This document shows, piece by piece, positions 1 to 64,000 of a stretch of DNA of 64,000 nucleotides. Position numbers and translations under genes: made by a program. Each line of letters starts with the position of its first letter. Position 1 is the first letter of the stretch. The notes under the pieces were generated by a model. The model did no database searches. It was not told where the DNA came from and saw only the letters and a program-made list of their open reading frames with translations. The stretch covers positions 124,001-188,000 of the forward strand of contig NW_019029017.1 of NCBI RefSeq assembly GCF_002105155.1, given 5' to 3'. Source of the DNA: Lobosporangium transversale (taxonomy: Eukaryota; Mortierellomycota; Mortierellomycetes; Mortierellales; Mortierellaceae).

Positions 1-579
1 TTTAATTTTCTCACCAAGTTGGAACTCATCGCTTAAGCAGATCTCTGGTACCAAAGTGGTATGTACCATGATTGGATTTTTGTCCTTCCATGAGTTCTGA
101 CTAGTGCTGCCCGAAGAAGAATTAGGCACATCCTTGTGGAGGTTGAGTGTAAGGATTGGTGATTGGGGTCGAGGCATAGACAAGGGCAGGCCACTCTTGG
201 CACTGGGATTTAATGCTTGGGTGCTACGGTTTAGGATTGATGTCAATAATGATTGATTTTCCTTGGAAAGGGGCGCAGTAGGACTGGTAGTCGCTACTTG
301 GTCGGGTGCAGGCGCAGCGGTGGCGGTAACTGTACTAATAGCAGCTGTATTATTAACAATATTCCTTTCTGCCAATTGGCGCTTGACCTCCTCGAGTTCA
401 CCCTTAAGACGTATATTTTCTTCTTGAACAAGAGTAACCGCTTCACGCAGGTACCTTGCCTCCGTTTTATGTTGGAGCACTTGTCCCTCGAGAGTGAAGA
501 TGTATTCTATTTGTATCATGGGAAAAATCATAAAAGTCAGCATGCATGAATGTTGTACAGTGTACTCCCTATTATAGCC

Positions 580-610
<31 letters not shown>

Positions 611-2054
611 AGGGGGAAGAGGATTGGCCATTTGGGATGCACGCACGCAAAGACCATCATATGATACAGGGCATGTTCGCACCTTCCCAAAGCTAGATCT
701 GCTAAGAGTAAGACATAATGGAAGCTCTGACCCAGCGACAAAACCACCTTATATTGTCGAGAACTAAGGACTTACCCTTTCTTCTAACTCTGAAATTACG
801 TGCAGAGATCTTATTGCGAAGCTGACGACGTTCTTTGGAAGTCATTTTCTTCAGATCTGTTGAAGAAGGAATATCATCGGTTTTTATTCCAGGCTGTGTC
901 TTGAGACCATGAGTTTGCTCAGCAGAAGCTGTTGTTGTTGTTGTCATTGCTGCTTCATTAGCCTCACCACCTTCGACATTATCATCCGAGTCATCTTCTG
1001 AGGCAGGAGTCTCATCCTTGACTTTGGGAGACTCTTCAGCGGTCGCTATCAGATGCTTTGTGGACTCTAGCAAGCGGGCTAATGTCTCCTCAATCTCCTC
1101 TCTTGTGAGTTTTCCGGTGAATAACTGAGGGATGAGTGGCGTTTCTTCCTGCTGTTGTAGCAAGAACTGGAGTGTTGCTGGGGACAGGGTAGTGTTGACT
1201 GGAGATACGGGGGAATCGGGTGTAGACTCAGACGTAATGCTTGAAGCATTGGATGATGATGACGATTCAGTTGTATTTAATGTGTTAGGTGAAACAGCAG
1301 CTGTAGTAACACCGGCTATTGTTGAGTTTGAAGGAGAAATAGACGATTTTCGAGAGTTCGCGCTATTTGATTTTGACTTTGAGGTAGATTCAGTCTTGGC
1401 ATGTTTACGCAGTCCAGATGGGGGTTCAGGACTGGAACGTTTCGTTCCTATAGATGATGTAGCTTTCATCGGCGTGTTTACGGATGCAACATCTGTAAAA
1501 TAAAAGGTTAAAATATCGTTATTGGAGATTTGTTATTAGTACGATGACAACAGAAAAGAGATAGCTTTGACTACAGATATGATCGGCTATGCCCATAACC
1601 AGTGAATAGCGTGCATACTTTGAGTCAAGCCTGTTGCAGCCGACGATGACGGAACAGACAGGGAAATTATGTCGAGGGAGACGGTTGTAGCCTGGGGCTC
1701 GATCGTCAGCTGATCAGGCCGGACCATTGTCAATGCCTGATCACCAAAGGCAAGTGAAGGTTTTTGAGCCTCAGTGGGAATTTTGAGCGACTGTTGATCA
1801 AATGGAGAAGGGTCAAGAAGAATTTGTGTGTCTGTAGTGTCTTCTTGTTTGATAGCCAAGTCCATTGTCATGATAGAAGGCTCGGATTCATCGTCAGGAG
1901 ATGCAATGAGGGCTGCTGCGGCGGCCTCAAGGTCGGTGGCGCTAACATCGAGACCGGCAGCTGTGTCCAGATAGTAGGAGAACAAATCACCAGTCGTCTC
2001 AGAGTGGTCGAGCAGGTCAAGCTCAATAAAGTCGTCAAACATTGGATTCGACAT
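1..2054 (-). CDS. bZIP transcription factor, 3' end cut by window edge
   Basis: Predicted nuclear DNA-binding protein. Three exons join in phase: 2054-1619, 1492-776 and 506-1, giving 553 codons before the window ends. Both introns have GT..AG ends (donors GTATGC and GTAAGT). The first 145 residues are acidic and hydrophobic, as in an activation region, followed by a Ser/Thr-rich linker. The basic region ends exon 2 (SKERRQLRNKISARNFRVRRK spans about 20 residues, with the Asn-x-x-Ala-Arg core as NKISARNFR). Exon 3 opens with EYIFTLEGQV and continues as a leucine zipper. The NKISAR..RRKEYI form is typical of a fungal bZIP group. A 20+ base A run (about 580-606) lies in intron 2. The C-terminus and stop lie outside the window, so length and target genes cannot be given. 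Confidence 0.87.
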
Positions 2055-2157
2055 GCCCTGTCTTTATTTTTTCTCGACTATGGCAAAGGTAAATAAGAAA
2101 TGGCGAGGAAAAAAGAAAAAGAAATGGAATGCAAAAACGAAGCACAGAGAGGGAGCC

Positions 2158-2199
<42 letters not shown>

Positions 2200-3644
2200 G
2201 TAAATCAGAACACTGACAAATGAACAATGGAAAAAAATAGAAACAAACCAAAAAAAGAAAAAAAAAAAAAAAAAAAGTTGACAATGTCGCGCAGCACTTC
2301 AGATGGGTTATTAAGCACACACACACCAATGAAATTACTCAAAACCTTGAAGCAGAAGGTAGCAGGGAGAGTGTTTATGACAATGACAAAGGAAAGTAGA
2401 TGAAAAATGTGTTGAATATAAGAAATGAAAAGAAATGAGAATAAAGAAAAAAGAAGAAAGAGAGAAGAAGAATGAGAAGAAGAGAACGGGGAAAAAAAAA
2501 AAAAGAAAGCAGGAGCAAGGGAGTTCATAAAAAGAAATAAAAAGGAAACGAAACAAAAGGGATTTTTGACAAAGGCCAAAGTGTGGTGTGGTTCTGTGTG
2601 ATTAGAGTATTACATCCCATCCAACAAAGCCTTCCCTTTCTGTATCACGCAACTTTCAAGGGGTGCGAAGGAATTCATCGACCCTAGGCCTTCTTCTCTA
2701 CTTGCCCCTGTCCTTTCTTATTACAATGGGAACATTTTTTTACTGAAAGGACCTTGTCTTCATCGACCTTACAGCTGTCCCATGCAGATTCATTGCAGCT
2801 GGAAAGAAACAGCGCAGACCAGTTACGCATTTATTATTATGCCAACTCTACCCTGCTTGTCACATCCTGCCGTCATCTACCTTAACTCAAAAACTTTTGG
2901 TAGGTTTTTATCAAGATTTAGTCGAACCATTCTGCCGAATGGTCTCATTTCCTATCTGTCTTCCCTCCCTTCTGTCCTTTCTTTCACCCCTACTCGCTTC
3001 GCGATTTGTCCTTTTTCTATTTTCTGTGCTTCTCAACGTGGTTCAGCTGAAGTTTGATCGACGTGTTGTCATCAAGTATAATACATTATATATGTACAGA
3101 CAATAATTAGTCTTTTAGTTTCTAAGTATGCTGGGAAGCAAGCTGGATTAATCATGCAAAGAGACGTTGCATCTAAGACTCTATTTTCGGGTTCACTGAT
3201 CAATAAAATAACGTATTCGGTGAGCCCTTCCTCCGTCAATACTTTTCTCCAAGACTCTTGGCAGTTTTCAGATCACAGGGGTCATATTATTCATATTATT
3301 TCGGTTCCCAAATGTTGAAGGGCGTGTTTCAAGTATATCGCAAAAAAAAAAATGGGTTTTCTTCGCGTTTCGACAATATGACATCTTTTTGACATCCAGT
3401 ACGATCGATTAGTCTTCGATCGTCACCTGACATTACCCCAAAACCTTACAAGGGGGCTGTGACTCCCATGCACGTATACACGTATGCGACGCGCACACTA
3501 AGAAGCTCTTTATTGGTTTCTATTGTGGAGTATTGACAATTTTTGCAGGATTCGTAATCAAGTTGCTTTTGGTTTCATACGCTGTGTCCGACGTACCAAT
3601 TTTGTAGTAAGTTACAGTTCTATGGACGAATATTAAATAGATTT
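2055..3644. other. intergenic, no gene seen
   Basis: Contains a 34-base A run (2164-2197), a second A-rich run near 2258-2276 and purine-rich DNA to about 2500. The open frames here are translations of these simple tracts. No conserved protein or RNA gene is visible. It holds the promoter of the bZIP gene on its left side. Confidence 0.6.
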
Positions 3645-4049
3645 TTATAAAACCTCACCAACAACTTCCTGCAAAGCAGCAGCAGTTTTGCCTTTGCCTT
3701 TGCTCTGTGCCGAAGTCGCCTCAGAAAGCCACTGATGCTTGTCAACAGGTTGGGGTCCGTCTGTGAAGCCATGTTGTGAATGATCATGGTTCTCGGTGCA
3801 GGAGGCGCCAGCAGGATTCTTGAAAACGGTCACGCCCCTAGTCAACAGGTCCTTGAGCTTCTCCTCGTCTGCTCCCCAGTGCTCTTCAACCTCAGCTGCC
3901 TTGACCCATAGCTGATAGTTAGCGGGATTGGACTGGCGTGCATCCGCAAACAAACGGCGGCGCTTGGCTGCATCAGACTCATTGATAGCTTCTTGGTAAA
4001 ATTGCTCGGCAGAGAGGGGACCGTTGTTGGGAACACCAGCGAAAGACAT
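3645..4049 (-). CDS. short Prp6-like HAT-repeat protein (possible gene fragment)
   Basis: Single open frame of 134 codons starting at the ATG complementary to 4047-4049 (MSFAGVPNNG). Residues 30-80 (ADARQSNPANYQLWVKAAEV and following, then LLTRGVTVFKN) and 103-134 (VDKHQWLSEATSAQ...ALQEVVGEVL) follow the order of a HAT-repeat stretch in the U4/U6.U5 snRNP protein Prp6, in which 'LWxxAAxxEE' is followed by 'xxxQWxxxAExxxxxG'. Full Prp6 proteins are about 900 residues, so this covers only one to two repeats. The middle carries a His-rich insertion (ENHDHSQHG). It may be a small paralogue or a relic of a duplicated Prp6. The GTGAGG just before the stop could be a donor, but no convincing downstream exon was found. 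Confidence 0.45.
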   Translation of the reverse strand: MSFAGVPNNGPLSAEQFYQEAINESDAAKRRRLFADARQSNPANYQLWVKAAEVEEHWGADEEKLKDLLTRGVTVFKNPAGASCTENHDHSQHGFTDGPQPVDKHQWLSEATSAQSKGKGKTAAALQEVVGEVL

Positions 4050-5094
4050 TATGGATTGAGTTGACTGACGGGCTTGTGAAAGAAAAAAGAAAAAAAAGGG
4101 AATGCGCTGAAATTTGGAAGAATGGGTTGATGAGAGAAAAAGAGAATGGGAAGTCGCCACTTTTTATGCGGAAGTAAGAGTGAAGAACAACGCGATAGTT
4201 TTTAGTTCTAACTTGATCACGTTTCAAGTGATACCATGTGGATGCTTTCCAAATATAATCCTCATTTTGGCGTCGAATCACACACGCGCTCCCTGACAGA
4301 ACTGGAGAAACGAAGTGCTCTTACCAGTTTTTAATACGTCACTTTCTTCATCTATAATAGTAACAGATTTAGCCGATCCCATGCTGAAAAGTTCGTAATC
4401 ATCGCAGATGCGATACTCTTGCTGAAAGGAAGTGGGCACAATACTGCATTATGCAATGGTGTCTAACGCCTAGAATCTTGTGTCTAAAGGAACATCAGAT
4501 ATTGCCCTTGCTTTCTTGGGGTGAACAAGGGCCATCCAGATATAGATGACTCTGTGTAAGATGAGAAGATGAGCTTTTTTTAAAAAAGGGTCATATGATT
4601 TCCTTCAGGCACCACCTTCCTTTTGCAAAGGTCACGCAATGAATCTTGCAGCATGGTGGAGTAGGCTTTTTAATAGCCGCAAGCTTAGGTAAACAAGTGA
4701 CAAGTGACACTGGTGATTGACATCCCTCGTTAGTGTCCTTGTTGACAACTATTCATAGATGTGATAATTGGATGAAAGCCACGCTGTTAGGTTCAAGTAT
4801 ACACCATACTGAGTGCTCTGTATGGAACTTATTGTTGATCAAGCTTGCATTAATATGAATTGACTGCTAAAATTTCTGTCAAATCCATATTTGGATCCTA
4901 AATCAAAGGCATATATAGAATCCCACATTCGAGATTCCCTCTTTACTTGGAATATCGATATCCAAAAGCAGTCTCAGCCCGCTTGAGAGTATAAATTAAG
5001 CGCCCAAGTCAGCAATTTTTTTGTTCTTTACCCGCTCTAGCTTTTTGGCTAAGATCAAGTGTAGTATCTGTTCTTATTATTCTAATCGAATAAT
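4050..5094. other. intergenic, no gene seen
   Basis: AT-rich, without a recognisable coding block. A TATA-like TATAAATTA lies near 4989-4997, about 100 bases before the small open frame at 5095. Confidence 0.5.
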
Positions 5095-5295
5095 ATGGCG
5101 ATTACGATCGCCAATCGATTATTTTTATTTTTGATACTCGCTAGCCCAGCTCTGGCTCGCTATCTGGGCCGGCACTGGTGTCCTCGGTATTGCACTACCT
5201 CCGAGTTGTACGCCGAACCTCTTATATCTCTATATTACTCTCTCTCTTCATCAATAACAAAAAAGAAAAGGAAAGGTGAAAAGTCATGTGCATGA
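5095..5295 (+). CDS. possible small secreted protein
   Basis: A 66-codon frame starting with a signal-peptide-like segment (MAITIANRLFLFLILASPALA, cleavage expected after ALA), then a short Cys-containing region (HWCPRYC) and a lysine-rich tail. A TATA-like box lies about 100 bases upstream. No family was recognised. The tail runs into simple CT-rich DNA, so the frame may be part of a longer spliced gene or not a gene at all. Confidence 0.22.
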   Translation: MAITIANRLFLFLILASPALARYLGRHWCPRYCTTSELYAEPLISLYYSLSSSITKKKRKGEKSCA

Positions 5296-6142
5296 TTGCT
5301 GTCGTTCCAGATAGAGGTGCAATGTAATACCATGATGGATTTATTGCATTGATGTCTTTCCTGGTACTTATCCGTATTATGTGCTTGAGGTTGTGGTTGG
5401 GCAAGCTTGAGAAATCTTGAACGGACACTGGTGGAACGAATTGTAATGCGATAGATAGTTCTAACCTTAAGTTAATAAATATAGATGAAAGGTGCAGTCT
5501 TGCTTGGTACTGCTTACACTAACTTTTTTTATATTACTTAGACTTGGAACATGGTAGGAGGTTTCTTTTTTAGGAGGACATGGTGTGTTGTTGTACTATG
5601 CTTCGCTCCGTTGACAGAATGCTTCAGAGAGTTACGGAGCTTCGAAAACACGTATGCCAATGGTTCCAAATATCCAAATGAAGGGAGACCGGATCATGTT
5701 TTCTAACAAGGAGTAGAATATCTATTTGAAGTGTCTACTCTCAGAGAGACAAACTGCGTAGGCAGCAAATAAAAACATGACCAAATTTGTATATTCTCTG
5801 ACTCAAGTGTTGTTTTCTTACTCCCAAGTATATACATCGTACAATAACCCATTGAAATGGTCAGGGTTATGTGTCACATCCATCCTCCGACAGAGACTGT
5901 AGCACCTCGGTTGAAGGCATAAAGAATCAGGAAATAAGCATTGATGGTTACCAACGAAAGTGTTGAGCGTTAAAAAAAAAAAAAAAAAAAAAAAAAAGCC
6001 ATGGTCATGGATCAACGGATCATGTATAAAAAAGCAATCAAGATAAATGCCAAGGGCTAGACTGTTGGAAACAATATTTAAAGCGAAGGTTTATGAACAT
6101 CGGTCGATGTGGTCGAAATAGGAAACGGGGCAGAACTTTCTC
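5296..6142. other. intergenic, no gene seen
   Basis: Holds a long A run (about 5970-5997). No coding block or RNA gene recognised. Confidence 0.5.
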
Positions 6143-6343
6143 CTAGTACTCAGGATCAAAACGTATTTTGTATAGTCCATTGAGCAGCGAGAGCTTCTGG
6201 ATGATGACGAAGACAAATGTTAGAAAGAGGAGCAGAGACAGATGTCGCTTATGACCCAGAGCTTCTTCTTTTTCCAATGCCCAGTGCCCAACTGTATCAG
6301 CACTATTCAGTTTTTTGTAGCCATGACCGGCGATAACCGTCAT
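6143..6343 (-). CDS. possible small single-pass membrane protein
   Basis: A 66-codon frame (MTVIAGHGYKK...). It has a soluble first half ending in a charged LEKEEALGHKRH stretch and one strongly hydrophobic segment (LSLLLFLTFVFVII) followed by a short basic tail. Codon use looks non-random but the protein was not recognised. It could be the last exon of a larger gene lying upstream on the minus strand. Confidence 0.25.
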   Translation of the reverse strand: MTVIAGHGYKKLNSADTVGHWALEKEEALGHKRHLSLLLFLTFVFVIIQKLSLLNGLYKIRFDPEY

Positions 6344-6408
6344 ATAGCAGATTGTCGATCACGCCAAATGTAATTTTTTTTGCGATACAAATTTATTGAA
6401 GGCGCCAT

Positions 6409-8386
6409 GTGCTGTCTCGTTTTATTATCTCCAATCTTGCTTTCATTCTATTAGATCATGGTATCCCTATCTATCCAACTGCAAGAGCTCTGCTTGGTCT
6501 TGCCATCAAAAGGCGTACCACAATCATTCCTCATCTCTCAAGCTTCGTCCGCTCGATCCAGCATGATCGCTTCTTCTCTCGCATCAGCAGGTACTGCAAC
6601 ATCTTCCTCGCTTTCCACATGTTTACCCCATCCTCCTCTATCAACCAAGACGCGACCCATCCAGTATACCAACAGCAACAGCAGCCATTGCCCTCATTAT
6701 ATCCTTCAGGAACAACGGCTGTTGAAGGAGTGGTAGCCCTTACACTTTCCAAGCCGATCAGGGTCGGATCATTGTCTATCACTCTTGGCGGATCATCGCA
6801 CCTCGCCCTTACCTCAGATAGTCACCAAAACCCTCGAAACCTCCCAATAGCGAAATTACCTAAGTACATCTCCCATTACTCACGTCAGCATTTCGAGTTC
6901 AACAGTTCCTGATTGAGCCGCCACCCTTGTGACAGCAACGTGTCATTTGTCAATGCATAGTTCTCGCGACGCATTACCCAGTAACTTGGAGCCCAATCAA
7001 ATAGCATATTCGTTTGAAACCCAGGTGCCGAGCCGTGTTCTTGTATCAATAATGACTCCTCAGGGAGGGACGATTTGCCAGTTGACAGCAGAACTCGTGT
7101 TGGCGAAACTCAAGGTTGTGCCGGCTGGGATCATGGCAACTATATTGTCAGCAGCCTCAGCCTCAGTACTGTCTACGTCTCTAGTAAATAACACAATGAT
7201 ACTAAATATCTATCGATCAGGGATTTTGGACCATCCAGCAATGCTTTCTCGAATGCTCGCTACAGGCTATATCAAGATCTCAGTGACCGAATGGTAAGGA
7301 CTAGCCCCACGAGCACTGAAAATGGGGCACATAGAGGCGAAAGAGCTATGATCCCAGACTCTATCTCGCACTTTAGAAGTTAATATCTCGGTACCATTTG
7401 TCCGTCTAGCATTGAGGTCTAGACCCGACATAAAGGATGACATCAAGCTTTTGCATGGAGGTCTGGCCATAAAATCATTCTAAGTAGCATTATAAGAGAG
7501 AACTATCTTCAGAGTTGAAAAGACAACTATAATACAGGAAAGCGATGTGGCCGAGAAACTGACGCAATTGGTAGTCGTTGGGATTCGAGAATGTATTATA
7601 AGTACGCAGCGTATGGATAGTGGCTGGCTGTCAAACCCTTCCATGACAGCACTAATAAGCTCTGGCTTTTCAACTATTGAGAGAATTGCTCAATTCAACA
7701 CACCAAACCTTATCCGGGACCCAAATGAGCTTCATTCTTCCCACAGTTGCAACGTATCTACGTATGATCGGATCCCAAAGATGGAGTGCCAGCAACTAAA
7801 GAAAGACTTTGAAAACTATCCCATGGATTTCTCTGATGTCAAGTTAGGATCCGACATCGAGATACACTTCCTTAGGTGTAGTTTGTTCATAACAGAGCCG
7901 CCACTTAGGTTGGGTAAGAAACTGGCGGTTGAGCGTCAGATTAGCGATTTACCAGTTGTGGTTCGAGAGATTCCTGATAGAGTAGAGTATGACAGAAGTG
8001 GCTTGCCTATATACATGGTTCATTTGCGACATCACCGCTTCATTGAAAGAAGAGTAGACTTACGAAGCCACTGCACGCATAAGCATAAGTGGCAGTAACA
8101 GAGGTAGCGATTATGGGTCACCCAAAGGGTTAGTGAACGAGATGGGCATATCCTACCCACTCTCACAAGCGATCTCATATCAACTTCAACATCTATGGCA
8201 GACTTCATATTACCAAATGAAGACTGCGATGATAATGAAATGTTCACTGCGATTATGAGATCAAGGATACTACCGTCCTATGAAGACAGTATAAGTCAAC
8301 CATCGATCGACTCGGTATTGAATGGCCTGATGTGGCTCTTCCCCTACCAAACGACACTTCTAAGCATGAGGTTGGTAGGTCTTTGA
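6409..8386 (+). pseudogene. arrestin-like (ART/arrestin-domain) pseudogene
   Basis: Fungal arrestin-domain proteins act as ubiquitin-ligase adaptors for membrane cargo. This locus retains their landmarks in order: an N-domain strand pair (VVALTLSKPIRVGSLSITL, about 6730-6790), LPSNLEPNQIAYSFETQVPS after a plausible intron (donor near 6864, acceptor TAG ending 6960), QLTAELVLAK, a C-domain block LEVNISVPF...IKSF (about 7373-7480), LTQLVVVGIRE (about 7556) and a C-terminal ILPSYEDSIS (about 8263). Stops interrupt one continuous homologous frame: TAA at 7481 and 7493, where relatives would be expected to carry Gln and Trp, and further stops at 8096 and 8105. No splice plan removes all of them. 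It is judged a decayed gene; partial function of fragments is unlikely. Confidence 0.72.
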
Positions 8387-8485
8387 TCGTGCCGTACCAG
8401 TCTTATACGATATTAATAGGTTATAAATGTATGACTTTAATGTAATATTAGTAAATAGTTTGCTTAGTTCAATAGATTTAATGGT

Positions 8486-9448
8486 TTAATCCTTGCGCTT
8501 TGATTTCCTACGCGAAGGCCTCTTGTTGGTGCTTGATAAAACTTCTTCTAATATTGACAAGCGAATTGCACTATCCGGAATACCATGCGGATTTGCTTTG
8601 GCTGCTGAGATGACGTTGCTTGTCGCAAATTCCTTATCCAGTTCATTTCTCTTCTGGCCGTTACCATCGTTCACACTATCATTATTATTCTTAACGATAT
8701 CATTACCATAATAGTCATCATTGCTATCGTCGTTATCGTCGCCATCATTGCCATCATTGCCTTCATCGTCTGGACGTCCATGGTACTTTTTCGCTGACTT
8801 GCGAGCCATCCGCAATTTCTTCCGACGAATTTTTTGCGCTTTTTGCCCTCGCTTTGACATATCGCCGTTATAATACTCATCCAATCGTTCGAAAAGGATT
8901 TTCCTTGCCAATTTGCGATTCTGAGGTAGCGATCTCGTTGCTTGACATTGAACCACAATTCCTGTCTCAAAGTGTTTCAGCTCAACATTAGAATTTGTTT
9001 TGTTGATCTTTTGACCGCCGTTGCCGCCGCCCTTGATGAATCGCTCCCGGAAATCCGTTTCAAGCAGAGTAATTTCTTTATATTGAAACGGTTCTTTTGA
9101 TGACAATGACGTGAACGATGATGCGAGCTCGTTTATGGTTGTTGATGTGGCAGAGTTTTCCTCAAATGATTCTGACTGATCCGGAGATTCCAGTTCTGTG
9201 TGGCCTATCGTTAGAGCATTGGCTTGTTTGTAGTCTTTCACGGGTATTGATGCATGATCACGACCAGGACCTGCTCGTAAGAAAGCTTCCGGGACCTGTT
9301 GGCATCGTAAGTTTGAGAATGCAGCGAGTGTTGGTGACTGGATACGGAAGAAGTGATAAGTGCCTAGCCAATATTGGCCAGCGGTAACAGCAGCACGATG
9401 CAAAAGCGTTATATAACAGTGGCCACTGCGAGCAAGCATCGTCGCCAT
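8486..9448 (-). CDS. mitochondrial class-I-release-factor-like GGQ protein (mtRF-R/Rso55 type)
   Basis: Intronless, 320 residues. The first 45 residues are basic and hydroxylated without acidic residues, as in a mitochondrial leader (MATMLARSGHCYITLLHRAA). The RF-1 domain sits at about 120-205. It contains the peptidyl-tRNA hydrolysis loop GGGNGGQKINKT (GGQ at about 144-146), VQCQATRSLPQNR, and a basic helix rich in KIRRKK. It lacks the stop-codon recognition domains of RF1/RF2, matching the short rescue factors MTRFR (human C12orf65) and yeast Rso55. An Asp/Asn-rich insertion (DDEGNDGNDGDDNDD) at about 228-260 is unusual, and a basic tail (RPSRRKSKRKD) follows, as in ribosome-rescue factors. 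It is divergently paired with TDP1, 184 bases between start codons. Confidence 0.85.
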   Translation of the reverse strand: MATMLARSGHCYITLLHRAAVTAGQYWLGTYHFFRIQSPTLAAFSNLRCQQVPEAFLRAGPGRDHASIPVKDYKQANALTIGHTELESPDQSESFEENSATSTTINELASSFTSLSSKEPFQYKEITLLETDFRERFIKGGGNGGQKINKTNSNVELKHFETGIVVQCQATRSLPQNRKLARKILFERLDEYYNGDMSKRGQKAQKIRRKKLRMARKSAKKYHGRPDDEGNDGNDGDDNDDSNDDYYGNDIVKNNNDSVNDGNGQKRNELDKEFATSNVISAAKANPHGIPDSAIRLSILEEVLSSTNKRPSRRKSKRKD

Positions 9449-9632
9449 ACTCGAATCAGGTTGTCAATAGAGTACTGAATGGAGGATTCTCTTTGGAATT
9501 GAACAAATATTAATCCAAATTGTGACTGCATTATGTCCATACACTGATCCTCAGAGTTCGCAAAGCCAGCTCAACATCTACCATCACAAAAGCCTATTAC
9601 CTTAACCGGAAGACTAATTAAAAAGATTATAA
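9449..9632. promoter_or_regulatory. shared divergent promoter between GGQ factor and TDP1
   Basis: Only 184 bases separate the two start codons, so both promoters and leaders must lie here. No canonical TATA box stands out. Confidence 0.55.
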
Positions 9633-12470
9633 ATGGATTTCGATGAGGAGGCGCTTATAGCTGAGGCCATTCGTAGGTCCCTTGCAGATTCGCAACCTGA
9701 AGTGCGTGGAGAGTCGTCTTCAGCTAGTTTATCAGCAATGGCAAGGACAACAGCCCTGCAAAGTAAAGCACCACCGCAAGCACCATCGATAATTGACCTC
9801 ACGGACGAGATTGAGCCTGTTAAAATGGAGCAGAATACCATATCAAGCATGAACTTGTCCAGAGATGCTCAGGATGCTGCGACGACGGCTGAACAGGAGG
9901 ATAGAGACCTCAAGTTAGCTCTAGCACTCTCAATGGCTGATGCAGCGTCACCTTATTCAATAGAGTCAGAACCTGTATCAATGGCAACCGCATTGACATC
10001 ATCATCGCAAGGGATTTCTAGACAGAAGGAGTCAATAACATCAAAGACTACCTTCTCCCTTGGGAGTTTAAATCGTGCTGAAATGGAACACGAACGTCAA
10101 GAACGTATTAAACGGAAGGCTATGAATAGCGCTGGAGTAACGGTGCAACCACAATTGCAAACAGAACACAGAGCAAAAAAGTCACGTTCTCAAACTGTTG
10201 TATCAAATATTTTTTCAACGCCTGAATTACCTGAATTATCAGTATCAACGTCATCCTCATCAGTGTCACCATCGACTAAGAGGAAGGTACCATTTCCATC
10301 TACTTCATCATCGTCTAAAGTGTCAGCAGCAGCATTACCATCAGTGAAGTCATCATCACCATTAGTGCCTAAGGTGCCAGTACCTACATCCGGATCGTCT
10401 ACGCCTTATACCACACCATCTATCCTTCCGTCTAGAGCCGAGATGATAGCGTCTATCGACAATGATTGCAACAAAGGCTCTGTACGTGATGACGATGAGG
10501 TAGCAGCCGTATACCCACCGAAATATAACGTCGCGACATTCAGGAATACTTGGATCAAAGGGGCGCGACCTGGGCAGGCAATTCGGTTTCAAGAACTCGT
10601 GGACAAGAATTTTCTTGTCAAAGCTGTCCTAACAACATTTGAACTAGATGAAGAGTGGCTCGAACATTATCTCCCTCGTACTATCCCTCAATGTCTTGTT
10701 CACCATTGGAGCAGAGAGCATGGTGACAAAGTATACAGAAAATATGCCAAAAAAGTTTTTTTTATATTCATAAATTAAAAATGATTTCCGTGATATTCAT
10801 ACGCATTTCTCTTCCTTGCCATCATCATTTTTATAGCCTGGTTTTCTGACCGACGGAAAGGTAACCTATCTACACCCACCGCTCAATGGCTTCGGATCTT
10901 TCCATCCGAAGCTTATGCTGCTATTCTACCCCACCTTCTGCCGCGTTGTGATATCCTCTGCCAATCTGGTAAGTAACCTCTTAGGTAGCTCTATCCGTTA
11001 TGAAGACCAAAAGTCATATTGTTACCAGCTGGCAATGAACGTTGTTAATTTATTATTACTATCATTATTATTTATTTCGACTGAGCAAGGTTGCACACGA
11101 TTGGATTGTGCTTGTCAACACAGTGTACGTACAGGATTTTCTATTGCTACCTAAAGCTGTAGAGAGGCCAGAGGAAATGGGCGACTTTGGATCAACTCTC
11201 TACAATTTCCTAAAAGTTATGACCGTGCCAGAAAAGGTTCTAGCAGTGGTAAGAGCAGTAGATTTCAGTGGAGCCAAAGTAAGGAAATTTCTGCTTTCGA
11301 TTGTTATTCTCCTTATAATACAGATATTTGGCATGGTTGCTCTCAGCTTGCAATATTATGTTGATTCATACCATAATACTGTATTCTGAAAGGTTCTATT
11401 GGTCCCATCAGTTCAAGGCTCCTTTCCTGTTGGCGATGACTATACATATGGCATCGCGCAGTTGGCCAATGTTATGCGGAAGAAGACTTCCCCGAATCAG
11501 GAGATGGAAATGGAATATCAAGTAGGTCAAACAAACACTTACATTATCAGAGAACACAGCGATTATAGCATAACTTATTTCAATCCAAATCCGATAAAAC
11601 ACTATTTATTTTTCCTCTGCAATCAGACGAGTTCCATTGGAAAGCTGTCACACAAGTTTTTGAGTGAATTCTACGATGCATCCAGGGGTCGCCCTGTGAA
11701 ACCCAGATCGAAGGTGTATGTTGAGGAGAGATTGCCGGATATTAAAGTTGTCTTTCCAACAGAAAAGCATGTGCAGAACAGTAGGTATGGAGAGTTGGGT
11801 GCGGGCACTGTATGTTTCCATCCCCAGGCCTGGGATGATCCCACCTTTCCAAGAAGAGTGATGCACGACTTCGAGTGTGTGGGGCCTTATCATGGATCTT
11901 TGATGCATTCTAAGGTAAGTCAGGGTCTAGGCTTATGACTGACCAGAGCTTTCAAATAGAGCGATTGTCTTGATGCTCCGGATCTTTTTTTTTAACGGCA
12001 TATATAGTTTGTTCTGGCAAAGTCAGTTCAATCAACCAGCACAACTGGTCTGTATATCCCCCCACATCGGGCCGCTTTAGAGAAAAAATGTGCGGGATGG
12101 TTTTATGTCGGGTATGTCATCTTTCTCTCCGTCTATCACTTTATCTATTTTCCATATAGCAAAGCTCATTTTTTTTTTTTTTTTTTCTTCTTTCAGGAGT
12201 GCTAATTTTACAGAATCAGCCTGGGGAACAGTTGTTAGTAAAAGGGCTACCGCAAAATTTAAAAGTGGAGTTTATGTTTCGATGCGTAACTGGGAATTGG
12301 GCGTCGTATGTGTAATGGAAACCGAAGAGGAAATGGAGGCTATGGCGGAATTCGCGAATGCACAAGGCTTGAATCCAGGAGGCGAGCAATCCTTCTTTGG
12401 GCCATTGCCTATTCCATACAAGAGGCCCCTGACGCAGTACACTGCCACTGATCGACCATGGATTCGATGA
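9633..12470 (+). CDS. TDP1: tyrosyl-DNA phosphodiesterase 1 with ubiquitin- and SUMO-binding motifs
   Basis: Hydrolyses 3'-phosphotyrosyl links left by topoisomerase I. Seven exons join in phase (9633-10730, 10837-10968, 11090-11278, 11393-11521, 11627-11914, 12008-12111, 12197-12470) for 737 residues. Phospholipase D-like half 1 has SFHPKLMLLFY (His389, Lys391) with SSANL. Half 2 has GSLMHSK joined across intron 5 to FVLAKS (His610, Lys612), with GSANFTESAWG after intron 6 and the terminal DRPWIR motif. The N-terminal 330 residues are Ser-rich and disordered. They carry two UIM-like helices (about 4-20, EEALIAEAIRRSL; about 88-104, DLKLALALSMAD) and a SUMO-interaction-like IIDLTDE at 53-59. 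These suggest recruitment to modified chromatin; that role is inference. Confidence 0.93.
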
Positions 12471-14628
12471 TCGTGTCACAGGCCCTATATATAATACTCC
12501 GCGCCTCGAAAAGAAGAAAAATCCCCTTACCAGGCACAGAATAAATGAAAAGGCAGGTGGTGGCCTTTTGTCTAAACCTTTCATAGCTTAGATGCAAAGT
12601 ACATGACTTTGATGGGCGGATGACCAGGTCGATAGACATCAGCTAAGTGGTTAAAACATACAGAGCGTAAACTTGAGTAGATCATGGTCGCTTTCAAAGC
12701 AGAGAGGGTTTTTTTATTTTTATTTTTAGAGTTGATTATACTTTTCTACAGCCTCACTTCCTCCTCCGACTGCTTCGCGCTATACATACGTAGATGACGA
12801 AGTTTTCGGCTTCAGATGGAGTCCTCGCCAGAAAGTCATGAACTGGATATATTTTAAAATACTCAATTTGAATTATTATTTGCAAAAATACAATTTACGT
12901 ACGAAGCTTGAAAAGCACAATAGAAAAAAAAAAAAATTCTCAAAATTCTTGATGTCCAAAAATGGAAGTATTCTATTCAATTTAAATGCCTGAAAAACAT
13001 ATCCAGTTCATGACTTTCTGGCGAGGACTCTATAATCGACTGCAGATGTTCTGGTATAGCCCAAATACAAGCGTGTTTGCAAGTCAGAGCGATTTATTGA
13101 GCTCACTTCAAGCGCTTGCCATGTGCTGCACAACATATAATGTAGCAAAACATACGCAGGCAATCGAGATCATCATGACACTCTTTTCTTTTTTCTTTTT
13201 CTTATGGTGTGCCAAATAAAAATAGAAGGGGATGGGGGAGGGGCTTGAGCCCCTCATGACGATAGTACCCAGCCATTTCAAACTTAGTGATGATAAGTCT
13301 AATTAGAGGCTGGCTTAGACTTCCACTCCAAGCTGTGAACCGGACGCCTTCAATTCAAAAATAAAAATAAAAGTTAAAATGCTTATCCCATTCAAAGTTT
13401 TCTATTTTAAGACCCATTCAATTAGGGGTGCTTTTTCAAATATGTTTGTGACTTTGGCGAGAAATTAAAAAAGGTAATGGACAAGTGCATGTAATTGTTT
13501 CCCAAATCGAAGGCAAGCACAATTCCAACTGCAAGCAGGAAAAAAAGTAAGATGAGAACAGAGTCACCCGATTGTTCCAAAAAGTAAAAGAAGCTGTAAG
13601 AATCTGTCCACTTATTGTACCTTAAATTATGATAAAAGACTTCCAGTTCTAGTCAATCTAAATAACATTAGTACCACACATACAGATGTGGCAGCTGCTG
13701 TTGGCGAAAGCAGGCTAATCGGGAAAGCTTTGTTCATGTCTCCGTCACCAGTAGTAAGGCTACGATAGCTCTAATGTCTTTAGGTGGTCAACACGTATAC
13801 TTTCAATCTTTGGTCAACCTTAACCAAGGATACCAAAGTAACAGGGCAGAAAAGTGGACAGACAAAAAAAAAAAAAGATACAGCCTAGCATCCCATTTTC
13901 CACAGCACTTATAATATCGAATATAAACCTCACGCAAATCGGATTCGAACAACGGTGGGTTACCCATGGAGATACTATCAAGAAAGTTACTCGTCGGGCA
14001 TGATATCCTCCCATGGCTGCTTGTATTGTGAAAAATATGAGTACAATCGTGGACAAGCACGATGCATACGACAGTCCTACTGCTGAGTTGGAGAAAGCAG
14101 CCAATGGTCCCAATAGTCCTATTCTTAACCCAAGGGTTTGGCCCTGATCTTGTCTATGGTAGTTATGCCTGTGCAAATGAAAATGGTTGGCGTGATAGAA
14201 GTGGATACTTAACGTGTTGTGCAATTAGAAGCAGCTATAGCCACTTAGGCAAGGATGGAGTTTTTTTTTTTTTTTTTTTTTTTTTTTAGTTACGCTGGTT
14301 TCTTACTGATTGTGTACAATTATTAGGCAGGGAAGATTCACGATACATGTATATGGTGTATCGTCAGCTTCAAATAGTGGTAGAACCTGGAATAAGCTGT
14401 GAAAAAAGGCATGAAAAGCTAAGCATAATAGGTACAGGGGATGATACATACAGCACTATATCCTTTACTATGGCTATTGGCAGAGTTATTACTCTTGATC
14501 TGTATTTGACCAGGTATGGTATTTATTTTACATTGTCAGATAAGGCATATTACGTGCAGAATCAATAATGAGTATTATAAACTATTTGGAACAGAATCCT
14601 ATTTGATAGCCTAATATATCATGGTGCT
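12471..14628. other. intergenic with an inverted-repeat element; no gene seen
   Basis: Contains the 212-bp inverted-repeat element listed separately, a small perfect hairpin (AGGGGCTTGAGCCCCT near 13240-13255) and a T run at about 14262-14287. A minus-strand frame at 13820-14224 has no recognised similarity. Confidence 0.5.
12819..13030. repeat. 212-bp element with 32-bp perfect terminal inverted repeats
   Basis: Left arm 12819-12850 (begins GAGTCCTCGCCAGAAAG) is the exact reverse complement of right arm 12999-13030. The 148-bp centre is AT-rich and non-coding. Size and shape fit a MITE or a strong hairpin. No clear target duplication touches the arms. Confidence 0.75.
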
Positions 14629-16822
14629 TCAAGATTGTTCTTCGGATTCAGGAATAAGATATTCCTGATAGTCTGACGTGGGGCGTGGTACACTCAATGA
14701 TTCCTCAAAGTCAGATTCTATATTGTCAGAGGCAAATAAAAGCGAAAATGTTAGTTCACCATAGTCCATCCATTCAGGAATAGACAATGACCTTCCTTTG
14801 ATATGTATTTACCTCCATCGCCATTGGGGACTGTACTTCGCTCGGATGTTGCTGCAAGCTCCTCCGGTGAGAGTTCCTGGCGAACCTCCTCTAAGGTCGA
14901 CAAGATCTCGTCCAGCGAAGGTCTCATCTCGGGGTTGGTGTCCCAGCAACACTCATACAATGCTCGGTAACTCTCTGGCGTGCCCGGTATAGCCTGCTCA
15001 CGCTTCCCATTCAGGATAGATAAAGCAAATTGCACATCTTGTGGTGTTTTTGAGAATGCAGAATGACCGCTGGTGAGTTCCCAAAGTAAAACACCTAGAG
15101 AGTAAATGTCACAGCGTGCATCAAAGTAACGAGGGTTACGGAACCTCTCAGGCGCAATATAGGCCATGACTCCAATCAATGGGTCACTTTTATCTTCTGC
15201 AGGGCCGTGTCCATCAGGGACTCCTGTTGTAGTGGCCTCGTCTTTATCAGGGCTGTCTAGAGCTGGCATTTTCTGACTCACAAACTTGTATTGTCCCTCA
15301 GAATTTGTCGTTGTGGATATTGCGTACTCATCCACGCTCCGAACCACACGCTCTTCCATCGTACTTGCCCCAAAATCCGTTAACATGGCATTCCCAGCTT
15401 CGTCGATGAGAATGTTACCGCCATGCAAGTCTCTATGAAAGACGCCTTCCTTGTGTAGGCGTGCAATGGAAGCTGAGATTTGAGTTGCCAACGTCAGTTT
15501 ATCAGCCCAAGTGAGCTTATGGAAGCCAACCCTGAGGTGCCATGAAAGAGAGCCTTGTTCAGCATACTTTGTCACGATGCAAAGTTTATCAAGTCCTGGG
15601 GGATAGGTAACTCCGTAGAACTGGACCACGCCTTCAAACCCCTTCATGCGATTGTAAATTTCGACCTTGAAACAAGAAGAATAATAAAAAGCTTATTGAT
15701 TAGTACAGAGGCAGCAAGCCAATTAATCGAGGTGGTTTATATCGGATATCTCCTTGAGATATAGCACAATTCACGATCTAGCCGCGTGTTGTTTGCTCAA
15801 CATGATACATGTGCATTATGGCTGTATATAAAGTGGGGTCAATAAATGTGAAATTAAATAAAGTTCACGCTCAGACGCGACTGAGCGACAGGAGAAAATT
15901 CAACTTGTCTTCAGTGAGATGATAGACAAAAAAAAATCAAACCATCCTAGATGAAAATTTGAAGGATACTTTGTGCACATTGTAATGAGGAGGAGAAAGC
16001 AAAGGATGTTCATGCGCACAAAGGCAAGAGCAGAGTGTGAAGTTGGACTAAAAATAAGGAAATTCCAGCATTGATTGTACACAATAGCGATCATGGCGAG
16101 TCCATTACATGTCATTTATTGCCTACCTCTTTGGAGATAACGTGGTCAGAGGCTTCCTTGATAGCAACTTTGATTCCTTTCCACTCTGCAACATGTATAA
16201 TACCCATGCCTCCAGCATCAACTCCGATTGATAGGTTTTCAATCTCAGAGGCAGGGATTTCATTCGCAAGAAGCACCTTGCGCTCCTCAGCCGTCAAGGC
16301 GAATGGAAGACGATCAAGCCCTTGTTCCAGCGAGGAAGACTGCAACTGTTCAGTTTCGGATGCGGATATGTCTTCACCTGGTAGCCGGGCTTTGTTGATC
16401 TCACTATTGCTTAGGTTCTGGAGCGAGGTTGAAAGCCGCTTAATGAAGGAGGTCGCCGACGATTTGCTATTAGAGATGTTTTGGTTCTTGTTGGTTTTGT
16501 TTAACTGGGAGACCGATTTAAGTGAAGAGCTGTTGACGTTGCTTCTATTAACAGGCTGGCCCTCTGTAGAGGAGGTAGTTTTCGGATTATCAATGCTATC
16601 AACAGATGAAGAACGTTGATGGATATCAGCGGCAGCTGTTGGGGCAGCCTGGTGTTGGTTTAAAGGTACAATGGTGTTGAGTTGAATATCACGCTCTTGT
16701 GAAGATGGCAGAGTTTGAATATCCGAAGGGGAAGGAAAAGAAGATGACGTCGTGGTAGAGTTGCTCTTTTTCTTCCGGTGGTCGCCTTTTATACAGCAAC
16801 ACTTTGTCAATACGTTGCCCAT
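14629..16822 (-). CDS. N-myristoylated tyrosine-kinase-like (TKL) protein kinase
   Basis: Three exons (16822-16127, 15665-14813, 14717-14629) join in phase for 545 residues. The N-terminus MGNVLTKCCC combines a Gly2 myristoylation site with a three-Cys palmitoylation cluster, predicting membrane anchoring. Residues 11-195 are Ser/Asn-rich. Kinase motifs follow in order: GGMGIIHVAEWKG (degenerate Gly loop, about 207), VAIKEA (Lys about 223), HRDLHGGNIL (about 309), DFGAS (about 329), APERF (about 403) and DIYSLGVLLWE. The DFG-to-APE span is about 72 residues because of an acidic insertion (DKDEATTTGVPDGHG). The HRDLHxGN form is common in the expanded TKL families of early-diverging fungi. Its signal and substrate are unknown. 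Confidence 0.9.
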
Positions 16823-17385
16823 TTTGTGAAAAGACTAGTTTTGGTAAAAGACAGATGATTGTAATAATATTTGGTGTGGCGGGCTCTGATATCCTTGGAT
16901 GTGGATAGTGGCAACGAGGAGATATTAGAAGGTTGATGATGGGGACTAAGTGGCGTTTGGATGATCAATTGCCGATTAAAATACGACGGTTTGCGTAGAA
17001 ATAGGAAGTGAGTAAAAGGAGCGAATGAGGTGATTGTAGGCGAAGTCGATTAAATTGCATAAATGTATTTTGAATAGGTTCAGGGTTTAAGTAAGCAAGT
17101 CGTTTTAGCTGATGGATGTAGTGAAAAAAAGGAGAAGAAGGGGCTGGATGCTGGTGTAGTAATCTATATAGTTACTGCCTGGCTGTATGGCCAGTTTTAG
17201 AAAAGCAATATGAGGAGGTCTATTCAGACTCTCTGTTGATGAGGAAGCGATGGTTCCAGATAGGCGACCAGGGACTGTGCCAAAGCGCGCAATCGAGGTA
17301 ACGTAGAATGCAACAAAAGGTGGGAGTAAAACCATAGTTAGTTAAATGAGCATTGTACACTAATTGCACGAGTCTCCGTTGCACT

Positions 17386-17424
<39 letters not shown>

Positions 17425-18064
17425 CCACCAGTTACAAATGCAGTGCAGCAAGAACGATGTCATTTTTGTAAGCCTAAAGTATGACACACGTTGTCGAGGG
17501 TCCTGCTCCAAAATAATGCTCAATTAAAAGTTATCAATCTAAACAACAATAGCGTGTTGGTAGCCGAATAGGTGCACAAGGTCATTTACTAAAATGGGCA
17601 AAGTGTATTTTTTTTACTGTTGACAGTTGAACGACATCGTAGCAAATAGCGTCCACAAGCCAAACAAGGATAGGGGTTTGCAAGAAAGAAAACGAAGAAA
17701 AGTAAGGGGAGAGATGGTAGAAGAGAAAGAGAGATTGAGGGGTAGATAGAATAAGCATAGAGAGGTAGATAAACAGTGTGGGAGAGAAAAAGATCATACG
17801 CTTTGGCCAGGTTTCTAGTCTGATGTTGTAAAGGAGGCCGACATGATCTCAAGGAAAGATGCAATACCTTTTGTTCAAAATATTCGGATCGATTAGGTGA
17901 AGAGAATAAGGGAGGTGTAGGAAAAGGTTTGATGTCTTGTCTTGTTGAAGAGGGATCAGCAAAGTGAAAAAAGAGGTATTCGTATTTATATGTAAAAGCA
18001 ATGCAATGTGGAATAACTCGTTGGTTTATCAACATGAGCCTCCATTCAGAACAGGATCCTGTTC

Positions 18065-18098
<34 letters not shown>

Positions 18099-19681
18099 AC
18101 AGCAATAGCAGTGCCCGGATAGGCCGGGGGTGGGGGGATTGGGTGACCAGATTGACTACATGTATATGCACATGCGTATTGTAGATTGAGCGACTGCTAG
18201 ACACCGGTTGACTGAATGATTATGTGAACTCAAAGTTATCTTTGAACACAATTAAAATAAGACCATGCTCGTTGAAAGAACTAATTTCCTTTGCGCGTTT
18301 GCGCAGAAATCTGTTGCAGCTTAATCGAGATTTGGCTCAGTTGACATTGTTACCCAATCTGTGGGATGACCAGCTACTCCGCTGGTGTAAAATAAGAAAA
18401 TAAGCCGTCTTCATTTAGATCGGATTTGTAGGCCCACGCTCTTACGATCCAATCGTTGATTTTCTGTGTCTATTTTTTTTTGTTTGGACTGAACTTTATC
18501 TTTGTTTGCATATCTCGAAAATATTTGGCGGTTCATGCACGAGAACGGGGCAAAAATTTATTTTGTGCAAATCTCTGTTTGTTTCCTTTTTCATTGCAGC
18601 ACGAACATGCATCAGGTCATTGAGCAAACAGTTGTAGCGTCTCTTTGCTTTTCATAAATGTAGAAGCACAAGGTATCTCTCTATGCTCGTACATTTTGCA
18701 TCGCAGCGTTTCTAGTCAATTCGAATCAAACGGAACCAAGGCACAGGAACCTCCAGAAGACATTAATTCTCGCCTTCACCATGGCTACAACAAATCCCTA
18801 GGAAAGACACTCAAATGCGTCGGTATATATTTATCTCGCTTCTGTTGTAGTTTCGTATATCATGTTGTAATCCGTGTTTCATATACTTTGTCAATTACCC
18901 ATTCCACACACACCAAAAGATTGCCCTCTCTCCCGTTCTCGCTCTCCCATCCGTCCACAAGGCACGCTGAAACGAGATCACCCAACAAGGTACCGCCCAG
19001 CAAGAAGAGAGTGATTAAATAGCTTTCACTCCAAGTAATATACACAACCAACAATGCCGCTCCAATATCCCCCATTGATGCCGAAGCCTGAGAGCTAACG
19101 AATATCTCTAACACAAATGCGCTGAAGTTGTTGGAAAAAAAGAAAAAGAAAAAGGCTTTTTTCTTTCTTGACAAGGATTAATTACTTGCAAAATATACAC
19201 ACCGAGTCAAAACTCTCCATGCATTCACTAATGAAAAGTTTTTGACAAACAAGAAGATGAATAGTGGAGTAAGTGAGAATAAGATGTAGGTCTACATATC
19301 ACACCCATGGGGTATTTATTGAAGTTTTTATCATATTCATCAGAGCTTATTAAAAGCATAACTACAAGTCTATGTACGAGTAACATAATAGAGCGTGTTA
19401 ATCATAAATGTTTCCTAGGAGATGAATGTTCAGAAAAAGTATAAGACGTATATCCATTAATACGTTTGTCCATATGCACAAGAAAAGTGTTTTCTTTAAT
19501 CTTTTATGCAACGGGTGTTCTGTAAAGGATGTAACAACTGTCCCCATCTCTGTGCGAAATTATAGTTTACTACGTATCGGCCTTGCATTGAATTTTCAAC
19601 AAGGCAAGAGCCGTCGACTGTGGCTCGTTTTGAACTCAAACACACATTCTTTCTTGTGCAAGCCAACATTACGATTCCAAC
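16823..19681. other. long intergenic region, no secure gene
   Basis: Contains A/T runs at about 17393-17420 and 18067-18096 and a pyrimidine/purine-biased stretch near 17680-17800. A possible exon-like block at 18720-18830 (frame reading SSQFESNGTKAQEPPEDINS) has splice-like borders, but neither a start nor a family could be assigned. Confidence 0.45.
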
Positions 19682-20813
19682 ATGCAACGGACAACGCGTC
19701 AAGGCGCAGGAAAAGGCGGTGCCCCATCACGGCATGGATCATCAGAAACAGTACTCGCACCGCCTTCATTTCCATTGCTCAAGATGACACTTATTGCAAT
19801 GGTCAATCTCGCAACAGCATATTCAACGTTGACGTGGATCCCTGCTAAACTGATCCAGACTAACATCAGCGAACACCAAACTTTTGCCAACAATGCCAAT
19901 ATTAGCAGCGACAGTAGTGTTAGCCAAACACTTCCCTCTCTGTCATGGACACTAATTGTGTTATTTGGTTTTCAAACGCTAGTGGGCCTCGCCCAGGCGT
20001 ACCTCCATTCTAAAAATACTGCTGTGAATAAAAAGATTTCTGAAAGGAGTAGTCAGTTGTCGTCATCACCTTTTGCAATCCTTAGTGTCTCGATGACGAT
20101 CGGTGCTGTTGGGGCCTCAGTTTGCCATTTGTTTGCGGTTCTCTTTGGAGCAGGAATTTTTCAGTACGATCTAATCTTTATTACAGTTATGAACGCAACG
20201 GCTATATCTCAGTGCGCTGATTGAAGGTGCCTTTCTGGCATTTTTTTTTTTTTTTTTATAATTATTTTTATTCTACATTTATTCTTTTATTGATGCTACA
20301 CTGTTTATCATCATAGTCAATCAAAGGAGACAGGGCAATTGGCGCTCTATCTCTCATTGTTGACATTCTATCCAGCTTCATTTGTGCTTGGAACAGATTT
20401 CAAGAACTGGATTCGAATCTTTGTTCATAACAGGTACGCATTTTAACATGATTATAAGTAACTGCATAAGTTGAATTTTTTTTTTTTTTTTTTTTTTTTT
20501 CTCTAATACTCTTGCCATTTTTCTTCCTAGTCCACGGACATTCACTGAAGCTGCGCTCTATTGCCAGGGAATGATGGCTATTTTCGGGGCATGGCTTGGC
20601 TCAATTGTGATTCCTTTGGATTGGGATCGACCTTGGCAGGCATGGCCAGTCCCTTGCGTCTTGGGTGCATCGCTCTTCTACTGTATCGGTGTTGTTGTAG
20701 GATTGGTTGTGAGCATCGTCATGCATCAACGAGTTGCACGGAGCGAGTTTGGGGTTAATCTCGCCGAGCAGAAGGATAACATGAAGGAACACAAGAAGGT
20801 CAAGGGTGCATAA
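19682..20813 (+). CDS. GPI11: GPI ethanolamine-phosphate transferase subunit PIG-F/Gpi11
   Basis: Multi-pass ER protein that partners the GPI7/GPI13 transferases adding ethanolamine phosphate to GPI anchors. Three exons (19682-20163, 20317-20433, 20531-20813) join in phase for 293 residues. Hydrophobic segments fit the six-helix family. The family signature lies in exon 3: [20 protein letters not shown], with WPVPCVLGA following, and [13 protein letters not shown] precedes it in exon 2. Intron 1 is placed with donor GTACGA and acceptor ATAG because the loop then matches the family length. A second acceptor at about 20213 would also keep phase (ALIEGAFLA) but leads into a T run, so it was not preferred. 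Human PIG-F is about 219 residues; the extra length is N-terminal and loop sequence. Confidence 0.9.
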
Positions 20814-21529
20814 CCTGCATGGGATCTGTGCACGGGCAGGACGTTGGTGGTCATGATTGGAAAAGCCGGCCATCGTGCTTACACGCGTGGGGAGAACTTT
20901 CATTGCTGTTGATTGTCTCGCTTTCTCCTTGAATGATTATCCTCCATGTACTCCTTTTTTTTTTTAAAAAAAAAAATAAAAAAAAAATAAAAAAAAAAAA
21001 ATGGCAATCTAACAAAATGCACAGAGTGATGAATATGTTGTTTTGTGGCATTTAAGCTTTATCTGACTTGGTTTAATGAATCTGGAGCTTCAGTCTAAAT
21101 TACCTTCGAATAATAAATGCATTTTATTTATTTCAACCTTATCTCTTTCTGGCGATACCTGAGAGAGCGTAGTTGAGTGTTCTATCCAGCTCTGACGATC
21201 CTTTCGAGATGGATTTGAATGGATCTGTGGGTCTAGCCCGTGTTCATTATGGCCTGGGGAGTCCAAGGAACAAATGGGTCTTTAACACTAGAGCTGCTCC
21301 CTTCTTCCACAATTATACATTGGGGATTGGGGACTTGATGCCTTTGTCAAATTCGTCCTCAGAATTGACCAAGTTGATTATCTGAAAATGTTTATGGTAT
21401 TAGTGGGTGGAGACTGTGTAGATGAAAGTAAGGGGGATATTTCAAATTAGCGGATTTGTATCCTCACCATTGAATGCCATTGCTATTATCTTTATTTCGC
21501 GTATAATCAGCGTATTCTCAAAAATAATA

Positions 21530-21564
<35 letters not shown>

Positions 21565-22984
21565 GCGTCAGCGATGGTTCACTGAAGGATCTACGAAGAA
21601 GCCTTATTCACATTGTCATAAAGGCCAGAGAAGGTCTCACTCCCACCAACATTTTCAGGGCAAAGGGATCTTGCATTGCAAATTAGCTATTTTATTTTTA
21701 ATCTACATTATTTCTAGTCGGGCTTCAATGAAGGAAGGTGAAAAGGTGAAACACCTAGACAATTCTTTTTTTTTTATAAAAAGCACGGAAGCCAATGTTA
21801 AATATTGCCTTTGTGGCCAATATCATATGATCAATGAATATTTCGTATTCAGTTGGATAAATGACGGATAAATTTTCAATCCATATTTGCAAACTCGTTT
21901 GGAAACCTGATTCAGTTTGTAAATTGGTTTAAATCCATGTCATATTTATTTGGACTGCTTCCATGCAGAGAGAACCTTTTTTACACCCCTTGAGCCTCGG
22001 ATGGCTATTTTGTGATTTGTGCGTTGAAATCATTTTCACGTGTGAAAGAGTGATCCGTGGAGAGAACTTTGTATGTACAACTTGGTCACACGTTTTTTTT
22101 TTTTTTTTTTTTTTTTTAGAGCTTTTTATGCTTCAAAGTGTCACTCCGTGGAAAAAAAAAAAAAAAAAAAAAAAAAAACGTGTTCAAGTTCAAAAAATCA
22201 ATCTGTATTCTTTATTGATGTGTGTCTCTGTGTGCTTGTTTGCGAATGCCAAAAGTGAGAATGCCACGCACAGACATTACACAACAGAGTAACATTAGGA
22301 AGACAAATCCATCAGATCAGAGAGAGGAGTGTATGATCTATTTACTACACAAAGGAGACAATTCTCGTTCTGTAGGGAAGGAAAAAGAGATGGCTCCATT
22401 ATTTTTATCTTGTCATGTTCACTTCAAGTGACTCTCTTGCGATGTAATATTCAAACTTTGTTCGATCCGTGGGCGTCTTTCTCCACTCGACTCTGTCTCT
22501 TTCTCTGCCGAGACTCATATGCAAATCATAACCTTGTTTTGAGCTATTAAGCTATTCAGATCTCTAAACTATACCAGTATATACATGTGGATGAGTGGAG
22601 GCCTTGCAGGCCCTGGTTTATTTGAGCATTCTCAGCTTCAACTACACATGTCTTGTATCGTTGCATTTATACAGATGGGACAGATCAGATCCAAAAAGTC
22701 TTACAACCTATAAAATAGACCCTCAATTTGATCCGATCTCTCTCTTTTCCTTCTTTTCTTTTCTTTTCCTATTCTCCAAATCCTCTTGACAACTTTTTTT
22801 TTTTTTTTTTTTCTCTCTCTCTCTCTCTCTCACTCTCTCCATCTCTCCATCTCCCCATCTCCATTCTACTTTCATTCGTCTCATTTCTCTTTCTCGCTTC
22901 CGTTCGTTTAGTATTTGTATTTCTTTTAAAAATCCTTTCTTAGTACTTCTATCAGAATTACAATAATTGCATATTTTCTTCATC
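20814..22984. other. intergenic, acyl-CoA oxidase promoter at right end
   Basis: Holds several A/T runs (about 20950-21000, 21531-21560, 22093-22118, 22152-22178, 22793-22812). No protein recognised; a frame at 21173-21385 is without similarity that I can name. Confidence 0.5.
22738..22915 (+). promoter_or_regulatory. pyrimidine-rich leader/promoter of acyl-CoA oxidase gene
   Basis: Nearly uninterrupted C/T tract with a (CT)n block at about 22813-22830, ending about 70 bases before the start codon at 22985. CT-rich leaders are frequent upstream of strongly expressed fungal genes. The downstream gene also has strongly biased, C-ending codons. Confidence 0.5.
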
Positions 22985-23569
22985 ATGTCCGAGTCTGCTG
23001 CTTCACAACGCCTGGCCTTTGTCCAGAACCACCTTCAGGTCTCTGCCTGCTCGAACAAGGAAGAGGAGCCAAGAAAGAAAAGGTAATTTGTCCTTTTTCT
23101 TTTCCCTTTTCCTTTCTCTTATTCTTGTGCTATATTTTTATTTCGCAAGCCATCAACAAGAATGTTTCATGGTGATCATACCCTGGGATGTAAAGGTTTG
23201 ATCTGACTTTTTTTTTGTGGTATTTGTGATCCATGTAGCCCTGTCGAGTCCATGGCTGAGGAGAGAGCAAAGGCGACCTTCGATGTCAGGGAACTAACTT
23301 ACTTCCTGGACGGTGGCGAAAAATTCACCAAGATCAGAGAAAAATTCATGATGGAGCTGGAGCGTGATCCTACCTTCCGCATGTACGACATGTACGACGT
23401 CACCAAAGATGAAATTCGTGTCCGCACCATGGAAAAGGTACAGAGTCGTTAGTCGTTTTATCTTTTGATTCGGGAACACAATGAATCATTACTGCATTCG
23501 TTATAAGCGTTGTAACAGTAGTGCACACAAACAACCTTTTTGGTGTCACATTCGGCATGATTGACCAAA

Positions 23570-23603
<34 letters not shown>

Positions 23604-25470
23604 ATTTTTCACCAACTAGTTCCGCACTATCGTTCATTACGTCTCTGCAGAGCCCGTTCCTATTTTCACTATGCGTATGCAGACCATCTCTTTGATTGAT
23701 CCCGGATTCTGGACCCGCTTCGGTGTCCATTATGGTCTCTTCTTCGGTGCCCTCCGCGGATCCGCCACCTCAGCTCAGTTCTCCCACTGGGTTTCCAAGG
23801 GTGCTCTCGCACTCAATGGCATGGTCGGATGCTTTGCCATGACTGAGCTGGGCCACGGATCTAATGTCGCTGGTCTTGAGACTACTGCCACTTTTGACGA
23901 GGCAGCCGATCAGTTCATCATTCATACTCCTACTATTACTGCCACCAAGTGGTGGATCGGAGGTGCTGCTCACACCGCTACCCACTGTGTTGTCTTCGCT
24001 CAGCTGATTGTTCGCGGCAAGCGCTATGGAACAAAGTCATTCGTTGTTCAACTCCGTGACACCCGTACCTACACTCTCATGCCCGGCATCAACATTGGAG
24101 ATATCGGCAAGAAGATGGGCCGTGATGGCATTGACAATGGCTGGATCCAATTTACCAATGTCCGTATCCCTCGTACCAACATGCTTATGAAGCACACTAA
24201 GGTCTCGCGCGCTGGAGAAGTCAAGGAGCCACCCATGGCCCAGTTGACGTATGGCGCCTTGATTCAAGGCCGTGTTGCCATGGTCGTCGATTCTGGCAAC
24301 ATTGCCAAGAAGGCTGTCACCATTGCTGGACGCTACGCTGCAGTCCGTCGCCAGTTCCAGTCCAACCCTCATGACGTCCAAGAAACTAAGCTCATCGACT
24401 ATGCCATCCACCAGTACCGCCTTATGCCTATCTTGGCTATGGCCTATGCCTTCCATTTCACTGGTGTTGAGACACAGAAGTTGTACGATACTCTCATGGA
24501 TAAGCTCGAGTCCACGCAACCCGATGATGCCGGTCTTCAAGAGACTCTTGAGACCCTCAAGGAGACACACGCTACCTCGGCTGGTCTCAAGGCTTTCTGC
24601 ACCTGGTCTACTTTGAATGCTATTGAGGCCTGTCGCCAGACCCTTGGTGGTCACGGTTACTCTGCCTACACTGGCCTTGCCACTACTTACAACGATTTTG
24701 CTGTTCACTGTACCTGGGAGGGTGATAACACCATCTTGACCCTTCAATCCGGACGTTACCTCGTTAACTGTTATCGCGAGGCTCTTGCGGGCAAAACCCA
24801 ACCCGAGGGAGTTGACTATCTCAATCATCTCGACACTCTTCTGACTCAGGGCTGTGCTGTTAAGACTAACGAGGAGATTTTGAATTTCGACATCATCCAG
24901 CAGGCATGGGGAGTTGTTACTGCTAACGTTGTCAAGAAGGCCGGCGACGACTTTGCTGACTGCCTCAAGCAGGGTATGAGCCCCGAGGCTGCTTATGAAG
25001 AATGCTCACAGGCTCGTTTGGCTGCTGCCAAGATCCACTCTTTTGGATATGTTTTCCGTCGTTTTGCCCAGGCTGTTAAGGGCGCTCCTGAGAGTTTCCG
25101 CCCTATCCTCACTAAGGTCTGCTTGTTGTACGGTCTGTACTCAATTGAGCAGAATGCTGGATTCTTCTTGCAGTACCGTTATTTCACTCCTTCTCAGATG
25201 GACTATGTCCGTGCCCAGGTCAACGTTCTGTGCCGTGATGTCCGTCAGGAGTACATTCCCTTGATTGACGCCTTTAACTACTCTGATTACATGATCAACT
25301 CGCCCTTGGGTGTCTACGATGGTAACGTCTACGAAAAGTACTTTGACCAGGTTAAGAGACAGAATCCTGTCGGCCAGCCTCACCCATACCTCCCCTTGAT
25401 CCAGTCTCTCCTTCGTCGTGATATTGAGGATGACGAACCTCTGGAGGACGATGAGGAGGATGACGAGTAA
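22985..25470 (+). CDS. POX1: peroxisomal acyl-CoA oxidase
   Basis: First enzyme of peroxisomal beta-oxidation: FAD-dependent oxidation of acyl-CoA to trans-2-enoyl-CoA with H2O2 release. Three exons (22985-23082, 23239-23437, 23620-25470) give 715 residues. Family motifs: GCFAMTELGHGSNVAGLETT, KWWIGGAAHTATH, GGHGYSAYTG and the catalytic-Glu motif TWEGDNTI (Glu466). Codons strongly favour C at third positions, unlike the neighbouring genes, implying high expression. The C-terminus is a run of acidic residues (EDDEPLEDDEEDDE) and has no SKL-type PTS1. Yeast Pox1 also lacks PTS1 and enters peroxisomes through another Pex5 surface, so the localisation is still probable. A 31-base A run sits in intron 2. 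Confidence 0.96.
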
Positions 25471-25673
25471 GCGAAAGGCCTCGGTTGAATATGAATCATA
25501 AAAAAAAAAAGAAAAGCACCCATAGAGTTGTAGCTAGAGTGCATAGCTTTTTCGTCTTCCAACTGTCATTAGAGCAGTGGAGTTGTAATATAATATAGAC
25601 ATTTTATTTCAAAAAGTATGGCAATAATTGGTTGTCTGTAATCCATGGCATTGGAAGAAAAAAAAAGTGCTGT

Positions 25674-26377
25674 TCATGGCTGAGGGTCTTGACTGTCCTT
25701 TTCTGCTTTAGTTTCCTCTGTTGTAGCTGTAGACTCGTCATCTTCCATAGCCTTTCCTGGTGTTGGTGTAGATTCATCTTCCGCAGCCTTTTCTGGTTCA
25801 GCGACCTTATTCTCATCTGCTTTCTTGCTGGTCATAGCCTCGATGAGACGTTTGATGAGCTCTTCATTGTTGAGCTTAAGGCCGTCAGTCTCTACGGTTT
25901 GTCTGAGGGCGTCTTTGACATTATTCTGATTAAAAAGGGTATTGTCCTTAATATGGCCAGCCTTCTTTGAGCCTGAGAAACCATACTTGACCGCAAAGAG
26001 GGCAAATACGGCAGCAAGAAATGCAACAAGTCCAGGAATAACATACTTGTAAAATAAGTGAAAAGCGATAAGTTCTCTTTATCTATTCTGGTTCGAACTT
26101 GATTCTAAAAGATATATATATATATATATACCTTCTTTGCCTGCGCTCTAGCAAGGCGGTAGTTCTCAATGCGTCTCATTTTCTCAGCCTTAGCATATCG
26201 AAGTTTAAAAAAAAGTTTTGATACTGTCAGCCAACACATGATACCCGCACCCTATACTTCCTTAGTATTCTGTTTCATATAGCAATCATGACCAAGACAG
26301 TCAGGTTTATACAGTATTCACAATACCTTATTCTCCTTTGGCGCCTTTGAAGCGCTTGAACGAACTGAACGAGCCAT
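25674..26377 (-). CDS. small single-pass membrane protein, unrecognised
   Basis: Three exons (26377-26327, 26188-26132, 26045-25674) join in phase for 159 residues. Residues 1-36 are strongly basic (MARSVRSSASKAPKENKAEK, then RRIENYRLARAQAKK). One membrane segment follows (YVIPGLVAFLAAVFALFAVK), then a charged, Glu/Thr/Lys-rich soluble tail of about 100 residues ending DSQDPQP. Exon 3 opens exactly at the membrane segment. A (TA)n repeat lies next to the donor of intron 2. The basic-then-TM layout suggests an ER or mitochondrial outer-membrane protein; no function is assigned. Confidence 0.7.
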
Positions 26378-26537
26378 GGTTTATTTCTTATTGTCTTTTT
26401 TCTCCTTGAGTGTGAGTTTTCCACTGTCGTTAAGTGCTCTGTAGCGTAACGTGTCCTTTTTCTTTTGTCGAATAATTGTAACTATGTCTACTTTTTGTTG
26501 ATTACGAGCGTTAGAATACGATCAAGATAGCAGTAAT

Positions 26538-26568
<31 letters not shown>

Positions 26569-26790
26569 GGGATGATAAGAAGTGGAGAAGGGAGTGAGAA
26601 AAAAATAAATTGTCTTAATTTTATTTGTAATATTTCAAACCACACGACAGTCGTGCCGATCTGTCATTGGCATTCTTCACTTTCTGAAGAGCAAAGATGC
26701 TCAAACTGACACTATGTACTCCTGCTGTCTTTTCGATTACATTCGGGCTCCACATTGCTGTCTTTGGGAATTATCCCTCTCCCTAGCCCT

Positions 26791-27602
26791 TTAACTCGCT
26801 CTAGACTGTGCCCGTGCTATGACTTGTTTCTGGATCCAGGATTTGTCATGAGGAATATAGGTCGCTGTCCTTGGATCAAATCTATCTTGAAAGGAGTAAT
26901 TTATTAGAAAGGATGTTGACATGACATGCCAGTTATACAGTCAAGAGATATAGCAACCGGGCTTTCAAGCTATTAAACATACACCAATGCTGCACAGTCT
27001 GGTAGGTTATAGACCATCTCTAGGACCTCATTGACATCAAACTCAATTCTTTCTCGATGTGGGAACTTATTCTGAAGCGAGGCACGTTATCGGGTTAATA
27101 TTATCGATCTTACAGAAAGCACTGTCAGAATTTTCCCATTATGCTTTCGTTCTTGCTTGGTTACCTTTAGGTATTCCTCATACATCGAAATCACCTCTAT
27201 TGCAGAAGGATAAAAAAAAGGTTAAAAAGTCCATTCTGCACACTTTCTCATTTTCTTGAGACTTGAAAAAAAAAAAAAAAATCGGTATGAATATTTTTTT
27301 TTTTTTTTTTTTTTTTTTTCCACGTTGATATCGACATATTACCATCCATGGCCTTTGCAACAGAAGGACACTCGATGTATGTTTTGCTTGAGGCTGCAGA
27401 TGTTTTCTGGACAAGAAGAATGGTATGACTCTATGACGGAAGGGAAATTGGTTTCGCCATTGCATCAAGAGTCAGTCCAAATTGATGTATTGTTGATAGT
27501 AAATGATTTCTTTTCATTCATCGGCTTGTGGGCCAAGCTCCTCTCTCTCCTTTTCTCTCTTCCGCTTTCACTCTTTATTCTAATTTTCTGTTTCTGTACC
27601 AT
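26791..27602 (-). CDS. ERH: enhancer of rudimentary homolog (ERH)
   Basis: Small conserved nuclear protein that dimerises and, in fission yeast (Erh1), works with Mmi1 in RNA elimination. It is easy to miss because it is split into five tiny exons: 27602-27600 (ATG only), 27430-27343, 27196-27165, 27071-26983 and 26881-26791. All joins keep phase and total 100 residues (human ERH has 104). Recognised blocks: SHTILLVQKTS after the start Met, ISMYEEYLK, FDVNEVLEMVYNLPDC, and LVFDPRTATYIPHDKSWIQK. These follow the family pattern SHTILLVQ / MYEExLK / DLxxLVxxxxTxxYxPxxKxWIK in order. The initiator exon (ATG followed directly by GTACAG) is inferred from the need for Met before SHT. It shares a short divergent promoter with the LOC1-like gene. 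Confidence 0.88.
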
Positions 27603-27779
27603 CGTGTGTGCTGTTTTTATTGCTGTAGAATGTAGTTTAATAAATGGGTCAACGAAATGGATGGACCTTGAACATTTGGAAGAGACTGCTTTCTGAGTTT
27701 GTTTACTTGCTTTCATAAAAAAAAAAAAACTCATTCTTTGTTACTTCAACCTCATTACCATTTTTATTGAATATTTATC
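27603..27779. promoter_or_regulatory. short divergent promoter between ERH and LOC1-like gene
   Basis: 177 bases between the two start codons, including an A/T-rich AAAAAAAAAAAA stretch near 27718-27729. Confidence 0.5.
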
Positions 27780-28684
27780 ATGCCTGCAGAGTCAAAACGA
27801 AAGTTTCAGACAGGACAACCGGTGTCAACGAGAAGAAGGGCAAAGAAGGCAAGACATGCGGCTGCTCAAATCCAGAACAATATCGCTACACCCTCTAAAA
27901 AGGATCAGCGGATATTTGCCAAATCTTTGAAGCAAACAAAGTTGTATCAGAGTGATGACGAAGAAGAGGAAAATGATAATAATGACAAAGGACATCAGAT
28001 ATCTGGATCTGAAAGCGTAGGTAATGATGACATGGAAGAAGAAGAAGAAGAGGAGGAGGAGAAAGAGGAAGAGCTGGTTGGCAAGGGTAAGAAGGGATAT
28101 AGGGAAAAGATCAAGAAACCCAGTGGAAAGAAAGGGAAAGTCTTTGCAGATACAGTAAGTTCTTTATGTTAAGTGCTTTGGTAGATTGGCAGTGATGCTT
28201 CTTTTCTTCTTATTTTTTTATTTTCTTAATCTGATTTCGTTTTTGTTGTTTATGACATGGATAGATTACGATGCTAAGTATTATTGATCAAGTAGTAGGA
28301 AAAGAGGAAGAGCGTGCTCAGATTAAGATCGAGAACATGGCAAGTATAAAAGCATATCTTTCAAGGAAAAATAATGATAATAATCGGAATGTGAGATATA
28401 CCACATGTAGTGTCGTTTCATAGTTCGGGTACTGACTACGACAATGTGCAATATCTCATTCTTAATAATAACAACAGGGTAAAATCAAGTCCAAACTAGA
28501 TAAGAAGGAGCAGAGGCATGTTGAGAAGGAGAGGGCTAAGAAGGCATTGATTGAAAAGAAGATCAAGGAGATCAAGCGGAAAAAGGCAGAGAAGCGCAAG
28601 GATAAGCAAAAGGCTGTGGAAATGGAGACCAAGACCGATTCAAGTATAAATGAAAACAGGAGATCAGTTAGCTTTCAACTTTAG
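27780..28684 (+). CDS. LOC1-like 60S ribosome-assembly protein
   Basis: Predicted nucleolar RNA-binding assembly factor. Three exons (27780-28154, 28265-28339, 28478-28684) give 218 residues. The layout matches yeast Loc1: a basic N-terminus (SKRKFQTGQPVSTRRRAKKA), an acidic middle (DDMEEEEEEEEE), a central block GKKGKVFADTI..MLSIIDQVVG (Loc1 has a similar KGKKFIADNDTL..LNRLI), a long Lys/Glu helix, and a C-terminal VSFQL resembling Loc1's VSFAQ. Intron 2 needs a GC donor (ATG|GCAAGT) to keep phase. The nearby GTATAA donor would give an immediate stop. Overall similarity is low-complexity, so the family call is moderate. Confidence 0.65.
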
Positions 28685-28712
28685 ATATTTTGCTTTACAA
28701 TTATACACAAAT

Positions 28713-28744
<32 letters not shown>

Positions 28745-29025
28745 CCCGCGCCAGCGCTTGGGGATGACAGGACTGTCTTGTTGAGCATGAATACGGACCA
28801 CTGTGTAGACGAAATCCGTGTGATATGTGTGACATGATGATGAGGGTGCACACGTATAGACTAAATGGATCAGCTGGTTGTCCAATAAAAAGTCTTGAAT
28901 GAAGTGGAAGAAGCACTTTTTTTTTCTTTGCTTCGTTTTCCTTAAAGTCATTCACTATTTCTTCTTCCCGTTTCATTTGCGTTACTCGCTTGCTATCGCT
29001 GCTTGTATTGCTTACTGTGCTGTTC
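28685..29025. other. intergenic (341 bp)
   Basis: Contains a 28-base T run (about 28717-28744) just after the LOC1-like stop, and the promoter of the IDE gene. Confidence 0.5.
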
Positions 29026-29732
29026 ATGCTTCCGCTGTCCTCGACCTGTAGAGCAGCCTACCACCGGATCTTCCTTGTATCTTCGTGCTCATCTTCATCC
29101 TCGTCAGCATCGTATTCCCTTATCTCAAGGGTCTTTTCTTATCGCACCTCACAATCGACTGACCCTAGTCGCTTCTTTTCTACTCAATCAAGCTTCAGGT
29201 GAGCTGACGCAGCACCAGAATAGCACAATTTAGCCATTTTCTGCCACTTTTTTTTGACTTGGAAATTGATGCACACATGTTTCCAGTTGAATGCTCCAGT
29301 CCTGTTATTGAAATGGTGTTTTGTTTTTGCTCATTTTCATGCTCAATACTCATTCTCATGCTCTTTGTGTCTATGTCTGTCTGTTTAGATCTGCATCACC
29401 CTTTCAAACCTTCGATACAAAACGTCATTTCACCGTTAGTGCCACACGTTGCTTTTCCATCTCTCTCATGGCTGCTACTTCTAATGTTCTTCCAGAAGGA
29501 TATGTCCTTCATGAAAAGGGAACCCATGCTATTTTCACAAAGCCTATTGAGCAGTCACTCAATGATGATCGTCATTATCGACTGATCCGTCTCAAGAACG
29601 ACCTGGAGGTACTACTCATTCAGGATCCTAATGTTGACAAATCTGCGGCTGCGCTAGATGTTCATGTTGGCCATTTGAGTGATCCCGTAAGTCGTGCGTA
29701 ACATACTCAGCTATATTTTATAGCATGTTGCA

Positions 29733-29766
<34 letters not shown>

Positions 29767-32700
29767 GAGAAGACAGTGAAAAGGCATGCATCGTCGTACA
29801 AAACCAAATATTATTTACATTCCCGTCCTAATTCGCAATCACTTGTTTTTGCAAAATATCTCTTTACATTAGAAAAACTTGCAGGGACTGGCACATTTCC
29901 TGGAGCACTTGCTATTCATGGGCACTGCCAAATATCCTCGTGAGAACGAGTACAGTGAATTTTTAGCCCATCACTCGGGTAGCTCCAACGCGTTCACAGG
30001 ACTTGATAACACTAATTATTATTTTGAAGTTGGACATGCTCACTTGGAAGGTGCTCTAGATCGATTTGCACAGTTTTTCATTTCACCCGCATTTAGCGAG
30101 AACTGTAAGGATCGTGAGCTTAGAGCAGTGGATTCAGAGCATAAGAAGAATTTGCAGAGCGATAGCTGGCGACTCTTTCAACTCGAAAAAAATTTATCAA
30201 GTCCGAATCACCCCTACAGTCAGTTTGGAACAGGAAATCTGGAAACCCTACAGGATGCGCCGGGACGGGAAGGGATCAATGTCAGAGATGAGCTCATTAA
30301 ATTCCATTCAAAGTATTATTCTGCCAACATCATGAAATTGGTCATTCTTGGTCGAGGTAAAGAGATGAAACATTCAAGTTAATGAGACTGATTATTTACT
30401 TTTTTAAAAAATACTTACGCCAAGTCTCTTTTATATTGCAGAGCCACTGGATCAGCTTTCAGACTGGGCGATCGAAAAGTTTTCGGATATTAAGAATCTG
30501 AATATCAACCCGCCTGCCAATTCTAATCCTCCATGGACTGCCAAAGAGCTTTTGAAGACTAGCTATGTCAAGCCTGTTAAAGATTTTCGTACACTGGAAA
30601 TTAAGTTCCCATTCCCAGATCAGTATCCCCAATATAGAATTCATCCAGCGCGTTATATCACCCACACTATCGGTCATGAGGGCAGTGGATCAATTCTCTC
30701 TTTGCTAAAGAAAAAAGGCTGGGCTAATAACTTGTCTGCGGGTACATCGCATGGTGGAATTGGCTTTGAATTTTTCAAGATTTCAGTCGACTTGACCAAA
30801 GAGGGTCTGGATCATTATGAAGATGTAACCGTGGTCGTCTTCCAATATATTGACATGCTTCGCCGTGAGGGCATTAGACCTTATATTTGGGATGAGGTAA
30901 GACAGACTTTCTGGCCCGATTGAATCTGTAGACTAATTGTGAGCTAAACATGACCTTGTAATTATCCTAGATCGCTTCATTGGCTGCAACTTCCTTCAGG
31001 TTCAAAGAGAAAAGCCCGGCTGCCGGATACTCATCTCGTTTGGCGGGCATTATGCAACGTGGTTATGCTCCCGAATGGGTCCTGTCTGGTTCCTACTTGA
31101 TCCGTGGCTCAGATCCTAAGGCAATTATGGATTGCATTGATGCCCTTAAGATCGATTCATGGAAAAGCCATCTTGTCACACAGGATGTATCCGTCGTTCC
31201 CGGTGGAGTATTTGATCAAGTTGAGAAATGGTATGGCACTGAGTATCATGTTGAAGACGTATCTCCTGCTCTGTTAGAGGTAAGTAGTTGTCATTACACT
31301 TGATAGAAGATATCGAACGTCTAATGGCTAAGGGACTGAATGATTAATATTTATAATATGGACATTGCCGATAGAAATTGCAAAATTTAGAACCAAATTC
31401 AGATCTTCATCTCCCCATGCCTAATGACTTTATTCCTGAGAACTTTGAAACCAACAAAATTCCTACCACAACACCTCTTACCACGCCAGTCTTGTTGAAG
31501 CATACTCCATTGACTCGCATCTGGCACAAGAAAGACGATGTCTTTTGGGTACCAAAGGTCAACATGTACTTCCAGCTAAAGTCACCACTGTCGTATTCAT
31601 CGCCCAGCAATAATGTTAAAACGCATCTATATGTTTACCTACTCAAGGATGCGCTGAACGAATATGCTTATGACGCAGATCTGGCAGGCCTTGCCTATTC
31701 CCTCGACACGACTATAGAGGGCATGATCTTGAGTGTGGAGGGCTACAATGATAAAGCCCATGTGTTATTACAGAAGGTGGTTGAAAAAATGAAGAACCTT
31801 GAGGTTGATCCTGAGCGGTTTCGATTGATGCAAGATCAAATGGATAGGATGTATAAAAATTTCAGGCTGGAGGCACCCCACCAACACGCTATGTACTACA
31901 TGTCTTATCTGACACAGGAGAAGCTCTGGACTCATGATGAAAAACTCGCAGAGTTGAAGGAGCTGACTCCAGCAGACATTCAGGCTTTTTATCCAGCGTT
32001 ACTGAGCCGTCTGCATATCGAAGGTCTTATCCACGGAAACATGGGCGCAGCAGAGGCACTTAAGGCTGGGTCGATTATTGAGAATTGTCTAGCACCAAAA
32101 ACTTTGGTACCATCCGAATTGTTGTCCCAGAGGTCTCATATCCTGCCTGATAAGTGTAAAGCAGTTTACCAGCGTGATGTGCCTGATCCCTTTAACGTCA
32201 ACTCGGGCGTCGAATATTACTTGCAAATCGAAGATGCTACGAGCAAGGAGAGTCGTGCGCGTATTCAGATCATGGCACAAATCATCAATGAGCCCTGCTT
32301 TAACCAACTCAGGACCAAAGAGCAACTCGGATACTTGGTTTTTAGTGGGGTCCGCAAACAATCAGGCGTAACAGGCCTGCGTTTCATTTTGCAGTCGGAG
32401 CGGGATCCAGTACACCTGGAGAGCAGAATCGAACACTTTTTGGAGTCAAGGATGAAAACATATTTGGAAGAGATGTCTCACGAGGAGTACGATAAGCAGG
32501 TCAATTCGCTGATCCAAAAGAAACTTGAAAAGGACAAGAATCTGCGACAGGAAACATATAGGTACTGGGGCCAAATTGTGTCGGGTTACTATGACTTTGA
32601 TGAGATACAGGATGAAGTGGAGGAAATGCGCAGGACCACTCTGGAGACGATGAGGGAGTTTTTCAGAGAGTCAATACTGCCATCTGCACGTAATGCCAAG

Positions 32701-32922
32701 AAGCTCTCAGTTCATTTGCGGTCTCAGAAAGTGCCTCCTGTAGTTTCGAAGAAGGATATCAACGATCATGGTGGCGAGGTTGCCAATTCAGAGTCTGAAG
32801 AACCCGCGAAGCTGAGAGAAGGCACCTTGATTATTGATGATGTGGTGGGCTTCAAGGCTGCACTTGAGCTAAGCAGAGCGCCTTATCCAGTTGTAGATTT
32901 ACTGCGATATTCTAAACTCTAG
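29026..32922 (+). CDS. STE23: insulin-degrading-enzyme/Ste23 family M16 metalloprotease
   Basis: Zinc metallopeptidase of the M16A family that clears short peptides; yeast Ste23 also helps mature a-factor. Six exons (29026-29198, 29389-29686, 29873-30356, 30442-30896, 30971-31279, 31375-32922) give 1088 residues. The inverted zinc motif HFLEH (His165, Glu168, His169) and the third ligand Glu246 (VDSEH) are intact. The IDE-type blocks [21 protein letters not shown] and [12 protein letters not shown] are present. Residues 1-84 are rich in Arg/Ser and poor in acids ([11 protein letters not shown]..), as in a mitochondrial leader. A second in-frame ATG (Met85, 29468) begins the conserved protein. 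The last three residues are SKL, a canonical peroxisomal signal. A (TAA)n microsatellite lies in intron 2. Confidence 0.95.
29734..29764. repeat. (AAT)n microsatellite in IDE intron
   Basis: About ten uninterrupted AAT trinucleotides inside intron 2 of the M16 protease gene. Confidence 0.8.
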
Positions 32923-33057
32923 AGAATTTTTATTAGACACTCATCAATAAATCCATCCACATTTAACATTAATATGTAATTTTTCTATTGCTTCATGCTA
33001 TGCAAACTAAACTATTACTTTATTACAGTGCCATATAGCTGGTATTTATCGATTGTT

Positions 33058-34879
33058 TCACAAAATCTCGCCAGCCTGTTCGGCGAGCCTGTAGAATAAT
33101 GATTCTTTCTTCTTCAAAAGCGCACTGGGGGCGTCATATTCTTGTACGCGACCTTTCTCGAGGACCAAAATTTTGTCTGAATCCATGACAGTCTTGATTC
33201 TATGAGCAATAGTCAGGATTGTCCGATCCTTAAATTCCTGTCGAATAGTTCTCTGGATTAACTCGTCCGTTTCCACATCTACAGCGGCCGTGGCCTCATC
33301 CAAGATCAAGATTTTTGTCTTGCGCAACAATGCACGCGCCAGGCAGATCAAGGATCGCTGACCTACTGAAAAGTTTTCTCCGTTTTGAGTGACCTCATAG
33401 GAGAGCCCACCAGGCATGGATGAAACATAGTCCTTGAGGTGAGCACGCTCAAGGGCTTCCCATAGCTCCGCGTCCGAGGCCTCTTGGAAAGGATCCAAGT
33501 TCTCCCGAATGGTTCCCACAAAAAGTGTAGGGTCTTGAGGGATAATTGCCAAGTGCCGACGAAGATATTCTAATCCTACTGTGGATATGTCAACACCATC
33601 AATCCAAATCGCTCCACCATCCTCTTCAACTTCAACTTTCTCTAGCTCAATATTGGCCTTGGTCATGTCGGACAGACTAGGGTCTGTGTCCATATCCGTT
33701 CCGTTATGACTTGCCTTGGCCCAATGGCTATTAGCAGCTTCAACAATACGGAACAATGCCAAGGTTAAGGAGGACTTTCCTGCACCTGTGCGGCCGACAA
33801 TTCCAACCTTCTCGCCAGGCTGGACCTCAAAGGATACGTTACGCAGGACCAGATCCATGCCCTGGCGATATCGAGTAGAGTAGTTCTTAAATTCGACATG
33901 ACCATGTGTGGGCCAGGATTTCTCGAGCTGGACATCTGTATAGTTGGGCGCCTCTTGATTCTTTTTACAGTACTCGTCGATTCTCTCGACTGCGACCATC
34001 TCGAATTGAACTTCACACATGCATCTGACCATCCAGCAGATATCCATTGTGACGTTGAGTGCGTACGCGAGCGACATTCCGACCATGCTCGGGTTTAAAG
34101 TTTCGCGACCAAAGACCGCAAACATAGAGGCAGCTAGTACGATAATTGAACCTAGGCCTTCAAGACGGACGTTGAGCCATCTGTTGCCGACAGACCAAAC
34201 AAATCGAGCGTTGGCAGCTTGGTCGGAACGAGAGGCATTTTGTTCAATGAATCGTTCATTGCACTGTAGCGCACGAATGGTCGACACGCCAGACAGAGTC
34301 TCTGCAAAATGTTGATACATAGGCGATTTGGTAACGGATTCGATTCTGCGGAAGTTCCTTGATGAAGCAATGTAGTATCGTTGCAGGAATATAAAGATCA
34401 CAATGATTGGAGGGATGATTACCAGGAAAATTGGTGTGGTCACTGCAATAACGATGATGCTACCCACTGTTGAGACGAAGCAAAAGAACGTATCGTGAAA
34501 GGCCCATGGGATCTGTTCGTCAATGCTGAAGCAATCAGACGAAAATCGGTTTATGATACGGCCTACAGGCGTAGTATCGAAGAAGGACATGGGCAAGCGG
34601 AGGACATTGGTCAAAAGCCTGTTGTGAAGGCGCTCGCCAGCGCGAATACCGGCCGTGACCATAGTCGTGTAGGAGGTCCAAACAATGAGGAGCATGAACG
34701 TGACCACCAGAATTGCATAGATACCCATGTAATAGCCAATAGAGTGGGTTTGGTTGTCCCTGACCCAATACTGAAGCCAGGTATTCGTTCCAATTTGACA
34801 AGCTTGAATAATGATGAACAGGAAGAGGATTTGGCATACATAAAAGTAGGATCTAGATAATTCAATAACATTCATTAGA

Positions 34880-34916
<37 letters not shown>

Positions 34917-37900
34917 AAGGAATAAAAAAAAAAAAAATAGTAATTCACTTACGCGGCCTTGGCATAGGTCCAAAACACGTGCCATTGGATACTTCCAACC
35001 TTCATCCTCTCTTCTTCGACAAGGGCTGCATTATCATCCAGCTTCTCATCCTTGGTCTCTGGGCTCATCTTATGATGATTAGTTGCATTTGAGGCACCTA
35101 TATCCGGCTCTTGGACTGTTTCTACTTCACTCAAATCATCCTTTGCATCTTTGCCAGACTCTTTTATAGAAAATTCCTGGATCAATTGGAAAAATGCTTT
35201 GGCTGAATCCATCAATTCCTGGTACTTTCCAATCTCTGATATTTGACCATCCTTCATCACCACAATCTGGTCCATTTCGCTAAGGTGATGGATACCATGT
35301 GTGATAAGCAGACGAGTTTTGTCTTTAAGCAAGCCATTGGGTCCGATCAAGTTCCTCCATAGGTGATGATCCACGTGTGCATCCACAGCACTTAGGGGAT
35401 CATCCAAAAGATAGATATCTGCGTCCTGGTAGGCCGCTCGCGCTAAGGATACTCTTTGTTTTTGTCCTCCTGACAAATTGATACCGCGCTCTCCAATTTC
35501 TGTTTGATCACCTGCAGGAAGCATCTCAATATCTGGAGTTAACCCTGCAGCATAGATGACCCTATCATACTTCTCCTGGTCAAATTCAGATCCAAACAAA
35601 ATATTGTCTCTCAGAGTTGCGTTGATGATCCAAGCTTGTTGAGGTACGTAAGCAAGCTGGCCATAGATCTTGACGGTCCCTTGGCGTTTGTACATGTTTC
35701 CAATAATGGCATCGATTAATGAGGATTTGCCTTGAGCGACTCTTCCGACAATAGCAGCCAAGTGGCCTTTCTGAACTGCCAGATTAATATGCTTAAGGGT
35801 GGCCTCATAACTAGGTTCCGCAGATTCTTCAAATGTAGGTTTAGGTAAGCCAGCCTTTTTGGCTTCTGCGATAGCCTGCTTTCTATTCCTAGCTCCCTTC
35901 TTCTGCCTTATCTTTATTTGCTTCTCAGTTTCGACCGCAGGCCCCTCTCTAACCCAAGCAAAGGTGCCATTCTTGATTTCGATAGCTGGTTGCGACGGAT
36001 CAGCAGTACTATTGGCTTCGAGTCGCTCAGTCTGATCATTAGGAAGCTCTTCCTCCAGTAAATATGTTTGAATACGGCGGGTAGCGACTATCAAGCTGAT
36101 GGTTTCACTCGTAACATGAGAAAGCATTCCGATAGGTCGGTTAAGAAATCCAAAAAGGGTAATGGAAACAAAGACGTTTTGCGAGTTGATCACGCCAGGG
36201 GTGCCTCCAGGCCCGCCCACAGTAGCATAGATACTGAAAGAGACCAGAGCCATTAGAAGCGTAAGTGAGCTGAACGTAATGGTCATGAATGAGAATGTAA
36301 CCCCCATCTTACGCAGGATACCAAGCTCGCGGTTGCGGTAGTGCGAGACCTTGGATAAGAAGGAGGATTCCCTGAATGAATTATTAAAAAAAAAAAAAAA
36401 AAAAAAAAAAGTGAATATTTTAAGAAAGGAAAAAAGAACACTAAGTAATATCCTATTTTTTTTTCTTACCAGCCGTAGAGCTTAACGATTTTGATACTAG
36501 ACATCAATTCACTGGTAAGACGAATACGATTATCCTGTGGTAACCAATACCAGAAACTGTAAAGTTAAACACATTGAAATGGATTTTCACAATGAAACGT
36601 CTTTTCACAAGTAAAAAAAAAGACTACTTACCATGGCTTCTAATTTCTGGTCCTTGGCAACAGAGAAAAAATTGGCGATCCAGCCTTGTAATGGTGCAAC
36701 AGCAATAATCGTTGCTAAGCTCCCAAGCGCAGCCCAGCCGAGTTGTCGATAGAGTAACCAAAGAGCAATGCAGATCTCCAGGGGAATAGAAAACCACATG
36801 GGTAGGAGTGGTAATGCATCTGACCATCTCTCTGCGTCAACAGACATGTGGTTATTAATCTCTCCTGGCGTCTGCGATTGTTTGGCTGCAGGTGATAGCT
36901 TCAATGCTTTACGATAAACCATTGAGACCAGAGCCGTACGTGTCTCAATGCCCATATTCATGACCAATTGGGTGAATTGTCCCTCCAATATGGCGCTAAG
37001 AATGGTTGAAAAGAACATTCCAAATGCTAGAATTACTCCCAGAGAAGCTGATTTGGGGGTTTCGGTTGAGTAAGATTCAATGAAGCGCAAGAGCTGATCC
37101 ATGAGTTCAGGAGCAATAAACCTTAATCCGGCAGATAGGATGATGTAGATGATAACAGGGATCCATTGAACGCCAAAGGCTTTCACGACTAAGAACAATA
37201 GCCAAGGCTCCTTGCCCTTTGCTCTTTTGCTGGCAACATGCTCTTCCCATTGTTGACTCAAGCGTTTGTATGAGAACTCGGTCCTGATCTGTTGAGGCAT
37301 CATTCCTTGAATATCCCCTTTTTGCAATGGCCGTTTGTATCCCAAGGTGATGAGGCCCTGGAGATAGTGGAACCAAAAGCGGGAGAAGATGCTGGCCTTT
37401 TCATAAGGGCTCTTATCACTCTGTTTCTGCACTTTGGTTGAACCTCGTGGCCAAGACATGACAAAAAGGCCGAAGAGGATAAATCCAAAGTAGGTATAGT
37501 AGAGAGCGTTAGTGGTAGAAGTGCCTGTAGCGGTGCCAGATGTGAAGCCTTCTTCCTGCTCTTTAGACTGTTGTTCTTCAAAGGATCGTGAACCATAAAA
37601 GGTTGTTGGAAGAGCACTCAGGGTACGAGTGGTGATGGCGCCTGCAACAGTCGAGATAACATAGTAGCAGAAGATGAGAGTGGAAGTACGGATCTCGTAC
37701 TTGTGTTCTTGAATATTTAATATTGTGGCGAAAATCTATCACATTCAAGGTTAGTGTAACTTTCTAATTTGTGTTTTCCAAAAACACCATGAACTCAAAA
37801 ACTGCGGAAAAGATAAGCATACCCAGGCAACTCCCATGGACGCACTCGAAAGAACGGTTGCAGGAGAATGATCAGTTTTCTTTCCAAGCAACCCTGCCCG

Positions 37901-38256
37901 GATGAATAACAACAGGGCCGTCGTCAGCATCAATGTTTGCGCAGGCCAGAAAATTAAGTTTGTACGGCCCAATCCATGTGGCTTTCCTTTAAAGTAGAGA
38001 TAAATTATCCTGAATAGAGAGGCAAAGATAACTAGACAGGCAGGTAATGTTGAAAGGATGGTGTCTTCGAAGCAGAGTGTTAGATCCACTCGATATCTAC
38101 TTGTAGGACCCTGGTGAAGGAAGGTCACGAAATATAAAAAATAAAAGGTAATTAGAAGAGATATTGATTTTGAGACATAAAGGAGGAAATTACATGACGA
38201 TGTTGGACATTTGCACATACCCATCCTTCTAAATTGTTGCAATAACTTGTACTCAT
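33058..38256 (-). CDS. ABCC/MRP-type full ABC transporter
   Basis: Predicted vacuolar or plasma-membrane exporter of conjugated or anionic compounds (Ycf1/MRP group). Six exons (38256-38221, 38110-37823, 37735-36632, 36534-36470, 36371-34953, 34852-33058) join in phase for 1568 residues. Several N-terminal membrane helices (TMD0-like, about 30-200) precede TMD1. NBD1 has Walker A GRVAQGKSS (about 707), NLSGGQKQR and YLLDDPLSAVD, with Asp in place of the catalytic Glu as usual for ABCC NBD1. TMD2 is followed by NBD2 with GRTGAGKSS (about 1324), FSVGQRSL and LILDEATAAVD. Exon 6 starts at the TCTAG acceptor at 34853-34854, giving AKAASYFYV. A long T run sits in intron 5. Exact substrate is not predictable. 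Confidence 0.93.
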
Positions 38257-39389
38257 AGAGTCAAGTTAAAAATAACAATATAAGAAAGAAGCTGTTTATA
38301 AAATAATAAAAATAAAAAATATGCCTATCGTTAAAGACGAATGACGAATGGAACTAACTTTGAAAAAGGAAATGAGTGGAATTTATAAATGTGTAGAAGG
38401 AAGAAAGGATGACGAGAAATCGAGGGACGATGCTACTACAAGACTTTACGACTTCAGATCATAATTATTAGGTTATTGGGGGATGAGAAACATGATAGTG
38501 CAAGAAATTTGGGCGAAATGATCTCTGATACTCTTTCTTTTATAGATTTAAAAGAATATAAAAAATGTGATAATTGTTTTTCCTAATTCCTTCCTATTAC
38601 CCCCCTTTTTCTTTTCTTTTTTTTCGACTAGGGCTGTGGGTGATTGAGGGCGTTATTCCTCTACTGAACCCTGGATTGTTTATTTTTTATTTTTTGAAAA
38701 AGCGTCAATGGGTTTGAGGATAAGAGTGGGCATGGGAAATAAATATGATATATAATAATATATTTATACAAACATGTATTTGTATATTTGTATAAATGTA
38801 TCTCTTGAGCGTGTAACTGTGGACCCACTTGCTGAGTTTATTTTCTTGTTTTAATGCCAAAAATGGTATTTTTTTTTATGCTTCTAAGCGTCCATACTAG
38901 ATTATGATCATGATCATCAACCACAAGTCAAGCCATGGAGGCGACTGTGAGTACAGCCTTATCTTGTTTAGTCTTGCCTTGATGTCTCTGCAATAGCGAT
39001 ACTATCATTCAGTGAGATGGTGAAAATAAATATATATGTCAATTGACTCTTTAATGCCAGATGAACTCTGATCTAGGTTTGTGACACAAACGAATGCGAT
39101 CGTGACTATCTTTGGTCACCTTCATTTGATCATGGCTGGTGATCGCATCCATTTGAAGACACTATCATTTGGATTTGACGTTCATCGATATCGCTGCATC
39201 CTTTATATAGTCCGTCCCATTAAAAAACGAGACATTCCATCTATTGTAAAAAGAAGAAATGTATTAGAACACAGAAATAAATAAATAAATAAATTAACCA
39301 AGAAAAAAAAGTACTATCAGGCCAATACTTACAATTTTTTTAAGACGAAGGCCTTTCTGGACCTAGTCATGTTTGTAGTAGATTGTGTC
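38257..39389. other. intergenic between ABC transporter promoter and Fanzor 3' end
   Basis: AT-rich, no gene. Carries nested stem-loops at 39094-39148 (listed separately) and an (AAAT)n tract near 39275-39297. Confidence 0.5.
39094..39148. other. nested stem-loop downstream of the Fanzor stop (candidate guide-RNA region)
   Basis: Outer 8-bp stem ATGCGATC (39094-39101) with GATCGCAT (39141-39148). Inner hairpin GTGAC (39102-39106) with GTCAC (39115-39119). Lies about 240-300 bases past the Fanzor stop codon. TnpB and Fanzor guide RNAs are usually encoded at the 3' end of the nuclease gene, hence the interest. There is no direct evidence that it is an RNA. Confidence 0.25.
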
Positions 39390-40161
39390 CTACTGTTGTT
39401 GCCGGCTTGTCTCTCCCCCTCCTCCTGGACCCAGCAAAGGTCCTTTCGGTGGTCTTGATCCCTCTACTCCTCCTCCTCCTTCATCTGAAAATTTCCTTTT
39501 TGTGGATCTGCTACTACCACCACCACTGCCACCACTACCTCCACCGCCGCCACTACCGCTAGAAGCTTGGCCTTGAGTTCCTCCATCCGGCGGCATATAT
39601 TTTGCAGGTCGTTTTTGCTCTCTTATCTGCAACTCACAGACCCTTGCGATGTTCTCAGCACCAACAGCATCTCGATCAAAGTATGCTTTACAATTTCGAC
39701 AGTACTTGGATCGAAAAGGAACATTCTCCAATATACTGTCACAGTGAGGCCGTGGACACTTGGCAGATGTGTAGTATTCATGACAACCTACAATGGGGTA
39801 GTCTAGAGATTTTGCCTGTTCGAGCCAGATTTAATACTCGTTAAAAAAAAGAGTCAAAAATTAAATGTCATTGATCAAAGGATTTTTTTTTTACCTTTTC
39901 AACAAGCTTCTTCATCAATATCCCATGCTTCGATACTTGCCCTCGGTTTGTCTTGAATGATCCTAGTCCAATACAGATCACCGCATTCGTATTGGCATCT
40001 CTTCTTCTTCCATTGCTTCCGCCCGCAAGCTTCAGAATTGCCTTGATCACATAATCAACCCATCCGTTCTGTGCTTTTCTATTATCCCAGCTATTCCGAA
40101 CAAACCACCCGTCATTATAGAAATCGACAAGTGCCCTATATATAGTCTCCCTATTGTCGTC

Positions 40162-40257
40162 ACTGGTCCCAGATCCACTGCTACTACTGGCCTCAACTCC
40201 ACTGCTACTACCGGTCCCTGCTCTACAGCTACTACTGGCCCCAACCCCACTACCAGA
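40162..40257 (-). repeat. 24-bp x 4 coding minisatellite inside Fanzor RuvC region
   Basis: Four imperfect 24-bp units (starting ACTGGTCCCAG, ACTGGCCTCAA, ACCGGTCCCTG, ACTGGCCCCAA on the plus strand) encode degenerate 8-residue Ser/Gly/Ala repeats. Unit length is a multiple of three, so copy-number change would not break the frame. Confidence 0.75.
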
Positions 40258-41693
40258 GAAACTACCTCCAGTACTTGATGGAGCTTGATTTAGCGGCAAG
40301 CTCATATAAGCGAAATACTGTGTTAAAGTAGGCCTTGAGAATGACGGAATATTGCTTTCAATCTCTGTAATTCCTCTTCTAAGCTTTCGCCTCTCTAGCT
40401 CGCCCTGAAACTTCTTGGATGGTTTGTAAAGGTACGCTCTAGAAATCCGGAGGATCTCACGTTCGTTAGGTTTCCTTGGATCCAACTTTGCAATTGTCAT
40501 CGAGTACCTCTCGCCTGGATCGATCCCAATGATAATGGTACTTTCGGGGGGAGGGCATGCTGCCTGGGTGTCATATTTAACTTCTACATTCTCGAGGAGA
40601 CGGGATCTCTGCTTCCAGTTGATCTCACGCCGGGGACTGGGACTCACCGGGGACAGTGGATTTGTGCTCGATGTACCTTCTTCAGCTGCTTCTTCTCCCT
40701 CGTCGCCATCTAAGAATGGTTCATCAGCTTCCAGCAAGTCAATATCGCTGATACCCAGCAAGATATCGTCATCTTCATTTCCGTCGTCGTCTCCATCATC
40801 ACCACCATCACCTGCACCATGGCCTGAAGACGAGGATCCCTGCTGAGCACTTGAAGAAGCCTGGACTGCTTGAGATCTTTGAGTATCCGAAGGTTGGGCA
40901 GCTTGCGAACCTCTACCTCTTTTTTGCTTCGATGTGTCATAGGCAAGAAGTGTTAGGGTAAGGCCGTTTGTAAAGAACGATGTCCGTAGTTTCCTTCTAG
41001 GACCATCATCAGATTGCAGTCCAACGTCCTTGTATCCTTTCAAGGAAAACAGTTCCTGCAACAATATCCCCTTGTGGTTAAGGATCTTGTCCTCCGCAGC
41101 CCCCTTGGTACTCATGTTTAGTTCCAACAATTGGACTATTTCCTCTCGAACTGTTGGGTTAGACCATAATATATCCAGGAGACAGGCTTCCGTTAGGCAA
41201 AGAGACCGAGGCGAGAAAGCAGACGTAGGGAAATCCAGATATTTTTTGGCAGTTGCATTTTGCTCAAAAAAGAATTGGATGGAACTTCTTCCATCGCCTG
41301 GAATATCTATGTCAAACTAGACATTATATTGAAGAAATGATTAGGAACATTTCTATAAACATATTATAAGATAACCTCAAAATATTATAATATTATATTT
41401 ACCTGCGCATTCCGATAGTGAGACCTTAGCGCTGCTTGAACAGGGACCATGACCATCCGAGACGACCTGCTGATCACCAAATCGGGATAGATCTGGTTTA
41501 AAGGACCAAGCCCTGTCTTTGCATAGAAGTTTTCGTATGCTTTGAGCTGGGACGGCTTGGCTACGTTCCCTTCGCCTTTTTTCTTCACTTCCCTGCTATA
41601 CCTAGATAATGGACTCATCACTCCGTGATACAACAACGCAGCAAGGCCGTAAATAAAGTCCCTGCTATCAAGAACTTCATCTAGGAGTTGTGG

Positions 41694-42171
41694 TGTTGTA
41701 AATAGTAGGTGTATCTTTGCTTAAGGGGCAAAAAGATAGACACAAAATCAGGAAAGGACAGTACAAAGAGTGTCAACAAGAATAACAAGAGAAAATAAAG
41801 ACAAACAACCTTGACGACAAACAGCGCCATAGGATGTCGAAAGAGAAAGATGGGAGCTTTATAGGTTAGCTCACAAACTGAGTTCCTGGACGGCAAATGC
41901 TTGTTGTGAAAAGGGGAAAAGATAATAGCAAGAACAAGACGTATGGGGAAAACTAAAGACTTTATTGAGGAAGAAGTTCTTTGGCTTTTATAACTTAGCC
42001 TACAGGCCTGACTGTGGTGCTTTCTAGGTGAGGTGGACTCACCGATAGCTTAAGGCTTTGCACAAAGGTTCTTTTAACTGTGGATCGACAGAATGTCCCG
42101 ATTAGTAGATACAAAGTAAAAATAAAATAGTTATAATTAATTTATATAACTATTAATGACCAGCCACAACA
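41694..42171. mobile_element. solo LTR inserted in the Fanzor gene
   Basis: 478 bp, begins TGTTGTAAAT and ends CCACAACA, so the termini form TGTTGT/ACAACA inverted repeats. It is flanked on both sides by GTGG (41690-41693 and 42172-42175), a 4-bp target duplication. A second diverged copy in the same orientation lies at 45329-45789. No internal retrotransposon genes are present, so it is a solo LTR. Deleting the LTR plus one GTGG joins the Fanzor frames without a shift (..NPADLPQLLDEVLDSRD..). Confidence 0.85.
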
Positions 42172-42806
42172 GTGGGAGATCAGCTGGATTGGATGGCCCA
42201 GTGGTAAGCAGGTTATCGATCCACAAGGCGCAGGCCCAGAAAGCTTGAATCCGTGCCTCGTTCAACATTTTAATAAACGATTGAATGAGCCCTTGAATTG
42301 TTGCAGCAAGTTGCTCGGGATTGAGATTGGGATCGGAAGTAGAGTCCAGCTTGGCAACTACACATGTCTTTAACGTGCCCAGAGTTAATGCAACAGTGGG
42401 GTGGGCCCTCTTCAACCGTCGGTCCTCGGCAGTAGCCTCCTTCACTTTCCTGGTCTTATCAGTCTTTCTGATATACTTGGCCTTCCCTTTGTTCTTCTTT
42501 TTTTTCTTCTTTTCCTCCTTAACCTCCTCTTCTTTGTCATCCTCTTTTTTTTCCTTTTCCTTTTTTTGGGGGACTTTCTTTGACGGCTGGAGCTGACGGG
42601 ACGGTCGTGTTGTTTGCAGTTGGTCAGGTCATATTTCTTAGGGGAAAGTTCCTTTTTCTGGGTAGGGAAAAAAGGCCGATAGCGATTCGGCTTTGCGCGT
42701 TTAGGGATATAGAATCTAATTAGGAACAACAATGTCAAGGGTTAGATGACTTTTTTTTTTTTTTTTTTGTATATGCTTTGGAAAATGTTCGTTTGAAGGA
42801 GCTTAC

Positions 42807-43828
42807 CTGGGTTGAGGTTGATTATTTTTATTCTGGTACCTAGCAGATATCGCAGTCCTCATTCTATCATGGTAATGAAGGAATCTTTCAGCGGTTGGTT
42901 GCTGTGAAGCCTGGGTTTGGATCCTACCAAAGAAAACATTAATTGAATGGTCAAACTGGCCTTCTGCAGGAGTTCGACGGCTACGGGCATGGACCTCACG
43001 AACATATGATACCGTCAACTTTTCGGCATCAGTGTCAGTGAGCGCAGAGATAATCTCAGCATTTGTAGCAAGACCAAAGGTTGGGATATTTGGGGTGTAA
43101 TCGTTATCGGATATAATGCCATAGACCAGGAGTTGACTGTCCCTTGAAAACCCAAGGGCTTGCAGGACCTCTTGTTTCTCATAGAGTGCAAACATGTGAT
43201 GGCGACGAGGGATTGGACGAAGAACTCTTTTTATAGAAGGATAGATGAGAAGGTCAGAGTCCCCAGACACAGCGATACTGGTTGGTGTACATTTGGCGGC
43301 AATACACACATCAGCCTCATTTCTACAATGGCAAATCACATAGTTATTGTATCGACCGAATGGCGCCGCGAGCTCCCTCTTCTCGTTATGACTGAATGTG
43401 AAGAGCTGTCGAAGATTCTTTTTAATGGCAATCATATGGCTTCGAGATTCCCATTTGCCTTCATTGGACTTGGTTTCCATGTTGGCTATGAGCGTATCGA
43501 GTTTTGCATCCGCTGCTGTACGCTTAGCATCTCGGTCCCTATAGGCGCGCGTTTTTTCTTCGCAGCGAGGCCCATCAATGTGTATCGTCACTGTGGCAAG
43601 AGGACCAAAGATCTTTCGAATGATACTAGCCATAGCATGGCCGCAGGCAGTGAAAGAACTCTGCCGGCTGAATCTCCTTAGGATGATATTATGTATATCG
43701 CTGTGGAAAGTGCCAAGCAGATCCAGCTCAAAAGATGAATGGGGTTCAGCAGCAAGCTCATGTACATCAATCTCCTTTGGTGGCAGGCCTCTCCTTGAAA
43801 GGTATGAATAGAGTCCTTTAATACCCAT
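42807..43828 (-). CDS. XPG/FEN1-like nuclease module, first exon of the Fanzor gene model
   Basis: Starts MGIKGLYSYLSRRG at 43828 and runs 340 codons to a GTAAGC donor at 42806. All Mg-binding positions of the XPG/FEN1 fold appear present: Asp36 (FELDLLG), Asp85 (IHIDGPRCEEKTRAYRDR), Glu171/Asp173 (RNEADVCIAA), Asp190/Asp192 (VSGDSDLLIYPS) and Asp243 (SDNDYTPNIPTFG, the helix-two-turn-helix start). It is shorter and more divergent than housekeeping FEN1, EXO1 or XPG. The next acceptor (CTAATTAG at 42716-42723) joins in phase to RFYIPKRAKPNRYRPFF and a Lys-rich linker leading to the Fanzor module 0.6 kb on, with no stop or promoter visible between. So one fused XPG-Fanzor protein is the simplest model; two adjacent genes is the alternative. 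Confidence 0.8.
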
Positions 43829-44230
43829 CTAGAGAAAGTATAGTGTAAAACAGTGCAAGCAATGTTGGTTTAAGCGGCTAAAGATTGAAGCTGAAGTTGT
43901 TAGAGTAGAGATAGTTTACCTTTAAGAAAGCAAAAAGTTATGATCTGTGAGGGGATGAGGGTGTAAGAGTACGGGTGAGAGCGCGAAAGCAATGTCGTTG
44001 TAAAATGAGAGAGAGAGAGGGAAAAGAGAGGAGGCAGGACGTATTTATAGGTGTATGAAAGAGAACGAAACAAAAGGCTGATGAATTTGGAACAACTCGA
44101 AACAATAAGATTCTCAGCGACAAGTTTTAACTTTTTGGATTTCGAGTATTGTTTACAGTCTTCTCCAATCATCTACATTTACCAAATCAAGCCTTCGCCA
44201 TGACAATCAACAAGAAATAAAAAAAACAGA
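43829..44230 (-). promoter_or_regulatory. promoter/leader of the XPG-Fanzor gene
   Basis: Minus-strand CTATAAATAC at 44050-44041 is a TATA-like box about 215 bases before the ATG. A possible 91-bp leader intron spans 43919-43829 (donor GTAAAC, acceptor CTAG ending directly at the ATG). Its length equals the first coding intron (42716-42806). Confidence 0.4.
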
Positions 44231-44930
44231 CTTCCTTACGTCCCCCCTCGGTATGTGTATCTGTCTGAACACGTCCTAACTGACATCCTCTCGACAATCC
44301 TTCCAAGGCTGCAGTGTTTGAATGTGTACAGGGAACAAAAGAGGTCTAGATACAGGCTCTCTTTGTGACATTGAAGGAGATCGCATGTTTCATGGCTATC
44401 AAGACAAGGTACCCCTACAGGCACAAGACAAAGGTATAACTCGGTTCAAACTCAAAGGAACGATTTTACCAATGGCCTTGTTCTGAATCCACTTGCCTAT
44501 GACACAGTCCAGACGAAGAGACAGCAGCAGTCTGACGTAGATGAAGAAGATCTCAGCCAGGAATTGAAACTTTCTCAAGGATTCCTTAACACGGCGTGTT
44601 TTAAAGGCAGCCGGTGAAGACCTGACAGATGAAGACTACGCAAACATAAACTGGAAGAGGAGCCCCAAACTTCTTGAAAACGTTGGACTCATATTCCATG
44701 AGCTAGGGCGATGCTCATCTGCAAATACCACAACTACCGTCTAATGCGATCCTGGTATTGTAATGCCCTTACGTTTTCTTCGCTAGACCGTCACAACCCT
44801 GACCTGCGTCAAACGGTGAAGGTGAGAAGTAGGCTCGTCAACAGCCTGTGTGTCTTATATGCGTTGCACCAATGCTCACTGATAGGTTGGGAGGAAAGAC
44901 ACCAAGCCGGCAACAACAATAGGATATGAT
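44231..44930 (+). pseudogene. decayed second Fanzor copy, opposite strand
   Basis: Fragments in shifting frames follow the neighbouring Fanzor in the same order. YVYLSEHVLTDILS (from 44231) matches LCLTEACLLDILW. NDFTNGLVLNPLAYDT (about 44458-44510) matches FFTNGLTLTLLAYDT. NINWKRSPKLLENV (about 44645) matches INWKQRSRLLENV. A CDPG block followed by ALTFSSLDRHNPD (about 44743-44800) matches IDPGERYSMTIAKLDPRKPN. Stops and frameshifts separate all of them, and the zinc-finger end is missing. Sequence divergence shows it is not a recent copy of the minus-strand gene. Confidence 0.72.
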
Positions 44931-45328
44931 CAGTTGCATATTTCACAGTACACGTGTTACATGAAAATTTATAATACAGACATACAGTACTAACAGCTCT
45001 ATGCCCCGAGACAAACTTGCAGTTTTATTTTGATACAAATTTGGATAAATGCCCCATGGATGTGATGTGTGAACCCACATCCTATTCTCACTTCTGCTCC
45101 CTGGTTACTATTTGTCTGTCTAAAATTTTTCATGAGCTACTACAAACATGACTAGGTCGGGAAAGGCCTTCGTCTTGAAAAAGTTGTAAGTATTAGCTCG
45201 ACAGTGCTTTCTTGACTAATCTCTTTATTTCTATGCTTGGTCTAGATGGTGTTTTTTTATGGGGAGGACTATTTAGACAACATATAGACCCCACATATCT
45301 TAATCATAATAAATTGGTTTGGTGGCAT
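44931..45328. other. no gene seen between Fanzor relic and LTR copy
   Basis: AT-rich DNA without recognisable coding or repeat content. Confidence 0.4.
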
Positions 45329-45789
45329 TGTTGTAAAAAATATCTTTGCTTAAGGGACAGAAAGATAGACACAATCAGGAAAAGGCAGGACAAAGGGCGT
45401 CAACAAGATTAACAAGAGAAAATAGAGTCAAATAACCTTGACTACAAACAGCACCATAGAATGTCAAAAGATGGGAGCTTTATAGGTGAGCTCACAAACT
45501 GAGTTACCGGAAGACAAATGCTTGTTGTGAAAAGGGGAAAAAGATAAATGGCAAGATGAACTGCAGGTGAAGAATAAGACATATGGGGAAAACTGAAGAC
45601 TTTATTAAGAAGGAAGTTTCTTTGGCTTTTATACTCGGTAGCTTCTTTGGCTTTTATACTCGGTAGCTTCTAGGTGAGGCGGACCCGCCTATGACTACAA
45701 AGGCTTTGCGCAAAGATTCCTTTAAGCTGGTTCGACAGATTAGTGGATACAAAATAAACTGAAATTAACTTTAATGACCAGTCACACCA
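45329..45789. mobile_element. second, older copy of the LTR
   Basis: 461 bp, similar along its whole length to 41694-42171 (shared blocks such as TATCTTTGCTTAAGG, TGGGAGCTTTATAGG, CAAATGCTTGTTGTGAAAAG, CTTTAATGACCAG). Contains a 25-bp perfect tandem duplication (45618-45642 and 45643-45667) absent from the other copy. No clear target duplication, consistent with greater age or recombination. Confidence 0.75.
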
Positions 45790-46084
45790 CTTGCAATAAC
45801 AAGCGAGTCAATTGGCTGCCAATACATTTAAGAGTATTCAAAAAATATAAGGGATCGCGACCAAATGGAACGGGCTATACTGATCATATTAACAAAAATG
45901 TGCTTTATTTTAATTTATTTTTTTTGAATGAAGTAGTAGGATTTCAAAAAAAAATAAAAATAAAAAAAGTTGTCCTGTACATTTCTAATGACGAATGGGA
46001 AAGATGAAAATGGGTACTTCAAGCTGTATTAAGTTCATTCTCAACTAATGTAAATCCTTCATGTAAAATACAGTAGAATAGACC

Positions 46085-49000
46085 TCAGATGAGATGCCCA
46101 TATTCCTCTGTCGATTGCATAGACGAGTCATTGTGAAGAAAGCTTCCTGCAGAATCCATCGAGAATGGCTGAAACATCCAGTCCTCTACTCCATCCCCCG
46201 AATACAGCAGATGTGTCGCAGGAGAGCTCTCTAAGAACGGCGAGGAGTCTAGGGGAAATTCATCTTGTTCATTGCCTTGCTGGTGAATACAATTGTCGTT
46301 GCTATCCTGGCTGCTCTGATCACCATTCTGATAGCGCTTCTCCTGACTGGAGGAGGCAGGGGCGCCAGATGATTTTCGTCCGCTGTGAGACCTTCTACGC
46401 GATTGCACAGATGCTACCGATGAGTCTTCTCCGGAAATTAGCTGCAATGTTGAACGTGATTTATCATTCCCTTGTTCATTATTTTGTCCAGAGCCTCCAT
46501 TCTCAACATGAACATGGCCATTTTCATTCTCGTCCCTATCCGCTGGAGGCAGTGACGGCATCTTGGACTGGTGCGCAAGCTCCTGAGCTAATTTTTGCTG
46601 TTCTTGGTACCATCGAAAGACGCTCGAAGTCGGAGTGGCATTCAAGTCATGCTGCTCGTCATCGTCTCCGCTTGGGAGTTTTCGGTCGTTTATCAGGTCC
46701 TCAACCTCTGCATCATCTAGATCAATGTTGGGGGGGTCGCTTAAAACAAAGTCTAAAAAACTTCCTGTCTTTTCATCTGTGCTCCATTTGTCAAATTGAC
46801 TTAAAAGTGCCTTATTAAGCCCTGTAGAAGACTTGTTCCCTACTCCTGTCGAGCTCATTGAAGGGGTTCTTGTGGACGGTGATATCGGGCTTTTGCGTTT
46901 CCTAGATTTGAAATTTGAGCTTGGCGACGATAACTCCTCCGGCGATATGAGATGTGTCTGTGAACTAGATAGGTCATGGGACTTCAATGAGTACAATGGG
47001 TGCGAGCCTGCGCGACCCGCCGTGTATTCTGAAGCGAGGTGTTGACGCTTCTGTGACGAGGAAGAGTTTGGAGTATGAGGAAGTGGTGAATGAGCAATGG
47101 ATGGGTTCCGTTTGGCATCTTCAACCTCGTCAGGGGCACTTCGCTTTTGGCTTGGAGCCGGTGGACTGAGGAATCTACGGCCGTTGCTGGTCGTACTCTG
47201 TTCTTCAAAGTCGGATAGCTCTATACTTTCATCAAACATATCCTCCTGTCCTTGTTGCTTTCGCATTGCTCGTTTCATCTGTTTCTTCTTCTCGTTGATA
47301 GCAGTTAGTGCTATTGTCATGGTTGACATTGGAAGAGGGTTGATGCTGCTATTGATTCGTGACGCCTTAGGTGTTGATTTTGTCGGGTCAGCAGAGCTTG
47401 TGTTTCTGGTTGGCAAGATATGATCCGACCTGGATCCATGAGCTGTTAGAGATACGTGTGAATCGAGAGAACGAGTTGGCTGTTGCTGAGATGGTGCTGG
47501 AGACGGTGATCGCGAATGATCCGAGGAGTAGTCGCCATTGTGCTGTTGAATACCATTATCGAACTCATATGCCGATGAAGTAGAAATATATGGATCTCTA
47601 CGTCTAGATCGGCCAATAGTGCTCTCGCCTTTGCGAACATGATTTGTTAGGCTGGGTTTGAGCCGTTTTTCCGCTACCACTTCAAGATATTCACGGTATT
47701 GTCTCGCTTTGGTTTCGTCATATTCCTGGAGTTCCATATTCTGCCGTTCCTGCAACTCGCGAAGCTGATCTAGCTGTTTGCGCTGTAATTCTTCTTGATC
47801 CCTGCGTTGTTGCGACTGGAGATCCTCTAATTCTCGGCGTTGCTTGAGTTGGAGTTTCTCACGTAATTGTTTAATATTCTCTACAATGTTGGGTGCTGCG
47901 CCGTCGTATTTCCTTAAGTTTAAAAGATCAAAACTGTCGTTATCTTCCAAATGAGTGATAGGCTTGCTCGGATTTGAGCGACGATGGTTTTGTCCTGAGA
48001 TAGTGGGTGAAGCCATAGCGTTCTCTCTACCGGAGCTAACATCCCACGACTGACCAATAAATTGACTACTGCCCCTGCCTCGACGTATCCTTTTGATACC
48101 AGCAGTATCGTCAGAATCAATTTCATGTTCCAAGCTATGCAGCTGATGCCGCGTATGGTCTCCAACATGATCTTTTGCTATGCTTTCTGTTGTCCTGGAT
48201 GTGTTAGGAATAAGATCCCCCTTCCTTGGCTTATCGGAAGATCGTGTGGGCATATGGCCTAGATTTTGAGTCAATGATTCAGTCTCTTCATCAGAAACAC
48301 TATCCTTTCGATCCCGTAGTGAGCTCTTAAGAAGATTCAGCATTTCTGAGTTATTATCTCTCCCAATATCTTCGAGAACTTCATCATATAGCTCTGAAAA
48401 CAGATCAATGCTCTGATAATGCAGGTCATGCCCTATCTGAATCTGTGCAGTAGCCAGTTTTGATTTGAGGGAACGCAGGTGCTATTGAACATCAAGAAGA
48501 AGGTTAATAAGTCTTGATTTGATCAACATATCTAATCAACAGGTACACCCACAGACCCACAGTATCCAAGTAAGACACCCAAGCATGTACCTTAACGACC
48601 TGTGCACGTTTTAAAATCCTATCAGCAGCCTCTTCCTCTCGACGTCTCTTATCCTCTTCAGCTTCTTCTGCAAGCATCGCCAGTTCTCTCTCCATTTCCA
48701 AGGTCGTTGGACTAGCACGGTCATTGACTTGCTTGCCTGATCCTGCATCAAGGTTTTCGGCCACTGAAGTGCTCGAAGGCTCGTCAGCTTGGGCTTTTCC
48801 TTTGGTTACTGCTGCTGATGATCCTGTTTGGGTTTGGGTTTGGGTTTGGATTTGGGTTTGTCCTCGTGATTTAGTCTTTAGTGGTGGAAATTGAGGTGGC
48901 GGAAGTCCCGCAGCGACGGCTGCTGCTGCTGCCTGAGCCTGCTGTCTGAGGATTGTCTTTCTATATTGGCCTCTTTTTTTCCGAGGTTTAGGTGGATCCT

Positions 49001-49208
49001 TTACAGTATTTATCTCTTGCTTTATGATATCTGACCTTGATCCTTCCCCCGTGGATGAAGTGTAGATGGGTGCGTGTGCTGGTGTGGACGGTGTAATTTT
49101 CATTGGAATTATCCTCGCATCTGTCGTTGTCTGAGAGGAAGATGGTATTGAATAAGTTGGTGGCAAATGAATTTTAGTGAATGAATCTAAGTTGTGTTGG
49201 GTTCCCAT
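46085..49208 (-). CDS. large disordered, coiled-coil, probably nuclear protein
   Basis: Two exons (49208-48591 and 48481-46085) join in phase for 1004 residues. The N-terminal part has a basic AT-hook-like patch (KPRKKRGQYRKT, about 76-87), an Ala run, a (QT)n stretch and an acidic helix (LAEEAEEDKRRREEE). The junction region HLRSLKSKLATAQIQIGHDL, then HYQSIDLFSELYDEVLEDIG, looks like a folded conserved helix pair. Residues about 380-450 form a Gln/Arg/Glu-rich coiled coil (KQRRELEDLQSQQRRDQEEL). The rest is Ser/Asn/Gln-rich, with basic patches (SRKRKSP). I do not recognise the family. The basic hook plus coiled coil suggests a chromatin or transcription cofactor; this is inference only. Confidence 0.75.
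48823..48862. repeat. TTTGGG-type hexamer repeat coding for (QT)n
   Basis: On the plus strand about six tandem TTTGGG-like hexamers, one with A for G. On the coding minus strand it reads as alternating Gln and Thr. Confidence 0.7.
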
Positions 49209-49858
49209 GGTTGCGTCCTCGGTTTAATGTTTTCCTTGGAATCCAATGGGAAAAAGCCACAACACATTCGTTAACTCGATGGTGAGAATGAGACCGGAAG
49301 GAAAGGAAAAATGAAAAGATGTAAATTCTCAAACTCGCGATGAAAAATGCATGAATAGACAGGAATGCTCAATGTTGGGTAATGGCAGCAACACAGAGTT
49401 GAACAACTCAACATGAGTGTCAATGTAAAGGAAGGAAAAAAGTAAAAAAGTAGAGGCGCTCTGAGTGAAAGCGATGAAAGGAAAGACTTTTTTTTTTTTT
49501 TTTTTTTTAGTTTGAGCTGAAGAGGCTGATAGTACGCTGCGAACAAAACAACGCGCTGTGACTGGAAACGCGTTCATCTCATTTAAACATTTTTAATGAA
49601 GGTATGCAGCCCATGCATTGAAATGTCCTTCCCGTCATCACCTGAGTGGGGGCTTTCTTTTTTGACGCCCAGCATTCAACTAATCCTGTTCTCTAACTCT
49701 CCACGTCTGTCCCAAAGTCATCTCATCTTTCATTTAACGCATCATCTGTGCGGTTTCTTTCAGTCCTACCTTCGGATCCCATTCGTGCTTGCACTACTCC
49801 TTCGTCAGTCAAATCAGTCAAGCCAACTATCACGCAAGGAATCGCGTAGTCGTGGACC
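49209..49858. promoter_or_regulatory. divergent promoter region between the coiled-coil gene and APL4
   Basis: 650 bases with a T run at about 49488-49509. It must contain both promoters; no gene recognised. Confidence 0.45.
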
Positions 49859-51392
49859 ATGGTGTTTTACCGTTTGAAAGGTAGTCAGCCCTCGTTAGAA
49901 TTCCAACCGTTAGCTTTAATGTTCAGTTCGGTGACTGAGCTTATAATGCGCGTCAACATTTGGATGAAAAAGTCCTTATATTTCTGAGCTTTTTCATGCC
50001 TGATTATATTTTACATTAGATCTCATAAAGGCCATCCGTGCCTGTAAAACTCACGCGGATGAGCGTGCAGTCATCCAGAAAGAGTCAGCATTCATTCGTA
50101 CATCATTCAAAGAGGAAAACACAGAACTCCGTCATTCCAACATTTCGAAGCTTTTGTATATCCATATGCTTGGCTATCCTGCTCACTTTGGTCAAATTGA
50201 ATGTCTAAAGTTGGCTGCCAGTCCTTTGTTCTCAGATAAGAGACTTGGCTATCTTGGAACCATGCTACTTCTGGATGAGAATCAGGAAGTTCTTACCCTA
50301 TTAACAAACTCTTTGAAAAAGTATGATATGAATGTTTACTTTCAATAATAATTTTGATTAGTGGCACGGATATTCGCAAAATAGCAGAGATTATTTTAAT
50401 CACCTAATATTGATCAAAAGCACTAAACGAACATCTTCTTCAAACTACTTGCTTTAGTGACTTGAACCATTCCAATATGTACATTGTTGGATTGGCGCTT
50501 TGCACGCTGGGCAATATTGGGTCTGCAGAGATGTCACGAGATCTTTGTTCAGAAGTCGAGAAACTTCTTGGAAGCTCCAATATGTATATCAGGAAGAAGG
50601 TACATTCTATTGTCGTGGACCATCAGCAAGAAAAACTCAATTGTGCATGGAAGAGTCGTCGCTTTTCTTCTCACGGAACATGGTCTTTTATCGATATCAA
50701 ATGATATAACTTTTAGGCGGCTTTATGTGCTATCAGGATTATCCGTAAAGTTCCTGACCTGCAGGAGAACTTCATCCAGCGGGCCTCGTCACTTCTGAAC
50801 GACCGTAATCATGGAGTCCTTCTTTCAGGCATCACTTTGATTACCGAAATGTGTTTAGCCTCCCAAGAGACACTTTTGCATTTTCGCAAAGCGGTTCCTG
50901 TGCTCGTCCGTCACTTGAAGAGTTTAGTCAGTGCCGGCTTCTCCGCAGAGCATGATGTAACTGGAGTAACGGATCCCTTCCTGCAGATCAAAATTTTACG
51001 TCTGCTTCGCATTCTTGGAAAGGACGACGTAGAAAGTAGCGAGGCTATGAACGACATCTTGGCGCAGGTCAGTGCGGGATCATTACCTATACGAAATACT
51101 CCTCGATCCGAACCACTAATATTCAATCGAGTGATTGTCTATCTATATATAATAGGTAGCCACTAATACAGAAGCGTCTAAGAATGTCGGCAATTCCATT
51201 CTCTACGAAACCGTGTTGACGATCATGGAGACACCATCGGACAATGCTCTCAGAGTCCTTGCGATCAACATCCTTGGAAAGTTTTTAAGCAATAGAGATA
51301 ACAACATCAGGTAACAATGCAGTGATATAATACATCCTTTTACATTTAGGCTTAAATTCGTAGTTCTGATGCTAGAGCATCTATGTTGATGA

Positions 51393-51426
<34 letters not shown>

Positions 51427-53568
51427 CCTGCTTGTTTGTTTGTGACAGATATGTCGCGTTGACCACTCTCAACAAGTCAATCTCACTGGATGTCAACGCT
51501 GTTCAACGCCATCGCAATATTATTTTGGACTGCCTTCGCGATGCTGATATCTCCATTAGGAGACGCGCTCTTGAGTTGTCTTTCTCACTTATCAATGAGT
51601 CTAATGTTCGAGTGCTAACTCGAGAACTTCTGGCTTTCTTGGAGGTTGCTGATAATGAGTTCAAGCCTAGTATGACAACGAAGATTTGTCTCGCTGCAGA
51701 AAGGTAATGGTTACGGTGGTTGAATTTCATTTTATCTCATGTCAATACTTCGCCTAGTACATGATATGCTGTACTGATATCAGGACCGAATAACAATCAA
51801 TAGATTTGCACCCAATAAACGCTGGCACCTTGATACTGTTATGCGTGTGTTGAAGCTGGCAGGAAACTATGTCCGCGAGGAGATGTTAGCAGCATTTATT
51901 CGTTTGGTGACTCAGACCTCTGAACTTCAAGGATACACCGTCCAAAAGCTGTATACATCTCTCAAGGAGGACATCTCTCAAGAATCACTTACCTTGGCAG
52001 GTGTCTGGGTCATTGGTGAATATGGAGATATTTTGGTCAGTGGTGGCAGTTATGAGGAGGAGGAACTTGCTAAGGAGGTAAGCTGAAATATCAAGTCAAT
52101 ATGCAGTCAAACTTACTGGACTATATCAGTGAACTCCAGTAACCGTTCGCTCTTCTATACTCACTTTACCAGGTTTCTGAGTCTGACGTAATTGATTTAT
52201 TGGAGTCCATTTTGGCTGGACCATTCGCCAACCAAGTTCTCCGTGAGTATGTCATCACGGCCCTTATGAAGCTGACGTCCCGGTTCACTTCCCCCACATC
52301 CTCAGAAAGAGTCAAGCAACTGCTTGTAGGTTTTTCCACCTCTATTGAGGTTGAAATCCAACAACGTGCTGTTGAGTTTACCAATCTCTTCCAATATGAC
52401 GAGATCCGCCCGGCTGTACTTGAACGAATGCCTGTTATGCAGATCAAGGAAACCATCATCGCAGGCGAAAACCTCAATAGTGCAGGTAAGAGCTCTTCTG
52501 TTCCTTGGAACCTATTCCATTGACCAACTCTCATCATTTTAATAACTCCTCCTTGGATTTTATTTCACAGCTTCAGGCAGCTCAGGAACACAGGCAAGCA
52601 GTTCAGCGGGACCAAGTGACCAGGATGTAAGTAACCTTCATCTTCATCTCCACCTACAAGCTAGTGGCAAAGGAACAATATAGCGCTAATATTCACTCGT
52701 GCTTTGTCTCTTATTATATTATCATGAATTAGCTTCTTCTCGATTTGATGGGTATCGGAACTAGTGGAGGCACCACTAATGCACAAATTTCAACAGGAAC
52801 ACCGGCGTCGTCCGGAAATGGTGCTGGTAACAATATTGACCTTCTAGCTGATCTCTTTGGCGGATCAAGTGTATCCAGTCCACCAGCGGCCACCAACCAA
52901 TCTGCAGCTGCTGTTAGTAACCTCTTCTCAGGCATGGGTGATGTCGCTGCTGCATCGCCTTCGCCTTCGGCCGCCGGTAACAATATTTTGGATCTTCTTG
53001 GAGGGGGTATGGCTGCGCCATCTGCATCGCCCACGTCTACTCCAGCAAATGCCAGGAACGCATCAAGTAATAGCAACGGATCCACGTCGAACCAGTCAAC
53101 GCCCTCTCAAAAGACTCACCCTGTCTACTCAAAGAATGGTCTTAATATTGTATTTAACCCACAGCGCGATAGTACCAATCCTAATGTGGTCAACATTCAG
53201 GCAACATTTACAAACGATAGCAATCTCTCTGGAGGCACTATCAGTGGTCTTCAGTTCCATGCGGCCGTTCCCAAGACACAGCAATTGCAGATGCGCCCAG
53301 CGTCATCTAATGAGATTGCTCCTGGAGGTTCTGCAACTCAGTTACTCAAGATCGCCAACCCTCAAAAAGTAATGTTCTACTCTTGCATCTTTAATCGGCT
53401 AATTTTAAAGTGATTACATGAGAGTTAACGATTCGTTTAAATATATTGAAAATCATTTGCTTATAGACACCTGTTCGACTTCGTCTCAAGATCGTATATA
53501 CCACAGCGAACCATGGTGCCGTGACTGATCTCTCAGAATTTGCAGGATTTCCAGAGGGTGCTTATTAA
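49859..53568 (+). CDS. APL4: AP-1 complex subunit gamma (gamma-adaptin)
   Basis: Large subunit of the clathrin adaptor AP-1, acting in trans-Golgi/endosome sorting. Eleven exons join in phase: 49859-49880, 50020-50320, 50458-50599, 50717-51067, 51156-51310, 51449-51703, 51804-52077, 52173-52485, 52571-52626, 52733-53368, 53467-53568; 868 residues. The start [18 protein letters not shown] is split by intron 1 after seven codons. The HEAT-like trunk carries classic gamma motifs: [59 protein letters not shown]. The hinge (about 600-740) is Ser/Gly/Asn-rich with LLLDLMG and ILDLLGG, which resemble clathrin-box or accessory motifs. The C-terminal ear begins near [14 protein letters not shown] long T run is in intron 5. 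Confidence 0.95.
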
Positions 53569-54064
53569 GTCTAGAAGTACAGAAAGCATAGGCATGATAC
53601 AAGCAGGAGAAAACTTTGAGTTAATAGATGAATAGGCAATAATTCTTTTTATAAAAAAAAAAAAAAAAAAAAAAATAGTTTCCTGTTGAACCAATTGATG
53701 ATCGACCGGACCCTTGAACTTGTTCTTCAAAATGTGTGATGCTTCAGGGCGAATAGCAGCGCGAACCGAGAGGCTCAATTTCCCCACATCTTGTATATCA
53801 CACCCTTAATACCAGAGATGATGTCTTACAAAATACAGTTCTAGTAAATCACAAATGAAAATGGTCCATTTTTTTTTTAAAAACTCTCTCTCCCATGACA
53901 TGGCAAATGAAGAAGGATATTGATAATTGGGTTGTTATCTCTCTTCCCCCTCAGATCAAGTTTCATCTGAAAAATTTTCGTGACTAGATGAACGGCACTG
54001 TATAAAAAGACATCGTTGTTCCCACATCCTTTATTATATTTCTTCTCTTTATATCGTCGACATC
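53569..54064. other. intergenic (496 bp)
   Basis: A run at about 53651-53675 just after APL4; promoter of the GST-kappa-like gene at right. No gene recognised. Confidence 0.5.
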
Positions 54065-54693
54065 ATGGCTTCTCGATCAACCATCACCTGCTTTTATGAT
54101 ATCGTTTCGCCTTATAGTTACTTTGGTGTCAAGTTGCTCAACCGGTACCGACAACAACCTCAGTGGCAAAACGTTGCTGTCGAATTCCGACCTGTGTTCC
54201 TGGGTGGGATCATGAATGTAAAGAAACATTAGAAAGAATGAACAGAAGATGCGAGATGCTGAATTGGATGGGAGGAACAAGAATGCCATTGGTATTCCGC
54301 TTTTTTTTTTTTTTTTTTTTTTTTTTCCCTTTTTTCTCAGACTTCTTTTCTTGACTTTTAAAAACAAATAGGGTGCTAAAAACCAGCCTCCTGCTACGAT
54401 CCCTGCAAAGGGCAAATACATGGTAGATACAATAAGAAAAAAAAAAAGTTGGCTTTTGTGCTGTTGTTATCAGGTGGTGTCATCAATTCGGCTAACTGAC
54501 ACACAAAAAAACCAGATTAAAGATCTTCATACGATTAGCAAAATTACTGGGATCCCCTTCCAGTTCTCCTCCAACTTCCCTTTGTTGACTATTCCTACTA
54601 TGCGCTTACTCATTGCTATTCAGAAGCATGAGTCAGCCAAGTATGAGCAATGTATCGAAAAGGTAAAGAAAAAAGCTCTTCGTTATTTGAGGG

Positions 54694-54726
<33 letters not shown>

Positions 54727-55248
54727 ACAAAGACTTGATGATACTAAGAGCTCTCTTATTGTCTCAATTGCTTGTTATATCCATTTATTCCATAGCTCTA
54801 TGTAAGTTGAGAACAAAGTCATTTTATTATCTATTTTTTTTTTTTTTTTTTTTTCATCTTTATATTGCTTTTTATTTATTCACTTTCTTTGCCTGTTTTT
54901 TGTTCAATCGATGGGTAGGATGAGTACTGGGTCCAGGACAATGATGTGACCGATGCTGCTATCCTTGTGAAGGCACTCTCCCCAATTTTGGGCTCGGCCA
55001 ATGCTGTTGAAAAATACCTTCAAATGACATCTGATAAAGGCATCAAACAAACATTGATGGACAACACACAGCAAGCAGTTGACATTGGTGCCTTTGGTGC
55101 CCCTACTTTCATCGTTAAGAAGGCTGGTACAGAAGCAGGAGAGGAAGTCATGTTCTTTGGTTCAGACCGTTTTGAAATGATGGCTTCGTTCTTGGACTTG
55201 CCATATCCCGGCATTACCTTCCATAAAACGTCTTCACCAAAGCTATAA
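54065..55248 (+). CDS. kappa-class glutathione transferase / DsbA-like isomerase
   Basis: Thioredoxin-fold enzyme of the GSTK/2-hydroxychromene-2-carboxylate isomerase family, glutathione dependent, usually mitochondrial or peroxisomal. Exons 54065-54217, 54372-54422, 54516-54662, a 6-nt microexon 54796-54801 (CTCTAT) and 54919-55248 join in phase for 228 residues (human GSTK1 has 226). Start MASRSTITCFYDIVSPYSYF contains the family's CFYDxxSPYSYF active-site strand with Ser16. VEFRPVFLGGIM, NQPPATIPAKGKYM, EYWVQDNDVTD and GAFGAPTFIV with the cis-Pro follow. The C-terminus SSPKL is PTS1-like but not canonical. Introns contain T and A runs of 20-27 bases. Confidence 0.92.
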
Positions 55249-55317
55249 TTTTTTATGAAAATTAAAAAGGGAGACACGTGTTTCTAGATCAAATACATGT
55301 ATACAACTTATTGCAAA

Positions 55318-55348
<31 letters not shown>

Positions 55349-57332
55349 GAGAGAGAGATAAATAACATTAAGGCTATTAGCAGCTAAAAACACCGCTGAG
55401 AACTTTTTAAGCGGTTACACTTTTCTGGATCTGTATAATATTCTCCTAGTCCTAGTTAAAATGAAAATAAAAGGCCGGTCGTTCTAGGCGAAGATATTGC
55501 CGAAAATGATAAGTATACAAAAAAAAGTACAAGTTGAGGAATCTGAAGGGTAAGAAATGTGATCGTGATCATGGCTACTGTGTTAATTAGACGTTAATAA
55601 AGCGGCTCCCCCATTGAGAATGTGAGAGAGGGTGCACGCTTTACACAAGAGAGCGTACAAAGAATTTTTTATTTTTTATCTACTACGGAAAGAGCCCAAA
55701 CTGGCACTAAAACGCGTCAATGTGACAAGGAAATGTAACCAGTCCGAAGCCCACACGTTGTCTCTCGAGCCAATAATATTAAGCGCTTGGAGCATTCGCC
55801 CTCCAAAATAGCTACACTTGGCGTCTATGATTGTGAAAATAGTTCTGTGACAGTAATATAGGTTTTACATCCTCAGCCAATCTTTGGCTGACGTGCAAGC
55901 GTGTGTGTACATGTACCAAGGCCCGAATATAAGATTTTTCTGTCAGCGATGGTAATGTCTACAAGAAGCGCAGACACATGGTCTCTTTGTTTTGTGGTGG
56001 CCCCAATTCAAATTTAGTAATCAAACACACACTACAAATGCTTCGCTGCGGAAAATGAAGAAATAAAAAAAAGGCCTCTGTGATTAGTGTTGGTCACAAC
56101 TTCCAGGGCGGGTAGGATAAGTGGATTTATGGCCTTGAATAGGCTCTATTAGCTTTCTATCCGATATGATTACCTCAATATCATCTTTATATAAACATGA
56201 GAATGCGGCTAATTACCTTTTGATCCACTAAGGACCTTTACCCATTTATCAATTCTCTTTCAGGAAGATTACTATTCAGAACTAAGAACTAGGGGTGACC
56301 AGGTTACTGATGGTCACTTAATTGGGCAGGGTCCGCCCAGATCTATAATCAGGATACTCCAGTGGATTTTAGAGAGCTCTCCTTCATGTACCCATTTTTC
56401 TGATGTGCAGACAAAAGACCGAGGTTCAGGTAAAATAGGGATTATTAAAAAAAAAAATTCCCATGGTCCTCTCTCTCCCTCCTGAGCAACATGTTTATGT
56501 TAAAATCCTGGCCCAATATATCGAGGACATAATATAGTAAATACAAAAAAAAAAAAAAAAAAAAAACGCGCTCGGAATGATGGTGAATGAGTGCAAACAA
56601 GGCGATGTCGTTTTAAACTTCTCTTTCTTACCTCTCTTTCCTTTTAAAGATAACGTGCAAATGAGGTATTACTTTGACAGTGAAATCCACGATCTGATTA
56701 TAAAAAGAGAGGTAAGAAAAAACAAAGTAGGCTGCATTCTTCATTCTTTTTTTTTTTTTTCTTCTTCCTCTTCTTTCTATTTCTACAAATTTCCTCTTGT
56801 TTTTTTTTTTACTTCACGCCTTGTACTTACTACCTGCTTTTTCTTTGTATGTAAATCGCGTCGCACTCGTATCTCAATTTCTTTTTGTTTTTGCTTTAGC
56901 ATTTCGGTATAGCACTCTTGACCATTAACTTCATACATCTCTATCCCCCGCATCAGTAGGTTAGCAAAAAAAGAAAAGAAAGAATGATGAGACAGATGAG
57001 ACAGATGAGAAATACAAGTAAAAAGAAGGCAAAAAAAAAAAGTCAACAGCCATAAAAGTTCGTCCGAGGATTGTGAGCGTTCCTTGAATGGAGGGGCCAA
57101 CACCTTTACCTGTTTTGATCTAAGAGAAATGAAGTGACAAAGGGAAGGAACAACATAATATATGAATACACCAACAATGTGCAAATGAGGGGAGATGGCT
57201 GGTTTTCAGGGGAGTGGGAGGTTGAAGAAGCGACAAGATTCGCTCCTTACTGTTGTGCAAACAACCATTACCTTTCCATTTCCTCCTTTTAGTATTTTAT
57301 ACACAGGTGTTTTAATATGAACAAGTCATCCA
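55249..57332. other. intergenic, no gene seen
   Basis: A runs at about 55318-55344 and 56545-56566. No protein family recognised in either strand; short frames are pyrimidine-tract translations. Confidence 0.5.
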
Positions 57333-58775
57333 ATGTCTAATGGCTTTTTGCTATCTCTGCCTATCCGGAAATGGTGCTCCTTAGGCTGGAATATCGAGCA
57401 GATGAACAACTACTTCCCTATTAGCAAGTTCGAACACGTCCACCCTGTGGATCTTTGTCCACCGCCATGCCGTTTTATTCGCGAACGTTCCCAAAAGATT
57501 GGCTGGACTAATGTTACTGTCATCTACGAAGGTGCTCTTAGTTCCAACCTCCCAGGCTTGGATGATCTCAAGGGTAAGTTTAATCTTGTGACGATGTCCT
57601 ATCTTTCCATGATAGGCAATATTTATGCTCTAGTCGATCACATCCAAACCTTGCTCGAGTTCAAGACTGGTGTCACCGGTGTCTCTGACTTTTACACTTC
57701 CAGAAATGTGACTAAACCCAGCGTTTATGGGGTTGAGGATTACCAATCCAACTGGCTCACCCACAACTTTTAGCAAATTTGATTCTCGTTTGATCATGTC
57801 CACCATGCTTCGCATCGCGAGTATCTGGAGCACCGTTTTGGTGTCAAGAAAGTGATCAATGGCTGAAACCACTTTGTCATTCCCTTTATTGTCTAGATCC
57901 CTTATTATATCTGGCTGGAGTAAAAGAAGCGCTCAGATGTCCGGAGAGATCGATCAACTCTCACCATTGCTCTCACCAGCAGCGTTGCAATTCTGGTACA
58001 AGAACAAGGATTCCTTTGACAGTAGTTTCTATGAAGCGAGATACACTGGATTAGCCTTCTGGGCCTTCAAATGCCTCGCACATGTGATGGGTGTGGAGAA
58101 GGCCGTGGAGTAGGCCGTTGCCACCGACGATATTGAGGCTCAGTATCGGGTATGGGAGAGGGTGGTCAAGTCAGCAGTGTTTCTAGCATGGTTGCTCGAG
58201 CGGGCGATGTCACATCCGGCGTTCTTGTGGAATACATTGGGTGTGCCTGTGAATCAGTGGAAAATGATCTTAGATGAAGGTACTACAGCGAGGTACTTTT
58301 ATGATACACTTGATCTGGTCATGGAGCGTTCGCTGTTCAGGAATGATCAGTACTTTTACTACATGATTATTGTCCGCAAGTACACCCGAGAGCCTTGTCC
58401 ATCCAACCTCACTGAGGCTGTATGCCAGGTGCTTAAAGAAGACAAAGCAACGGATGCGATGCTTCTACATACAAAATCAATTACACAAGTGCTAAAATCG
58501 TTTGTTAACGGAGAGCTGGCCAAGGCCGTGAGATAGATCACATGGACTGGTTTCCGTTTGAGAATGCAGAAGAAGAGACCAGGGAGGTTTGTAGAACAGT
58601 GCGCAAGGGAGGTATGGTTCTGTGGAGGAGTGCTGGACCTATGCCTTGGTGTAATGCCATGTTTGAGAAGCATGAATTCACAGTTGAGACAGTTGATGTC
58701 CGTATCCCTGGCAGTGACGCCTCAGTTGGTCGAACCAATAGATATGCTTCCTGGTACAAGGCCATCAAACAGTGA
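57333..58775 (+). pseudogene. BTA1 betaine-lipid (DGTS) synthase pseudogene
   Basis: Fungal BTA1 fuses an N-methyltransferase (BtaB-like) and an aminocarboxypropyl transferase (BtaA-like, DUF3419), making the phosphorus-free membrane lipid DGTS. Here the methyltransferase half retains GWNIEQMNNYFPISKFEHV, VDLCPPPCRF and SYLSMIGNIYALVDHI. The BtaA half retains SPAALQFWYKNKDSF, FRNDQYFYYMIIVRKY, CPSNLTEAV and GGMVLWRSAGPMPW to the natural end YKAIKQ. Lesions: the 5' end with the glycine-rich SAM loop is missing, in-frame stops lie at 57771, 57921 and 58111, and a frameshift lies near 58533-58542 (SFVNGELAKAVR to DHMDWFPF). It is clearly a dead copy; a functional paralogue may exist elsewhere. 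Confidence 0.82.
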
Positions 58776-60037
58776 AAGAAAGAAAGGAAAGAAAAAAAAA
58801 AAAAAAAAAAAAAAAAAACTCATTGACATGGAAAGCCAAATAGGAATGTTCGCGGTTTTTGCTGTTAATATCACTATTATTATCATTATTACAATTATCG
58901 TTATTGTTATTATGACTACTATTGTTACTATCACTTCTTCCCTCATCCTTTTACTGCACTCTATATAAAAAGATGCGTTAAATGTGACAGGAAAGTCCTG
59001 ATCAAAATTTTACAGAAGTCTGTGCTCTCAAATTCAGAGATTGAAAATGATGATGGAGGAGAAAATTTGTTTATGTACATGTACATGTACGCGACATACG
59101 CGCTCTTGGGAGATGAAGGTTAGTTAGTATATGTAATAAAGATTGCATGGGCATCTTAATATTTTTCCACAATGTAGTTGCTTTGCGCTACTCTGTTGGC
59201 AATGAAGCAAGCTCTCAGAACTTTAAATTAATTCGTTCACATCCAACCATGTTCTCGTTTTCTGATTGTCGGTTTTTCATTATTATTAATATTATTATTA
59301 TTTTCATAAATCATGTCATCTCATTTAAAATATTCATCACCATGGCATTTGGCTTTCTCATTAAAGGTCTTGTTGTTTTTTGCTGTTGTTTGTGGGGATG
59401 GAATTGCGTACCTTTTTTTTTTTATCATTTATTTATTTAACAAAGGATTTTTTATAGTGTGGGGGATAGTGATGGGCAGTGTGACAAGAGTCGACGGAGG
59501 GTGTGCTCACTTTTCTGGGGTGTGTGTTAGTCTACTTTAATACATGGAGCATCGACAAACAAACAGTTACATCGCCCTAGCACAACCAAACTAAAATTAG
59601 GCAACCTTCAAAGGATAATTCGTCGACTGCAAGGAACAAAAGGAACAAGGGTGCTTACAACATGTGCTTAACAACCATGCAAACCTATTCTACATGTACA
59701 ATGTGTATTATAACTGACTGAGCAATACCATCTGGACAAGCAATTTTTTTTTTTTCCTTCTTCATCTCCACCTTCTTCTTCTTCTTATTTCTCCTCTCCT
59801 CTTCTCCTTCATTAACCATCATCATCATCATCTTTTCCTTGTCTTTTTTTTTTTATTTTTTTTTATTTAAAAAAAATCCTCCGTGCCTAAACGTCTCATT
59901 CATTCATTCAATTCTCATTTGACCTTCCATTCTCCTGAACAAGCCTTTTTCATTATTACTTCTTACACAGTTAAAAAAAAAAATAAAAAAAAAAAGGAGA
60001 AGGAAAAGGAGCGGAAGAAAATAAAAAATAAAAAAAA
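58776..60037. other. intergenic, RING-gene promoter at right
   Basis: A run at about 58794-58818, alternating (TTA)n-like sequence 58862-58930, and a CT-rich tract 59757-59850 followed by A-rich DNA immediately before the RING gene start. No gene recognised. Confidence 0.5.
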
Positions 60038-62839
60038 ATGTCAGCGGCGGATGTCTCTTTGACCATATCAAAGTCGTCTGCTAGATCTGGATCTGAATCT
60101 GATTCCACAATAACAGTACAAAATGCATGTAAACCCGTACACAGCTTAGACACACATGCAATAGCAACATCCTCGCACCAGCAAATTCTCGACCATGACA
60201 AAGCAATAGAAGCAATTGAAGCAACAGGCGCAACAAAAGCACATCATTCTAATTATCATCAGCCTTCTCTCCCTCCTCTTTCTCCTTTTGAACCCATTTC
60301 CTCCACTTCAACGAGTCCCACTGCGAGTACCACAGCCCCTTCTCCACCTCCTTCTCCTTCTCCATTCCCATCTCCATCTTTATCATTATCTCCTCTTCCC
60401 TCTCATTCTTGCTATTACTCCCCTGTGACCACGCCCTATCCCATCGTATACTCTTCTCCCTCTCTTATTGACTCTGCCCGTTCTGCTTCCTCTTCTGCAT
60501 CAGCCCTTCATTCACTCTCTTCTTCCCCATTCACTTCTCACCCACCACTTCGATCTTCCATCCCTCCCCCTCCATTATATTCCCTTCCACTTTCACTTTC
60601 GCTCTCACTTGACCCATCGCAACCACAGTCACAACAACACATCTCCAACAATACCACTACCAGACCTTTGTCATTGTCTCTTTCTCTTTCCTCTCCTTCT
60701 TCTCCTTCTGTTCATGCATCTGGTTCTTATCCTCAACTAGAGTCACATTCAAACTCATATTTTCCACCTCTGTATCAAGATTGGAGAAACATTCCCAGTA
60801 TCATGTCAACTTATCCGCCACCGCCCTTGTCCCCGGTCATTCCTTCAATCCCACAATTATCCACACACTCGCCACAAAGTGTTTACAACCTTGGAGATGG
60901 TCAAGAACAAGCCAACAACAGCCCTACACCCAGCTTAACTAATACATCCATAACTACAACCAACAACACCCGTCCTCGTTCCGTCCTTGACCTGGCCATC
61001 GACACCGCAAGTACAAATCCTGCTGGTCGTCGTGTGCGAAGGAACGTTGTGACTCGATGGCGAAATATTCCTCGCAACGCACGTATCTTTCTGACGTTTA
61101 ATGTTGTCATGACAATAGCCAAGGTATGTGACAACGAAACTTTTTTAATTTATCATTCGGTATATTCTTCCATGCAGAAATACATCTCCCATCTCGTAAT
61201 CATGGAGTGCGTCATTTAGTCTGTTTGAACCTTGGGAATTTTTAAAAAGTTTATTCAATATCGACCCGTTACTTCTTGCAGCCGTTTTGTGTTCTCCAGA
61301 AAGCCTTCATTCTATTCTTACCATTATCAGCAGCACTCTCACCATCATTCCTAAAGCGGGTCACCACAGCACACCAAAAAATGATGGAGATTGACCTCTC
61401 AGAAACAATAATGTCGGGGTTAGAAGAAAGAGACAATAAACTCGTTCATCATCTGGACAGTAAGGGTTCGATCAATCATGGCAAAAAAGTACAGGCATCA
61501 CTTCATAGAACACAAAACACATACACACACGCATACAGTATAAAAGAATCCATGGTGAAGCTTTTCAGTTCCTTCATCTCCATTATTCAGTACATTTTAA
61601 GACGCATACAGGCTCCTTGATCTCTGGAGCTTTTATATATACATATATATATATAAATGTATGTGTGTGTGTTTATGCATACAAGTATTTTTCGTTAGAT
61701 GACACCAACTGAAATACCGATATATTTGGCTTTTTTTTTTTTTTATTATTTTGCTACTATTGTGCATATAGATTGTGTCAACAATCGTAGTTTTGATCTT
61801 AGATAAAGATGCATACTGCCCGTATCTAAAGGTTTTGCTTCTGCTCTATGCTATCCGATCGGCTATTGGCCTACCCTTCTCAGCTTATGCTCACTTACAC
61901 CCACGTATCCAGGGAGCACCACTCACGACTCGTGACATTATTCTGGAACGACAAAGGACTTTAATGGAGATTGCAGGAACCTGTCTGTTCTTTCTTTCCA
62001 ACTACTTTTTGTTCACTCAGGTCGACTGTCGAGTGAGAGCACCTGCGGTTTTTTACATGACAGTTGTTCATGTGATTCTGGGCTATATTGTCATTCTCAT
62101 CCCCATCATTTTATGCTTGGCTGTCATCCTATGTTTGCCATTGGTGCTCCATATCATGCGTGCTCTGGATCTAGGCCCTGTTGTAGGGGTCAAAGGAGCA
62201 ACCGACGAAATGATTGATGCTATCCCAATTGTCAAATATCGCAGACCTGTTGAAGTAGCAACGAATGAGAGCACTCGAAGCACAGTGGTGGATTTAAGTT
62301 CGACGGATGATAGGATTGAAGCAGGAACGCCTTTGTCAATCATAGCTCCTACAACTAGCGCTCCATCAGCTGTATTGGGTGCACCCAATTCATCTTCAGT
62401 ACCACAGTCTGCACCCCAAACACCAAAGAGAGGTCTATTTGGGTTTTATAAGAGAGGCAAAAAGTTGTCTGGAACGAACAAGAATAGTGATGGGTCTCTA
62501 CCCTCACAGGATAGCAATTCGGTCGAATATTTGACGTTGTCAGACCCGCAGGATGCGATTTGTGCGATCTGTCTTTGTGACTATGAGAATGAGGAAGTTT
62601 TGCGAAAGATGAACTGTAACCATTACTTTCACAAGGATTGTGTGGATGAATGGCTGCGGTTGAATAGATGCTGTCCACTATGTAAACGCGATATTGAGGA
62701 GCTTGCAGGAGTGCGGGAGCCAACAGATACGAACACAGGAACAGGAACACAAGCAACGACCTCTTCACCATTGTCTTCATCACCTTCTCCAACTCTGCCA
62801 TCTGTGTCGCAACCTACTATGACTGGATCTCGTTCATGA
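60038..62839 (+). CDS. membrane RING-H2 E3 ubiquitin ligase candidate
   Basis: Two exons (60038-61123 and 61772-62839) join in phase for 717 residues. Residues 1-320 are Ser/Pro-rich and disordered. A basic patch (GRRVRRNVVTRWRNIPR) precedes helix 1, which is split by the intron (IFLTFNVVMTIAK | IVSTIVVLIL). Further hydrophobic segments are YLKVLLLLYAIRSAIGL, LMEIAGTCLFFLSNYFLF and a long VFYMTVVHVILGYIVILIPI continuing to about 490. The RING-H2 at about 628-670 is complete: CAICLCDYENEEVL, then NCNHYFHKDCVDEWL and CCPLC (C-x2-C, C-x-H-x2-H-x2-C, C-x2-C). A membrane-anchored ligase acting in ER, Golgi or vacuole quality control is likely. The intron is 648 bp, long for this window. Confidence 0.88.
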
Positions 62840-62869
62840 TTATCCAGGTGAACATAATCAATTTACGAC

Positions 62870-62904
<35 letters not shown>

Positions 62905-64000
62905 TTACAAAGCCTGTGCCTGTAATTGTAAAAATGTATTCTAGAAGAAAATAAATAAATAAATAAATAAAAGACAATGTACGTCATGATCATCGGGGGA
63001 GGTTAAAAAATAAGGGGGCGTAGTGTTCTTTAAAAGTTGTTTGTTAAAAAGTCGAAAGAATGACCGGAGCTTACGACTGTCGAAACTTCACCATTGTACT
63101 TTCTTGGTCCAAAAATGGACTGGATTGTCAAGAAGTTTGTTCATTACGTGAGGCACTTGAGCAGCTACATGTACTTGCAATACTTTAAAGGGCATGGTTC
63201 AAAAACAAAAACAAAAGATCCCCTATTTTTTTTTTTTCTTTTCTTTTTTACTTCTCACAATAAGTATATATCCGTATATGGTATGTGGCAGGCCATTAGT
63301 TAACGCCATGATGTTGTCTGTTCTTTCCCTTTGTACTCCAAGGGACGAGGTACTTAAAGAAAGAGAGAGAGGAGAGATGATGTTCATGCATTTTGAGAGA
63401 TTATAGGCAATGACGGACAAACATCAACTCAACCGAGAAGGACGCAGATGTTGTTGATATGCTGATAGAGCATAAATATAAACAAAGAGTTTGTTCGATT
63501 ATTATTATTATTATTATTATTATTTTGTCTATCACCGAGTAATGACTTGCCTAGCAATAATCATGCACAATGTGGAAGGAGAGAGAGTCTGTTGTGAAAA
63601 GATAAATAATAAGAAGGTACAATAGTCCGCAAAATAAATAAGAAAACGATGCCAAAGAGTAAATAGAAAACAAAGGTGCTCTATGTTCATGTATGATGTA
63701 TAATATAATATATTCATGATGAGTTTAGTTAGTGAGGGTTCCAACAGAGCTTTAAACTGCTCATGGAGATTCCTCATGACAATTAACTCCAGATCCGTTA
63801 TTCAGAACAAATTTCTTTCATCTTTGAAAAGTAACGCCTACACACATTATATTTACAAAACTTGTACACAACAGGAAAAGGCTACAAAAAAAAAAGCGCA
63901 ACTTTGCTAGCCTAGAGATCACAAAGATTGTCAATATGATATAAACATATTTGTGTAGTTCTACTGAACAATGTCGCTGAACCATGCATAAAACAATGTT
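62840..64000. other. 3' flank and intergenic, no gene seen
   Basis: A run at about 62874-62901, (AAAT)n near 62948-62971, and (ATT)n at about 63499-63525. No coding block recognised to the window end. Confidence 0.5.

Follow-up and report, generated by a model that had tools for sequence, protein, structure and literature searches.

The question raised by this locus is whether a single gene joins an XPG/FEN1-type nuclease to a Fanzor on one chain, and what such a protein would do for the DNA that carries it. The locus lies in a 64,000-nucleotide stretch of Lobosporangium transversale contig NW_019029017.1 (positions 124,001 to 188,000), which is called the window here and whose numbering is used throughout.

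Gene anatomy and decay of the window copy

The gene is encoded on the minus strand. Judged from sequence, it appears to consist of four exons whose product, some 1.2 thousand residues long, begins with an XPG/FEN1-family nuclease, continues through a lysine-rich linker and ends in a Fanzor. Exon 1 (42807..43828) contributes 340 complete codons plus 2 bases and contains the XPG/FEN1-like domain. As described in the initial annotation, it starts with ATG at 43828, meets a splice donor after 42807, and has all seven of the acidic positions typical of FEN1. Intron 1 (42716..42806), with the boundaries AG/GTAAGC...TAATTAG/ATT, is a phase 2 intron, and the acceptor before 42715 does join the donor in phase, as proposed. 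Exon 2 (41403..42715) encodes a conserved junction of the type FYI...RPVF, the lysine-rich linker, and the N-terminal region of the Fanzor. After intron 2 (41317..41402, GTAAAT...TGTCTAG), exon 3 (39895..41316) supplies the Fanzor core including the RuvC-I motif IGIDPG, and after intron 3 (39816..39894), exon 4 (39390..39815) supplies a repositioned RuvC-II glutamate, the zinc finger, the RuvC-III motif FDRD, a low-complexity tail and the stop codon.

Two parts of the first description fail for this copy, namely that the linker runs in frame into the Fanzor and that nothing lies between the modules. Exon 2 is both interrupted and out of frame in the window. The frame is lost in an A-rich tract of the linker, and a 478-bp LTR-like insertion of the TG...CA kind (TGTTG...CAACA, 41694..42171, no strand assigned) sits within the exon, bracketed by a CCAC target duplication at 42175-42172 and 41693-41690. 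This repeat has at least 41 matches in the genome. In the copy alignment, it is missing from all 18 other copies spanning the site, and one further copy (C2:421053) has a small deletion there. The frame loss and the insertion rule out a working gene: the window copy is dead and incapable of making the fusion protein, and the case for one has to be made from its relatives.

One chain or two

The most direct relative is the copy C51, which has an open reading frame of 1209 aa over all four predicted exons, continuing past the zinc finger and the last RuvC Asp, with its first 1162 residues in the frame of the family. The junction falls at residue 341 and the next Met is found only at residue 491, so the conserved junction has to be read from the exon before it. 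Among deposited models, P0001 of L. transversale is spliced at this junction too. Of 16 close-family copies with both splice sites, 5 keep an open frame from the junction through exon 2. A divergent subfamily, about 31% identical, has intron 1 at the identical position and in the same phase 2, again with the conserved junction; a scan finds the acceptor in 5 of the 7 divergent copies with a donor, each of these joins in phase 2, and in 2 of them the frame stays open for 618 aa. The copy C41 has, following a deletion, its XPG and Fanzor parts in one 512-aa frame.

The initial annotation also proposed a search of Mucoromycota proteomes for both halves on one chain. Deposited proteins of four other species, from Podila, Mortierella alpina, M. 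antarctica and Benniella, do have both; P0002, P0003 and P0005 to P0008 are the single-chain relatives. The contrary outcome that it named, modules always encoded as separate genes in relatives, is not what is found. The protein searches were non-exhaustive, with scoring confined to the roughly 8000 candidates that had the most words in common with the query. The deposited fusion proteins come from gene models, in which exons may be wrongly joined, and most are incomplete, which is the evidence in favor of reading the locus as XPG and Fanzor genes that share one element, are never joined, and look fused only as an artifact of gene modeling. We regard that as very improbable given the conserved order, the conserved intron position and phase, the junction motif, the absent start codon, and the long open frame, together with the recurrence of the join in four further species and the single 512-aa frame of C41.

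Chance adjacency can be addressed by counting. Among the 69 Fanzor zinc-finger matches listed, 40 have an XPG match no more than 6 kb upstream on the same strand, compared with 2 that have XPG on the opposite strand and 1 that has it downstream; the match lists give lower bounds, and many copies derive from recent transposition, so these are not 40 independent events. On this asymmetry we reject adjacency by chance. The two halves also diverge in step over 8 sequences, with r = 0.86 (permutation p = 0.0008), or r = 0.55 (p = 0.006) when P0005 is omitted.

DNA conservation across the join is less simple to read. In older copies, identity is highest in intron 1 (0.89-0.92), lower in exon 1 (0.83-0.87) and at the junction (0.80-0.83), and DNA identity therefore shows no sign of coding constraint at the join. 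Differences in the junction fall at codon positions 1, 2 and 3 in 27, 27 and 46 of 177 sites each, summed over four older copies (binomial p = 0.006), a skew that is only suggestive as a coding signal because the copies share ancestry. The copy C83 was left out of this sum, as it lacks the region by BLAST and aligns poorly there (25, 24 and 22 of 43).

The unusual conservation of intron 1 in older copies is also a point for a second alternative, in which the locus makes two proteins. If intron 1 were usually retained, the XPG frame would stop at the donor to give a free XPG nuclease of 341-346 aa, and the fusion would be made only upon splicing. The phase 2 join does place an in-frame TAA within the donor GTAAG in both subfamilies, making the unspliced message a complete XPG reading frame, but this TAA is automatic for any phase 2 intron with a GTAA donor and is no sign of design. 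Furthermore, no ATG precedes the conserved part of exon 2, and a Fanzor made alone would miss its conserved N-terminus. We consider the two-protein arrangement decidedly unlikely. The claim of one chain from one gene is supported by the intact copy, the shared in-phase intron, and the single-chain proteins. The fusion itself is well supported by these comparisons, which indicate that it is real and old in the Mortierella group of soil fungi.

The two nuclease halves

The N-terminal half has catalytic residues of the FEN1 type. In the family profile A3, built from 8 sequences, D36, D85, E171, D173, D190, D192 and D243 are invariant, as are Lys92 and Arg99 in 8 of 8; the N-terminal MG is represented by G2 in 7 of the 8, the exception being P0005, whose model starts late. 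Outside these, the decayed copy C66 has N at position 192. We take the acids to be metal ligands and the Lys and Arg to be gateway residues, as in the family. A helix-turn-helix stretch follows the last Asp. Searched against the PDB, A3 gives 36 profile matches at E ≤ 1, and 30 of them are FEN1, XPG, EXO1 or Rad2 chains, the best at E = 2.3e-7. Matching to Pfam is weaker. XPG_I is matched by 5 of 8 members (best E = 0.018) and XPG_I_2 by 2 of 8 (best E = 0.0021); no member reaches the gathering score of XPG_N or XPG_I, and exon 1 of the window is likewise below cut-off. The sub-threshold scores are likely why this half has gone unnamed so far. Given the nine family positions and the PDB profile matches, we reject a resemblance by accident of short motifs. 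By analogy with FEN1 and EXO1, the XPG half would be a 5' nuclease in polarity.

The C-terminal half was assigned to Fanzor at the outset by IGIDPG, a zinc finger and FDRD, and these are read in the window copy where they were placed. The RuvC-I DPG motif is IGIDPG at 40530-40513, and likewise in C51, P0003, P0006 and P0007. The RuvC-II glutamate (E-alt) is at 39779-39777, six residues before the zinc finger in the stretch HEYYTSAKC, and FDRD with the final RuvC Asp is at 39680-39669. The zinc-binding domain PF07282 matches exon 4 above cut-off (E = 6.9e-7). The catalytic centers of both halves are conserved; the full Fanzor fingerprint is found in 4 of the 8 proteins tested, these being the full-length four, and the other 4 are short or altered. 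The C-terminal profile A4 has SpuFz1 (PDB ID: 8gkh) as its top PDB match with E = 4.8e-4, the full-length profile A2 reaches a solved Fanzor only at E = 0.14, and profile A1 reaches none at E ≤ 1. Guidance by RNA is expected for this half from its Fanzor relatives. Folding of the last 215 nt of the element's right end, where a guide RNA was sought, gave nothing unusual (z = -0.34).

The carrier transposon, a possible role and known systems

The gene is carried by a transposable element at 39206..45879 on the minus strand, about 6.7 kb including nested insertions, as delimited by copy alignment and an end scan. The end scan places the left terminal inverted repeat (TIR) at 45864..45879 and the right TIR at 39206..39221 on the same strand, with the sequence TATAGYCCGTYCCATT and with TA/TATA at both ends. 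With up to 1 mismatch, the TIR pattern has 152 matches in the genome versus 3 for the reversed control pattern. Of the hallmarks of a Tc1/mariner-type element, TIRs are thus present, but a TA target duplication is inseparable here from the end of the TIR. Nested in the 5' region is an antisense fragment of a Fanzor exon from the divergent subfamily (44287..44833, plus strand), about 86% identical, reversed, to the copies C14, C66, C69, C2 and C41. The left part of the element contains an older LTR-like relict (approximately 45341..45785, no strand assigned) that is common to other copies. Inspection of the element's other open frames found no transposase, and 8 frames of the 5' region have no Pfam family above cut-off. 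At another locus, L093, a candidate DDE-type transposase with weak Pfam matches is encoded by an element whose terminal 44 bp match. We read the element in the window as a TIR DNA transposon, probably of the TA-target type, and probably moved in trans by a DDE transposase such as the L093 candidate.

The family also contains derivative elements lacking XPG. These are multi-copy, so the XPG half is dispensable in cis for spread. They are not simple deletions, as other sequence replaces the missing stretch: in 7 XPG-less copies that retain sequence up to window position 44215, the interval 44215-41171 gives way to 1.08 to 1.43 kb of other DNA, mostly 96-99% alike among copies and partly matching 5' regions of the divergent subfamily, reversed. 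At C106, the one such locus whose upstream sequence was read, a Fanzor-like gene of greater divergence lacks XPG. The Fanzor half of P0003, used as a protein query, found only P0003 and P0005 among the roughly 8000 best word-sharing candidates scored.

The initial annotation suggested that a protein combining guided cutting with flap or end processing could serve homing, transposition or self-removal. XPG/PIN-like folds include nucleases acting on other substrates, and the fusion protein might use its XPG half to trim the guide RNA or to process flaps or hairpins of transposition, leaving the guided break alone. The conserved catalytic residues would suit this, as would the want of a transposase in the element's other open frames. 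However, the nearest solved relatives, FEN1, Rad2 and EXO1, are DNA 5' nucleases, and with XPG-less derivatives amplified and a DDE-type transposase candidate available at L093, mobility need not involve XPG. We consider this use of the XPG half unlikely.

The reading that we prefer places the XPG half at the Fanzor break, and we infer a combined role of the fused nucleases in retention of the transposon. The Fanzor half would load an RNA with a guide copied from the element's flank, and would cut the empty site left by excision as well as allelic empty sites. At the break, the tethered FEN1/EXO1-like half would then remove 5' flaps or trim 5' ends. Such processing would block simple rejoining, and repair would shift to copying the element back from the sister chromatid or homologue. 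For this proposal as a whole, a TIR transposon with a fused gene whose guided cutting and 5'-end trimming favor homologous repair and retention, we would put the probability at about 0.5. That Mortierellaceae transposons have evolved a "guided cut and resect" enzyme on a single chain, with the tethered FEN1/EXO1-class nuclease dictating how the break is repaired, is a more tentative statement, at slightly less than even odds. If true, an RNA-guided nuclease would come with an end-processing enzyme of its own, a point relevant to how Fanzors favor transposon survival in eukaryotes, and the fusion would offer naturally tested cut-plus-resection proteins for genome editing trials. Fanzor proteins, the family suggests, may harbor additional catalytic domains that escape Pfam-based annotation.

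Among known systems, the closest to the C-terminal half is Fanzor1 (SpuFz1, PpFz1 and relatives), the eukaryotic OMEGA nucleases of transposons, with which it shares the RuvC-I DPG, the E-alt six residues before the zinc finger, the final Asp (by the definition in PMC10711439), and carriage in a transposon with TIRs and TA at its ends. Known Fz1 proteins are mostly 600-700 aa (PMC11423790), whereas the present family places a further nuclease domain, about 340 aa long, and a basic linker ahead of its Fanzor; in the literature covered, Fanzor1 is described with only one extra domain, the small FRI insertion in PpFz1. The N-terminal half resembles FEN1, EXO1 and XPG (Rad2) in its MG start, seven acids, gateway Lys and Arg, and helix-turn-helix stretch, and differs from them in scoring below the Pfam XPG cut-offs, in being the N-terminal half of a putatively RNA-guided nuclease, and in being transposon-borne. 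No description of an XPG-Fanzor fusion was found in the open-licence papers searched. One of them, PMC11071296, mentions "candidate Fanzor flap endonuclease homologs" for two viral contigs, without detail; viral contigs compared with P0003 gave no match to six exact peptide patterns. The mariner-type Fanzor1 element PGv-1 has TIRs, TA targets, and a gene for a second nuclease, of the GIY-YIG type (Bao and Jurka 2013; PMC3627910). Elements of that type share with ours the pairing of a Fanzor with another nuclease in a TIR element with TA targets, but there the second nuclease is of another type and a separate protein, while here it is XPG-type and fused.

T5 exonuclease and EXO1 are members of the FEN1/XPG superfamily, and both have been coupled to RNA-guided nucleases as editing tools. 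T5 exonuclease has been fused to the N-terminus of Cas12a (T5exo-ErCas12a, PMC8945719), and a Cas9 tool based on human exonuclease 1 is reported to raise HDR and lower NHEJ (PMC11107001). As engineering analogues, they favor the reading preferred above. In these editors, as in the Fanzor fusion, a 5' nuclease accompanies an RNA-guided one, by analogy in our case; the editors are man-made, whereas the Fanzor fusion is natural and conserved.

Gene anatomy and the window copy

The XPG-Fanzor gene of Lobosporangium transversale (Mortierellaceae) is read on the minus strand. Exon 1 (43828-42807) encodes the XPG/FEN1-like domain of about 340 residues, and after it come intron 1 (42806-42716), exon 2 (42715-41403), intron 2, exon 3 (41316-39895), intron 3, and exon 4 (39815-39390). 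The Fanzor motifs on the same strand are IGIDPG at 40530-40513, a glutamate at 39779-39777 with the zinc finger next after it, and FDRD at 39680-39669. The junction coordinates of the initial annotation, 42807 and 42715, are exact, being the end of exon 1 and the start of exon 2. Its claim of an in-phase run from the linker into the Fanzor module fails in this copy, where a TG...CA repeat of 478 bp, accompanied by a CCAC duplication, splits exon 2 and the frame is also lost within the A-rich linker. The window copy is broken and dead. The repeat has at least 41 genome matches; the insertion is absent from all 18 other copies running through the site, and one copy besides those, at C2:421053, has a small deletion there. 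Glycine/serine-rich repeats are present in the Fanzor C-terminal tail at 39420-39600, and since the copy on contig C46 has a longer tail, repeat number varies between insertions.

Intact copies and the junction

Unlike the window copy, intact copies are present elsewhere in the genome, which was searched as 42.7 Mb in 127 contigs, the window being C61:124001-188000. Among the matches listed, the XPG exon of the window has 14 further copies at 98-99% identity, other pieces at about 50-79%, and many at about 30%. In the close family, 16 copies have both splice sites and a seventeenth has a changed acceptor. In 5 of the 16 (C73b, C37b, C51, C89, and C1), the frame runs uninterrupted past the junction as far as the end of exon 2, and exon 1 is likewise open in these. 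The C51 copy is open for 1209 residues over all 4 predicted exons, with phases 2, 0, and 0; its last 47 or so residues, a low-complexity tail beyond the catalytic motifs, are frame-shifted. In the C51 protein, the junction is at residue 341 and the next Met only at residue 491, so the conserved junction sequence is translatable only as a continuation of the upstream exon.

The divergent (C14-type) subfamily has the donor in 7 copies and the scanned acceptor in 5 of these, and all 5 join in phase 2 across an intron of 84 bp whose branch sequence is TACTAAT. The C66 and C2 copies have open frames of 618 residues; the remaining 3 have stops at 372, 530, and 600. The junction reads FYIAEGS..NQFRPIF in this subfamily versus FYIPKRA..NRYRPVF in the close family, and at C41 a deletion has brought XPG and linker into a single 512-aa frame. 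If intron 1 were retained, translation in both subfamilies would stop at the donor and yield XPG as a free protein. In older copies, intron 1 is conserved more than the exons are, and it is possibly a splicing switch, though the stop comes automatically with any phase-2 GTAA donor.

Protein searches found 8 relatives (P0001-P0008), 7 of which contain both parts. The whole plan is shown only by P0003 from Podila verticillata (1260 aa) and by P0006 and P0007 from M. alpina (1186 and 1502 aa). The M. antarctica protein P0005 is partial, ending before the zinc finger, as do P0002 and P0008 from Benniella; P0004, also from Benniella, has both parts without the middle. P0001, from L. transversale, is a model truncated at its 5' end and has the same splice junction as the window gene. 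Against divergent-subfamily copies, P0003 has exon 1 matches that stop at about residue 343 and exon 2 matches that restart at 346, so the join is colinear. Identity matrices of the XPG and Fanzor halves correlate with r = 0.86 (p = 0.0008, 8 sequences), or r = 0.55 (p = 0.006) without P0005. We put the probability that the fusion is real at the gene level at roughly 0.9.

The 2 halves and members without XPG

A profile of the XPG half (8 members), aligned to the FEN1-family structure PDB ID: 1a76, has D36, D85, K92, R99, E171, D173, D190, D192, and D243 invariant, spaced as are the FEN1 acids and gateway residues. At E ≤ 1, 30 of its 36 PDB matches are FEN1, Rad2, EXO1, or XPG chains (best E = 2.3 × 10−7), and the other 6 are unrelated proteins. 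Pfam XPG models gave no score above cut-off for the window exon or family members, which is a likely reason that the fusion has so far gone unnamed. In the Fanzor half, PF07282 scores above its cut-off. The DPG motif with a repositioned glutamate, a Fanzor fingerprint in the portion of PMC10711439 consulted, is found in 4 of 8 proteins tested, namely the 4 full-length ones, and in the window copy too. SpuFz1 is the top solved structure for the C-terminal profile (E = 4.8 × 10−4); full-length profiles perform less well, with E = 0.14 for one and no match at E ≤ 1 for the other.

Among the matches listed, XPG lies upstream of 40 of 69 Fanzor zinc-finger matches. Among the remaining 29 are close-family derivatives that lack XPG, with 7 inspected (L047, L050, L058, L059, and L066-L068), and Fanzor-like genes of another lineage. 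In the 7 derivatives, the stretch corresponding to window 44215-41171 is swapped for 1.08-1.43 kb of other sequence, common to them, that partly matches, reversed, the 5' regions of the divergent subfamily; several have an additional internal deletion in common. The other lineage has GLDLGQ at C106 (L003/L094) and GLNLGQ at C62 (L004) in place of DPG, and carries NEYYTSKKC and HRD motifs. At C106, where the upstream region was read, no XPG was seen, and the upstream neighbor is a proteasome-ATPase-like gene, named by eye.

The element and a proposed function

The gene sits in a transposable element (39206-45879, minus strand) with short terminal inverted repeats TATAGYCCGTYCCATT, a pattern that at ≤1 mismatch has 152 genome matches versus 3 for a control pattern. 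No transposase frame was seen in the window element among the frames inspected, including 8 frames of the 5' region run against Pfam. Bao and Jurka describe, in the part of PMC3627910 consulted, Fanzor1 elements with mariner inverted repeats and TA duplications that are without a transposase. Locus L093 (C37:189860-196860) is an element of about 7 kb with near-perfect inverted repeats of 1.35 kb, and its terminal 44 bp are common to the window element at 91% identity. Its 621-aa protein has weak, below-cut-off matches to Tc3-HTH and DDE_3, making it a candidate Tc1/IS630-like transposase. Mobilization in trans by an enzyme of this kind would also account for the derivative elements being multi-copy. 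L093 also has a small frame matching HSDR_N weakly. The 5' region of the window element also contains 546 bp of the divergent subfamily's Fanzor exon in antisense orientation (44287-44833, plus strand); RNA antisense to that rival family could result if this piece were transcribed together with the gene.

Transposons are believed to benefit from TnpB and Fanzor proteins through the cutting of empty donor sites, after which repair restores the element. Here the Fanzor half would cut the empty donor site. The tethered FEN1/EXO1-class 5' nuclease would then act on that break, taking off flaps or resecting the ends, and so bias the repair that restores the element towards homologous copying. We give even odds to this version, in which the tethered nuclease would steer repair of the guided break. 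Its plausibility is supported by engineered tools joining a cut to end processing: as far as the consulted parts of the sources go, a Cas9 tool based on human exonuclease 1 raised HDR and lowered NHEJ (PMC11107001), and T5 exonuclease has been fused to the Cas12a N-terminus (PMC8945719). To judge from the literature searched, the XPG-Fanzor architecture is new among Fanzors; as in the engineered T5exo-Cas12a, a 5' nuclease is N-terminal to an RNA-guided nuclease, here a Fanzor.
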